From positions 1,148,460-1,212,459 of the forward strand of contig CAUYUJ010016060.1 in the NCBI GenBank assembly GCA_963575745.1: a DNA stretch of 64,000 nt. The letters are read 5' to 3'. This document shows positions 1 to 64,000 of the stretch, in pieces; position 1 is the first letter of the stretch; every line of letters starts with the position of its first letter. Made by a program: the position numbers and the translations under genes. The stretch comes from Prorocentrum cordatum. Its lineage: Eukaryota; Sar; Dinophyceae; Prorocentrales; Prorocentraceae. The notes under the pieces were generated by a model, which was not told where the DNA came from, did not search any database, and was given only the letters and a program-made list of their open reading frames with translations.

Positions 1-99
1 ATAGTTATCCCTCTCTCGCTCTAGCTCTCTCTCTCCTTCTCTCTCTCGCTCGCCCTTTTTTTATCGTCTCGCTCTCTTTCTCATGCACGGTCGATCTCC

Positions 100-130
<31 letters not shown>

Positions 131-150
131 GTTGTCTCGTCGCTCTCTCG
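1..150. repeat. CT-rich low-complexity tract
   Basis: The plus strand is almost entirely C and T, with runs of ctctct broken by short gct or cgct words. It is a degenerate CT microsatellite with no coding content visible. Confidence 0.85.
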
Positions 151-1040
151 CTTAATCGAGCCTGCCTGCCAGTCTGTCCTGCCCGACAGGCTCTTCTTTC
201 CACGTGTCAGCGTGCAGTTTTTTTGACAAAGGTGTGCACGCCCACGGGCGCAGCCTGCGACGGTCGCGATTGGTTAGAACCAAATGGAGGTGGAAAAGTT
301 ACGAGTGCGATGATAGTGAGCTCGACGGCCTGTTCGCTCAGCTCCCTCGGAGCCGGAGTGGGTGATCTCCGGCGTTTGCTGCCCATGGGGTTAGGCGCTC
401 GAAGCTGGGTCGCATGCCCTTGGGCGCAGCTGGCTGCGCGCTCATCGCGCGGAAACCCACGGGCGAACTGGCGACCACCGCCGCACGAGGCGAACGGAGG
501 AGGGATGGGTGGGGGGGGGGGGGGGCGAGAAGGGTCAGGATATAAACTTGCAGACGAGCTCAGAGGAAGACTGCACTTCATTCTCCAAATCACCACGGCC
601 GAATCAGCGCTCCAGATCCTCCGATGTTATCCTCATCTTCCCGATGCACATTCGGATCTTGCTTCCCTCCAGGCTTCCTCGAGAGCTCGGGGATCAGGCT
701 GATTGCGAACCAAGTCGACCTGAACCACGGGTGTCTTTACGCGCATTCCCGAACGCATCCATGCGCGAACATAAGGACGAAATTGTTCGGGCCTGGGTCA
801 CACAATTGCGCAGCGACGGAACGGCCCGAAAACCGGAGCCCTCTTGAGCCCAAACGGGGCCCTCATTTCAACGTCCTGATTAACTCGCCCCTGCGCGCAG
901 GCACGACGGAGGAGGAGGAGGGGGGGGGGGGAGGAGGCGGGAGGGACATGATGATGGAGCGGGGGCGGGAGGTGGAATGGCACGCACATATTTTGATCCA
1001 GCAGGCTAGCCGAGATCCACAATGTGAACACGCATGTATG
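151..1040. other. Intergenic, no gene recognised
   Basis: Several frames stay open on both strands, but they give arginine-, proline- or glycine-rich translations without motifs and seem to be products of GC-rich composition. The stretch holds a G run near 508-525 and a GGA/G tract near 906-942. I see no gene. Confidence 0.5.
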
Positions 1041-1042
1041 CA

Positions 1043-3455
1043 CTATACAGCTGCAAAGTAGTGACAGTTGGCAAGGTGGGGCATCAGCTGGAGCCTCGTG
1101 ACAATATTGCGCTCGACAGTAGATGCGCGAGAAGCTTGGGCAACGCTGGCAACTATGCCGTTTAATGATTCGTCCAGGAACGTATTGTACCAACGGGGGT
1201 TCCCGTTCTCCTTGCAGCGCATCACTAAATGCGCCCAGAGGTGGTGTTTGGGCAGGAATTTCCCGCCGCACAACTGTAACAGCCGCACATGTTCTCTGAA
1301 CGTGAAAAGGAGCTCACGGGTTGCAGCTCGAGACATGATGGCTGGCTGCTCCTTCATAATGCGTAAATGCTTGACCAACGCTTGTCCAGCTGGCCTTGAA
1401 TAGTCAGCGGCTGCTACTTCGAACTGAAACAAAAGATCGACTGGCCACCTTAGCAAGGGGCCAGTCTCTGCTGCTTTGGTGTGAACTGGCCCTGCAGCAC
1501 GCCTGTCCCCTCCAAACATTTTTGGAGACAGCTCGCCCAGTCTATACGACGTGTCGATCGAGTTCTGATCGTACCAGCTACGGAAGTGATTCTGCAGATG
1601 TCTGAACGCTGTCGCAGAGACCTCCGCTGCTGACCCCGTAAGCTTAAACGGGTTATACTTCGCAATCCTCCAGAGCACTGTCTGTGCGTACGACTGCATC
1701 ACCCCCAAATATACTCTGTGAAGGGTGTCTATTCGCAAAATGCTCCTCGGGTCCCCGAGCAGATCTGAATCTAAAAGCGGATTCCTGCGCAGCATTGCGT
1801 CGGTGCATATTTTCCCGACCATGCGGCGACGCCAGAAAACCAAGGTGAGTGGCAGGGGCGCAGCAGCTAGCTGAAATACATCCTGCAACTGCAATGAAGG
1901 TTCAAGGCGGTCGCCTGGCAACAGCTTGAAGCCGTTCCAGTCGATTGCCTTTTATATAATTCGCCCGCCAGTGCCCGATTTTGACCGCACAGTCTTCAAC
2001 GCGTTAGTGACAATGTCTCTGTGACCATCAGTGTCCAGGCTTACGACAACCTCGCACCGCCTACATGCGTCCTCAATGGAGTTCGGGCCATGACAGCCCC
2101 ACGAATGGCCGTCATCAGTGACACCCTCAAAGTAAAACAGTTCAGCCCTCGTCGATTGGCAAACTATGCAAGGACTATATTTAGACTGCCAGGTCGGAAA
2201 CCCTAGGCTGCAGAACTCGGCCCAGTCGCCCTTGATCTGCACAAGGGCGATGGGAAAAGGAAGGGCAGGCTGGGAAGCATGCAAGGCACCGCACGGCTCA
2301 TCTGGCCCGAACGTCGCGCCGTCCCACTTCTGTAAAGGCCTGAGGCACTGCATCCTAGCCCAGAACGACCACCTTAAAAAGTTGTAGACTGGCCAAAGGG
2401 TGCACCACCCTCGGCACCCGCAGGTGCAGAGCCTGCTCTTCCGAACGAAGGCTAGAGGATGCCTCCGCTTCGACACCAGGCTATAAGCGAACATGCCAAC
2501 AAACGAGTCCTGCCTGCCGACGCCGATCGCACGAGTGTAACGAACACCGTCGATATAAAGCGCACGCGGGTGCGCACGACGTCCCTGAGCCTTGGCCGCA
2601 ATGACCGATGGGTGAGTGTCATATGCGCTGGCCCATTCCGAGCCCGCCTTGATGTCGTCCAGAAGGCTCGCAGTTGAGACCACCTCTGCATAGAGGGCTT
2701 CGTGAGGGGGCACCACCAAGATCGGCTTCACGACCCTCTCGGACTTCTTTATCATCTGAGGGACATCCAGCTCAATGTTTGCGACCTTGGCTTGAGGCCC
2801 GAAGAGGCCCGACCGGGCGATTGATTGCATTGCCCGAGCGCGGCCAGATCCCGATAGGGCTAGGGAGCTACGGGGGCGGATGGATCTTGGGGGGGAGGAG
2901 GAGGAGGAGGAGGAGGAGGAGGAGGAGGAGGAGGAGGAGGAGGAGGAGGAGGAGGAGGAGGAGGAGGATGGTCGAGAACGAGGAGGAGGAAGAGGAGGAG
3001 GAGTAGAGGAAGGGGGTGGGGGATCGGAGGAGATGGAATGGGCAGTGGGGTGAGCACGCAACTGAGGAGATGACACTTTTCACAAACTTGAAAGCTCGGT
3101 TCATCCGTTTCTGATAGTTCCCAGTGCTAGCAGTCGGCGGCATCTTGAACCTGTCGAAAGGGCCGAGAGCTCCTGATCCCGATGCGTAGTAGCAGTTGAC
3201 ACAGACGTCCTTGGCTTTCATGGATCCTTCTGCATACTTCTGCAGCCACAACTCGACAAGAAGACGACCGTGCTCGCATTGTTGTTCGGGCGTGCCCCCT
3301 GGTCTGTCGACACTTGGATCCACGACAGCTTCGAGTTCAGAGCTATCGTCGCCGTGACTTGCCGAGCCTCCGTCAGAACCCTGCTCCTCATCGTCCCAGT
3401 CGTCATCGCTGCTGTCGCAATCCAAGTCTGAGGCTCTGCGTTTTTTCGGCCCCAT
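1043..3455 (-). pseudogene. Transposase-like dinoflagellate protein, interrupted by one in-frame stop
   Basis: The gene reads on the minus strand from an ATG at 3455. Exon 1 (3455 to about 3078) encodes a very acidic N-terminus and then a CVNCYYASG segment. An intron of about 215 bp, filled by a (CCT)n tract, probably ends at a CCTAG near 2863. The second exon carries ALYIDGVRYTR, then CTCGCRGWCTLWPVYN, VQIKGDWAEF and SPCIVC. A single TAA at 1952-1954 interrupts it in the same frame, and reading resumes with LLPGDRLEPS, an FWRRR segment, and GNPRWYNTFLDESLNG before a TAG at 1043-1045. The frame is unchanged across the TAA and both sides look like one protein, so this is a nonsense mutation or a recoded stop rather than two genes. 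I recall very similar proteins in many dinoflagellate genomes. The paired Cys motifs and spaced Asp/Glu residues suggest a DDE-type transposase (KDZ- or Tnp2-like), but that is inference. Confidence 0.7.
2889..2968. repeat. (GGA)n microsatellite inside an intron
   Basis: About 26 GGA/GAG triplets in a row. On the minus strand it supplies a CCT-rich tract immediately before the probable 3' splice site of the transposase-like gene. Confidence 0.9.
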
Positions 3456-3819
3456 GTGCCAACCTCACACGCCTCAAACACTGCTTGGGCCTTTGACGCA
3501 ACAGGGGGGCGGGGGTGGCGGGGAGGGGTGATTCGGACATTTGAGTTTGATTGGCGTTTTGTGTTCTTCGTGGTTGTGTCTCCCCCTGTATGTTGCTTTA
3601 GTTTACATGACCTCATTAATGAACATTACTTTAATGTACCGTATGGTTGTTGTGATTTGACTTGGTTTGAGTTGATGTGTATGTTGTTGGTTCTTTTTCC
3701 CTACCTAGGCTCTGCCTAGAAGGGTTCTTACTCTCTTTGCTTAAAGGGGCGGGCAATGGAAACCGCCCCGGGCGGTCCCCCCAGTCCCCGCCCCGCGGTT
3801 CCCCCAGCCCCCTGGGAGC
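3456..3819. other. Spacer between transposase-like gene and satellite
   Basis: The first part is G- and T-rich with no credible open frame. From about 3745 there is a short CCCCGCCCC/CCCCCAG-rich block. It contains ccctacctagg at 3699-3709, which is repeated in inverse orientation on the far side of the adjacent satellite. Confidence 0.5.
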
Positions 3820-4739
3820 TTTAGCTTTAGCTTTAGTTTTAGCTTAGCTTTAGCTTTAGCTTTAGCTTAGCTTTAGCTTAGCTTTAGCTTAGCTTTAGCA
3901 TAGCTTTAGCTTAGCTTTAGCTTAGCTTCAGCTTAGCTTCAGCTTAGTGTTAGCTTAGCCTTAGCTTAGCTTTAGCTTAGATTTAGCTTATATGTAGCTT
4001 AGCTTCAGCTTAGCGTTAGCGTAGTTGTAGCTTAATGTTAGCTTAGCCTTAGCTTAGCTTTAGCTTAGATGTAGCTTAGCTTTAGCTTAGCTTCAGCTTA
4101 GTGTTAGCTTAGCTTTAGCTTAGTGTTAGCTTAGCTTTAGCGTAGCTTCAGCTTAGTGTTAGCTTAGCTTTAGCTTAGCGTTAGCTTAGCCTTAGCTTAG
4201 ATGTAGCTTACCTTTAGCTTAGCTTTCGCTTAGCTTCAGCTTAGCTTCAGCTTAGCTTTAACTTAGCTTTAGCTTAGATTTAGCTTAGCGTTAGCTTAGA
4301 TTTAGCTTAGCTGTGTCTTAGCTTTAGCTTAGCTTTAGCTTAGCTTTAGCTTAGCTTTAGCTTAGCTTCAGCTTAGCTTCAGCTTAGCTTTAGCTTAGCC
4401 TTAGCTTAGATTTAGCTTAGCTTTCGCTTGGCTTCAGCTTAGCTTCAGCTTAGCTTTAGCTTAGCTTTAGCTTAGCTTTAGCTTATATTTAGCTTATGTT
4501 TAGCTTATATTTAGCTTTAGCTTTAGCTTAGCTTCACCTTAGCTTTAGTATAGCTTTAGCTTAGTTGCAGCTTAGCTCCAACTTAGCTTTAGCTTAGTGT
4601 TAGCTTAGCCTTAGTTTAGCTTTAGCTTAGCTTTAGCTTAGCTTCAGCTTAGCTTTAGCTTATCGTTAGCTTAGCTTTAGCTTAGCTTTACTGTTACTAC
4701 TAATGCTGCTTTCCTAGGGGCTCCAACTCCTAGGTAGGG
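3699..4739. repeat. Inverted repeat bounding the AGCTTTAGCTT satellite
   Basis: ccctacctagg at 3699-3709 and its exact reverse complement at 4729-4739 lie just outside the array. Both are followed on the inside by a second, imperfect cctag word, so the satellite sits between short terminal-inverted-repeat-like ends. Confidence 0.55.
3820..4690. repeat. AGCTTTAGCTT satellite (11-bp unit)
   Basis: About 870 bp of tandem agctttagctt with many single-base variants (agcttcagctt, agcgttagctt, agatttagctt). The array is perfect enough to be recent but is not homogenised. TTTAGC resembles plant-type telomere words, but the unit lacks the GGG run. Confidence 0.92.
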
Positions 4740-4789
4740 TCGCACTGGGACAATCTATATTGTTATTTAGACGTTGGTTTACTCCGCCG

Positions 4790-5187
4790 TGTTAACTTAC
4801 CTGACAGGCCCAAGACACTATGCATCACGGTCGCCATTCTCATCTGAATGGGGGGGGGCTGAGATCTTGTGGCTATCTGCCACGATTTTGCGACAGCTCG
4901 ACGGGCAAGGATGCTGCTCTGTTGCCAGAACACGCTTCCTACGGGCACCACACCCGTCCTGTACGTTCTGACATCCTCCTTCCCTGAGCGCGTCTTGCCA
5001 CGCGCAGTGCACCAGAATGCATTGCCATGCGAGGGCCCGCCAGACCAGCGGGCCAAACAAACGCAGCAAGCAGCATCAGCCAACGAACCCGGTTGGCTGA
5101 GCAAAGGGATGATGTCGGAGAGGCTGATGTGCTGGCAGCCCACGGCGACGCGCAGCTCGTGGATTTCCCATGCGAGCTCGCATCCTG
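4790..5187 (-). CDS. Candidate exon, unknown Cys/His-containing protein
   Basis: On the minus strand a consensus 3' splice site (GTGCCGCCCCAG) ends just above 5187. The following frame stays open for about 130 codons. It contains HISLSDIIPLLSQP, then CCVCLARW, GNAFWC and GKTRSGKEDVRTYR. The spacing of Cys and His could be a zinc-binding segment. I do not recognise the protein. No partner exon is certain; a possible upstream one, with LNELALSKFLLTI, lies near 5290-5330. It may belong to another mobile-element gene because it sits between two satellites. Confidence 0.4.
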
Positions 5188-5461
5188 GGGCGGCACAGGA
5201 TTAGGATAAGCTTGGGGAGGAGGATAAGGGGAGGGCACGATCACGAAGAGAGGCAGGACAAGGAAGAGGAGTATGACAGCGAGGGGAGATGGTGAGCAGG
5301 AATTTCGAAAGTGCAAGCTCATTCAGATTTCGCCCTGCCGCATGCGCCGCTGCCCCCTTCCCAGCGGTGCATGAGAGCGAGGAGGAACCTTAGACCTCGC
5401 GCCCTAAACGGTATGGCCTAATACTATTTCCTCTTACCCCTTCCTCACTCCTCACCTATCC

Positions 5462-5850
5462 TTCCCTCCTGCCGATTCCGACAGATTTCGGCAGATCTCG
5501 ATGGATCTCGACTGATCTCGACAGATCTCGGCAGATCTCGACAGATCTCGACAGATCTCGACAGATCTGGACAGGTCTCGACAGGTCTCGACAGGTCTCG
5601 ACACAGGTCTCGACAGGCCTCGGCAGGTCTCGACAGATCTCGACAAATCGCGACAGATCTCGACAGATCTCGACATCGATTTCGACATGTTTTTTTTTCG
5701 GTCGAGATTGACTTGGGTGGCTCGCACCCTGTGTTTTATCGGTCGAGATCGGTCGAGGTCGATCTCGACATGTATTTTATCGGTCGAGATTTGTCGAGAT
5801 TGGGGATCTCGACACATCTCGACAGATCTCGACAGATCTCGGCATGGACG
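5462..5850. repeat. GATCTCGACAGA tandem repeat (12 bp) with strand switch
   Basis: From 5462 to about 5685 the plus strand repeats gatctcgacaga with gatctcggcaga variants. From about 5697 to 5810 the reverse-complement word tcggtcgagat appears several times, and the forward form resumes at 5808-5842. The block therefore contains an internal inversion. Confidence 0.85.
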
Positions 5851-5911
5851 TGTTCGCCTCCTCTGCTAGCTCATTTGCATGGCGCGGTCCTGAAATCATG
5901 CATTCGACACG

Positions 5912-6073
5912 CTAGTCCGACCTCGAGAGCTTCTTCCTCGTGGCCTCGAGGGCCGAGGGACTCTCCTGCAGCGTGTACATGCCGTCGACTGCCTTCTGCA
6001 CCTTGGCGATGTGCCCCTCGAGCAGCCCAGGGAGGCGCTCGAGGCCAGCCTGGTAGTCACCCGTGTACATGGT
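5912..6073 (-). CDS. Last exon with stop codon
   Basis: A CCTCTCAG acceptor precedes 6073. The 162-bp exon encodes [20 protein letters not shown], then [15 protein letters not shown] and ends LSRSD followed by TAG. The intron above it is a GGA microsatellite. Confidence 0.62.
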   Translation of the reverse strand, partial: TMYTGDYQAGLERLPGLLEGHIAKVQKAVDGMYTLQESPSALEATRKKLSRSD

Positions 6074-9000
6074 CTGAGAGGGTGGCGAGGATTGATCAGG
6101 AGGAGGCCGCGAGCAGGAGGAGGAGGAGGAGGATATGAGGAGGAGGAGGAGGAGGAGGAGGAGGAGGAGGAGGAGGACTACTGCGAGGAGGAGGAGGAGG
6201 AGGAGGAGGAGGGCGAGGAGGAGGAGGATCAGGAGGAGGAGGTCGAGGACGAGGAGGATGAGGAGGAGGAGGAGGGGGAGGCGGATGATCCTCGAAGAGG
6301 GCTCGAACCGGGGAGGTAGGTGAGGGGGAATCTTAACGGAGTGAAGACGGTTTGGTGCAGAGGGTTTGCGAGCGACGGATGGAGAAGGGAGCAGGAGTAG
6401 GACTGAGAGTATACGGGTCCTCGGCCCTCGCAGAGCCCACAGCGAGGAACAGCTTGATGAACGCGTCAGAGGCAGCGATCTGCTTGAGGTTGCCGACTGC
6501 GCCCGTCACTGTCTGCAGGTCGTCTTGCAGGGTGGCCTGGGAGCGCTAACCATAAAACACTCACAGGGGCATTAGCGGTGGGCGGGGGCGCTTGGGCACG
6601 ATTCATCCCCGCCTTCTTGTAATGCTTGTGTGATGAATTTTATGTTAGCGTCGCCCATGTCGGGTCAGTCTTCACCATGTCAGCCACCGAGTCCGCTTCC
6701 GAAATGGCCGTGCGGTACGCAGAGACAACCTTGTTGGCCACCAGCGTTGCCTGTCGGACTCCTCTGCTGCTGCTCATCCTCCTCCTCCTCTCCATCCTCC
6801 TCCTCCTCCTCCTCCTCCGATCCTTCTCTTCCTCCTCCATCCTCCTCCTCCTCCGTCTCCTCGGGATCCTCCTCCTCCTCCTCCTCCCCTCCTTCTCCTC
6901 CTCCTCCTCCTCCTCCTCCTCCTCCTCCTCCTCCTCCTCCTCCCCCCATTCTCACTCCTCCACCTCCAGCTTGTGGAGGAGGAGGGGGGGCCTATAGGCG
7001 GGGGGGGGGGGAAGAAGAGGGGGATGAGTAGGTTCGAGTAACGTTCTAGCGTCCAGCCGTACAACCTTCTTCTTGTCAGCTGCAGAAGGGTCCGTGCTGC
7101 TCGGCTTCTTCGCCGCGACCTGCTGGAGTGCTCGTTTCTTGGCATGCGGCTTGGCGATGGGTGTCTCAGCGTTCGCCTTGGACTTCGCCTTCGCCGTCGG
7201 GGGGGTCGCCTGCTCGAGCACCTGCGCCGCGGACGCAGCAGCGCTCGATGAAGCTGGCAGCGAAGGCGCGTCCTGAGGGTCCTCGAGAGGCTGATCGACG
7301 GGAAGCTGGCCAGATCTCGAGGAAGACGATCGCCCTCACCCCCCATGTTCCCGATGCGAAGGGACAAAGGCCAGAGGAGGGCGATCGCCCTCATGACACG
7401 GCTAGGGGGTCACGGGGTTCACGATATTCACCGAATCTGAGTTCCTCCTTGATCGCCGTATTCTTAGCCTTCTTGTTGAGAATCTGCGGCGCGGGTGCGC
7501 GCGTCTCCCCCCATTCTATGTCGTTCTACCCTCGAACGTCGGACCCAGTCGCTCAGTCGATCCGTTGCTCCTCCTCCTCCCCCTTCATCGAGGGTCCGCC
7601 TCCTCGTCACTGTGCCCTCCTCCTCCCTCCTATAGGGAGCTCCTCCGCAGTCTATAGAATAGATTCCCCCTCCTCCTCCTTAAGGTTGTCATCCCTTCTT
7701 CTCCTCTTCTTCTCCTAGGGAGCTAGCCATCATTCTCCCTCCTCATCCTCCTCCCCGTGGCCAATCACCTACTATAGACTCTGACCTCGCGTCCGCCTTT
7801 CCATCCCGCACGGCCTCCTGCTGCTTGGTCGACCACTTCTCCTTGAACACCTCCTCCGTGCCAACCTTCTTGTAGATGTACTTCTGGCGCTGCGTCATCT
7901 CGTTGAAGCGGACCCTGGGCTCAGTGGGGAAATGCGCCCTCGACCCGACCTCCTTTTGCAAGGGGGCGGGGTGGGGGGCAGGGGAGACCCGACCTCGACT
8001 GACTTCGGACCTCGACGCACAGACCTCGACGAACCTCGACGAAGCTCGACTGCAAAGTTTAAACCCCAGAACCAGCCGAGCTTGGTGGCGGCGATGCAGT
8101 AGTTCAGCGCGCCCTGCACCGCCGCCTGGCTCTTGCGCCCGCCCTCCTGGGGGGGGGGGGGGGGGGGGGCTGGGCGGGGCAGACATCCCCCCACTGCTCA
8201 TCGTTATCCTCCTCGTCCTCCTGTTTCCTCACATCCTTGTGTGATGTTCCTCTCCCCCCCGATCCTCTTTGATGATCGAGTCCACGTTGAGCATGACGCC
8301 CCGCTCCTTATGGGTCTTCTCGCGCGACACCACGTGCTCGCGAAGAACCTTGCTCGGTGGGAGGGGTAAAGGCGGATCCTCCGATCATGTGCCCCCCCCC
8401 CCTCCTCGAAAGGAGGGGGAGGGGGAGGGAGCGAGGACAAGAGAGGCGAGGACGAGCAGTATCATTGAGGATCGGGGGATACACCAATCGATCTTTATGA
8501 GCATGCACGAGGATCAGGAGGATGGAGGGGGAGGGGGAGGGGGGGAAGAAGGATGAGGAGGATAAAGAGGAGGAGGAGGAAGAGGAGGAGGAGGAGGAGG
8601 CGGAGGCGGAGGGGAAGTGGAGAAGGATCATGAGTGGAGGAACTCTGTACTCATCGTACTTGGTCTTCACCCAGAGGGAACGCATCAACTTTTCGACGTC
8701 CTCGCGCGCATCGTTGTACTTCGCCTTCTCCTCAGAGCTGGCCTGTCTGCAGTAGCGCTGCCCCAGCGTCGACGCAGCTGGAACCTTGAAACCATTGGCT
8801 GCAGCCTCCTTGAGGTCGGATGGGGAGGATCTCGGAGGATGAGGAGGATAAGGATCGAGGAGGAGGAGGATCGAGGAGAAGGAGGAGGAGGAGGAGGAGG
8901 CTTGGACGAGGAGGAGGAGGAGGATGAGGTTGGAAGAATCTTAAGGGGGGACGGATTGAGATCTGAGGCTCGAGGATTGATGGAGGAGGGAGTCCTTCCC

Positions 9001-9633
9001 CTGCCCTGGCTCGAGGGCAGGGAGAGGATGGAGAGACGGGAAGAAGGAGATGGGGCTCGAGGCTAAAGACGAGGAGAGTCCTCGAGGCGATCGTCCCGAT
9101 CGGGCGCATCTTCCTCTCCAGCGCCACCGCCAGAGCCGCCGACCCCCTCGCTCTTCGGGAGCGCGTCGGACGGTATCTGGGCCGGAGGAGGAGGGGGGAG
9201 GAGTGTGCACGCGTATATTTTTTATACATGGTACACACGTGCAAACATACGAATATTCGTATACTCTATATATCTGCACCTTGTATATACTACTCGAGGG
9301 GCGATCGATTTGCCCCCCCTCCTCGTCGGCTGTCATCAGCGCCGCCTTCTTGAGCATGGCGTCGGCGTCGGCCAGCTCAATGTTGCCGATCTTCGCCTGG
9401 ATCTCCTGCAGGATGACCAGCTGCTCGGAGTCCCGCTTGCGCTTCATCGGCTGGTCCTCTTGGGCGGGAAGTGCACGCACACACGCACGCGCATGCGCAC
9501 ACGCGTACGCGCGTGCGTGTGCGTGCGCGCGTGCGCGTTGGTTTTCGTGTACGTGTGCGCGTGCGTGTGCGTTTGCGTCTGCGTGTGCGTGTGTGTTTGT
9601 GTGTGTGCGTGTGTGTGTGTGTGTGTGTGTGCG

Positions 9634-9681
<48 letters not shown>

Positions 9682-12600
9682 TGTGCGTGTGTGCGTACGT
9701 GTGTGTATGTGTGTGTGCGCGCGTGTGTGTGTTTGTGTGTGCGTGTGTGCGTGCGTGTGCGTGCGCGTGTGTGTGTGTGTGAGTGTATGTGCGTGCGTGT
9801 GTGTATGTGTGTCTGTATATGTGCGCGCGTGCGTGTGTATATTTGTGCGTGTGTGCATGTGTGTGGGGGCGTGTTTGTGTTTCCTGTCATCGACGTGTGC
9901 ATGGGCTCCTGCTCCACGGTGGCACTGCGCAGCTTCTCCTCGGACTGCTTGGCCATCTCTTCAAGCTGCGAGTTGGACGGCGGCGGTATCGCGTCCGTCC
10001 ACGAGTCCCTCCACGAGCCAGCTGCAGCGTCGCCATCGTGCTCCTTGGCCGAGTCCACCTTCGCCTGCTTCTCGTCCGAGCTCTTGCGGCGGATCGCCCT
10101 GCGGCTGCTGTCGCCCTGCCGCGCGGTGACCTGCGGCGCGGGGACCTGGAGCGCGGGGGCGGGCACGGGCACCTCCATGGGCGTGCCCGCAACGGCGGGC
10201 GCGGGCACCTCCATGGGCGTGCCCGCAACGGTGGCCGTCATCTGCTGGGTATCGCTGCAGCATGATGTGCCAGGAGGTGGAACGGGCGTCTCGTCGTCAT
10301 CGATAATCTGGATGACTGGAGAAGGAACTTCTGGCCAGAGCTCCTCATACGATCGTCTTAACATGATTTTACAAGGGATATGTGCATATATAGCATACAT
10401 GTACAGACATACATCTTATCTGTATACACATGCACACACACAGCATACACAGACGGTGGCGAGGGAGGGACAGGGGGTGCATGGTGGGGAAGGATTAGAA
10501 GGGTCGTAGCCGATCCTTCTGCCACCACGTTGGCGTCTCAGCAGCGTCCATGGGCGCAGGCATTCTGCAGTGTGGAGCGGTCAGCGGGAGACGAGCGACC
10601 TCGAGGAGGAGGCCGCAGCGAACTGATCGAGTTCGCGGCTCCAAGTGCCCACTCAGCCAAAATGGCTTTCTACGGGAGTGGGCGTGAGGGGGGAGCGGGA
10701 GAGGACATGCGAGAGGACACACCTGCATCCACACATAATTATAACACGTTGACTCATATATGAGAGCAACTGGGTTCACGAGAGACTTCTAATTTTCTGG
10801 CCGTTTCATAGACGTTATAGGTGGCAGGTCAACCTACATATAGCCTATTAAACCATGCGGTTATCAACCTCTAGCGGCAACGTCAACCTCGATCTGTAGT
10901 CAACATGGAGCGGGGGAGTGAAGACGACGATACTTATCCACGGGATCGGCGCCACGCTCGGCCCTCGAGCTGTCAGGTTCAAACCAGAACATCAAAAGGG
11001 CAGGCGGATGGGGCTCCAATCCCTCGCGGGCCCCGCTGGGCGGCTCGGAGCCGCCCTCCCTGCAGATGCCGATGCAGCCGCGCTCGAGCTCGCAGCAGCT
11101 GTCTCGATCTTCGTCTTCTCGATGGCCGTCTTAGCCTGGGCTCCGACGCTTCCCTCGATATCCGTCCGCATCGAATCCCCAGGGGGGGCGGTGTGATTCC
11201 TCTTCAACTGCACGCATCATCATCAACACCATCACCATCATCATCAGCATCATCGTCACCATCGTCATCCGCATCATCATCACCACCACCACCATCGTCC
11301 TCATCATCACCACCATCGTCATCAGCTGACGTGCAAGCATCAATCTCATCAATCTCATCATCACCCCGCTCAGCCTTCATGCATGCCAATGTCCGCGGCC
11401 CAGTTGAAGGTGGGCGACTCGGTAGAACAATCAGAGCGTCCAGACATCCCTGAGAAAAGCTCTCACACGAGGGATTCATCCGAGGAGAACTCCTGGCGCT
11501 GGGGCTATGGTACACATCCTGCCGCTCGAGATCTCCTGTTCCTCGGATCCCCATGATCCCCGTGAAGGGTACCCTCCCACGGGTGCACGAGAACTATCCA
11601 ACACACACACACACGAAGAGTGGTATAACCTCCCCGAACCGACCTCGATTTTATAAGCTCCCCCTCTCCCCCCGATCCTCCAGCTCATCCTCCGCCACGG
11701 ATCAGTATTTCCTCCCGCGTTTCCTGCGGGGACGAGTCGGGCCTCGACCTCGGCGGTGTAGATGGGGGGGTGCTTGATGCTGCAGGGCGCTTGCGCACAG
11801 GCCCATCACCTCCCTCGTCGGAACCAGCAGCTGCAGGTCGCTTGAGTGGCGCTGCTGAGGGGCTCTTCCTCGGCGGCGGGATGGGTGCACAACTACAAGC
11901 AATTGGTTAATAGCTGCATGCGTAATCGGCGGTCCTTGCTGTCGACTTCCCCGCAGTCGTGATCATCGCGTCCTTCTTCGCCTCGAGGTCCTGCTTGGTG
12001 TCGCCCTGCAAGTGGTAGTTTGCCAGCTTCTTGCACGCGTCCAGCGCGTCGCTCTCGGACTTGAAGTACTTGATCATCACCTGTACCACCTGGCTCCATG
12101 CAGCACGGATGATATATACATTTATATATAGATAGTCCCATCGTTCTGCCACCTCTGATTTTCCCGCGCGCGCCCCGCTGGGCGGGAGTGAACAGACACG
12201 ATTGATACGAAAGCGGTGGCAGATCGACAGGATGATCGTTGTGGCAGCGTTGGTTCTTAGGCCTTGCCACCTGCTCCCTCTCGGCGGTCGGCCTCTTGTC
12301 CTTGACGTGCAGGGTCCAACCTGTGGGCTCCTTGCACTTGACCACGGCCGTATGCTCCTTCGTCCAGATCTCGCCAGTGGTCTGCTCCACGCTTCCTCCC
12401 GCGACGGGGGCGGGGGGGGGAGGCGCGCGAGGACGAGGAGGTTGGGGTGGGGGGTTGCTCTGATAGAGTTCTGGTCTGTTCGAAGACTGTCGACATCGGT
12501 CGGGATCTGCATCGAACGGCCTGGATTGCACACTGTCCTTCTGCTTTGATGTCCTTGCACAACACATCGGGCACGACATGAGTGGAGCCGTCTCGCCACC

Positions 12601-14818
12601 TGGCGAATGCCAGCGACGGCGCGACTCGAGTGGACTGCAAACGTACATACATGCATGCACACACGCACAAATACGTACATACATACACCATACATGCATA
12701 CATACACATGTATACGTACATACAGCCATACATATACACATGCAACCATCCATGTATGCACACATACACACATATCCATCATGCATACATCCATGCACGC
12801 ATGCATCCATACATGCGTATCTCTATATATATACACATACATCCATGCATACATGCATCACACATCATTGACACCTCTCCCTATCCACCGTGCAATGGCA
12901 GGGTCGTCGTCCCCTGCTCCAGAGGGCCGTTCCAACTGAATCGTGCTGTACTCCTTCTGCGCTTTCTTACTCGTTCGCCTCCATGCTGCTGCAATCTCAT
13001 CGTCGTAGCCGTATTCGTACTCAGCGCCTTGTTTAGAAGGACGAGGGGTTACTTATCTGAAGGATGGGGAGAACGAGTAGGATAATAGAGATGGGGGGCT
13101 TCCAAACCTTGTCAGCTTTGGCGGCAGGTTTGCGGCTGACTGCAGGGTCTTCATCTGCGCTGCAGTCGTCGTCCACCTCATCGGGCTCCTCCTGGGCCTC
13201 CTCCTCTTCGCCCTCCTCGCCTGCGGCCTCCTCGTCGGCCTCTATCTCCTCCTTGTCGTCATCGCCATCGTCCTCTCCCTTCTCTGCGTCTGGGTCGCCG
13301 TCTCCAGGAACGCGCCCCTGGGAGACAGCGGCAACACTATAGCATGACACGGAGGAGAGGGAGACGATGGAGGTTGGTGCTGGAATCAATGTAAATTCGA
13401 GGATCGACGACGCACGTGCGGGGCATGCATGACCAAGATGGCGGAAGCCTTTCAAACTACAAGCCTCGATGATATCCACCGCCCACGACGTCTTCGACCT
13501 CGCCCTCTTCGCGAGATCCTGGCACAGCAGCATCAGCCTCTTCGACACCTTCTCCTTGAAGGATGTGAGCTGCCCGCCGCTGATCTGCGGACGGGGCGCT
13601 CTCTCTCTATTCCTCTCTCTCTCTCTCTCTCCCCCTCTTTCTCTATAGAGTGTGTCCTCTCCTCCTCTCATCGCTCTCTCTCCCTTTCTTCCTCTCCTCC
13701 TCTCTCGTCGTCGTGTTTCTGTCCTCTCTCTCTCTCTCGATCTCTCGACGACTGCGGCCTGCAACATACCATCTCATTCTCCTTCTCCCTCCCTCCCTCC
13801 CCATGGCTGGCCTTCCATTCCTTGTCTTCTGCGGCGTAGCCCAGCGCCTTCTGCATGGCGTTCTTGGCGAAGTACACTTTGTTGTCAACCTGGGCTGGGC
13901 GGGGGCCATCAGGATCAGCAGCATCATCACCATCACCATCATCAGCACCATCATCATCATCATCATCAACACCATCATCATAACCATTATCACCATCATC
14001 GGCATCATCATCGTCGTGAGTTTCATCGCAGCCGCCGTCACTAGCATCACCACCAGGCACCAATCATCATCACCATCATCGATATCACCATCAACACCAT
14101 CAATCATCAGCATCACCAGGATCAGCAGCATCATCATCATCACCATCACCATCGTCACCACCCCCATTACTCTCCCCAATGAACCCTGGCCAGGGCACTG
14201 AACAACTTGTGGTTGTCTTTGAGCAGCTTCTCCTTGGTCAAGCTGTCGTCCGTGAACTTCTTGGGGCCGCTTTTTTATTCATACATGTATATATATATAT
14301 ATATATATGTATCGCCAAGCCTAGGCTATATATAGAAGAAACGCCCTATATAAAGAGACCCTCCGACTGCCAAGGGAACATCCAAGGGACCCCCAGGATG
14401 CACGCGAACATACCCTCCCCGAACCGACCTCGATCTGGTCACGTGCCCAGGGAAGGCCGACAGGGCCAGAGAGGGGTGAGGACTGCACCCCCTTCTTCTC
14501 CTCCTCCTCCTCCTCCTCTCCTCCTCCTCCTCCTCCTCCTCCTCCTCCTCTTCCTCCTCTTCCTCCTCCTATCCTCCTCCTCGCTTCCTCCTCCTCTTCC
14601 TCCCTTTCCTTTTCCTCTGCCCACCCCCTTCTCGAACAAACAAAACATATATCCTTGATGATGGGCGGCTTCGCGACCTCTGTCAGCATCGCGTCGGCGA
14701 TGCGGCGTGCATCTTTGAAACAGGACGCTGCTGGCATGGTTGCTCGAGCAACGTCGGCTCGGCAGGCGAGCGGCGCAGGCGACGCGAGACATTTGACGGG
14801 GGCGGAGGATGCATACAT
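5912..14818 (-). CDS. Many-exon protein gene with microsatellite introns (possibly more than one gene)
   Basis: Between an ATG at 14818 and a TAG at 5912-5914 on the minus strand lie about 20 short blocks with protein-like composition, most of them bordered by AG/GT-type signals. The introns are largely simple repeats. The product would be lysine-, alanine- and glutamate-rich. It would have acidic stretches (13108-13317), LKRPAAAG and VRKRPAA basic-proline motifs (about 11720-11880), a Trp-rich [15 protein letters not shown] segment (about 12890-13026), and a C-terminal part with [28 protein letters not shown] and [12 protein letters not shown] find no catalytic domain that I can name. The C-terminal part recalls a dinoflagellate protein family with a Gly-Gly-Trp-like segment, a low-confidence impression. 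Phases were not proven across every junction, so it may be two neighbouring genes. Exons are listed separately below. Confidence 0.6.
6110..6290. repeat. (GGA)n microsatellite, intronic
   Basis: Near-perfect GGA/GAG triplets with scattered CGA interruptions. It forms the body of the last intron of the minus-strand gene. Confidence 0.9.
6415..6536 (-). CDS. Exon with [18 protein letters not shown]
   Basis: A GCTCCCAG acceptor and a GTATAC donor bound an exon that encodes [20 protein letters not shown], then [20 protein letters not shown]. Confidence 0.6.
6676..6763 (-). CDS. Exon with [19 protein letters not shown]
   Basis: A CAGCAG acceptor follows a long CCT microsatellite. The frame reads [20 protein letters not shown], then ADSVADM, to a GTGAAG donor. 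A longer version of the exon would run into a TAA. Confidence 0.52.
6772..6955. repeat. (CCT)n microsatellite, intronic
   Basis: CTC/CCT triplets run over about 180 bp. The orientation is opposite to the GGA tract of the next intron. Confidence 0.9.
7070..7273 (-). CDS. Ala/Lys-rich exon
   Basis: After a CCCTCAG acceptor the frame encodes [20 protein letters not shown], then [20 protein letters not shown] and [12 protein letters not shown]. It is a lysine- and alanine-rich tail-like segment, ending at or near an AAG/GTTGTA donor. Confidence 0.58.
7786..7923 (-). CDS. Exon with [19 protein letters not shown]
   Basis: The exon lies between a CTGAG or CCCAG acceptor and a GCGAG/GTCAGA donor. 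It encodes [20 protein letters not shown], then [19 protein letters not shown]. Confidence 0.62.
8058..8146 (-). CDS. Exon with [17 protein letters not shown]
   Basis: A poly-C tract plus CCCAG acceptor sits above 8146. The exon encodes [20 protein letters not shown], then TKLGWFWG, and ends before an in-frame stop in the intron. Confidence 0.58.
8255..8348 (-). CDS. Exon with [18 protein letters not shown]
   Basis: After a GCAAG acceptor the frame reads [20 protein letters not shown], then [10 protein letters not shown]. No ordinary GT donor follows at once, so a non-canonical donor or a slightly longer exon is possible. Non-canonical GC and GA donors are known in dinoflagellates. Confidence 0.55.
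8521..8610. repeat. GGA/GGGGGA tract, intronic
   Basis: A GGA-rich run interrupted by gggggag words. It lies in an intron of the minus-strand gene. A similar GGA tract occupies 8821-8935 in the preceding intron. Confidence 0.85.
8644..8808 (-). CDS. Exon with [15 protein letters not shown]
   Basis: A CTCAAG acceptor and an AGA/GTTCCT donor define a 165-bp exon, 55 codons in phase. It encodes [20 protein letters not shown], then [20 protein letters not shown] and [10 protein letters not shown]. The GGA-repeat introns on both sides are non-coding. Confidence 0.66.
9074..9176 (-). CDS. Acidic linker exon
   Basis: A CTCCGGCCCAG acceptor borders 9176. The frame encodes [20 protein letters not shown], then [16 protein letters not shown], and a GTCTTT donor probably ends it before a TAG. 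Confidence 0.5.
9310..9456 (-). CDS. Exon with helical [15 protein letters not shown] segment
   Basis: It follows the GT/GC intron with a CAAGAG acceptor and encodes [20 protein letters not shown], then [19 protein letters not shown]. The sequence is amphipathic and could form a coiled coil. Confidence 0.6.
9470..9880. repeat. Alternating purine-pyrimidine tract (GT/GC)n, intronic
   Basis: About 400 bp of gtgtgcgtgcgc-type sequence make up nearly an entire intron. Alternating purine and pyrimidine is almost unbroken. Confidence 0.93.
9893..10307 (-). CDS. Large exon with duplicated AGTPMEVP motif
   Basis: A CATCCAG acceptor borders 10307. The exon encodes [13 protein letters not shown], two copies of VAGTPMEVP separated by APA, then [19 protein letters not shown] and [19 protein letters not shown]. 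It ends just before a 400-bp GT/GC intron. The motif duplication corresponds to a direct repeat in DNA at about 10165-10232. Confidence 0.62.
11000..11190 (-). CDS. Candidate Ala/Ser-rich exon
   Basis: The minus strand encodes [20 protein letters not shown], then [18 protein letters not shown]. It has protein-like character, but I could not settle its splice sites. The neighbouring blocks at 11320-11450 and 10500-10680 may also be exons and are even less certain. Confidence 0.35.
11205..11360. repeat. ATC/CAT trinucleotide tract, intronic
   Basis: catcatcaccatc-type repeats with interspersed tcg. A longer related tract is at 13913-14165. Confidence 0.88.
11715..11880 (-). CDS. Exon with KRPAA motifs
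   Basis: The minus strand encodes [20 protein letters not shown], then [20 protein letters not shown]. Lys-Arg-Pro-Ala-Ala repeats of this kind are frequent in dinoflagellate proteins and could act as basic nuclear-targeting or DNA-contact segments. The exact ends are unclear. Confidence 0.5.
11947..12084 (-). CDS. Exon with [16 protein letters not shown]
   Basis: The exon follows a GTACAG acceptor and encodes [20 protein letters not shown], then [19 protein letters not shown]. It probably ends at a GTCGAC donor, because the frame otherwise runs into a TAA. Confidence 0.55.
12273..12405 (-). CDS. Exon with [19 protein letters not shown]
   Basis: The frame encodes [19 protein letters not shown] and [17 protein letters not shown], ending at a CAG/GTGGCA donor. 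The upper limit is less certain because the preceding sequence is CG-rich. Confidence 0.55.
12541..12634 (-). CDS. Exon with [15 protein letters not shown]
   Basis: A TTTGCAG acceptor borders 12634, after a 230-bp ACATAC-type microsatellite intron. The exon encodes [19 protein letters not shown] and continues to LCKDIKAEG before a GTGTGC donor. Confidence 0.6.
12640..12870. repeat. ACATAC/CATGCATA tract, intronic
   Basis: Tandem acatacatac with catgcatac variants fills the intron between two exons of the minus-strand gene. Confidence 0.88.
12886..13026 (-). CDS. Exon with [20 protein letters not shown]
   Basis: It reads [20 protein letters not shown], then [20 protein letters not shown], and ends at an ACG/GTGGAT donor. 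A CAAG acceptor precedes it. Confidence 0.6.
13108..13317 (-). CDS. Acidic exon ending in KPAAKADK
   Basis: A CTCCCAG acceptor and a GACAAG/GTTTGG donor bound a 210-bp exon, exactly 70 codons. It is dominated by Glu and Asp (for example [20 protein letters not shown]) and ends with [10 protein letters not shown]. The charge pattern suggests a nuclear or chromatin-associated protein, but that is only inference. Confidence 0.65.
13434..13584 (-). CDS. Exon with [19 protein letters not shown]
   Basis: The exon follows a CCGCAG acceptor and encodes [20 protein letters not shown], then [19 protein letters not shown], before a probable GTCATG donor. The helical, basic composition differs clearly from the CT-rich intron beside it. 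Confidence 0.62.
13595..13765. repeat. (CT)n tract, intronic
   Basis: ctctctct-rich sequence lies between a GTATGT donor and a CCGCAG acceptor on the minus strand. Confidence 0.85.
13770..13889 (-). CDS. Exon with [20 protein letters not shown]
   Basis: The exon begins after a CCCAG acceptor and ends at a strong GTATGT donor. It reads through [15 protein letters not shown] and [13 protein letters not shown]. The intron above it is an ATC repeat and the one below is a CT repeat. Confidence 0.62.
13913..14165. repeat. (ATC)n tract, intronic
   Basis: atcatcaccatc repeats with sporadic agc triplets lie between two exons of the minus-strand gene. Confidence 0.9.
14185..14259 (-). CDS. Exon with [17 protein letters not shown]
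   Basis: A CCCCAAG acceptor precedes 14259, and an AGG/GTTCAT donor follows 14185. The 75-bp exon encodes [20 protein letters not shown] and is flanked by AT and CTC/ATC microsatellites. Confidence 0.6.
14495..14620. repeat. (CTC)n tract, intronic
   Basis: ctcctcctcctc triplets with ttcctc interruptions lie within the probable first intron. Confidence 0.9.
14655..14818 (-). CDS. Probable first coding exon of the many-exon gene
   Basis: It starts at the ATG at 14818 ([13 protein letters not shown]) and runs through [15 protein letters not shown] to KPPIIKDI. The sequence above the ATG is an AT-rich microsatellite with no adjacent AG, so initiation here is more likely than a 3' splice site. 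Confidence 0.5.
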
Positions 14819-15043
14819 TTATTATATATATATAATACATATGCCGGTATTAAGTAATGAACTTATTTGTATATATAATGTATATATACACTCTTTTATT
14901 TTACACATACATGTATATATATATATGCACAGTATCTTCCACCAGCGCAAGAATTGCACTAGCATATATGACATTTACGTTTCTTGAGCTAGCCGGAAGA
15001 ATTAAGCGATTGCCAGAATAATTAAGCGAGGCGACCCTCTGGG
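14819..15043. other. AT-rich upstream region of the many-exon gene
   Basis: Contains several (TA)n blocks (14821-14840, 14911-14930) and is much more AT-rich than its surroundings. Its position just above the putative ATG at 14818 makes it the likely 5' flank of the gene. No promoter element can be assigned. Confidence 0.4.
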
Positions 15044-15280
15044 TGTAGGGGGACAGGCCCGACATAACCCTGCTCCCAGTTGTTTGAGTATTTTCTTGAC
15101 TTTTTTGGGTAGTTTTGGTGTATGTTTGATTTTTCGTCGAAAATCCCCCTGTAGGGGGACAGGCCCGACATAACCCTGCTCCCAGTTGTTTGAATATTTT
15201 TTGACTTTTTTGGGTAGTTTTGGTGTATGTTTGATTTTTCGTCGAAAATCCCCCTGTAGGGGGACAGGCCCGACATAGTC
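15044..15280. repeat. 106-bp tandem repeat, about 2.2 copies
   Basis: The word tgtagggggacaggcccgac starts at 15044, 15150 and 15255. Between these starts the sequence of about 106 bp, including the gttgtttga and ttttcgtcgaaaatcc segments, is almost identical. Confidence 0.85.
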
Positions 15281-15389
15281 CCAGTGGTAGACCACGCGGC
15301 CCAACGCGGCAGCGCGGCGCCGCTCCGCAGGCGCAGTGCCGGCGGCTCCAGGCGGGGCAGGAGGAGCCCCGCGATCCATCGCCTGGCCT

Positions 15390-15440
15390 TGGCAGCGCTC
15401 GGACGTGTGCATTTTTTTCTCGGCGAGGACCATAGGAGAA
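15390..15440. mobile_element. Partial foldback element, family A
   Basis: ttggcagcgctcggacgtg followed by a T run and ctcggcgaggaccat matches the left end of the elements at 28800 and 30790. The right end is missing here. Confidence 0.55.
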
Positions 15441-15603
15441 CATTGGCAAATATTTGAAAAATTGGGAAAGATGGGCAGTGGGGGGGGGGAGACAAAAATC
15501 CAGAAAGTATTGGAAAATAAGGGGATCCTTTTATTTGTGTGTATTTACTTGTGTGTCCCAGGGCCCCTTCCCTGCTCCCAGCGGTATACCACCTCCACCC
15601 GGC

Positions 15604-18600
15604 CGCCCGCGGCGCCATCATGAGAAAACGGATGAGTGGGGACTGTCGGGAAATCAGCTCCTGAAGTACACATTGTCCTGAGTAGACCCCCGATGCGCGC
15701 AGCTTCTCATGCGAGGCCATGGCCTCACCCGCCTCGCCTTTAAGGGGCCCGGGCGCATGCCCGCACAGGCGATCCGCATCCGCATCCGTATCCGTATCCG
15801 AGAACCATCGAGGACCATCCTGGACCATCGAGCAACAAGAAAACACGCACGAAACCGACAAATGCATGGGAAATGGACGTCCGAGCGATGGCAAGCCAGG
15901 CGAAGCAGGAGAAGCCCCGCGATCCTGGCTTGGCGTCGCTCGGTTTTTTTTCGGCGAGAGCCACGTGGCTACATCATGAGAAAACGGATGAGTGGGGACT
16001 GTCGGGAAATCAGCTCCTGAAGTACACATTGTCCTGAGTAGACCCCCGACGCGCGCAGCTTCTCATGCGAGGCCATGGCCTCACCCGCCTCGCCTTTAAG
16101 GGGCCCGGGCGCATGCCCGCACAGGCGATCCGTATCCGCATCCGTATCCGTATCCGAGAACCATCGAGGACCATCCTGGACCATCGAGCAACAAGAAAAC
16201 ACGCACGAAACCAACAAATGCATGGGAAATGGACGTCCGAGCGATGGCAAGCCAGGCGAAGCAGGAGAAGCCCCGCGATCCTGGCTTGGCGTCGCTCGGT
16301 TTTTTTTCGGCGAGAGCCACGTGGCTACATCATGAGAAAACGGATGAGTGGGGACTGTCGGGAAATCAGCTCCTGAAGTACACATTGTCCTGAGTAGACC
16401 CCCGATGCGCGCAGCTTCTCATGCGAGGCCATGGCCTCACCCGCCTCGCCTTTAAGGGGCCCGGGCGCATGCCCGCACAAGCGATCCGCATCCGTATCCG
16501 TATCCGAGAACCATCGAGGACCATCCTGGACCATCGAGCAACAAGAAAACACGCACGAAACCAACAAATGCATGGGAAATGGACGTCCGAGCGATGGCAA
16601 GCCAGGCGAAGCAGGAGAAGCCCCGCGATCCTGGCTTGGCGTCGCTCGGTTTTTTTTCGGCGAGAGCCACGTGGCTACATCATGAGAAAACGATGATGAG
16701 TGGGGACTGTCGGGAAATCAGCTCCTGAAGTACACATTGTCCTGAGTAGACCCCCGATGCGCGCAGCTTCTCATGCGAGGCCATGGCCTCACCCGCCTCG
16801 CCTTTAAGGGGCCCGGGCGCATGCCCGCACAGGCGATCCGCACAGGCGATCCGTCCGCATCCGTATCCGTATCCGAGAACCATCGAGGACCATCCTGGAC
16901 CATCGAGCAACAAGAAAACACGCACGAAACCAACAAATGCATGGGAAATGGACGTCCGAGCGATGGCAAGCCAGGCGAAGCAGGAGAAGCCCCGCGATCC
17001 TGGCTTGGCGTCGCCTCGTTTTTTTCGCGAGAGCCACGTGGCTACATCATGAGAAAACGGATGAGTGGACTTCCGGGAAATCAGCTCCTGAAGTACACAT
17101 TGTCCTGAGTAGACCCCCGAGCGCGCAGCTTCTCATGCGAGGCCATGGCCTCACCCGCCTCGCCTTTAAGGGGCCCGGGCGCATGCCCGCACAGGCGATC
17201 CGTATCCGCATCCCGTATCCGTATCCGAGAACCATCGAGGACCATCCTGGACCATCGAGCAACAAGAAAACACGCACGAAACCAACAAATGCATGGGAAA
17301 TGGACGTCCGAGCGATGGCAAGCCAGGCGAAGCAGGAGAAGCCCCGCGATCCTGGCTTGGCGTCGTCGGTTTTTTTCGGCGAGAGCCACGTGGCTACATC
17401 ATGAGAAAACGGATGAGTGGGGACTGTCGGGAAATCAGCTCCTGAAGTACACATTGTCCTGAGTAGACCCCCGAAGCGCGCAGCTTCTCATGCGAGGCCA
17501 TGGCCTCACCCGCCTCGCCTTAAGGGGCCCGGGCGCATGCCCGCACAGGCGATCCGTATCCGCATCCGTATCCGATACGAGAACCATCGAGACCATCCTG
17601 GACCATCGAGCACAATAAAACACGCACGAAACCAACACCATGAAAATGACGTCGAGCGATGCAAGCCAGCAAGCAGGAGAAGCCCCGCGATCTGGCTTGG
17701 CTTCGCGGTTTTTTTTCCGAGAGCCACGAGGATATTCATGGAAAACGGATGAGTGGGGATGTCGGGAAATCAGCTCCTGAATACACATTGTCCTGAGTAG
17801 CCCCCCGATGCGCGCAGCTTCTCGTGTTGGGCCTCACCCCCCGCCTTTAAGGGGCCCGGGCGCATGCCCGCACAGGCGATCCGCATCCGCATCCGTATCC
17901 GTATCCGAGAACCATCGAGGACCATCCTGGACCATCGAGCAACAAGAAAACACGCACGAAACCAACAAATGCATGGGAAATGGACGTCCGAGCGATGGCA
18001 AGCCAGGCGAAGCAGGAGAAGCCCCGCGATCCTGGCTTGGCGTCGCTCGGTTTTTTTTCGGCGAGGACCACGTGGCTACATCATGAGAAAACGGATGAGT
18101 GGGGACTGTCGGGAAATCAGCTCCTGAAGTACACATTGTCCTGAGTAGACCCCATGCACACACCGCCTCGCCTTTAAGGGGCCCGGGCGCATTGCCCGCA
18201 CAAGCGATCCGCATCCGTATCCGTATCCGAGAACCATCGAGGACCATCCTGGACCATCGAGCAACAAGAAAACACGCACGAAACCAACAAATGCATGGGA
18301 AATGGACGTCCGAGCGATGGCAAGCCAGGCGAAGCAGGAGAAGCCCCGCGATCCTGGCTTGGCGTCGCTCGGTTTTTTTCGGCGAGAGCCACGTGGCTAC
18401 ATCATGAGAAAACGGATGAGTGGGGACTGTCGGGAAATCAGCTCCTGAAGTACACATTGTCCTGAGTAGACCCCCGATGCGCGCAGCTTCTCATGCGAGG
18501 CCATGGCCTCACCCGCCTCGCCTTTAAGGGGCCCGGGCGCATGCCCGCACAGGCGATCCGTATCCGCATCCGTATCCGTATCCGAGAACCATCGAGGACC

Positions 18601-21600
18601 ATCCTGGACCATCGAGCAACAAGAAAACACGCACGAAACCAACAAATGCATGGGAAATGGACGTCCGAGCGATGGCAAGCCAGGCGAAGCAGGAGAAGCC
18701 CCGCGATCCTGGCTTGGCGTCGCTCGGTTTTTTTTCGGCGAGAGCCACGCGGCTACATCATGAGAAAACGGATGAGTGGGGACTGTCGGGAAATCAGCTC
18801 CTGAAGTACACATTGTCCTGAGTAGACCCCCGATGCGCGCAGCTTCTCAATGCTAGGCAGGGCTCCACCCGCTCGGCCTTTAAGGGGCCCGGTGCATGCA
18901 AGGCACAGGCATCCGTATCCGCGGGCGCGTATCCGTATCCGAGAGCCATCGAGGACCTCCTGTGACCATCGAGCAACAAGAAAAACACGCACGAACCACA
19001 ATGGCATGGGAAATGGACGTCCGAGCGATGGCAAGCCAGGCGAAGCAGGAGAAGCCCCGCGATCCTGGCTTGGCGTCGCCCGGTTTTTTTCCGGCGAGAG
19101 CCACGTGGCTACATCATGAGAAAACGGATGAGTGGGGACTGTCGGGAAATCAGCTCCTGAAGTACACATTGTCCTGAGTAGACCCCCGATGCGCGCAGCT
19201 TCTCATGCGAGGCCATGGCCTCACCCGCCTCGCCTTTAAGGGGCCCGGGCGCGCATGCCGCAGGCGATCCGTATCCGCATCCCGTTATCCGTATCCCGAG
19301 AACCATCAAGGACATCCTGGACCATCGAGCAACAAAAAACACACGCACGAAAACCAACAATGCATGGGAAATGGACGTCCGAGCGATGGCAAGCCAGGCG
19401 AAGCAGGAGAAGCCCCGCGATCCTGGCTTGGCGTCGCTCGGTTTTTTTTCGGCGAGAGCCACGTGGCTACATCATGAGAAAACGGATGAGTGGGGACTGT
19501 CAGGAAATCAGCTCCTGAAGTACACATTGTCCTGAGTAGACCCCCGATGCGCGCAGCTTCTCATGCGAGGCCATGGCCTCACCCGCCTCGCCTTTAAGGG
19601 GCCCGGGCGCATGCCCGCACAGGCGATCCGTATCCGCATCCGTATCCGTATCCGAGAACCATCGAGGACCATCCTGGACCATCGAGCAACAAGAAAACAG
19701 ACGCACGAAACCAAAAAATGCATGGAAAATGGACGTCCGAGCGATGCAAGCCAGGCCGAAGCAGGAGAAGCCCGCCGATCCTGGCTGGAGTCGACTCGGT
19801 TTTTTTTCGGCGAGAGCCACGTGGCTACATCATGAGAAAACGGGGATGAGTAGGGACTGTCGGGAAATCAGCCCCTGAAGTACGCATTGTCTGAGTAGAC
19901 CCCGATTGCGCGCAGATTCTCATGCGAGGCCATGGCCTCACCCGCTCGCCTTTAAGGGGCGCAAAAGCCCGGGCGCATGCCCGCACAGGCGCTCCGTATC
20001 CGCATTCCGTATCAGTATCCGAGGAAACCATCGAGGGACCATCTTGGACCCCATCGAGCAACCAGAAAACACGCACGAAACCAACAAATGCATGGGAAAT
20101 GGACGTCCCAGCGATGGCAAGCCAGGCGAAGCAGGAGAAGCCCCGCGATCCTGGCTTGGCGTCGCTCGGTTTTTTTTCGGCGAGAGCCACGTGGCTACAT
20201 CATGAGAAAACGGATGAGTGGGGACTGTCGGGAAATCAGCTCCTGAAGTACACATTGTCCTGAGTAGACCCCCGAATGCGGCGCAGCCCCTCATGGAGGC
20301 CATGGCCTCACCGCTCGCCTTTAAGGGGCCCGGGCGCATGCCCGCACAGGCGATCCGTATCCGCATCCGTATCCGTATCCGAGAACCATCGAGGACCATC
20401 CTGGACCATCGAGCAACAAGAAAACACGCACGAAACCAACAAATGCAGGGGAAATGGACGTCCGAGCGATGGCAAGCCAGGCGAAGCAGGAGAAGCCCCG
20501 CGATCCTGGCTTGGCGTCGCTCGGTTTTTTTTCGGCGAGAGCCACGCGGCTACATCATGAGAAAACGGATGAGTGGGGACTGTCGGGAAATCAGCTCCTG
20601 AAGTACACATTGTCCTGAGTAGACCCCCGATGCGCGCAGCTTCTCATGCGAGGCCATGGCCTCACCCGCCTCGCCTTTAAGGGGCCCGGGCGCATGCCCG
20701 CACAGGCGATCCGTATCCGCATCCGTATCCGTATCCGAGAACCATCGAGGACCATCCTGGACCATCGAGCAACAAGAAAACACGCACGAAACCAACAAAT
20801 GCATGGGAAATGGACGTCCGAGCGATGGCAAGCCAGGCGAAGCAGGAGAAGCCCCGCGATCCTGGCTTGGCGTCGCGCGGTTTTTTTTCGGCGAGAGCCA
20901 CGTGGCTACATCATGAGAAAACGGATGAGTGGGGACTGTCGGGAAATCAGCTCCTGAAGTACACATTGTCCTGAGTAGACCCCCGATGCGCGCAGCTTCT
21001 CATGTGAGGCCATGGCCTCACCCGCCTCGCCTTTAAGGGGCCCGGGCGCATGCCCGCACAAGCGATCCGCATCCGTATCCGTATCCGAGAACCATCGAGG
21101 ACCATCGTGGACCATCGAGCAACAAGAAAACACGCACGAAACCAACAAATGCATGGGAAATGGACGTCCGAGCGATGGCAAGCCAGGCGAAGCAGGAGAA
21201 GCCCCGCGATCCTGGCTTGGCGTCGCTCGGTTTTTTTCCGGCGAGAGCCACGTGGCTACATCATGAGAAAACGGATGAGTGGGGACTGTCGGGAAATCAG
21301 CTCCTGAAGTACACATTGTCCTGAGTAGACCCCCGATGCGCGCAGCTTCTCATGCGAGGCCATGGCCTCACCCGCCTCGCCTTTAAGGGGCCCGGGCGCA
21401 TGCCCGCACAGGCGATCCGTATCCGCATCCGTATCCGTATCCGAGAACCATCGAGGACCATCCTGGACCATCGAGCAACAAGAAAACACGCACGAAACCA
21501 ACAAATGCATGGGAAATGGACGTCCGAGCGATGGCAAGCCAGGCGAAGCAGGAGAAGCCCCGCGATCCTGGCTTGGCGTCGCTCGTTTTTTTTTCGGCGA

Positions 21601-23750
21601 GAGCCACGTGGCTACATCATGAGAAAACGGATGAGTGGGGACTGTCGGGAAATCAGCTCCTGAAGTACACATTGTCCTGAGTAGACCCCCGATGCGCGCA
21701 GCTTCTCATGCGAGGCCATGGCCTCACCCGCCTCGCCTTTAAGGGGCCCGGGCGCATGCCCGCACAGGCGATCCGTATCCGCATCCGTATCCGTATCCGA
21801 GAACCATCGAGGACCATCCTGGACCATCGAGCAACAAGAAAACACGCACGAAACCAACAAATGCATGGGAAATGGACGTCCGAGCGATGGCAAGCCAGGC
21901 GAAGCAGGAGAAGCCCCGCGATCCTGGCTTGGCGTCGCTCGGTTTTTTTTCGGCGAGAGCCACGTGGCTACATCATGAGAAAACGGATGAGTGGGGACTG
22001 TCGGGAAATCAGCTCCTGAAGTACACATTGTCCTGAGTAGACCCCCGATGCGCGCAGCTTCTCATGCGAGGCCATGGCCTCACCCGCCTCGCCTTTAAGG
22101 GGCCCGGGCGCATGCCCGCACAGGCGATCCGTATCCGCATCCGTATCCGTATCCGAGAACCATCGAGGACCATCCTGGACCATCGAGCAACAAGAAAACA
22201 CGCACGAAACCAACAAATGCATGGGAAATGGACGTCCGAGCGATGGCAAGCCAGGCGAAGCAGGAGAAGCCCCGCGATCCTGGCTTGGCGTCGCTCGGTT
22301 TTTTTTCGGCGAGAGCCACGTGGCTACATCATGAGAAAACGGATGAGTGGGGACTGTCGGGAAATCAGCTCCTGAAGTACACATTGTCCTGAGTAGACCC
22401 CCGATGCGCGCAGCTTCTCATGCGAGGCCATGGCCTCACCCGCCTCGCCTTTAAGGGGCCCGGGCGCATGCCCGCACAGGCGATCCGTATCCGCATCCGT
22501 ATCCGTATCCGAGAACCATCGAGGACCATCCTGGACCATCGAGCAACAAGAAAACACGCACGAAACCAACAAATGCATGGGAAATGGACGTCCGAGCGAT
22601 GGCAAGCCAGGCGAAGCAGGAGAAGCCCCGCGATCCTGGCTTGGCGTCGCTCGGTTTTTTTTCGGCGAGAGCCACGTGGCTACATCATGAGAAAACGGAT
22701 GAGTGGGGACTGTCGGGAAATCAGCTCCTGAAGTACACATTGTCCTGAGTAGACCCCCGATGCGCGCAGCTTCTCATGCGAGGCCATGGCCTCACCCGCC
22801 TCGCCTTTAAGGGGCCCGGGCGCATGCCCGCACAGGCGATCCGTATCCGCATCCGTATCCGTATCCGAGAACCATCGAGGACCATCCTGGACCATCGAGC
22901 AACAAGAAAACACGCACGAAACCAACAAATGCATGGGAAATGGACGTCCGAGCGATGGCAAGCCAGGCGAAGCAGGAGAAGCCCCGCGATCCTGGCTTGG
23001 CGTCGCTCGGTTTTTTTTCGGCGAGAGCCACGTGGCTACATCATGAGAAAACGGATGAGTGGGGACTGTCGGGAAATCAGCTCCTGAAGTACACATTGTC
23101 CTGAGTAGACCCCCGACGCGCGCAGCTTCTCATGCGAGGCCATGGCCTCACCCGCTTCGCCTTTGAGGGGCCCGGACGCATGCCCGCACAGGCGATCCGT
23201 ATCCGTATCCGTATCCGCATCCGAGAACCATCGAGGACCATCCTGGACCATCGAGCAACAAGAAAACACGCACGAAACCGAAAAATGCACGGGGAATGGA
23301 CGTCCGAGCGATGGCAAGCCAGGCGAAGCAGGAGAAGCCCCGCGATCCTGGCTTGGCATCGCTCGGGCGTGTGCATTTTATCCTCGGCGAGGACCACGTG
23401 GCTACATCATGAGAAAACGGATGAGTGGGGACTGTCGGGAAATCAGCTCCTGAAGTACACATTGTCCTGAGTAGACCCACGACGCGCGCAGCTTCTCGTG
23501 CGAGGCTATGGCCTCACCCGCCTCGCCTTTAAAGGGCCCGGGCGCATGCCCTCACAGGCGATCCGTACCCGCATCCGTATCCGTATCCGAGAACCATCGA
23601 GGACCATCCTGGACCATCGAGCAAAAAAACACGCGCGAAACCTAAAAATGCACGGAAAATGGACGTCCGAGCGATGGCAAGCCAGGCGAGGCAGGAGAAG
23701 CCCCGCGATCTCCTGGCGTCGCAAGCTCGCCTCACCCACGGGCGCCTCTC
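15604..23750. repeat. 350-356 bp satellite, about 23 tandem copies
   Basis: Copies restart at the word catgagaaaacggatgagtg (15618, 15974, 16330 and so on) with a 356-bp period, or 350 bp where one atccgc unit is lost. Copies from about 20.5 to 23.0 kb are nearly identical. Those from 16.7 to 20.3 kb carry many small deletions and substitutions. Each unit holds a (ATCCGT)n block, a hairpin built from ccgagcgatggcaagccagg and its near reverse complement, and a T8 run. The repeated open frames of 70-140 codons are by-products of the unit and are not genes. The unit contains both ends of the family A foldback element, internally rearranged. Confidence 0.95.
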
Positions 23751-23759
23751 GTCGGGGGC

Positions 23760-24239
23760 GGAAAAGAGGAGGGGGATGACTAGGGAGGGGTGGATATCAT
23801 GGCGTGGGCCATGATATTTCCATAGATTTCATGGCGCCCCCTCTTATTTCATTACGTCCCTGGCCCCCCCGCTGGGCCGCGCACATGGCGCCGGTCATGA
23901 TTTGCACCCCTCCCTCTTGGACACCCTTCTCTTGGCCGCTCCCGATCTCGGAGGAGGAAAAGGTACCAAAACCTCTAATTACCGCGTCGCCCGTTTTCCC
24001 CTGTCTGAGCCTCCTGGGAGGCCCTCGTCGCCACCGCTGGATTCGCTTCGAAATTCTGGTCAGAACGCACCCCAGGAGAGGTCCGGGGACCAGCGGTATC
24101 GGTACCTTTTGCTCTCCCCAACTTCGCCCGGTGTCGGGGCCGGGGGCCCGCGCATATCGACCCGGCAGGTGCGGCAGTCAGGCGAACCCGTCCTGAACTC
24201 TTTGCGGAAACCGTCATCAGGAAGACTTTTCGAGGGTCT
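23760..24239. other. Spacer with a dispersed repeat
   Basis: The segment from about 23,991 to 24,118 is a diverged copy of 39,982-40,108. They share ggaggccctcgtcgcc, gattcgcttcgaa and tctggtcagaacgcaccc. No gene is visible. Confidence 0.6.
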
Positions 24240-27200
24240 CTTCCAGAAAATTTGACAACAAACTTTCCTTTTGAAGGTTGTGGAAGGTGTCCAAGGAAGG
24301 TTCTCCTTTGAAGAATCTCTCAAATCCTTCCTCGCAGAGGTTTTTGGATGGTGTCTCTCAAAAAGCCGTCCTGAAGGTTTTGATGGGCTTCTTCGAAAAG
24401 CCGTTCAAAGACATTCTGCAGGAAGGCTTGGTGTAGGCATTCCTACGAAGACCTTGCGAACATCATTTCCCAGGAAGGTTGTTGGAAGGACTCCTTGAGA
24501 AATCCCTTCCAAAAGCCTTCCTCAGCAAGGTTTTTTCCCCAACTATCCTGTGGTGCTGGGTCTTTGTTTTGAAGCGACAGCGCCCCGCGTCGCTCTTTCC
24601 TTCCTTATTCCTCCCTCTCCTCCCTCTCATCCTTTGCGCCACTTGCACGTTACGTGGCCCCATCGGGAGCCCCGCCGAAGGCCCCAGTGGCAAGGTTCGC
24701 ATGCGGTTGCACTCCGATTTCAGCACACCCCTCACACGTTTCGTGGCCCCATAGGGAGCTCCACCGAAGGTCCCAGTGGCAGGGTTGGCATGCGGTTCAA
24801 CCCCGATGTCGGCACCCCTCACACGCTCTGTGGCCACATGGGGAGCTCCGCCGAAGGCCCCAGTGGCAGGGTTGTCCTGCGGTTCCACCCCGAATTCCGG
24901 CACACCCCTGACACGTTTCGTGACCACGTAGGGAGCTCCGCCGAAGGCCCCAGTGGCAGGGTTCGCATGCGGTTCGATTGCTAATTTCGTCCCCCCCCTG
25001 TTCGTGGCCCCATAGGGAACTCCACCGGAGGCCCCAGCGGCAGGGATCGCATGCGGCGCCACCTCTATATCGGCACACCCCTCGAACGTTTCGTGGCCAC
25101 GTAGGTAGGTCCACCGAAGGCCCCAGAGGCAGGGTTGGCATGCGGTTCCGCCCCCATTTCGGCACATCCCTCACACGTTTCAGGGCCTCATAGGGATCTC
25201 CACCGAAGGCCCCAATGGCAGGATTGGCATGCGGTTCTACCCCTAAGATCGTCACACCCCTCACACGCTTCGTGGCCGGAAGCTCCACCGACGGCCCCAG
25301 TGGCATGGTTCGCATACTGTTTCATCCCCATGTAGGCACACCCCTCTGTCGTTTCGTTGGCCCATAGGGAATTCCACCGAAGGCCCCAGTGGCAGGATTC
25401 GCATGCGGTTCCACCAATTTCGGCACACACCCCGCAAGTTCCATGGCCCCATAGGGAACCCCGCCGAAGGCCCCAGTTGCAGGGTTCGCGTGCGGTTCCA
25501 TTCACATTCCGGCACACTTCTCACACGTTTCGTGACCCCGCAGGGAGTTCCACCGAAGGTTCCAGTGGCAGTGTTCGCATGCGATTCCCTTCCTTATTTC
25601 GTCACATCTCGGACGCGTTTCGTGGCCCCGTAGGGAGCTCCACAGAATACGATACTCACAACAGCGGCTCTTACAACTGCATATGGTTGGGTCCTTCGCC
25701 AGGCTAACAGTTCTAGGGTTGTCTTGCAACAACCATCCAACACCTTTTTTTTCAGGAAAGTTGATAGAGGGTCTCCTCCAAAAGACTTTCGGTTGTTTGA
25801 GGGCGTCTTCCAACAACTCAAGAAGTCTCTTGTGTGTTGCTTCAAAAATTAGCCTGGCGAAGGACCCAATCATATGCAGTTGTGATTGCTGCAGTTGTGA
25901 GAATCGTCTTCGGTGGAGCACCATATGGAGACACGATGCGTGTGAAGGTCGTGCCGAAATGGGGGTGGAACCGCATGCGACCCCCGCTACTCGAGCCTTC
26001 GGTGGAGCTCCCTACGGGGCCACGAAGTGTGTGGAGGGTGTGCAGAAATTGGAGGTGGAACCGCATGCGACTCCTGCCACTGCAAAAAGAGGTGGAGTTC
26101 CCAACGTGCCCACGAAACGTGTGAGGGGTGTGCCGGAATTGCAGGCGGAACTGCATGTGAACGTTGCCATTGGGGCCTTCGGTGCTCTCTATTGGGCCAA
26201 GGGACGCTTGAGGGGTGTGCCGAAATTCGGGTTGGAACCGCATGTGAGCCCTGCCATTGGGGCCTTCGGCGGAGCTCCCCAAGGGGCCACGGAACGTGTG
26301 AGGGGTGTGCCGAAATAGGGGTGCAACCGCATGTGAACCTTGCCATTGAGGAATGCGGTGGGGCTCCCTACGTGCCCACGAAACGTGTGAGGGCTATGCC
26401 GAAATGGGGGAGGGACCGCATGCGATCCCTGCCACCGGGGAATGAAACTTGTGAGGATGTGCGGACATGAGGGTGGAACCGCATGCGAATCTTGACATTG
26501 TGGCCTTCGGCGGAGCTCCCTATGAGGCCACAAAGCGTGTGCGGCGTGTGCCAAAACGGGGGTGGAACCGCATGCGAAACTTGTCATTGGGGCCGTCGGT
26601 GGACCCCCCCCTACGGGGCCACGCAACGTGTGAGGAGTGTGCCGAAATTGCGGCGTGGAACCTTATGCGAAGCTTTCCATTGGGGCCTTCGGTGCAGCGC
26701 CCTGTAGGGCCACGAAACGTGTGAGGAGTGTGCCGACATAAGGGTGGATCTGCACGCAGTCCCTGCCACTGGGGCCTTCGGTAGAGCTCCCGAAGAGGCC
26801 ACGAAACGCGTGAGGCGCATGCCGAAATTAGGGTTGGAACCGCATAGGGGTGTGCCCAAATGACGGTGGAACTGTATCCGAAGTGTGCAACCGGGGCATT
26901 CGGCTGGGGTCCCTGTAGGGCCACGAAACGTGTGAGGTGTATGTCGAAATCGGGGTGGAACCGCATGTCAACCCTGCCATTGGGGCCTTCGGCAGAGCTC
27001 CCTATGGGGCCACGGAACGTGTGAGGGGTGTGCCGACATTGGGGGTGTAACTGCATGCGAACCCTGCCACTGGGACCTTCGTGCCACGAAACGTGTGGGG
27101 CGTGTGTGCCGAAATTGAGGTGGAGCCGCGTGCGAACCCTGCCACTGGGGCCTTCGGCGAAGCTCCACATGGGGCCACGGAGCGTGTAAGGGGTGTGCCG

Positions 27201-27590
27201 ACATACAGGTGGAACCGCATGCGAGCCCTGCCATTGGGACCTTTGGCGGGGCACCCGATGGGGCCACGAATTGTGTAAGGGGTGCAAAGGATGAGAGGAG
27301 GGAGGAGAGGGAGGCGGAAGGTGTGGCGTGGGGCGCTGTCCGTGCAAAACGAGGGCCCAACACCACAGGATGGTTGCCAAAGAAAACGTTCCAACACATT
27401 CCTCAGGATATGTTCTGGAAAGCTCCCGTTCTAGAGAACCTCCCAAAAGCCTTCCGCAGGAAGGTTCGTGGAGGGATTCCTTTAGACCAGTGTCCAACAG
27501 CATTCCCCATGAACGGTGTTTAGAGGGCTACCTGCAGACAAAAAATCCAGACCTTCCTCAAGAAGACTTTTGGAGGGCTTTCTCTATTCC
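24240..27590. mobile_element. Large foldback element with 84-bp units in both arms
   Basis: The left arm (about 24,540-25,640) is a tandem of roughly 84-bp units: ttcgtggccccatagggag, ctccaccgaaggccccagtg, gcatgcggttccacccc and ttcggcacacccctcacacg. The right arm (about 25,900-27,290) carries the same units in reverse-complement orientation. Inner boundaries match as ttcgccaggctaa (near 25,692) against ttagcctggcgaa (25,849-25,861). Outer boundaries match as atcctgtggtg (near 24,546) against caccacaggat (near 27,361). Short ccttcc...ggaagg palindromes crowd both outer edges and the loop. It has the architecture of a foldback transposon, with no transposase visible in it. Confidence 0.8.
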
Positions 27591-27788
27591 TAGGTGTATG
27601 CATTTATTTATTTATATCTATATATATATAGAGAGAGAGAGTGAGAGAGCGGTCTCCTCACGCGCCATGACCCCCCCCTTTCCTTTTGGAAGATCGCAGG
27701 AGGACAGGGGCGGTTCAGGTGCGCGCGCCGGCCGTGGATGCGAGGCTTCGGAGTGGGTCGGGTCGTGCGCTGGGGGCGAAGGGATGAA
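27591..27788. other. Spacer with short AT and GA microsatellite
   Basis: tatctatatatatata followed by gagagagagagtgagagagc lies at about 27,611-27,650. The rest has no visible feature. Confidence 0.5.
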
Positions 27789-27993
27789 GCAGTGGTGAAG
27801 CGTCCTGGCTCGCCTATAGGCCTACCACATAATGTTCTAAGAACCTTTTGTGGTTTCCACGATATGCTCTTAGCACATGTCTGGCTGAGACTGTTTTGTT
27901 TGAACACGTCGGGCTTATGTTCTAAGAACATTGTTTATGTTATTAGAACAGTGGTAGGCCTGTAGGGATGCCGGGGCGGTCGGTCCCTGCTCA
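27789..27993. mobile_element. MITE-like element, family B, copy 1
   Basis: Inverted ends: cctataggcctaccacataa at 27,813 and its imperfect reverse complement ending at 27,966. The interior has ttctaagaac words on both sides. Flanking sequence (gcagtggtgaagcgtcctgg on the left, cggtcggtccct on the right) also matches copy 2, so the mobile unit is longer than the inverted repeats. Confidence 0.72.
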
Positions 27994-28798
27994 CAAGGGA
28001 GGGGGACACGGCCTCGAGTCACGCTACCGCTCGTGCTGCTTGCCGCCCCCCCAGACGCGGGGCGGTGCGGCGCGCGGCCGCCGTCGCGGGGGCCGCCTCG
28101 CTGGGGGCTCCTTCCCGGGGGGGGGGCGGGTCTCCGCCTTCGCACCCGCTGGCCTTCGCTTCTCGTCCCTCTGTCGTTCCTCCGCCGCTCCTGCACGCCT
28201 CCTCTCCTCCACTCCTCCACGCCCACCCACACCGCTCCTAACTCACTCCTCCCGCTGTCCTCCCTTTTTCTCCTCCGTCGCTTCTCCTCCTCCTCCTTCG
28301 TCCCTTCTCCTCTTCCTCCTTCCCTTCTCCTCCTTCTCCTCCTCTTGCTTCTCCTCCTCTTGCTGTTCATGCATCTCCTCCTCGCCTCTCCTCCCCCCTC
28401 TCAGAAGTACTCCTGCTCCAGCTCCTCCCCCTCCTCCTCCTGCTCCTCTCCTCCTCCTCCTCCTCCTCCTCCTCCTCCTCCTCCTCCTCCTCCCCCACCG
28501 CATACTCATACGTTTTCCCCTTCTCAGCCTCCTCCTCCTCCTTGTCCTTCTCCTCCCACTCCTCCTCATCTCATCCTGCATCGCTGTGGATGTCCCATCT
28601 CCTCGGGGCGGTACTCCTTTTCGGCGGGTGGGTGGGGCCGTTCCGGCTGGGCCGGCCCGGGGAGGAGGAGACGTGCTCATACCCCAAAAATCCGACGACG
28701 GTATTTTCAATGCGCAGCCCCAGGGGTCCCGATTTTTTTCCCTGGGGCCTGATAATAACCGTCCCCAGTCGCCGCAATCGATGCATCAACCTTTAATC
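27994..28798. other. CT-rich and GC-rich low-complexity region
   Basis: Contains a long CTCCTC tract (about 28,245-28,500) and GC-rich flanks. Frames are open on both strands, but their translations are leucine/serine/proline-rich artefacts. No gene is supported. Confidence 0.5.
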
Positions 28799-28799
28799 T

Positions 28800-28927
28800 T
28801 GGCATCGCTTGGACGTGTGCATTTTTCTTTCGGCGAGGACCATCGAGGAGCATCCTTGATCATTGGGCGAAAAAACCACGCACGAAGCCGAAAAAAGCAC
28901 AGGGAATCGACGTCCGAGCGATGGCCA
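28800..28927. mobile_element. Foldback element, family A, complete copy
   Basis: Inverted ends: tggcatcgcttggacgt at 28,800 and acgtccgagcgatggcca ending at 28,927. The second half of the palindrome pairs atttttctttcgg with ccgaaaaaagcac imperfectly. The body resembles the internal part of the 356-bp satellite. Confidence 0.7.
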
Positions 28928-29059
28928 GTAATTATACTAAGCATATCTTCGAACATCTGCGGCGATTTACCCCCGTCCGTCCTGCTTCGCTGCGGACTGC
29001 CCACCTCTTTGTCGGAGCTGCCCGCCCCGACGGCGCGAGCGAGGGTGAGGGCAGGTGGG

Positions 29060-29450
29060 CGATGGTGGGAATGAGGAGGAGGAGGAGGAGGAGGAGGAGG
29101 AGGAGGAGGATGAGGCTGAGGAGGAGGTTGTTGAGCCGCGTTTCCCGCTGCATGCGCGCATAGAAGTGAGCTGCGGCCTTTGCTACCCGAGCTGGAGTAA
29201 CTGCAGACGACGAGTCGAGAGTGAGGGGTGGGGGTGCGTTGGCGAGGACAGAGGGAGGGTGCCGAGAAGGAGGAGGAAGAGGAGGCGAATGAGGAAAAGG
29301 ACGAAGCTTGATGCGTGGGAGGCAGGAGGATGGTGGAGGAGGTGGAAGGGGTGGAGGGCGGAGGAGGGAAAATGCAGGGGGCGGGCGGCGAGGGGAATGC
29401 GGCGGACGGAGGAGGACGAGGACGAGGACGAGGACGAGTAAGGAGGGTGG
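29060..29450. repeat. GGA-rich tract
   Basis: Dense (GGA)n at 29,070-29,130, looser GGA/GAGGA to about 29,350, and an acgagg run at 29,411-29,440. No gene is assigned. Confidence 0.8.
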
Positions 29451-30789
29451 AGCCCAGCCATTCCATTCTTCCTCCTCCCTCATCGTCCACGCTCCTCCTC
29501 TCTTCTCCTCGTCCTCCTCGCATCTTCTCCCTTCTCCTGCTCATCTCTTCTGCTTATACGCCCCCATCCTTGATGGACGTGAGGGGGCATGGGCAGTGGG
29601 ACGCGGATCCACACCTGGACTTTCGACCCCGCCAACCGTTCCGACGCGACGGTGGCGCGGTGGCATCCCCGGCACCCCCTCCCCACCCCTCTGTCGGGGC
29701 TGGCGCAGATTGGAGAACGGTTTGCCTGGGGTGCAGCAGGCCGGATCCATTTGGTGTGGCCGGCTGGGGCCAGAGGTGCAAATTGCAGGCTGGTGTCGAA
29801 ATGGTACAGCTTCGAAGAGGCGGCGACGCCGGCGCGGGCCCCAGAACCGTCAGAAACGATTCAGGGTGAGCTGGGGTAAGGCCCCGGTTTCCCTCGAGAG
29901 CCGTTTCGGCCATGCCAGTCCGTGCCTCGGGGCCCACAGGGAGTAGCCCACGGCGCGAAAGCCACACGAAAGGTGAGATCGAGAGCCTCTGGGCACAACC
30001 CAGAGCTGAGATCGTTGGAGCCAGTGTCAGAGAAGCCAAGGCCCCTGTGGTCAAGGCAGGGAACTTCCGTACAAGTGTGGCCGCCTGTCGTACCAGCGTG
30101 TGGTCTTCGTGCGGCTGGACATGTGTGCCACCTCGGCATGTGTATCCTCGTGCATCTTGCGCAGACTGCCCGAGGATTTGTAAAGATCTGCGTTGTTGTG
30201 ACGACCTTGGCCTCTTGGGGCGATGCGCGAGTTGTTCTGCTGCTGGCGCTCAGGCCCCGCGCTCGTGGCATTCGGAGCTCGCATGGCGCTCGTGCCTGGC
30301 ACTCTTGGCATTCGGAGGCCCGCGTGTCAGCGGCGTCCGACGGATTTTTTTTCAGCATGCGGGTCCCATGAGGTCTCGACTCCCTCCCTCCCAGGGCGGC
30401 AGTCTCCTCCGTCCAGTGGACCTGTCTCTGCCTGCCCTGCAGGGCCCAGCAGGCATCCTGCGGAGGCCGAGATTTCGGAAGGACGCCTTGAGTGTACACT
30501 CTCACCGAACAAAAACACGCTCGCTGGTGGTCGAGGTCCCCCTGCCCCCCCGCCGATCGCGCCCAGCATGCCGCGGGAGCGCGCGGCCTTTGGGCGACGA
30601 CGACGACCGCGACCACGACCACGCCCACGACGGGAGGCTCGGCCGGTCCGGGGGGGCTCTCCTCGCCGCGGCTCTCAGACGTGGCTCGGAGAGCTCTGGC
30701 CGGCAACGGGCCCCGGGAGGTGGTCCGCGGGGGGGGGCGATCCGGAGCGGAGCCCGGCGGCGGCGGCGGCGGCGACGGTGACGGTCACT
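29451..30789. other. GC-rich region with overlapping open frames, no gene assigned
   Basis: Both strands are open for 250-290 codons around 29,860-30,780, which is expected from GC-rich sequence. The plus frame at 29,589-29,879 (ending WYSFEEAATPARAPEPSETI) looks somewhat more protein-like than its alternatives, but it has no recognisable motif and no clear splice sites. A real exon here cannot be excluded. Confidence 0.35.
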
Positions 30790-30914
30790 TGGCATCGCTC
30801 GGACGTGTGCATTTTTTCTCGGCGAGGACCATCGAGGACCACCCTGGGCCATCGAGCAAACAAAAACATGCACGAATCCGAAAAAAGCACAGGGAAATGG
30901 ACGTCCGAGCGACG
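30790..30914. mobile_element. Foldback element, family A, second complete copy
   Basis: tggcatcgctcggacgt at 30,790 and acgtccgagcga ending near 30,914 form the inverted ends. The interior is about 85% like that of the 28,800 copy by eye. Confidence 0.68.
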
Positions 30915-31100
30915 GGGACGGGCACGACGGACGCCGCCCGGGGGGGGGGGGGGGCAGGCTGCCGCGTGCGCGGCGGTCGGCAGCTCCGCCGCCGCCGCCA
31001 GCCGCGGCGGCAGCGGCGCGGTGCGTGCCGCCGGGGCGCCCGGGCGCCCCGCGGGCGGCGCCGCCGCGGCGCCGGGCCGCCTCGCCGCAGGAGGGCAGGG
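30915..31100. repeat. CGG/GCC-rich low-complexity block
   Basis: gccgccgcc-type triplets and a G14 run. No coding evidence. Confidence 0.7.
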
Positions 31101-31290
31101 GTCAGGTCGTCACCACCCACCAAACCACCCCAACCCAACCCGAAGCCCTCAATGTGCCTTCCATTTCCAAGGGGGGGGGTCGGGGAACGTTGAAAAAACA
31201 CATGGGACCCGTACCCCCCCCCACCCGAAATTCGGGTCAAATTCGGATCTTCGGGTTGGGTTGGGGTGGTCTGGTAAGTAGTCAGATCGA
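31101..31290. mobile_element. Foldback element, family C
   Basis: Left arm accaaaccaccccaaccc at 31,119-31,145 pairs with the right arm at 31,249-31,275 (one mismatch over 27 bp). Both arms end in cccgaag or its complement. It is a single copy in this window. Confidence 0.6.
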
Positions 31291-31989
31291 GGCTCCCGGC
31301 CCGAGGATGGAGGCTGTTGGTCGGGACGCACGAGATCGGGGTCAATGCAGCCGGTGGTCTGCCAGAGCGCAGGATCTTGCAGGGTCCTGCAGAGCCAGGT
31401 GTGCATTGATCCAGGCTTGCGCGCAGGATCCTGCCGGATCAGGATCTTGCAGGGTCCTGCAGAGTTTGACTGGCCACGGTTTCCATTGGCCCGGGTCAGT
31501 ACGTCCGCCATTTTGTCAGTGGCACAGTAGAGGTTTTTTTTGCACTCTTTGGCGATCGCGCAGACGGCGCTTGCGCGAATCGTTTTGTGACCAAGGGGAT
31601 TGGGGGAGGGGGTGACGGGGCTGGTCACGTCCGTAATCGCGAAAAGTAAAAAAGTGGGCTTGCAATGACGGTTGGTGTGGAACCCCGCCGAAGGCTCCCA
31701 CTTGCGGGCCTCTCTTGGGCATTGCATGCATCACTGCCCGCTTTGGGGAGGACCGCTGGCCAAAGTCCCTTTCATTAGAGGGGCGCTGGTTTTGACGTTC
31801 TCTACCTCTTTCGGCCTCAGGGAGGCGTCTTGTCGCCGCGCCACTGGGTCACCCTCGAGATCCTGTGGCGCAGCGTACCCTAGGGGTCTTGTGACCCTCT
31901 TGAGGCTTTCAAGCGTCGTCTTTTTCGAGCCGCCAGATGTTTGGGGAGGGCGTGGAGGTCGCAGCGTCGTCGACGACGACGACGAGGAG
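31291..31989. other. Spacer with a duplicated 25-bp word
   Basis: caggatcttgcagggtcctg plus gagtt/gagcc occurs at about 31,369 and again at 31,441. No gene is recognised. Confidence 0.5.
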
Positions 31990-34900
31990 GGGGGTAGAGG
32001 CGAACGTTAATCCTCTCAATCCAGATCGACGTCGGCGGACGCGTTTGCGAGAACCCCCACGTCGGCGGCGGCGGTCCGAGGTCAAACATCGGCAGAGAAG
32101 ACCGCCGCGCCTCCTGCCTGGCTCCAACGGCGTGGCCGGCATGCCGAAGGACATCGCGATCGTGGAGATCAACGCTCTCCTGGCTATCGCCATCAAGTTC
32201 GGGGACAAGCAGGCTCGCAAGCAGTCCGAGTCATGGAGTAAGCAGAGGGTGGCCGAGTCCAGAGGTCCAGTTGTCAGGCCTCTGGAGCGCCAAGCGGGCG
32301 AGGCCCTCCAGAGGGTCCAGATCCTTGAGAAGCGCCTCGGCAACTCCAACACAAACGTCGAGGAGGCTCGTGAGCGGCAGGCTGAGAGTCCAAGCTTGAA
32401 GTAGCGCGGGCGGAGCTCGTGGAGCAGGACAACACACACGAAGAGCGGGCGCAGGAACTGCACAAGTCGGTTCATCGTCCTGGGCCTCTCGCCCCGCCTG
32501 CGGCCGCTGGAGGCATCAGCCTGCGGGACATCATCGCGGGCAACAAAGGAGGCCTGGTGCTGGTCGACGACGACGAGCTTCTGGGTATCGACCACAGCCA
32601 GTATGATTTTTCTCCTTCGGACCTCGAGGAGTTCACTCGCAGAAAGGAAATTCCGCAGGCGGGCTTCAAGGAACTATCCGCGAAGTCCTGGCGACCATGG
32701 GCCGCATCAAAGCTGAATAGGCCGCGCATGTGGAGCGCCTCACTAAAAAAACGCAGGTCGGACAACCATAACGAGGAGCCTGTTGACGGAGCTGGCGTTG
32801 CAGCCCCTGCCTCACCTGGGTTTCCCAGCGGAGGCAGCCAGGCCACTATGGAAGAGCTGCAGCGGAAGGAAGTCGGTCGCGGTGAGGCGGGGCTTAACGC
32901 TGATTCAGCAAGGGTTGCCTCGACGACACCCACGGACGTGCGCGAACGGCGCGGGCAAGGGCGGCAGTGAGGACGGGCAGCCAGCGTCATCCGCCTCGCC
33001 CGTCGCCTCCCTTTGCGTGCCCACCAGGGGCTATGGAGACGCGGGGCCAAGCAATTGTTCCCAACTTTAGTAGCGATCAGCAGAAATTTGTCGAGGCTGT
33101 CTCCGGCCCTAGCCAGGCTGATTCGCATCCCCGCCCCTGGGGCCCCATTCCTGGATATTGGCGCGGGTCTTCGGCCCCCAGCTCGTTCGATTTCGGGCAG
33201 TTTTGAATTGGAGGTTGAGACCGCATGTTGCACGGGGTGGGGGGGCGCGGAGTCGCGGCGAAGTCGGACATCCGCGCATGCGCCTCTCGTCTTGGAGCAC
33301 CGCCTCGCCCCCTTGCGATCAGGTCGGCGAGGCATTTCAGTGGGCCCGACGTGCAGCGTGGGAATCACGATCCCTTCAGCTGCTCCTCGCGTGGGGCTCG
33401 GGTCGTCTGGCCGAGTTGTAATGGTTAAAAGGTTTCTTGGGCATGCGCCGCAGGCGTGCGCGACTTTGGAGACGGCCCCGAGCTGGCCCCGAATCGTAGC
33501 GCGGCTTTGGTCATCCAGATTCCAGGGGTGGGGGTCGGTTTTGGCGGCCCCTGCTTATCTCAAGGACTCGGAGGGCCTTTCGGAGTACAACCTAAGTATC
33601 ATAGCCGCGTTGGGGCCCTTGGTATCATGGCATCACGGTTCGTTCATTCCGGGGGCCGATGTCCAGATGACACCGCTGGCCGCTAGTGACCTAGTGCACT
33701 CTTTCGGCTAACATCGTCTTTCCCAGACCTCAGGGCATGTGCGCTGGCACCTCGAAGGAGGGGGGTGGGGAGTTGGACTTGTTCGTCGTGTCCAGCGGCT
33801 GGCCCCGGGCCGTCAAGCGCACGACTGTCAGATATGAAGCGGCTACGAAGCCGCGCGAGCCAGTAAGGATCCAGTTCTTCAAGCAGGTTGCGAATTTGCA
33901 GGCTCTCGGATTTGTGGATCATCCGCCTTTCCCTGTTGGTGAGGCGATTCGACCTTCGCCTCGGGCTTCGCCCTGGAGCGTGGGACTCGACTGCTGGTAG
34001 TGCTGGCTCGATCTCGTGCGTGTTCGAGCCCCGATGGGGCTCTATCCAGCTGAACACCCTTTACAAACTCTGGGCTAACAAGGCTATGATGAAACTCCAA
34101 GGGGATCGGTCAGTCACTTCGCCCATCCTGAGAACCCGCGGTCGGCTTCCTAATTTGGCGTGGAAAACTGCCTTGGGCAAATATAAGTGCGTTTTCCAGC
34201 GGCCTAAGTTATCTGCTCTTCGGGTGGTTGAAAAAGCACTTTCAGAATATGTGTGGCTGCGCTTCGCCTGGAGGGCTCGTCAGGTCATTCGGCGGGCGCT
34301 GGTATTTCCACCGCTTCTGGCGCGCGCTCGATGGGGCCACCCTGCTCCAGCGGGCCCGGCAGGCGCGCGGCCCTCGCGGGGGGGGGGGGGGGGCGCCCGG
34401 GGGGGCCCTCTCACTTGGCTCGCCGCGCGAGGCAGGCAATTTCCGGTCGAGACCTCCGACGTTGATGTCAGACCAGATCGGCGAGTTTGGAGCAAAGTTC
34501 ACAGGTGTCCAAAGCGTGGCCCAGAACGTTTTCGACGCGCTGGGTCGCGGGCCTCTGGGGGCGAAGGCTTGCGCCGATTTTCTGGCCAATGGTGCCGCGG
34601 TCCTGGGCGATGCCTCGGAGTTCCCCGGGATTTGTTCGAGTTCCCAGGAAAATGAAAGCAACGCAGAGTGGAGGCCTTTGCTTTTGGATGGATCTGGTGC
34701 TGGGTCTCGCAGAATACACTGGTGGACTCGAGGGGCTGTTCCATGGGCTCCTTCTTCGACGTCATCTTGTAACGGGGTGGTTCTTTCTGATCCTCAGGCT
34801 TAGTTGGGAAGTGATGCCGCTCGTTTTAGTGGCCTTTGGGGCGCCACTAGGCAGCCCCCCACGCAGGGGCCCATATATGTTCGCGGCCCGCTGCCCGTTG

Positions 34901-37900
34901 CGTCGCCCGATATGTTGCGCAGCGCGCTTCGAGGAGTTATCCGCGTCGCTCGGCTACTAGTTTGGATGGAACTCACATTCGCCATTCTGCTGCCTTGCCC
35001 GATGGTGCTTCGACCTGCCTCGCGATGGTATTCAGCATCATTGGGGCTTCGGCCGCCTTTCCAATGCAGATCAGATGCGCGATAGCCCCCCTCTCACCAA
35101 AGTCGGCTGGGGCGCGGAGGCCAATCGGCTCAGTCTCTTGTCCTTTGTTCGTCTCTGGGGGAGGCGGCGAAGGGGGTAGGCGGCGCAGTGGGGCGGCAAG
35201 TTCCAGCGTCCGCACCTGGCGGCAGGCGCTTGCTCAGGCGCGGCAGACGTTGTCTGGGGGCAGGCTGTCAAGGCGGAGGTCTCTACTAAACGATTCAAGT
35301 CCCATGCCTCCTTCCCAGCGTCGTGGGACCTACGCGAACTTTACGAGCTGATCCGATTGATTGCCTCTTCTCCAGCAGCGATGCGATACGTTGGTGATTC
35401 CTCGTCGGGTCTCCGGAGTTTGCATCGCTGCCCGTCGAGGGCCGAGGTGCGCGGCGGTTGCGGGCGTGGTGAGGGGGCCGTTCTTTGCAGATCATGGCGT
35501 TGTATAAGGTGATGCATGTGCCACTTTTCTCGTGCGCGCGTTCGCGATTCTTACCGTGGACATGATGAGTGAGCACTTGCGCAGGTGGTTTAGAACATGC
35601 ACCTGTGTTGATGGTAATCAGCTCCCGGGAACAGCATCACACGTCATCGATGCGAACGCGACATCAACCTCGCAATTGTACTCAGTCCTCGCTGACAACG
35701 CGATGTGCGTTGTCTCGGAGGACAAGGCCTCAGCGGCGTGCTCCTCCCAGGCAGTCGGGGCCCAGCTTCTTTGTTATCCCAATCGAAGGCTTGGGGGGCA
35801 AGGTGTCAGCTGTCTACTCGTCTGCCAATCTCGGGGTGGATGGCGCTGCGGGAAGGTCGAGGCGACAGGGGGGGCATGGGGTGTGAAGCATGCTCGTGGA
35901 CGCGCAGCCTTTAAGGAGCGCGTGCAGCGCCCTGGCAGATGCCGCGCTGCTTTAGGGCAGAGGCTTGCCAGGCGAGTTTGTCCTGCGACAGGCCCTTTGG
36001 CGGGGGCCACTTACTCTTCGGAAGTGCACGGAGCTTCAGATTGCGAATTGGGTGGTTTGCGTCGTTCCTTCGGTCGGGTGCTCTCACCATCTTCTGGACA
36101 GCGAAGCATCTTTTGCTTGCTTGTCCTTGAGGAAGATCCCTGCTGGTTTCCTGCTGCTTCGCCCGCTGCGCGGTATTCTAAATAAATGTGGGCCAATCAG
36201 TATAAGATATTCAAATTTCCGCTGCCGCTCCGATTTCTGAGGCAAGCTCGGGAACAAGTCTGCGGGGGTCTTGAAGGCGACCAGGGGGGGGAGGGCTTGC
36301 CTGGAGGAAGGTTGGGGGCCCCGTCGGGGCCATGGGGCTGTCTATATATCCGATCGACTGGGGCATTAAATCATTCACCGGGCTTGTCAAATATTTCGGG
36401 GGCACCTGTTAGGCATGGCGCTCATCAGATCTTCCATCAGAGACGGAGTCACCAGGCAGTTGCAGCGCGAGTCAGGCAAGTCCGTCGGCGTGGGCGTCAG
36501 GCTCTGCTACGACGTGGCCTGGGCAGCCCTGTCCTCCAGCACGTTCGCCGCCTACGAGAGAGGATGCATCCGTGGGCTTCGTTGTGGCGCTGCCTGGACC
36601 TGGACCATGGATCTTGCGATCCAAGCAGGCATCCCATTCAGTCCGACCTGTGTCCGCTCCGCAAGGCTGATCCAGATCCGATCTACCATCGATTGTGGAG
36701 TTGTTCCGCGTTTCAATTTCAGAGGGGTGAAATCGCGGACCCCGAGGTCCAAGGAGCAGCCAGAGCGATCGACGAGGATGATCGGCAGCAGTTCCTTCTG
36801 TACACTAAGGCGGGCTTCCTTCGCCCAGGTGATTCTTGGGCTTGCGCCGCCCCGTCGACCCGTTGGGGGGCTCCTGGTCGGTTTCTCGAGGGCCTCATGG
36901 CAGCTTTTTTGAAGCCTTTTGGAGGCCGTTTTGGGGTTTCTTGGGGCCTCTTTCGGGCTTCTGGTAAACATGTTGGGGCCTTGGGGGCTTCTTCGGGCCT
37001 TTCTGGGGCTTCCTGGAGGCTTCTTGGGGCCGGGGGCTCGAAATCTTCGTTCGGGCCCCCCGCCTGGGCCCTTCTCCTGGAGCCGTCTTGAGGGCCGTCT
37101 TGGGTCATTATTGGGCCGTCTTGGAGCTTTCTTGGAGCTTCCTGGGCCGTCTTGGGGCGATCTCGAGGCCTCTTGGGCCTTCTTGGACGCAGTGAAAGCC
37201 CAATCGGCGAAAATCATTCGCTTCCCGAGTGAAATGAGACACTTGTTGCTTCTGGGGGCCCTCTTGGGACGCCTCTTGGGGGCCTCTTGGGCGTCTCGGA
37301 GGCCTCTTGGGCCGTCTGGGGACCCTCTTCGGCGTCTTTGAACGATCCATCGACAACTCGGGGCCTCCTCGGACCATCTCATGGGCTTCTCAGGACCCTC
37401 GTGGCCCGTCGTGAGGCCCGCGGCGCGATCAGCCGGGGCGGGCCGGACCCCACCCCCTCCAAACCGATTGGACCGGGCCCCGGGGGGAAGGGTTTGGGGA
37501 GGGCGAAGCATCATGCATCTCACGCGCCGATGACCCCAAGGGGTCGGCGGATTTCTAAGGCGTTGTCTGTGCCTTGGCCTGGCGACCCAGAGAACGCGAA
37601 CGTCTCGGAGGACATCTGCATGGAGGGGGCCGAGCACAATTAGGGATTTATCTCGAGCGCGCTGGGGGTTAACAACCCTGTCGGAGTCTGGGGAGCTTTT
37701 GTGATGGGCCTATATGGACCCCCATCCCACAAACTAGTCAAACGGGGGATTTCGGGGCCGTAGAAGCTGCCTCTCAGTGCATTCATGCGCCGTCTCGTGG
37801 GCAATCTGATTGCCTGAGCGTTGTCAAGGCCAAGTGTGCCCCAGAGGCTCTACAGCTCTCCTATAAGCGCCCCCATGCAGCCATGGTGCTTTCGCCCCCC

Positions 37901-38260
37901 TTGGCCCCCTGGGTTGGTTCTAGCAAAGTGGAGGCCCGCGTTCTTGAAGAAGAGGTCCACTCTGCCCAGGGCGCTGTCTGTAAGGCAGGCAACGACGCGG
38001 AAGACAGGGTGGCCGAGCTTGGGCTTCGGCTGCACCCGAGCCCCGCCATCAACGAGCGTGAGTTTCTGCATTGGCAGATTCGAGTGTGCAAGGCAGTGAT
38101 CAAGCATGGAGCACGGCCCTTCCCTGCTTGGCCTTGGCTTGATTTGTCGGGAGATGAAATACTCGAGGCCCCGAGGGTTGCGAAAGTTTGTGCTCGCGCG
38201 GTCGACCACGAGTGGTCGTCGTGTGGAACGTATTGGAGGTGCGACACCTGTTTGTGATTC
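31990..38260 (+). mobile_element. Decayed LINE-like (non-LTR) retroelement
   Basis: Protein remnants in several frames follow the order expected of a dinoflagellate LINE. At 32,110-32,470 a coiled coil (QRVQILEKRLGNSNTN, then ARAELVEQDNTHEERAQEL) is interrupted by a 1-nt frame change near 32,385. At 33,550-33,900 is an endonuclease-like segment with YLKDSEGLSEYNLSIIAALG and a GGGELDLFVVSSGWPRAVKR stretch. From about 34,250 to 35,100 are scattered reverse-transcriptase-like pieces (FHRFWRALDG, FDALGRGPLGAKACADFLAN). At 36,640-36,840 a CPLRKADPDPIYHRLWSC segment precedes QQFLLYTKAGFLRP, a Cys/His-type end. Frameshifts and stops are too many for function. Domain names are inferred from resemblance to families I recall. 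Confidence 0.5.
36880..37345. repeat. CTTGGGGCC-type degenerate tandem repeat
   Basis: Words such as cttcttggggc, gtcttggagc and cctcttgggcc recur every 10-30 bp. The plus-strand translation is a leucine/glycine/tryptophan-rich repetition, so its open frames are treated as repeat-derived. A shorter related block is at 42,050-42,200. Confidence 0.7.
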
Positions 38261-39660
38261 AAGCGCAAAGTCCCTCGCCTTCTGGCTGTTCGTGGGAGGT
38301 CCCCTTGGCCCTGTTAGGGGTGAAAGAGCGAGAGCATACGCTCCTCTCTTCTGAATACTCCGATGAGATTCCGCTGTTCGTGTGTACCTCGTGCAAGGCC
38401 TACATTACATGGGATCCCCTCACGATCCTGGGTGAACAATGCCTGGGGGCGAAGGGAGCGACGAGGAGTAATAGGAACAGGTGATCTCTGATTCTAGAGT
38501 GCCGTCACCCGAGGCACGAAGGTGTGACGCTGACGGCAGGCATCCTTGCGTTCGACTGATCTTGATGGCAGGGCGCGGTCCACGGAACAAAAAAATACAA
38601 GTCCAAGGTAAGATATCGCCACCAGGTTTGTTCCGATATTGGCTCTTGTAACAAGTGAAGTGGAATCCAGCCGCAGCGGCGAGAAGTCCCCATAATGTCC
38701 CAAAGGGGCGTAAAAGAGACCACGCCATCTGTTGCTTCGATTCGTTCGACGCGTGGAACCTCAGACCTCTCGACCCCTTTCCATAAACCGCTTTGTCATC
38801 GCACCGCATCGCATCGCCTGCGGCCCGAGGGTTGTCGAATCGATCACGCGACGCCTTCACTCCTCGTGGCAGGCATCTTCACGCATACTGTTTAGAACTG
38901 TGGCCGAGAAATTTTGCGTCACGGATTGACGCTCTGACAGGAATCTGTTTAGTTACCGCTTGCCGCTTGAGGCAACCATTTGAGGGGGTTCGGCAGCAGC
39001 CCTCAGGATGCAGCTTGGCCAGCGCCCTCGTCCCCCGAACCGTTCGAGGCCAAGGACGAGGAGGACGAGGACGACGAGGAGGAGGAGCGGGAGAGTCATT
39101 ACGAACGCCCCCCTCGCTATATTTTGCCGTTCCGCCTTTTCCCTGCGGAAGAGGGTTGGCGGAGCCATCTTATAGGCATTGCTATGCAGCTATTTAGCGT
39201 TCCGTTGCAACGGTGCGCGCGCGGCCGGCCCCCCTGCCTTCGGCGGGCTACTACGGAAGAGGAAGAGGCAGAGGAATGGGACGCGGCCAGGGGAGGGCGA
39301 GGAGGAGGGGCGCGAGGGGCGGGAGGTTGAGGCACACTCCGTGTTTCCCACCTCTGGATTCCGAGGCTTTGCCGCCTCCCGCCTCGTTCTGAGGCTGCGC
39401 CCCCCTTTTCCTCCATCTCTGATTAATTCAAGCTTCGCGCGGCCCGCTTAGCTTCGACCGGAAGAGGTGCGCTCTCGACCTGCGGATCAAAAAGTGTTTC
39501 CCACCTCCGGGGCCCACCCGAGAGGCCCCGCGGCGGCGCTGGCCGGCGGCCGCGGCGCGCGCGGGGCCACGCCGGCCTCGGCGGTGCGGGCCCTCGGCGG
39601 CGGCGGGCCGGACCGCCTGAGGCGGCGCGGGGGGCCGGGGGGGGCAGGCCAGACGTTCAG
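38261..39660. other. No clear gene; short acidic frame
   Basis: A plus frame at 38,980-39,330 contains EAKDEEDEDDEEEERESHYE, produced partly by an acgagg run. A minus frame at 38,420-38,860 is open but has no motif. Neither has convincing splice or start context. Confidence 0.35.
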
Positions 39661-39886
39661 GCAGTGGCGAAGCGTCTTGGCTCGCCTATAGCCCTACCAA
39701 ACAATGTTCTAAGAACCTTTTGTGGCTTCCACGAAATATCCTTAGAATTTATGGCGGAGTCTGTCTTGTTTTATCACATCGGGTTTATGTTCTAGAAACA
39801 TTGTTGTTGTAATTCGAACATATTTGGGTTCTAAGAACATTTCGTGGTAGGACTATAGGAATGCCGGGACGGTCGGTCCCTACTCA
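39661..39886. mobile_element. MITE-like element, family B, copy 2
   Basis: Starts with gcagtggcgaagcgtcttgg and ends with cggtcggtccctactca, matching copy 1. The inverted ends are cctatagccctaccaaacaa and, reversed, ggtaggactatagg. Interior ttctaagaac words are conserved. Confidence 0.72.
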
Positions 39887-41099
39887 AAACGTGCAAGCCG
39901 CCCAGATTGACACTTCCGCTCAGTCGGGCGCTGCGTAATTCGAAGGAGGAACAGGCACCCGCATTGCTACCCTTCCCTCGTTTTCCCCTTTTGGGGCCTC
40001 TTGGGAGGCCCTCGTCGCCTCCGCTAGATTCGCTTCGAAGTTCTGGTCAGAACGCACCCAGGGAGAGGTCCAGGGAGTGGCGGTATCGGCACTTTTTGGT
40101 TTCCCAGGTAATGGGGAGGCGATAAAATGAGGGCGGCGCGAAGAGGTGCACCTTTGGGCCCTGACGGGGCCTGACCGTCTGAGGCAGCGCGGGCGCGGGG
40201 GGGAAGGCCGACGTGCAGACCAGCCAGGCTCTCACCTCCCAGACTTATGGTAGGGTTATGTTGCTCCCATCCTACTTAAAGACCACATCCCAGAAATAAT
40301 TTCGAGCACCCGGAAAAGTGTCAAAAGAGTGTCGAAACAGTGTCGAAACAGTGTCGGACGAGTGTCTCCCAGGGCCCGACACGCGAAAACCCTCGAGTTT
40401 CGTTTTTTTGCTGGTGCTCGAAATTCTTTCTGGTGATCAAGGCTAAAGTAGGTTGGAACATCATAATGGGCGGGAATGTTTGGTCCGCGTGTCGGTCCGC
40501 CGGCTGTGGTCGTGGCCCACGGCGCTTCGGCACTGCCCGCGGTGCACTTCCCTGGTGTGCGGGCGCCGACGTCGGGAGCCTCTAACCGAGCCCGCCGCCC
40601 CGCGGGGCGGAGCCTCGCGCTGTCCGCTCGCAGGGCACGGCGTGTGGCGTGTGGTCGGGGCCGCAAGTGCAGGAAGCCATCGAAGAGCTCCTTACCCTAC
40701 ACCTCCCAGGGAGGAGGAGGAGGAGGAGGAGGAGGAGGAGGAGGAGGATCAGGAGGAGGAGGAGGAGCAAGAGGAGGAGGAGGATGAGGGGCAGTCTTTG
40801 CCGCTGTTCCAGGCCTCCCAGAGGGGGTCGCAGCAGATGGGATGGGAAGGCCGCGCCGCATCGCCGCTGCATCGCCGAGGCGGCTCGACATGATGTGGAG
40901 CTCGATGTTCTCCACGTCGACGTCGCCGGTGCATCGCCGACGTCGACACGGTGCATCGCCGATGCAGCGCCGATGCGGCGCGGCCCTCCGCCCCTTCCTG
41001 CTCGCACCCCACTTGTGAGGCCCCTTGGGTGGCCGGCTGGGAGGAGGAGGAGCGGGGGCAGGCCCCGAACAGTGCGCTGACCACCTTGTGCTCGGCAAC
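39887..41099. other. Spacer with dispersed repeats and GGA tract
   Basis: 39,982-40,108 repeats 23,991-24,118. 40,320-40,365 holds tandem gtgtcgaaaca words. A (GGA)n tract lies at 40,710-40,790. The segment 40,835-40,925 (cgccgcatcgccg, gagctcgatgttctc) is a diverged copy of 41,628-41,712. No gene is recognised. Confidence 0.5.
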
Positions 41100-41254
41100 G
41101 CGCACAAGGGGGTAGGGGGAGGGGGGAAGGCTTCTTAGAAGCACCCCTGCTTCTTAGAAGGCGCCGGCCTTGTCTGTAGATGTAAGGCCCGCGCCTTCGA
41201 AGAAGCAGCCTCCTTCTAAGAAGCCTTCCCCCCTCCCCCTACCCCCTTGTGCGC
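41100..41254. mobile_element. Foldback element, family D, copy 1
   Basis: gcgcacaagggggtaggggg at the left end is the exact reverse complement of the right end at 41,235-41,254. The arms continue inwards through gcttcttagaagc-type words to a loop of about 20 nt near 41,172. Almost the whole 155 bp can fold on itself. Confidence 0.8.
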
Positions 41255-41327
41255 GCCGCCAATATGCGGTGAGTCGGTGGGGATTCTGGCGGACGAGCGA
41301 CGCTATGGAATAGTCTTGCCCGCCGTC

Positions 41328-41405
41328 GGGGACGCCTGCCCCACGGCGGCTGGAAAAAGCTTGCACACCATCAATTTTCCAGCCGCCGTGGGGCCAGCGT
41401 CCCAA
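41328..41405. repeat. Long hairpin
   Basis: gggacgcctgccccacggcg and gctggaaaa pair with ttttccagccgccgtggggc and cagcgtccc on the other side of a short loop. The stem is about 30 bp with few mismatches. Confidence 0.75.
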
Positions 41406-42849
41406 CGTTGAAACGAAACAGGTTGTCTTACACCTTCCTCCGCCCTGTGAGATCCGGGGTGGCCGCACAGTTTCGGTAATCGGGTCGTTCTCCGAGGGCC
41501 TCTCGGGCGACTGGGGCCTTCGAGGTTCCAAAACCGTGCGGTGATTGAGCGCTGATGCCTGTCGGGATTCCGATGTCACCGCTCGATCCGTTACCGCACC
41601 GTTCCCGGACCCCTGACCGCATGGGGTCGAAGTAGATGGGATCCGTTGATCGCGCCGCATCGCCGATGTATCGGCTATACGGCTCGATGATGAGCTCGAT
41701 TTCCTCAACGCCGACGACGCTCCTCAACGCCGACGACGCCGATGCACCAGTGAGTCCAGAGTCCAGTGCCTGCACCTGTGTGAGTCCAGGTCCAGCGCCT
41801 GCTCGGGGAGCCGATCCGGCGAGGTGTCCCAGGGGCAAGGTCGAGACCGGCCGGATGCGTCCGCGCCCTCATCCGCCTCCCTCATCCGCGTCTGCGTCCT
41901 CGCTGCTTGCGCCAAACCCCGCCACCGTGCCAGCGCACCAGAGTAAGCGTGAAGGAGGCTGAGTCAAATGCCCACTGCAATCCAGCTCGCGATCTCAACT
42001 CGCGCTGGTCTGAAACTCATCATCGGCACCTCGACTTGAACGCCTCTGAGGTGTCTCGGGGGCCTTTTGGAGGTCATCATTTTGGCTTGGGGAGTCTCGG
42101 GGGTTTGGGGCAGTCTTAGGCCTCTCCTGGCCCGCCCGACGCCTTCGGATGCCCTCTTGGGGTAATCTGGGCTGTCTTTGAGGCATGTTGGGCCACCTTG
42201 GAAGCATTGTGACGCCATCATGGATTCTCTTCTTCAGTTGTTTGGGCGCCGTCTGGACGCCAACCCCTGGACTCGCAGGGTGATACATGTGCCGTGGTGG
42301 ACTGCTCAGACGGGTCCGTCCTTCGTACTTGTCTTCGCGGCCACTTCTGCAGCACTGGCGCCAGGGTCAGGAAGCTCGGAGAGAATGTTCTGGGCGAGGG
42401 GAGCCTGGGGCAGGCGGGGCCGCGTGGAAGTACGTCATCCAGGGACCACGCCCGCAGGAGAAGAAGACGAGCAGATCCGCCCAGCTCCTCCCCCTGTCCG
42501 CGGTCGGCACTGTTTCTCTGTCCTGAAGCAGCTGGCTTGGGACGTTCTGGGGCCTTCGGCGCCTCTACGCCGACTCTGGAGCCCATCGGCAGCACGGCTG
42601 ATGTGCGTCCCCATTCTTCCTCTGTGCTTCTCTCCTTTGGGGTGGGCGGCGGGGATTCGGACAAGTTTATCATGCCCCTTAGCCGCATCGCAGACACGCT
42701 GAAGCGTCAGCGAGCGGCTGAGTTGGGCCTCGCTGTCATGCGCACCATCGCAAGTTCTAGCTGTGGGTTGTCAGGCCCCAGTGCGCATAAGTTTGCATGT
42801 GGCTCGCAGGTGAGCAAAGCTGCTTGCTATCTGTCGTCTGGATCCTTGG

Positions 42850-42883
<34 letters not shown>

Positions 42884-43335
42884 GGACACTCGACACCAGT
42901 TGCAGTATGTTTCGCGCAGCTTCTCTCGGCTCAGGACAGATTTGCGACGGGTTCGGACAGGCTGCGTGTCAGGGATTCAGTCAGCCCTGATTAAACCTTT
43001 GACCAGCTGCCGTTGGTTTTCGGAGGCCTGGTTCGATCTTTCAGTGTTTTTGTTTGCCAAGTTTCTCCATGGTGGTTGATGGATCATCCGTTTTTGTTTG
43101 TTCCCCTAAAACTAAGACAATCTTTTCAAGCCGAGTGCGCGCGGCAATTTGTTGAAGACCCGTTTCGAGCACCATGGCGAGATACCCATTTCGAGCACCA
43201 CTTTCCCTCCACCCGTGCATCCGTTCGACATGCCAAGCGTCTATCTCGCAATCGAAGCAGTAGTCTCGGGCGACATGTCCGCCCGCCCTGCTGACACCTG
43301 GAGAGGCGACTGCGTGGAGTTCTCGAGGAAGACGG
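41406..43335. other. Region without a recognised gene
   Basis: Several frames are open, among them a plus frame with DKFIMPLSRIADTLKRQRAA and GLAVMRTIASSSCGL near 42,660-42,775 that could be an exon. A CT repeat at 42,856-42,880 breaks it. 42,050-42,200 has cttggggcc-type repeats. Nothing is firm. Confidence 0.35.
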
Positions 43336-43640
43336 ATGGAGGCGGGAGGAGAAGCGAGAAAGGGGGCGGAGGAGGAGGAGGAGGAGGAGGAGGAGGAGGG
43401 AAAAGGAAGGAAGAGGAGTGAGGAGGAGCAGGAGAGAGGAGGAGGAAGAGCAGGAGGAGGAGGAGGAGGTGGAGGAGCAGGAGGAGGAGGAGGAGGAGGA
43501 GGAGGAAAGGGAGGAAGGGAGCTATTCCGTCCTCCTGCCTCCCTCCTCCCTCCGCCTTCGCTTTCTCCTCCTCTCTTCCTGCACCCCCTCTTCGTTTCTC
43601 CCTCCCTCCTCTTTCTCCCTCCCCCTTCCTCCAGTGAGCT
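43336..43640. repeat. GGA tract followed by CCT tract
   Basis: A GGA-rich stretch (43,365-43,515) is followed directly by a CCT-rich stretch (43,520-43,635), giving a composition switch that could pair as a loose inverted repeat. Confidence 0.82.
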
Positions 43641-43910
43641 ATTGATCCCTTCGCTGGGGCGGAATGTTCATCGCGGGCCGTGCCTTCTGACTGTCCCGGG
43701 TCCCGAACGGGATCTCCAAAGGCCGAAATTGATTGGAAAACCGCAAACGTTGAACGATTCACGACGGCGGAGGTCTGACGGTTTGGGGGCTTCAGGGTCG
43801 CCAGGTGTCTTTAGAGGGAACACGAGGCGAGGTCGCCAGAAGCACACCGAGGTTTCTGAGAGGCCCTGGAGGCCCGAGGGACCCTGGAGCGTCCAAAGAC
43901 AGCCAACACA

Positions 43911-44212
43911 ATGGATATCCCATCGGAAACGGCGGCGACGGCGACAACGGCGACGGCACGGTGCGGCGACGATGGCGGCGGCGACGGCGACGGCAGCGGC
44001 GACGGCGACAGCAGCGCCGTCGGCGGCGTCGGCGACAGCGGCGGCGGCGGCGACGGCGACGGAGCTGGCGAGCGCAGGCGGTGGCGCGGGCCCTCCGTGG
44101 TCGAGGCCGTGCGCGGCCCGCCCGTGGAGGAGCTGGCGGCCGAGGTGACCAGCCTGAGCTCCAACCGCCAGCGGGATCTGCTGACCACCAGGCGCGCCCT
44201 CTTCTTTTGGCG
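43911..44212 (+). CDS. Candidate exon, Gly/Asp-rich then helical
   Basis: The ATG at 43,911 opens a frame reading MDIPSETAATATT, a GDG-rich stretch, then VEELAAEVTSLSSNRQRDLL and TTRRALFFWRR. It runs straight into the family D foldback element at 44,213. The GDG-rich part follows from a cggcgacgg repeat, so this may be a chance frame. The helical end is more protein-like. I do not recognise a family. Confidence 0.3.
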
Positions 44213-44369
44213 GCGCGCACAGGTGGGCAGAGGGAGGGGGGAGGCTTCTTAGGAGGTGGCTGCTTCTGAGAAGGCGCGGGCCTCACACCTACAGAGAAGG
44301 CCCGCGCTTTCTAAGAAGCAAGGGCGCTTCTACGAAGCCTTCGCCCCTCCCCCTGCCCCCCTTTGCGCG
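44213..44369. mobile_element. Foldback element, family D, copy 2
   Basis: Same architecture as 41,100-41,254: ggcagagggaggggggaggc at left, gcccctccccctgcccccc at right, with internal ggcttctta and ctaagaagc words. Arms have diverged more than in copy 1. Confidence 0.75.
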
Positions 44370-44675
44370 TGGCCGATTGTCCTTTTGCGGAGTTTTGATT
44401 TAAGAATGGAAGAAGGACCACCCGCGACGATGATACGGACACTCACGGCGACGACACGGACAAGGCGGACTGGGTGGCGGTTGTCGGGCCCGTCGTGGGG
44501 GGGTCGTCGTGGGGGGTCGTCGTGGGGGGTCGTCGTGGGTGGGTCGTCGCGATTGGGTCGTCTGGGCGGAAGCTTTTTGTTCCCCACATGTTTCGTGGGG
44601 TTCTGGTTTTCTTCCCTGCCGCGCCGCACCCGCGTCTCACACCTCCCCCCTCCCCTTCTCCTTCTCGCACAGCAC
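44370..44675. other. Short GTCGTG repeat and spacer
   Basis: gggtcgtcgtggg is repeated at 44,495-44,545. No gene is visible. Confidence 0.5.
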
Positions 44676-44775
44676 AGCACGGCACGGCACGGCACGGCAC
44701 GGCACAGCACAGCTCACCGCACAGCACAGCACAGCACAGCACAGCACAGCACAGCACAGCACAGCACAGCACAGC
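44676..44775. repeat. (CACGG)n/(CACAG)n pentanucleotide tract
   Basis: acggcacggcacggc is followed by agcacagcacagc, about 20 units of a 5-bp repeat. Confidence 0.9.
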
Positions 44776-44799
44776 ATACCACACAGGGCATTCTTTCGA

Positions 44800-46380
44800 C
44801 GCCACAGGGGGTGGGGTGCGCAGAGGGTGGTCCCTCAGCGCGGCCTCTATCCGTGACACGCTCGCAGATCGTGGCAGGCGTGGCACTTTCTCGACACCAC
44901 AGGGGGTGCGCAGAGGGTGGTCCCTCAGCGCGGCCTCTATCCGTGACACGCTCGCAGATCGTGGCAGGAGTGGCATTTTCTCGAAGCCGCAGGGGGTGCG
45001 CAGAGGGTGGTCCCTCAGCGCGGCCTCTATCCGTGACACGCTCGCAGATCGTGGCAGGAGTGGCACTTTCTCGACACCACAGGGGGTGCGCAGAGGGTGG
45101 TCCCTCAGCGCGGCCTGTATCCGTGACACGCTCGCAGATCGTGGCAGGAGTGGCACTTTCTCGACGCCACAGGGGGTGCGCAGAGGGTGGTCCCTCAGCG
45201 CGGCCTCTATCCGTGACACGCTCGCAGATCGTGGCAGGAGTGGCACTTCTCGACACCACAGGGGGTGTGCAGAGGGTGGTCCCTCAATCCGTGACACGCT
45301 CGCAGAGCAGGAGTTCTCGACACCACAGGGGGTGCGCAGAGGGTGGTCCCTCAGCGCGGCCTCTATCCGTGACACGCTCGCAGATCGTGGCAGGAGTGGC
45401 ACTTTCTCGACACCACAGGGGGTGCGCAGAGGGTGGTCCCTCAGCGCGGCCTCTATCCGTGACACGCTCGCAGATCGTGGCAGGAGTGGCACTTTCTCGA
45501 CACCACAGGGGGTGCGCAGAGGGTGGTCCCTCAGCGCGGCCTCTATCCGTGACACGCTCGCAGATCGTGGCAGGAGTGGCACTTTCTCGACACCACAGGG
45601 GGTGCGCAGAGGGTGGTCCCTCAGCGCGGCCTCTATCCGTGACACGCTCGCAGATCGTGGCAGGAGTGGCACTTTCTCGACACCACAGGGGGTGCGCAGA
45701 GGGTGGTCCCTCAGCGCGGCCTCTATCCGTGACACGCTCGCAGATCGTGGCAGGAGTGGCACTGTCTCGACACCACAGGGGGTGCGCAGGGGTGGTGGTC
45801 CCTCAGCGCGGCCTGTATCCGTGACACGCTCGCAGATCGTGGCATGAGTGGCACTTGCTCGACACCACAGGGGGTGCGCAGAGGGTGGTCCCTCAGCGCG
45901 GCCTCTATCCGTGACACGCTCGCAGATCGTGGCAGGAGTGGCACTTTCTCGACACCACAGGGGGTGCGCAGAGGGTGGTCCCTCAGCGCGGCCTCTATCC
46001 GTGACACGCTCGCAGATCGTGGCAGGAGTGGCACTTTCTCGACACCACAGGGGGTGCGCAGAGGGTGGTCCCTCAGCGCGGCCTCTATCCGTGACACGCT
46101 CGCAGATCGTGGCAGGAGTGGCACTTTCTCGACACCACAGGAGGTGCGCAGAGGGTGGTCCCTCAGCGCGGCCGCTATGCACGACGGTCGTCCAGGGCAT
46201 AGCAGGCGTGGCACTTTCTCGACACCATAGAGGCTGCGCAGGGGGTGGTCCCTCACCGCGGCCGCTATGCACGACGGTCGTCCAGGGCATAGCAGGCGCG
46301 GCATTTTCTCGACACCACTGGGGGTGCGCAGGGGGTGGTCCCTCACCGCGGCCGCTGGCTGGCTCGAATCTGTCCTCGAC
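44800..46380. repeat. 90-bp tandem array, about 17 copies
   Basis: Units start with tggcactttctcgacaccac and contain ggtgcgcagagggtggtccc and ctatccgtgacacgctcgca. The period is 90 bp (45,061, 45,151 and so on), with shortened copies near 45,241-45,330. The last three copies (from 46,170) differ, with cgctatgcacgacggtcgtc. Because 90 is divisible by three, long frames of 30-residue repeats stay open on both strands: one with RSQIVAGVALSRHHRGC on the plus, one with CGVEKVPLLPRSASVSRIEA on the minus. Confidence 0.93.
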
Positions 46381-46552
46381 GGAGGATAGAAGGCTAGGAA
46401 GAGGGAGGAGGTTCAAGCAATATGGCGTTGGATGACACATAGGGGAACATTCGCGACGAGGGCTGAGAACGCAGAATTGCACATGCATTATAAACTTAAG
46501 CAAACACTCAATATTTAAGTTAAGTATGTGGGGTTCCTCGGTAGCGTAATTA

Positions 46553-46581
46553 GCGTGTCGCGCCGCTTCGGCGCGACACGC
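46553..46581. repeat. Perfect 13-bp hairpin
   Basis: gcgtgtcgcgccg, a ctt loop, then cggcgcgacacgc. It is a perfect stem in an otherwise AT-richer spacer. There is no T run after it. Confidence 0.8.
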
Positions 46582-47019
46582 CGACCACGTCCCCATACCC
46601 AGGCGGTCACGTCCCGAACTACTCTTAACCTCCCGCCGTTTTTCTTTCAAATGTTGGTTTTCGCTATAGCGCCGCGCGCATTTGTAGTAACATGTTGCAA
46701 ATTGGCTTCACGAATCGAGGGCGGGCCTTTTTTTGTCACAATGTAGTTCTCGCCCCCGCGTCGCGCGCATTCTTGCCGAATCGTGCAACAGGGTCACGGT
46801 TTTGTTTGTATGAAATCCCAGGAGCGGCGTTTGGGTGACTCGCTGCGTTGAAGTCTTGCGCGATTTGGGATCAAGAAGTGTGTCAGGGCGCACCTCGCGA
46901 TTTGCGGCGGTGAAGGCCCAGGAATTTGGCCTCGGGCTCCGAAAGGGGGCCCTTGGGACGGCTGGGAAGCTCACCCTAACGTGCCACCGTAGGGGCTCAA
47001 CCTTCCCAGCCGCCCTGGG
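46582..47019. other. Spacer with a second hairpin
   Basis: At about 46,948-47,022 gggacggctgggaaggctca-like words pair imperfectly with ccttcccagccgccctggga. No gene is recognised. Confidence 0.5.
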
Positions 47020-47225
47020 ACAGGCGCCCCTCACCAGCGGCGAACATATTCGTATCCGCGCCCTCGCGGTCTGGATTCTGGGGCGCGATCCCGCGGATAC
47101 GCGGTCGCACGGATACCCTTCATGCGGGGTCATCCGCCAAAAAACGCCCCATGTCCGCGGAGTCGCGGCCAAGGGGCCCGGCCCGCCAGGCCGCGGATAC
47201 GGATATGTGTGTTCGCCCACGGGCT
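47020..47225. mobile_element. Foldback element, family E
   Basis: ggcgaacatattcgtatccg at the left pairs imperfectly with the right end, where gcggatacggatatgtgtgt is followed by tcgccc. Several gcggata words lie between. It is a single copy in this window. Confidence 0.5.
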
Positions 47226-47905
47226 GGAGGAAACCCACGTTCATCTCACACCGCTTTTCGCCCGCCAATTCGTGCTGAGGAGACCGGGTGCAACGTGAGA
47301 TGGGGGGGGCCTCCGGGGGTACGCATCGAGCCCCGGTCGCCCACGGATCCCCGGTAGGGGCCGGATCTCCCCTCCCCGCCCAGGACCGTGCGGATTCACT
47401 ACATCGGGGATCCTTCGCCGATCTAACCGCGATGTATCGCCGATGCAACTGCGCCACTCCCCTGATGATTTCGGGTCATACTCGGGCTTCCAGCGGCCGC
47501 TCGGGACGGTTCGGGAACTCCCAGAACGCTCTCGGCGAGGCGCATCCGTTGGAAGGCACCACGAGGTTGGAGAGCCGCCGAGAGCCAACAAATTCGTCCG
47601 AAGGTCTCAAAGCTCGAACCTCGAGCGCTGCCCTTCGGGAGAAGGCCTCTAACCTCGAAGTCGCCCGAGGGCCTCGAACCTCGTCCGAGGACCTCGAGCC
47701 TCGAGCCTCGACCGTTGCGCATCAGGAGAAGGCCGCCGCCCGCCCCGTGCCGCCCGAGGCTGCTGGCGCTGCTGCGCCGCGCGGGGCCGGGGGAGCGCGC
47801 GGAACGGCTGCAGGGCCTGGCGCTACAGGTGTTTGCGTTCCACGAGGACGAGTGGGGCGCCCTTCTTTCTTTCCCCCCCTCTCTCTGCCCAAGATCCCCG
47901 CTGGA
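47226..47905. other. GC-rich region, possible exon, no gene assigned
   Basis: A plus frame near 47,740-47,860 reads LLALLRRAGPGERAERLQGL, then QVFAFHEDEWGALLSF, and looks more like protein than its alternatives. It lies before a GGA tract. Start and splice sites are not clear. Confidence 0.35.
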
Positions 47906-48312
47906 TGAGGAGGATGGGGGTAGGAGGAGGAGGAGGAGGAGGAGAGGAGGAGAGGAGGAGGAGGAGGAGGAGGAGGAGTGAGGAGCGCGAGAATAATAGG
48001 AGGGAGGGCGGGGGAGGGGAGGAGGGGGAGGGAGGCGGAGGAACAGGAGCAGGAGGACGAGGAAGCTGAGGAACAGGAGGAGGAGGAGGAGGAGGAGGAG
48101 GAAGAGGGGGAGGAGGAGGAGGAGGAGGCGAAGGAAGGGGAGGGGAAGGGGGAGGGAGAGGGAGGCGGATAATAGCAGGAGGAGGAGGAGGCAGATGAGC
48201 GGGAGGAAGGGGAGGAGGGGGAGGGAGGCGGAGGAACAGGAGCAGGAGGACGAGGAAGCTGAGGAACAGGAGGAGGAGGCGGAGGAGGAGGAGGAGAAGG
48301 AGGAGAACCAGG
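47906..48312. repeat. GGA-rich tract with internal duplication
   Basis: Besides GGA triplets, the word ggaggaacaggagcaggagg plus acgaggaagctgagg occurs at about 48,037 and again at 48,231, so part of the tract is a direct duplication of roughly 194 bp. Confidence 0.85.
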
Positions 48313-48819
48313 AGGAGCGGCTTCGCGCATGCGCGCGAGGACGCGGGGCGCGGGAGGAGGACGCGGGGCACGTGGCCCTGCGCATCCTTGCCTGTCGGCG
48401 GTGAGCCCAGGGGGAGGGGGGCAGAGGCGGCGGGACGTCTTCGAAGGCGCCCGCGGCTCCGCGGAGGGCGGGAGGGCCTCTGAGGAGCCCCGCTGCCCTC
48501 TCGGAAGGCCTGCCCCCGCTCACGTCCCCCCTCGGGCGCGCCTTCCCTCGCGGCATCCCGCGGGATGCTCGGCCCCGTCCGTGGCGCACGGGGGCGCGGG
48601 GAGCGGGAGGAGGACGCGGGGGCACGGGGCACGGGGCCTTGCGCGCAGCGGCACCGAGGGTCGCGGAAGAGGGCGGTGCCGGTGTTTTTGCAAGGGCGCC
48701 CCCGAGGACGGGGAGTCGTTCGCACTTCGCGTTTCGCGGTTTGGCTTCGATTCCTCTTCGTCTTCTGGCGGTACAACATGGATGCCTGGTAGGTACCCTC
48801 TCAATTCCGTCTTCAGCGT
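48313..48819. other. GC-rich spacer
   Basis: Open frames are arginine/glycine/alanine-rich on both strands. gcgggaggaggacgcggggc is repeated at about 48,348 and 48,602. No gene. Confidence 0.45.
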
Positions 48820-48962
48820 CGGCTAGCGTCGATCAGCGTCTGGGAGTCGATGGGATATCCCGATTTGGCGTCGACTAGCTTCGATTAGCGTCGATTAGCG
48901 TCGATCTAGCGTCGATCTGGCGTCGACTAGCGTCGATCTAGCGTCGATCTAGCGTCGATTCG
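48820..48962. repeat. GCGTCGATCTA short tandem repeat
   Basis: About ten units of 11-13 bp (gcgtcgatcta, gcgtcgatta, gcgtcgacta). Confidence 0.85.
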
Positions 48963-49929
48963 CAAGAGCCGACAAGGTGGTATGTGAGACTTCTATGAGT
49001 TGCCACCGAATCGTCCTCCTCCTCTCCCATGGGGAGCGGCGCGAGAGAGCGAAGTGATTCGCGCTTCGCGCAGCGCGAGGCGCGTAGTTAGGCGCCCTTG
49101 TTCTTTTTGCTCGGGTGGGGGCTACGTTCTGTTGTTGATGGTGTTCGCCCTTTTTGGTCATGGAGGCTACTCGTGGCCACGGCTAGATTCGCCTTCAAAT
49201 GCTGGCCGGAAGGCGCCAGATGTTCCAGTGCTGGCACGAGCAGGAAATGGACCCTGATGGAAACGGGCCACGGGACCCCCAACAAAATTGCCCCGGACTG
49301 AAATGCTAGTTGGTCCCAGGGAAAGGCCCCCAAAGGTTCAGGACCCGCTGGGGGCTGAGGGGCCAGGGGCGCCCAGAGCAGTGCTGTGACGGACCGTGCG
49401 GTGGCAGTGGGATCCCCCATGACTCCACCGCACAGCACCGTCTTGGGACCCCGGAGCCCCCGGTCGCCCCAGAGATCCTTGCAGAACGACCCAGGTCCCA
49501 AAGCCGTGCGGTCACCCCGGATCCCCACTGACTCACCACTGCGGTCACCGCGCAGTGTGGGGCCCCCGTAGAGGACCGCAGCTCTCGGGCAGACTCAAGG
49601 CCTGCAGCGTAGGGCGCGTGCCCAGTCCCCTGGCGCCGTGTTTTTTTTTTTTTGTCCACAGAGTGTGGAGGTTACGCCACGAGCCAGTTTCTGACAGCAC
49701 CGGTCCCTGGCTGGCAAGGACTTCCCGGCAGGCTGGGCATTCACCCAACATTAATTGCTTGTGATGATTTCGGGTCGCGAGGAGTGAAGTGTGCACGTAG
49801 TGGGAGCAAGCGATTGAAAAATGACCCCCACCCCACCAACCAGGAGGCCTCAAAATAAATGAGTTGGGCAGACTAATAAAATCCAGCCGCCAGAACTGGT
49901 TTCTTAATCGTCTGCCCCCCCAGCAATTT
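48963..49929. other. Spacer, no gene recognised
   Basis: Frames on the minus strand at 49,088-49,660 are open but without motifs. It contains a T12 run at about 49,641. Nothing further can be supported. Confidence 0.45.
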
Positions 49930-50292
49930 TCCTGCCATCGCCGTCGCCGTCGTCGTCGTCGTTGTCGTCCTCGTCGTCGTCACTGTCGTCGTCCGTCGTA
50001 ATCGTCCATGTTCTCGTCCGCGTCCTCATCCTCGTCCTCGAAGTCGTTGTCGTCGTCGAAGTCGTCGTCGTCGTCGCAGTCGTCGTCGACTACAGCGGGC
50101 CTGTGCAGCACCCCCATAGGGCATCCGCAGAGCGTCGCCGTCGCCGTCGTCGTCCGTCGTCGTCGTCGCCTTCGTCCTCGTCCTCGTCTCCGTCCTCGTC
50201 CTCATCCTCATGATCGTCGTCATTATCGTCGTTATCGTCGTCGACTACAGCGGGCCTACGCAGCACCCCCTCCCATCGGGCGTCCGCAGAGA

Positions 50293-50336
<44 letters not shown>

Positions 50337-50401
50337 TGTTCGTCCTCGTCCTCATCCTTGTTCTCGTCGTCGTCGTCGTCTCAGTCGTCTCAGTCGTCTC
50401 A

Positions 50402-50433
<32 letters not shown>

Positions 50434-50620
50434 TATCGTCGTCGTTATCAGTGCATCCGCAGTGCGTCGTCGTCGACGCCGTCGTCGTCCGTCGTCCGTC
50501 GTCCTCGTTCTCGTCATCGTCCTGATTTCCGTCCTCGTCATCGTCGTCGTCATCGTCGTCGTTGTCGTCGTCTTCTTCGTCGTCGGCCTTCTGGTCGGCG
50601 CAGTCGCACGCGCGGGCGAC
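49930..50620. repeat. (GTC)n trinucleotide region, duplicated
   Basis: Long gtcgtcgtc runs alternate with tcctcg. A block of gactacagcgggcct followed by gcagcaccccc and a gcatccgcagag-like word occurs at 50,089 and 50,243, indicating a local duplication of about 150 bp. Confidence 0.9.
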
Positions 50621-50637
50621 CGCGGCGACTGGTTGGT

Positions 50638-50760
50638 TGGAGGAGGAGGAGGAGGAGGAGGAGGAGGAGGAGGAGGAGGAGGAGGAGGAGGCGGAGGCGG
50701 AGGAGGAGGAGGAGGACGAGAAGGAGGAGGACGAGGACGAGGAGGAGGAGGAGGAGGTCC
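50638..50760. repeat. (GGA)n microsatellite
   Basis: Nearly uninterrupted GGA triplets. Confidence 0.92.
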
Positions 50761-52655
50761 AAACTTGTGGCCGCCTCGTGGAACTTCCCCCGGCCCCCCC
50801 CAGACAGCCCGGGACTCTCCGACCTCCGTCGGCCTGCCCTCCCCCCTCTCTTCAGAGCCTGAACTACCTACCCCGCTTTCGCTTCCAGGCAAAACCAAGT
50901 CATACCACGCGCCTCCTCGTCAAGCGGCCTGTCCAGTACAGGCCGTAGTTTGGCATCGCTTGGTATCTCTCGGAAGCGAGGGTGGTCAAAAGCGAGGTAG
51001 GTTTGTTTGCCCCCTATCTCTTACTTCTGTTGAGACCGCTCGCTCCCATGAAGCAAGGCCGGCGGCGCGCACCGGGGGGGAGGCCTTCTCAGAAGGCAGG
51101 GTGTTCCCGTCGGGCTGGACGAGGGTTACCAGCCTCGAACGTATCCTTATCCCCAAGATTGACGCGCCAGAAGCCGATGACAATCTTGGGGATCCGCCCT
51201 CAAAAAAGAAGGGAATCCCTAAGACTGGCATCGTGATGAGGAGGTGCCCAGCATAGGGATAGGGATATGTTCCAGGCTGGTAGGATGGGAGGGGGGAGCG
51301 AAAAGGGGGGGTACGAAACCTGCTGCCTGCAGCCGGTGTCGGCCCCGCCGCCGGGGCCATTCCTCGAGACCCGGGCGCAGGCGGACCAGCCACGCGAGCT
51401 GATCCTCTATCCCTGCCCTTTGCTATCCTGCCCTGCCGTTCCCCCCGATTCTGCGAGGGGCTCTCAGAAGGCCTCCCCCTCGCGCCTCCTTCTTTCTCGG
51501 TTAGGAGGCGGAGGAGGAGGAGGAGGAGAAGGAGGAGGAGGCCCTCTTCTCAGAGGAGCGAGAAGTCATGATAATGATGCGTTTCAGGATTTCACAGATT
51601 TTCCGTATTTTCCATTTTTCCTTTCGGATTTTGTATGGGATGGCCGTTAGATGTTTCAGAGTTCTTGGACCGCATCCTGAGCAAATCGCATCTTGGCCCT
51701 TGTCAGCCAAGAAAGTGTGCGACCGAATAATTAAGGGACCAAAAACGCGCCCGAAATTGTGACCTGAAGTGCAGTGTGACAGAAATTGTGACAAATTGAG
51801 CGTCGTCTTGATTTCGAACCAAGTGTTTCGGTCACACCCGGGCGCGGTCGGAATATTTCGGGAACAGTTTCGGTCGCTACACTCCCCTGATGGAGACGAG
51901 GCTGCGTGATTATTCTCATCGTATCCTCGTCAGCCGAGCCTCCAAAGTCCCGAGAAAATCCGTCAAGAGGGGGATGCAGGCAAAATCCGCTCACACTCGG
52001 AGCCAGAATTCCTCCCAGGGTCCATCACCCTGAATCCGTGTTTGACCGTCCCGGGCCCGAAAACGGCCTCCGGACACAGAAAAGGATAACAAAAAATTTT
52101 CCGGAGCCCGCCACCTGAGACCCAATGCAGTTCCAAGCTTGAGGCCTCTCGTCCGATCGGCGATCCGGCGCCACCGGGGACAGTTTCGGTCACGACCACT
52201 CACTGACGCAGACGAGGCTGCGTGACTGTTTCAGTGATCTCCTCGAGACAGACAGCGGCAGGAGCATTTCCGGAGCCCCGCGCGGAATTCCGAAGGCTTT
52301 TGTGCAGAAGCGTCGCAAAGCCGTTTTGCTACAGAAGACCGTCGGCAGCACCGAAAGCAGTGCTGGATTGGACGCCGGCCGGGCGCCGGGCGCCAGGCCG
52401 GCCGCTGAAACGTTGGACCGACGACGCCAGCAGCAGTTCAGAAGTTGGGATGGAGAGAACGTGTGAGAAGCAGCGTTCCGGCAGCCCGAGCAGGGCGCGC
52501 TCCGGCGCACGCCAGCCTTCGACTTTCGACCTTCAACCTGTGGTTTTGCTCCTTCTCGTTCTCTCTTCCCCGCCCGAGCCCCCCAGGACCCGGCGGTGGG
52601 CGCCCTGATGCGCGCGGGCGCGCGACACGCGGAGGCGTCGCGCGCGCCCGCGCGA
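50761..52655. other. Spacer with short hairpin and dispersed repeats
   Basis: atccccaagattg (51,151) pairs with caatcttggggat (51,184-51,196). Two related segments with acagtttcggtc and agacgaggctgcgtga occur at 51,865-51,912 and 52,180-52,225. A GGA tract lies at 51,503-51,540. No gene is supported. Confidence 0.5.
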
Positions 52656-52659
52656 GCGA

Positions 52660-52676
52660 GAGCCGTTTGTTGCTGT

Positions 52677-52711
<35 letters not shown>

Positions 52712-52985
52712 GTGTTGTTGTTGTTGTTGTTGTTGGTATTGTTGTTGGTATTGTTGTTGAGATTATTTTTGTTGTTGGTGGTGGTGTTGCTGTCGTTGTT
52801 GATGGTGCTGTTGGTGATGTTGCTGTTGGTGCTGTTGCTGTTGCCGTTCATGTTGTTGTTATTGGTGGTGGTGGTGTTGCTGTCATTGGTGTTGTTGTTG
52901 CTGTGGTTGTAGTTGTGGTTGTGGTGGTTGCTGTTGCTGCTGTTGTTATTGTTGCTGCTGTTGTTGTTGTTGTTGTTGCTGTTGG

Positions 52986-53029
<44 letters not shown>

Positions 53030-53065
53030 TTGGTGTGGTTGTTGTTATTGTTGTTGCTGTTGTTG
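52660..53065. repeat. (GTT)n/(GCT)n trinucleotide tract
   Basis: About 400 bp of gttgttgttgct with ggt and gat interruptions. The Asn- and Leu-rich translations are artefacts. Confidence 0.93.
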
Positions 53066-53149
53066 ACAACCACAACAACGCGGACGGCTCCCGCTCGAGA
53101 CTTCCTCGCAATTCGCTGAGGGATGACGGATCCCTCACAATTCATTGAT

Positions 53150-53310
53150 GGATCTTTTTCCAGCCGTACGGACCCCCATAGGGGATCTTGCCATAGGTGT
53201 GGTAGGATCGCTACAGGCATCGTACCATAGCTGCATTGGTTCTTATAGGGACCCTACCAAAGCTGTAAGATGTCCTCGTAGGGATCGTTCCAGAGCTGGA
53301 AGGTTTCGGG
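53150..53310. repeat. Leading part of the GGATCC-type repeats
   Basis: ccataggggatcttgccat, gtaggatcgctacaggcat and tatagggaccctaccaaagc are diverged units of the array that is denser at 54,130-55,790. Confidence 0.5.
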
Positions 53311-53672
53311 CAAATTTCGGAGCACCTCTCACTCTTTTCGTGGCCCCGCATTAGGCTCCCCCTAAGGCTTCGAGCCAATTTCGGATCACCCCTCTCACGC
53401 TTCGTGGCCCCGCAGGAGGCTTCACTGAAGGCTGTGGGCTCATTTCGGAGCACTCCTCAGGCGTTTCGTGGCCCCGCATGAGGCTCCACCGAAGGCTTCG
53501 GGCCCATTTCGGGGCACCCCGCACACGCTTCGTGGCCCCGCAGGGGGCTCCACCGACTGCTTCGGGCAAATTTCAGGGCACTCCTCACGCGCTTCGTGGC
53601 CCCGCAGGAGGCTCCACCGAATGCTTCGGGCCAATTCCAGAGCACCCCTCACGCGCTTCGAGGCCCCCGCAA
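53310..53672. repeat. TTCGTGGCCCCGCA tandem repeat (about 65 bp)
   Basis: Five to six units read ttcgtggccccgcaggaggc, then tccaccgaaggcttcgggcc, atttcggagcac and ccctcacgcg. They are clearly related to the 84-bp units of the foldback at 24.2-27.6 kb, but shorter. Confidence 0.85.
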
Positions 53673-53689
53673 GCACTGTTTGGGAAGCC

Positions 53690-54130
53690 AATGCTCCTCC
53701 TCCCTTCCTCCCCTCCTCCCCTCCCTCCCCCTCCCCCTCTTCATTGCTCCTCCCTCCTTCGTCCTCCCTCTCCTTCCTCCTCTTCCTTTCTCCTCCCTCT
53801 CATTCCTCCCCCCCCTCCCTTTCCCTCCTCTCCTACCCCCTCCCTCTCCATCCTTCCCCTCATCGCCCTCTTCCTCTTTTTTTGTGTTTCGACTCTCTCT
53901 TATCCTTCTTTCCCATTCCTCCTATCCCTCTTATCCTTACTGCCCCGCTTATCGTTTTCATTCCTTTTACCCACAGATCCCTCCCATCTCTCTTCTTCCC
54001 CTTTCTCTCTTGCCACCTGTTTTTTATTTCCATCCCCCTATCAGTATATCCCTTCCGACTCCCACTCCCGCCCCCGCTCCCACTCCCGCTCCGACCCCAA
54101 CCCATACCCTTTCCCCTCCCCCTGCCGTCG
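53690..54130. repeat. CT-rich low-complexity tract
   Basis: ctcctcccttcctcccc and similar, ending with cccgctcccactcccgct repeats and a gtcgtcgccgtcgg block. Confidence 0.85.
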
Positions 54131-55795
54131 TCGCCGTCGGCGTCGGTAGGATGCCTGCCAGGATCATACGACAGCTGGTCGGATTCCGGTAGGGGTCCTG
54201 TTGCAGCTAGCAGGATCCCTGAAGGATCTGATTGCAGTTGGTAGGATCCCTATAGGGTCCTATGACAGCTGGCATGATCCGTGCGGGGATCCTATTGCAG
54301 CTGGCACGGTCCTTGTAGGGATCCCATGCAGCTGGTAGGATCCCTATAAGGATCCTGTGGGACCCTTTTTCGAAATGCTGCCGGATCCCTATAGGGATTC
54401 TGTGGGATCCCCATCGGGCTTTTGTACAATCCCCTACTGCAGTTGGGAGGATCCCGATAAGGATCCGAGTGCATTGGTAGGATCCCTGTAGGAATCCCAT
54501 GGCAGCTGGTAGGATCCCTGTAGGGGTCATATTGCAGCTGGGAGGATACCTATAAGGATCTTGTGACAGTTGGTAGGATCGCTATAGGGATCCCTTGACG
54601 GTTGGCAGGATCCCGGTAGGGATCCTGTTGCAGCTGGTCGGATCTTTATAAGGATATCATTGCAGCTGGTAGGATTATTGTAGGGATCTGGTTGCAGCTA
54701 GCAGGGTCGTTGTAGGGAACATATCGCAGATTGTAGGAGCCATGTAAGGATCCTGTAGGACCCTCATGGGGTTTCTTTCGGATCCCTGTAGGGCTCCTGT
54801 AGGATCCCCATAGGGATCTTGTTGAAGCTGGGGGGGTCTCTACAAGAACCCGAGTGCAGCTGGTAGGGCCCCTATAGGGGCCCTATGACAGCTGGTGGGA
54901 TCTCTGCAAGGGGACCTGTTGCAGCTGGTAGGATCCCTATATGGATTTCTGGCAGCTGGTGGGATTCCCATAAGGTACCGATGACAGCTGCCAGGATACC
55001 TGTAGGACTCCGAGTGCAGCTGGTAGGATCCCGACTGCAGCTGGCAGGATCTCTATAGACATCCTATGACAGCTGGTAGGATCCTTGTAGGGATCAGATT
55101 GGAGATGGTAGGATCCCTGTAGGGTTCAAATTGCAGCTGGTAGGATCCCCATCAGGATCCTGGAGGATCCATATAGGCTTGCTTCAGGATCCCTATAGGG
55201 TCTCTGTCGGATCCCCGCAGGGATTCTGTATGATCCCTATCGAGATCATATTGCAGCTGGGAGGATCCCTATAAAAAAAGGTCCTTCTGCAGCTGGTCGG
55301 ATCTCTGTAGAAATCCTATGGCAGCTGGTAGGATCCCTGTAGGGATCCTAGTGCAGCTGGTCGGATCCCTAGAAGGATCTTTATTGCTGTTGGTGGGATC
55401 CACATAGGGATCCGATGACAGCTGGTAGGATCCCTGTAGGGGTCCTATTGTAGATGGTAGGAACCTTGTAGGGATCCTATTTCAGCTGTAGGTTCCCGAT
55501 GAGGTCCTTGTAGGCTCCTTTTCTAGGGTTTCTATCCGACCCTTGTAGGGTTTCTGTAGGATCCCAAGACAGTTTCTGTAGGATCCTTTTCTAGGGTTTC
55601 TGTCGGATCCTTTTAGGGTTTCTGCAGAATCCTCTTTTCGGTTTCTGTTGGATACTTGTAGGGTGTCTTTCGGATCCCTCTAGGGTTTCTGTAGGGTCCC
55701 TATAGGGTTACTGTCGGATCCCCTATAGAGTTTCTGCTGGATCCCTATCGGGCTTCTATCGGATCCCTATACGGTTTCTACAGGAGTCGTAAAGG
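54130..55795. repeat. GGATCCCTATAGGGATCC-type palindromic tandem array
   Basis: About 50 units of roughly 31 bp combine a ggatccctatagggatcc palindrome (often diverged) with tgcagctggta. From about 55,500 the unit shifts to ggtttctgtcggatccc. Each unit can fold into a short hairpin. Confidence 0.9.
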
Positions 55796-55879
55796 GCGTA
55801 TGGAATCCCTCGCTTCGCTAGCGCGCACACGCAAGTCACCGGAGTCCTGAGGGACTCTTCCGGTGTTTCTTTTAGATTC

Positions 55880-55941
55880 CCGGCGTTGTTGTTGTTGTTG
55901 GGGGAGCCCCCAGCGCCGGGGTCCAGGGAAGGTCCGTGTCC

Positions 55942-55975
<34 letters not shown>

Positions 55976-56046
55976 GGTGGTGGTGGTGGTGGTGGTGGTG
56001 GTGGTGGTGGTGGTGGTGGTGGTTGTTGTTGTTGTTGTTGTTGTTG
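55880..56046. repeat. (GTT)n/(GGT)n trinucleotide tract
   Basis: gttgttgtt (with a short unique interruption at 55,905-55,940) passes into ggtggtggt and back to gttgtt. Confidence 0.92.
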
Positions 56047-56049
56047 AAT

Positions 56050-56766
56050 TGTCATTTCTGAAGAATGAATATTGTTGATCCCCCCACCGGTGTTTATTGT
56101 TTTTTCTCAATCAAAGTGTGCCCCTCGACGCTCGCACCCTGTTTTTTTACAGGGAAAGTCTTCCTGCTCAAACTGGCCCCCTGGCTCCCGGGTTTCAACA
56201 ACAACGGCTCCCGCTTGAGACTTCCTCACAATTTAGCCACGACCCCCGCTCCCGCCCGAGACTTCCTCGCATGCTATTCAGGAATCGCTCTCTCGCTTGG
56301 GAATTCCTTACAATTTATTCAGGAATCGTTCTCCCGGCGCTCTGGAGTCGCGCTTTCGCTGGAGACTTGCTTGCAACTTACTGAAGAATGGCTTTGCGTT
56401 GGGATTTCCTGCAATTGTCCTAGCGCCGCGCTCCCGACACCCAGGCACCCAGGAGTCGCGCCCGTTGTGGCCCTTATGTGCATGCCCTTCGTGGCCCCGC
56501 TGTCGCCATTTGTGTCCCCCTCGCTGTCCTACGTGGCCCAGATGCTACCCTCAGTGGCCCCATAGTTGCCTGCTGTGGCCCCGCATTATCCGCACTTCGT
56601 GGCCCCCTGTCGTTCGCGCTCTTCGTGGGCCCATACGCGTTCCCTTCGTGTCCCCGCTGTCGCCCTTCGTGCCTTACTTCGTCTCCTTGTGGCCCTGCTG
56701 TCGTTCTCTCTCGCTCTCGCTTTCGCTCGTCGTCGCCGTCGTCGTCGTCGTCGCCGTCGTCTTCGA

Positions 56767-56805
<39 letters not shown>

Positions 56806-57060
56806 GGTTGGTCCCCTGTCCGTCCCTCTTGGGGTCGGGTCGACGGTCCGCGGCCGCCCCGCCGACGCTGCCGCTGGCCAGGCCGACGGTCCGCGGCCGC
56901 CCCGCCGCTTGCCGGGGCCGGCCTGCAGGGAAGAAAGGTATACCCCCCAAAAGGGGTTCGATCGAAGACGAAGAGGGCGGGTATCGAGGGTTTGGGAAGC
57001 ACGCGTTATTGGACACTCGAGCATATAAGGGCGAACAGTATGAAAATGATTGTTGTTGTT
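56050..57060. repeat. Segmental tandem duplication, unit 1
   Basis: Starts at gaattgtcatttctgaagaa after a GTT run. It then has the cgctcgcaccctgttt, caggaatcgctctc, TTCGTGGCCCC, (GTC)n and cggtccgcggccgccccgcc modules, and ends at tgggaagcacgcgtt and ggcgaacagtatgaaaatga. The whole order recurs in units 2 and 3. Confidence 0.75.
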
Positions 57061-58331
57061 GTTTTTGTTGAACGCTCATTTTTGAAGAAGAATTATTGTT
57101 GATCCCCCCCCACCGATGCACATTGATTTTTTCAATTGAAGTACCCCCCCCGGGGCTCGCACGTTGTTTTTTGTTAAAGAAAGTCTTCCTGCTCAAACTG
57201 GCCCCCTGCCCCCCGGACTACAACAACAACGGCTCCCGCCTGAGACGTCTCCACAATTTAGCCAGGACCCCGCTCCCGCCCGAGATTTCCTCGCATTTTA
57301 TTCAGGAATCGCGCTCTCGCTTGGGACTTCCTTACAATTTATTCAGGAATCGCTCTCCCGGCGCTCTGGAGTCGCGCTTTCGCTGCAGACGCTCTTGCAA
57401 TCTACTATAGAAAAGCGCCCTTGCGTTGGACTTTCTTGCGATTTACTCGAGCGCCGCGCTCCCGACACCCAGGCACCCAGGAGTCGCGCTCACGCTTAGG
57501 ATTCCCTCACAGATTACCTAGGATCTCGCTGCCCTTCGTGGCCCCGCTGCAGCCCTTCCTGGCGCCCTCGCTTTGTTTCGTGGCCCCGCTGCAGCCCTTC
57601 GTGGCCCCCTCGCTGCCCTTCGTGGCCCCGTTGCAGCCCTTCGTGGCCCCCTCGCTGTCTTTTTCGCAGCCCCGTTGCAGCCCTTCGTGGCCCCCTCGCT
57701 TTGTTTCGTGGCCCCTCTGCAGCCCTTCGTGGCCCTCTCGCTGCCCGTCGCGGCCCCGTCGCAGCCCTTCGCTGCCCCGTTACAGCCCTTCGTGCCCCCC
57801 TTGCTGCCCTTCGTGGCCCCGTTGCGGCCCTTCGTGCCCCCCTCGCTGCCCTTCGTGGCCCCATATATGTATGCCCTTCGTGGCCCCCGCTCGTTCGCGC
57901 CCGTGGTTGCCCCATATGCCTGCCCTTCGTGGCCCCGCTGTCGCTTTTCGTGGCCCCCTCGCTGCCCTTCGTGGCCCCGTTGCTGCCCTCAGTGGCCCCG
58001 TTCTTGCCTTCCGCGGCCCAATATACGTATGCCCTTCGTGGCCCCCGCTCGTTCGCGCCGGTTTTGGCCCCATGTGCATGCTTTTCGTTGCCCCGCTGTC
58101 GCCGTGTGTGGCCCCCTCACTGTCCTACGTGGCCCGATTGCTACCTTCAGTGGCCCCATCGTTGCCTTCTGTGTTCCCGCATTCTGCCTTTGCCTTTCAT
58201 GGCCCCCGCTCGTTCGCGCTCTTCGTGGCCCCATACGCATTCCCTTCGTGTCCCCGCTGTCGCCCTTCGGGGCCTACTTCGTGTCCTTCGTCGCCTTGCT
58301 GTCGTTCTCTCTCGCTTTCGCTCAACGCCGT

Positions 58332-58378
<47 letters not shown>

Positions 58379-58650
58379 ACGTCGTCGTCGTCGTCCTCGT
58401 CGTGGTCGGTGCCCTGTCCGTCCCTCTGGGGGTCGGGTCGACGGTCCGCGGCCGCCCCGTCGATCAGCGCTGCCGCTGGCCAGGCCGACGGTCCGCGGCC
58501 GCCCCGCCGCTTGCCGGGGCCGGCCTGCAGGGAAGAAAGGTATACCCCCCAAAAGAGGTTCGATCGAAGACGGAGAGGGCGGGTATCGAGGGTTTGGGAG
58601 ATACGCGTTATTGGACACTCGAGCATCTAAGGGCGAACAGTCTTAAAATG

Positions 58651-58660
<10 letters not shown>
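57061..58660. repeat. Segmental tandem duplication, unit 2
   Basis: Same module order as unit 1, with the TTCGTGGCCCC module expanded to about 800 bp. It starts with gaacgctcatttttgaagaa and ends with gggcgaacagtcttaaaatg. cggtccgcggccgccccg occurs twice within each unit's GC module. Confidence 0.75.
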
Positions 58661-58715
<55 letters not shown>

Positions 58716-58725
58716 GTTGTTGTTG
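58646..58725. repeat. (GTT)n microsatellite
   Basis: An almost perfect gttgttgtt run at the junction of duplication units 2 and 3. Confidence 0.92.
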
Positions 58726-60050
58726 AACTTGCATTTCTGAAGAATACTGTAATCCCCCCGCCCACTTCACATTGCACTTTTGTCGATTGAAGTGCCCCTC
58801 CCGGGGCTCGCACCCTGTTTTATATCAAGGAATGTCGTGGGGCTCGAACTATTTCTCTGGCCCGCTGTTTACAGCAACAGCGGCTCCCGCCTGATACTAC
58901 CTCAGAAGGTATTGAAGAATCGCGCTCTCGCATGGGACTTCTTGGCGCTGTACCACCGGATCGCGCCTCCCGCTTGACATTTCTTGACCAGTGATTGTTG
59001 AATCGCGTTCTCGCTTGGGACTTCCTCGCAACTTACCACCGAACCGCTTCGCTTAATATGTCCTCCCAGATTACTTATGATGCCGATCCTCGACACTCAG
59101 GAATCGCGCTCCCGCTACATATTGCCTGGCGGTTCAAGCATGAGTCACGTTTCAACGACCCGCCTGCTCGACCCGCCCGTCGGGGCCTGCCCGCCAGACC
59201 AGCTCGTTAATTGTTGCAGTCGCCGCTCGCTGCCCTTCGCCCGCCTTCGATGCCCCTCGCTGCCCGTGTTGGTTCCGCGGTCGCCTTCGCTCGCTGCCCT
59301 TAGTGGCCCCGTTGCTGTCCTCAGTGGCTCCGTCGCTGCCTTGTGCGGCCCCGCAGTAGGTGCCCTTCGTTAGCCCCCGCTCGCATGCGCCCGTCGTGGC
59401 CCCATACGCATGCCCTTCGTAGCCCCGCTGTCGCCCTTCGTGGCCCCCTCGCTGCCCTTCGTGGCCCTTTGCTGCCCTCAGTGGCCCCGCTGTCGCCCTT
59501 TGTGGCCCCGTATACGAATGCCCTTCGTGGCCCCCGCTCGCTCGCGCCCGTCGTGGCCCAATATGTATGCCCTTCGTGTCCCCGCTGTCGCCCTTTGTGG
59601 CCCCTTCGCTGCCTTTCGTGGCCCTGGCGCTGCTGCCCTCAGCGGCCCCGTCGCTGCCGAAAGTGGCCTCGAATTTTATGTTCTTCGTGGCCCACGCTGG
59701 CGTTTTTTTTATATGTCGAATCATGCAGAACCCACGCTTCAGCAACCCGCCTGTTCGGCCTCGTCGCCTGGGCCCGCCTTCCCCACCTGCCCGTTAGGGG
59801 TCTGCCCACCCAATCTGCCCGTCTGGTTATACCACTTGTTTTCTTCTCCCTGCCCCCCTCCTGCTAATTTCTCTCGTGCTCCATTATTCACCCTCCCCCT
59901 TCCACCCGTCCCCTCTTCCCTTGTTTTAGGGGCTGCACTAAACACACGTGGCAGGTAAGGAAGATCTACCCCCAAAGGGGCACGATCGAAGACGACGAGG
60001 GCGGGTACCGAGGGCTTGGGATGCACGTACTGATTAGCTCGTGAGCAGAT
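58726..60050. repeat. Segmental tandem duplication, unit 3, partly diverged
   Basis: Begins with gaacttgcatttctgaagaa, carries the ggggctcgcaccctgttt and TTCGTGGCCCC modules (59,235-59,700), and ends with ggcgggtaccgagggcttgg. The (GTC)n and paired cggtccgcggccgcc modules are missing, replaced by cgcctgttcggcctcgtcgc-type sequence. Confidence 0.65.
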
Positions 60051-61045
60051 AGGAGTTGGGGTTGTTAGATGTCAAGAGCAGGCCCCCCGGCCAACCCCAC
60101 CCTGCATACCGCGGCCGCCAGACCCTGAGTTGTCCCGAGAATCTTCCAGTATCCCCGAGAGTCCCTGGGAATCCCGCCCCCTCGCCCTCGACAAACACGA
60201 CTGCATACCGCGGCCGCCAGACCCCAAGTTTTCCCCGAGAGTCCCCGAGTGTCCCTGGGAGTCCCGCCTCGCCCCCTCGACAAACACGAAACAGCATAAC
60301 AGTACACAAAATAACATAGCACAACATAACATAGCAATACCATGACAACATAGAGGAGACTATAAAATCACAAAACGTACCCGGGCAGCATGTACATAAC
60401 AGAAATCGACAGAACACACATTGACATAACATTTTTGATCACAACGTAACGCACCTTGACGGGATGTATCATGTCACGACACCGCGTTCAGAACATATCG
60501 TAACACGGCAACAGAGCATAGCGACGAACACGACAGAGCACAACGTGCCACAAACATGACGGAACATAACATGGCAGTACCATTACAAAACATTGTATCA
60601 CAAAACATCGCAGAACATACCAGATCATATCACGCCAGGACAGACCAACATAGCAGACAGAATACGGCAGAACAGAACAGAGCATTACAGAGCATGCTAT
60701 AACAATGCATTGCATGAAAAAAACATATCACAACTTCATATCACAGAACAAACCAGATCAGAACGTCACATAGCAGAGAAGCGCATAACATCACATAACA
60801 CAATAAAGCATAACATTAGAGAAGATCACATAACACACCAACACCAGGCCAGACCCCTAGATGTCCCGAGAATCCCCGAGTCGCGCCGTAGACAAACCCG
60901 AAACAACACACCATTACACAGCAGACTATGACATACTATAACATAGCAAGATCATGACAACATGAATCATCTCATAAAATCGCACAACATATACAGGCAC
61001 AACATTACATAACAGAAAACGACAGAACACACCATAACATATCAG

Positions 61046-61058
61046 AATTGAGCGTAAC
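61046..61058. repeat. Target-site duplication, left copy
   Basis: aattgagcgtaac, identical to 62,561-62,573. It directly precedes the spliced-leader copy. Confidence 0.85.
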
Positions 61059-61060
61059 AT

Positions 61061-61097
61061 TCCGTAGCCATTCTGGCTCAGGCCAGGCTGGCTCAAG
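61061..61097 (+). other. Tandem relict spliced leaders
   Basis: 61,061-61,082 matches the 22-nt dinoflagellate spliced leader at 20 positions (tccgtagccattctggctc then agg; the canonical form has T at position 13 and A at 21). It is immediately followed, at 61,083-61,097, by ccaggctggctcaag, which matches the last 15 nt of the leader at 12 positions. Spliced leaders are joined to mRNA by trans-splicing and are absent from ordinary gene 5' ends in the genome. Their presence marks a reverse-transcribed mRNA, and a full leader before a truncated one implies two successive rounds of retroposition. Confidence 0.88.
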
Positions 61098-61125
61098 GCT
61101 CCATGCGGGGTCCCCTGAGCTCGGC

Positions 61126-62270
61126 ATGGTGGCTGCGGGAGAGCCCCTCCGTGGGGTAGCCGGTGCGCGCGCGTCCGCCGACCGGCTCATTTTCAAGCTG
61201 AAGAGCAGGGTGGTGGCCGCTGACCGCAAGGCTCTCGCCTTCGAGTCCATGCGCTGCTGCACCTCTTCGGCGACGCGGAGGTTGCGCAGAGGGTCGCCTG
61301 TAGTCTTCCTGCCCTCACGTCCCTCCTCGCGGGCGAGCGGCCCGAAGCGCTGGACATCCTTCGGCGCAACGTGGCGCTCCACTCCGAGGGGCCCTGCGGC
61401 GCGTCTCTGGTCTCAGCTGGCCGTGCCGAGCTGCGCAAGGCCCAGAAGCACGCGCGGAGGCTCGAGGCGAGGAGGGCGGACACCCAGCCCGCGGCTCACG
61501 TGCTGTTGCAGGGCTCCCCGCCCCTCGAGGCCGAGAGCGGGCTCCGTCGTGACCCGCCCCCTTTCGTCCCGAGCTCGGGCTGCTGGGTGCCGCTGGACGG
61601 CTGCGGCCGCCTCTGCACGTGCGGCGCGACGTGCTACTCGTCGTGTTCCCCGCTGCCGCTCTCTGTTGAGGAGGTGTTCGAGGATCACGGCGACGAGGAC
61701 TCTCCGTGTGGCGAGGCGGCTGCTGCTGAGTTTCCGACCAGGGGCGCCCCCCCCGCGTTGGTCGACGGCTTTGAGGGGGTGAGTGGGGCCGCGGGCCCGC
61801 CGCAGGGCGCCGTGCCAGCCTTGCAGCCTGACAGGGAGGCATCTCGTCGTGCCCCTGGCTTGTGGCAGGCGCGCGCGGCAGTCGCCAGAGTCTGGCTGGG
61901 GCCATCGCTGGACGAGGATGCCGTCCCCGAGGCTGCGGGCGGTGTGCTGCGGTTGCGGAGAGTCCGCTTTGCAGATGCCCCGCACGTTATCGAGATTGGG
62001 AGCTGCTCGGGCATGCGTGGTATTCTTCGGCAGGGGAGCGTGCCAAGGCTTCTGGACCCCGCCTGGACGCGCCACGCAAATGCCGTTGACCTCATGCACA
62101 TGATCGAGGGCGACTCTTTCGGCCTCAGGATTCCTCCTACACGGAGGCCGCTGTATTATCGGGCGAGGTTCGCGGTCGGGCCTCGTCTGGTTGAAGCCCT
62201 TCCTCCAGGGATGTCTGTTAAGCGTGCCAGAGAGATCGATCGCCTTCTCAGATTGTGCGGAGGACTGTAG
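61126..62270 (+). pseudogene. Retroposed gene, unknown protein, apparent 1-nt frameshift
   Basis: The ATG at 61,126 lies 28 nt after the second spliced leader. The first frame reads MVAAGEPLRGVAGARASADR, then LIFKLKSRVVAADRKALAFE (to about 61,250). Protein-like sequence then continues in another frame: HALLHLFGDAEVAQRVACSL, LTSLLAGERPEALDILRRNV and so on to LLRLCGGL with a TAG ending at 62,270. The change equals a single-base loss near 61,240-61,255. No introns are apparent. The central part has a Cys cluster (CLCTCGATCYSSC). RLRRVRFADAPHVIEIG contains an RVxF-type pattern like PP1-docking sites, followed by GSCSG. The C-terminus is basic. I do not recognise the family. A sequencing error instead of a true frameshift is possible. 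Confidence 0.65.
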
Positions 62271-62560
62271 CTCGTAGGCCCCGCAGAACACGCTGTATGT
62301 GAGTGGATTTGTGCAGTTGTGAGTCGATTGGGATATTGACTAGTATCTATTCTTTTCGGTCCTGCACTTGTTGTGGTCTTGTGCAGTCTATGCTCTCGCC
62401 AGTGCTGCACTTGATGGTTTGTCTTGTGTAGTATATACCAGAGGCTTCGCCTTCTGTATGTGCTGCACGTGTCTGGGGGGGGGGGGGGCCCAAGGCGGCC
62501 TCCTCTGTCTGCGTTCTGCCCGCCACTTGCCTTGAAGGCCCCGTCTTTAACTTTAACCTT
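62271..62560 (+). other. 3' untranslated part of the retroposed copy
   Basis: No open frame is evident. It contains a G12 run near 62,475. The last bases before the duplicated target are ctttaactttaacctt, a short repeat-like tail in place of a poly(A). Confidence 0.55.
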
Positions 62561-62573
62561 AATTGAGCGTAAC
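62561..62573. repeat. Target-site duplication, right copy
   Basis: aattgagcgtaac, identical to 61,046-61,058. The array sequence resumes immediately after it with gtgacacactttgacgg. Confidence 0.85.
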
Positions 62574-64000
62574 GTGACACACTTTGACGGACCATAGTAT
62601 ACCATTTCACAGCGTTCAGAACAGATCAAACAACGGCAACAGAGCATAGCGACGAGTACGACAGAACACAATGTGCCACGATAGAAGATAATAACACAGA
62701 GTGCAACGATTACAGAACATGACGGAACATAGCATGGCAGTACCATTACAAAACATATCCTGACATAACATCACAGAGCATACCAGAGCATATCACGCGA
62801 GAGCAGGCCAACATAGTAGACAGAGCACGACAGAACAGAACATAGCATTACATAACATGACAAAAATGCATTGCACGAAAGAACAGAGCACAACTCCATA
62901 TCACAGAACAATCAGAGCAGAACGTCACATAACAGAGAACCGCGCAACATCACATAACACACCGCGCCAGAACTTAAATGATATCACATAACGAACCAAC
63001 ACCCTGGCCATACTTCCAGTTGCCCCGAGAACCCTTTGAGTCGCGTCTTCGACAAACCCGAAACAACACAATATTACACAACAGAACATGACAGAACATA
63101 ACAGCAATTTCATGACAACGTGAATCATCACATATCATCGCACAACGTAGCCGGGCACACTTTTACATAACAGAAAACGACAGAACACACCATCACATAA
63201 CATAACATAACTGATCATAACATGATGCATCTTGACGGAACATGCCATATAATGACACAACCACCAGAACATAGCATAACACGACAACAGAGCATAGCGA
63301 CGAACACGGCATAACACAACACTGCACAATAGAAGGTCACAAAACCGAACACGAACATGACATGATATTTCGGAGCATAACATGGCAGCATGATTTCAAA
63401 AAACACGGAAGATCATCGCATGACATACCACAGTATACCACGACAGAACGGAAGATATAATACACCATAACACAGCACCAATACACAACACCATCATTTG
63501 GCATAACATACCATGCAATGGCATAGTGCCACAGGGCAGACCATACCATCACATTATCAAGCATATGCTGGCAGAGATGAGCATAACAGAACGTGTTCAA
63601 TCAGAAGGGACGCATCTAGGTGAAGATGCGAATCATCACAGACGACGCATCTAATGTCACAAACGTCACGGCGTGTCGACAAAGAAACACGACATTCCAC
63701 AACATCACACAGCAGAACCTGACATAACAGTTTATAGCAATCCTGTGCAAACAAAAGCAAAACGTACCATCATAAAGCATACAAGGGCAGACTCTGACAG
63801 AAACGCAAACGACATTTAAAAACCATACTATATCATATCCGCGCAGAACATAGAACACCATGGTGGAAGAACACATATCATGATACAGCCACCAGGGCAT
63901 ATCATAACACGACAACAGAGCATAGCGACGAACACGACAGAACACAGCAGTGCACAAGAGGAGGTAACATAACAGAACACGAGCATGACATCTTATGACG

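Follow-up and report, generated by a model that had tools for sequence, protein, structure and literature searches.

Dinoflagellate retrogenes marked by relicts of the spliced leader (DinoSL) were reportedly described by Slamovits and Keeling in 2008. In later accounts, such genes carry a 37-nt tandem of DinoSL and a 15-nt relict on an intronless body, and multiple relicts are taken to reflect multiple cycles (PMC6050394, PMC12014239); a relict is what is left of the leader when the first seven bases are removed (PMC12014239). Song et al. (2018) called the retrogene machinery of dinoflagellates unknown and favored Ty1/copia (PMC6050394), and in a 2014 EST study, all retrotransposon clusters identified by Blast in Oxyrrhis were Ty1/copia (PMC3942190). 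A 15-genome comparison counts full-length leaders and relicts, and its available text makes no mention of separating mobile elements (PMC8045281). In the literature searched, in which subscription journals were thinly covered, we found no description of leader-headed LINEs or of target site duplications (TSDs) at dinoflagellate retrogenes.

Among transposable elements, HAL1 is a half-LINE mobilized in trans, SLACS/CZAR and R-type LINEs target SL-RNA or rRNA genes, and UnaL2-type elements exemplify LINE/SINE pairs with "stringent" recognition of the 3′ tail. Here we describe a 1.5-kb insert in a 64,000-nt stretch of Prorocentrum cordatum DNA (the window) that resembles each of these systems in part. 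Like HAL1, the window family is ORF bearing, lacks a reverse transcriptase (RT), and would be mobilized in trans, but it has no poly(A) and carries a spliced leader at its 5′ end. Strand-specific insertion into a repeated target recalls SLACS/CZAR and R-type elements, whereas here the target is a pentamer-based satellite and the leader lies in the element rather than in the target. As described in part of the literature on stringent LINE/SINE pairs, non-autonomous elements have the 3′ end of an RT-bearing element, a simple-repeat tail, and TSDs of LINE length (PMC3747384). The likeness is in sequence, and here the body is protein coding and trans-spliced, with a host leader at the 5′ end that is apparently renewed in each cycle. 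The ingi/L1Tc clan of trypanosomatids, in which LINEs and non-autonomous elements of a trans-splicing protist have a common 5′ signature, is marked by Pr77, which activates transcription and yields unspliced transcripts (PMC8190864), whereas the common 5′ end here is the spliced leader. Finally, the dinoflagellate retrogenes, as far as the accessible text goes, are host genes (PMC6050394, PMC12014239), whereas the unit described here is a mobile family found in many copies. Its 3′ end is of LINE type, its insertions lie in satellites and show a nick motif, and one of its relatives bears an RT. The insert is very probably a non-autonomous member of a LINE-type non-LTR retroposon system whose RNA is SL trans-spliced, because its ends recur genome-wide, on other bodies and on a 6.5-kb element, and because its insertion sites have a nick motif in common.

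RESULTS

Borders and leaders of the insert

Toward its right end the window consists of an A-rich satellite, which is broken by a GC-rich block of 1.5 kb (coordinates are on the + strand). It is bounded by two exact copies of a 13-bp word, AATTGAGCGTAAC, at 61046 to 61058 and 62561 to 62573, and the word occurs exactly at only these two places in the window. The flanks have 101 exact 13-mers in common, and AATTGAGCGTAAC is the sole one at offset 1515; nearly all the others have offsets that correspond to satellite units (approximately 2.12 kb and upward), and one is at 1639. The direct repeat around 1.5 kb reported in the initial annotation was thus confirmed as a unique exact pair. The left copy would place the nick at CAG/AATTG (between 61045 and 61046). 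The next two bases, 61059 to 61060, are either untemplated or part of the duplication, which would then measure 15 bp and contain one mismatch; with the mismatch allowed, the insert begins exactly at nucleotide 1 of the leader.

A 22-nt DinoSL with 2 substitutions forms the 5′ end of the element (61061 to 61082) and is followed by a 15-nt relict with 3 substitutions (61083 to 61097), which corresponds to an older leader cut after CCGTAG. As a tandem, 61061 to 61097 agrees with leader plus relict at 32 of 37 positions, leaving 5 mismatches, whereas in a simulated control for such a double leader none of 60 windows had fewer than 11. The leader noted earlier behind the left repeat is therefore present, but it starts after 2 nt rather than 3, the earlier count having run to CCG. 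Its description as near complete understated it, since the second part, the relict, was overlooked.

Body and 3′ end of the insert

The ORF, 380 aa in the family, runs from an ATG at 61126 to a stop ending at 62270. No intron is visible in this interval, as the initial annotation had it, although the frame is broken once near 61250 by a 2-nt length change relative to the family. Scans of the ORF against Pfam and NCBIfam gave no match, a PDB search gave none that was convincing (best E value, 0.22), and viral contigs searched for relatives of the insert yielded none. A single-sequence AlphaFold2 model was discarded for its mean pLDDT of 39.3. A search for an RT within the window, which covered six-frame motif scans and 30 of the 60 ORFs listed with a length of 220 aa or more, found none. 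Two matches among the window ORFs were judged spurious: PF21531, above its cutoff but confined to a 14-residue stretch of a GC-rich frame, and PRIMA1, which was below cutoff.

The 3′ untranslated part (62271 to 62528) contains a run of 14 G's at 62475 to 62488. It is followed by the 3′ motif GCCTTGAAGGC plus CCCG (62529 to 62543), a short inverted repeat that recurs at the 3′ ends of related elements, and, in the position of a poly(A) tail, by a CTTTAA-type hexamer tail, TCTTTAACTTTAACCTT (62544 to 62560). The terminus thus reads GCCTTGAAGGCCCCG-TCTTTAACTTTAACCTT. There is no poly(A) tail of the kind expected for an L1-type processed pseudogene; no more than 2 A's stand in a row near the 3′ end. 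A fixed 3′ end with a simple-repeat tail is what non-LTR elements using target-primed reverse transcription (TPRT) display. The exact 29-nt tail occurred 111 times in 4.13 Gb, and a reversed control occurred 0 times. Hexamer periodicity is weak evidence by itself (85 clusters in the window); the tail counts because it recurs at element ends. Folding of the last 121 nt as RNA was no stronger than that of shuffled sequences (z, 0.15), and in the structure of lowest energy the motif is paired elsewhere instead of forming a separate hairpin. The stem is altered in two of the elements (L005 and L028), and a tally of loop variants demanded the stem in its pattern and so does not bear on stem conservation.

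The insert interrupts a satellite array with paralogous empty sites

The flanking DNA (60279 to 61045 on the left and 62574 to 64000 on the right, where the interrupted unit resumes) consists of units of approximately 612 to 648 bp built of diverged, CANAA-like 5-bp repeats, CAGAA rich on the + strand. Autocorrelation over 60279 to 64000 peaked at lags of 5, 10, 15, and 20, a strong internal 5-bp periodicity, and this satellite is a pentamer-built higher-order repeat. Elsewhere in the window, a 356-bp tandem satellite (15616 to 23710; 22.9 copies, 93% match), with a run of the hexamer ATCCGT in several units, looks unrelated to the pentameric one, and 57528 to 59658 holds arrays of 21-bp and approximately 157-bp GCCCTTCGTGGCCCC-type repeats with long open frames on the + strand.

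The joined flanks of the insert were aligned with neighboring repeats, as the initial annotation had proposed, and they matched units at 60.4, 63.2, and 63.8 kb. Alignment of the joined flanks placed paralogous empty sites at 60420 to 60470 in an upstream unit and at 63196 to 63245 in a downstream unit. Deletion of 1515 nt gave unit spacings of 613 to 645, compared with 612 to 648 elsewhere in the satellite. The claim that the satellite reads as continuous once the insert is removed therefore holds for three units, with the unit register restored. For satellite unit A, no shift at all is needed for the best fit of the junction; for satellite unit C the best fit is 10 nt off (407 versus 394), which we explain by unit lengths that differ by 10 nt. 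When the left and right flanks were aligned separately, they overlapped by 24 to 26 positions on each of the three intact units, more than the 13 to 15 of the duplication, because the right-hand local alignments extend some bases into the AT-rich tail.

The initial annotation held that an uninterrupted unit should not carry the 13-bp word at the same position. This refuting case occurs in part: no exact copy is there, but a version with 3 mismatches is, at 63209 to 63221. Alignment places it at the same position in the unit, and it is single copy, as an empty site predicts; approximately 9 such 3-mismatch versions are expected per window by chance. The locus thus combines, as was claimed for it, a target duplication with paralogous empty sites. 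Identity among the satellite units, with the interrupted one joined, is only 65 to 79%, and the array therefore appears to be older than the insert.

The same ends recur genome-wide

The genome (4.13 Gb, 21,875 contigs) was searched with the insert, and 40 of 395 candidates were scored. Among these, 48 matches were listed, of which 30 were fetched and 18 partial ones were left aside. Besides the window copy, ten copies span from leader base 1 (within approximately 5 nt) to the tail, and 23 of the 30 loci that were fetched showed the start of a copy with its leader; L024 and L027 represent a single copy, and the leader of L009 starts further upstream. The head of this family, whose body we call A, is a perfect DinoSL plus CCATGCTGGCTCAAG. 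Like SL-tagged retrogenes, the window insert has a DinoSL and relict at the head of an intronless body. No intron-bearing parent gene was recognized among the 30 fetched loci of the 48 listed matches. The initial annotation was correct in seeing a trans-spliced RNA retroposed into a satellite but not in seeing a lone host mRNA copied once, as the same two-ended sequence recurs across the genome.

Sixteen A copies differ from their own consensus by 2.6 to 4.8% (4.0% for the window copy), and 6 of the 16 lack a frameshift or stop. Substitutions in the ORFs of the copies (405 nonsynonymous and 196 synonymous; ratio of 2.07 versus 2.26 expected) look near neutral, with no clear constraint. On contig C9335, two similar element-bearing stretches approximately 22 kb apart (L006 and L024/L027) are apparently a segmental duplication.

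The surroundings of the A copies contain other elements, whose bodies differ; all are headed by a leader, and many then end in the 3′ motif. The proteins encoded by bodies A, B, and D are related (approximately 35 to 51% amino acid identity by tblastn; best E value, 7e-66), the strongest match, A with D, including a recently shared 3′ module. Exchange of 5′ and 3′ modules between families near A position 873 to 886 was seen in L018, L020, L021, L028, and L030, in a pattern such as template switching might produce. Related but different 3′ ends were found in L012, L013, L014, L016, and L029, and no such 3′ end was found in the fetched flanks of L019, L022, and L023. The A copies in L012, L013, and L016 end in GCCTTTA(A)TAGGCCCCGCG and sit in (ACACAG)n arrays, so that tail type and target type may be linked. 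One leader-headed element with two relicts (L038 5604) has the tail ACTACAACAACAACTACAAC rather than CTTTAA repeats.

Target duplications, nick site, and orientation

Thirty elements, with several different bodies, were tabulated. They were selected as a leader followed by the 3′ motif, and their sharing of both ends is thus partly by definition; leaders after which another leader, or the end of the stretch, came before any motif (e.g., L009 4232, L021 23, L033 1421, and L038 7903) were omitted. The set comprises 27 elements from an automatic table, from which a repeat row (L038 5634) was dropped, plus L005, L034, and the first element in L032, which have a mutated motif and were added by hand. 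TSDs were called in 26 of the 30, with lengths of 11 to 25 bp and a mode of 14; 20 of the 26 were 13 to 17 bp long. Among 870 mismatched flank pairs, 119 (14%) also passed at this score, false TSDs that arise from satellite flanks. At a score of 14, TSDs were found for 10 of 30 elements versus 18 of 870 mismatched pairs. Target duplications of LINE length, variable and at many different sites, are thus present, as in TPRT.

The nick fell at CAG/AA in 15 of the 26 called elements, against a CAGAA background of 0.95% per position, with the proviso that the caller tested only right ends after five trinucleotides and could have favored an AA start. For 23 elements a freer caller also made a call; its left word was identical in 11 and overlapped in the remaining 12. 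Insertions lie mostly in CAGAA-rich satellites, and the left flanks contain CAGAA and TTCTG in a ratio of 195:8. Leader and motif matches were confined to a single strand at 17 of 18 loci. Multiple elements occur at only 9 of the 18, and 8 of these 9 are one-stranded, the exception being L033. L006 and L027 are a duplicated pair, and L006 and L035 overlap by approximately 0.7 kb. Exceptions to the target preference are the three copies in (ACACAG)n, which have another tail, and L014, which lies within another LINE and has a third tail.

A putative autonomous partner and the leader ladder

One locus, L032, contains an element of 6.5 kb (2655 to approximately 9210) that starts with a leader plus relict and has an open frame of 1,624 residues. 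Its tail is of the same kind, and its target duplication, AACACAGGAGCATGG, is 15 bp long. Searched whole, the frame matched nothing in Pfam at 0.01, with only zf-RVT at 0.11. Searched piecewise, the RT piece matched RVT_1 with an E value of 2.6e-5 (24.5 bits versus a curated cutoff of 29.6), and Exo_endo_phos (0.066) and RNase_H (0.099) were both under their curated cutoffs. By eye, the motifs QETR, NSGGVA, KADGGVRPIAL, VVDDIAL, and LYLDGSA appear in the expected order. We take the element as an endonuclease-RT-RNase H LINE, and shared ends and targets make it the likely autonomous partner of the window family.

The number of relicts behind the leader varies between copies of the same body. 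The LINE body has none in four copies and one in another; the D body has one in two copies and two in another; and the A body has one in 17 of 19 tabulated copies, L009 having two and L007 being scored as zero for an extra base in its relict. All three leaders of L009 (outer, middle, and inner) differ. Such 15-nt steps between copies in three families are the trace to be expected if the RNA were trans-spliced anew after CCGTAG in each cycle.

DISCUSSION

Proposed cycle

Copies of this system begin at DinoSL nucleotide 1, carry behind it 0 to 2 relicts of 15 nt (DinoSL minus its first 7 nt), and terminate in a GCCT-N-AGGC-CCCG motif, with CTTTAA repeats in the window's type. In the cycle that we propose, an inserted copy would be transcribed from the surrounding satellite or array, and its pre-RNA would be trans-spliced at the AG inside the CCGTAG of its own leader. 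This step would restore a full leader and leave the old one behind as a 15-nt relict. The LINE enzyme would then recognize the 3′ motif and tail and nick CAG/AA, reverse transcription would be primed on the AAC-like end of the tail, and the copy would enter satellite DNA by TPRT. The window copy is a young, frame-broken one; it bears two leaders and would therefore have passed through at least two cycles of trans-splicing and insertion.

Alternative explanations

Shared words are common enough in this A-rich satellite (101 exact 13-mers between the flanks) that one might take the 13-bp repeat for chance and the gene for an old resident between two satellite blocks. This has next to no probability, since only AATTGAGCGTAAC stands at offset 1515, removal of the insert restores the unit register, and insertions of the same family elsewhere have duplications of their own. 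A retrocopy made only once, from the mature mRNA of a host gene with an intron-containing parent, would account for the leader, the intronless ORF, the TSD, and the empty sites. DinoSL relicts are moreover the accepted mark of retrogenes (PMC6050394, PMC12014239). The many genome copies with both ends, the same 3′ end on other bodies, the absence of poly(A), and the preference for certain insertion sites nevertheless make it improbable, although the A body could have descended from a captured host mRNA. Insertion by the machinery of LTR retrotransposons such as Ty1/copia is what Song et al. judged likelier from expression (PMC6050394), and we consider it very improbable here in view of the recurring 3′ motif and tail and of an RT-bearing element with the same ends. 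TSD length points the same way. LTR integrases produce fixed target duplications of 4 to 6 bp, whereas the duplications here have a mode of 14 bp and are neither short nor fixed.

The other two alternatives concern the origin of the ORF and of the relicts. If the ORF were the ORF1 of a LINE that is itself autonomous, with the 1.5-kb family as its HAL1-like, ORF1-only derivative, related ORFs in bodies A, B, and D would be expected, as a protein useful for mobility would be kept in several bodies. Against this, none of the fetched loci holds an RT-encoding element with the A ORF, and the first ORF of the LINE in L032 gave no tblastn match to A. The L014/L039 copy had been considered as such an autonomous LINE and was rejected for its own 14-bp TSD; it is an A copy (L039 3774 to 5531; 3′ end, GCCTTCATAGGCCCCGCAGCCCACAGCCCA) nested in another LINE with Exo_endo_phos and RVT_1 matches. 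We regard the ORF1 origin as a possibility of some weight, but a doubtful one. Extra relicts might instead have come from RT slippage or from repeated trans-splicing of one RNA rather than from successive insertion cycles; they are tandem 15-nt repeats, which can slip, and in L041 the D copy has a perfect relict in the middle position. The leaders of L009, however, all differ, as if they had drifted in the genome before reuse, and this alternative seems unlikely. A LINE-type system that mobilizes a trans-spliced, non-autonomous RNA thus remains our preferred reading of the insert.

Implications for dinoflagellate retrogenes

Comparison of the copies inclines us, on balance and with only slight confidence, to a broader proposal. 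SL trans-splicing may serve as the step of the retrotransposon cycle that repairs or tags the 5′ end, with the number of relicts as a count of generations, and CAGAA-rich satellites may act as oriented landing pads for head-to-tail, leader-separated, polycistron-like stacks of LINE and non-autonomous elements. LINE-type machinery, and not Ty1/copia, would then be a likely source of at least part of the dinoflagellate "retrogenes" counted by their relicts.

Retrogenes recognized by relicts are said to number in the thousands in dinoflagellate genomes, and the locus described here, with its relatives, offers a concrete candidate for the machinery. This candidate is of LINE type; its 3′ end, its nick site, and the length of its TSDs are defined, and its leaders would record its cycles. 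The question of the retrogene machinery thereby becomes testable, in terms of the tail, nick, and TSD that other retrogenes have. Leader-based counts of retrogenes and of SL genes may include mobile elements.
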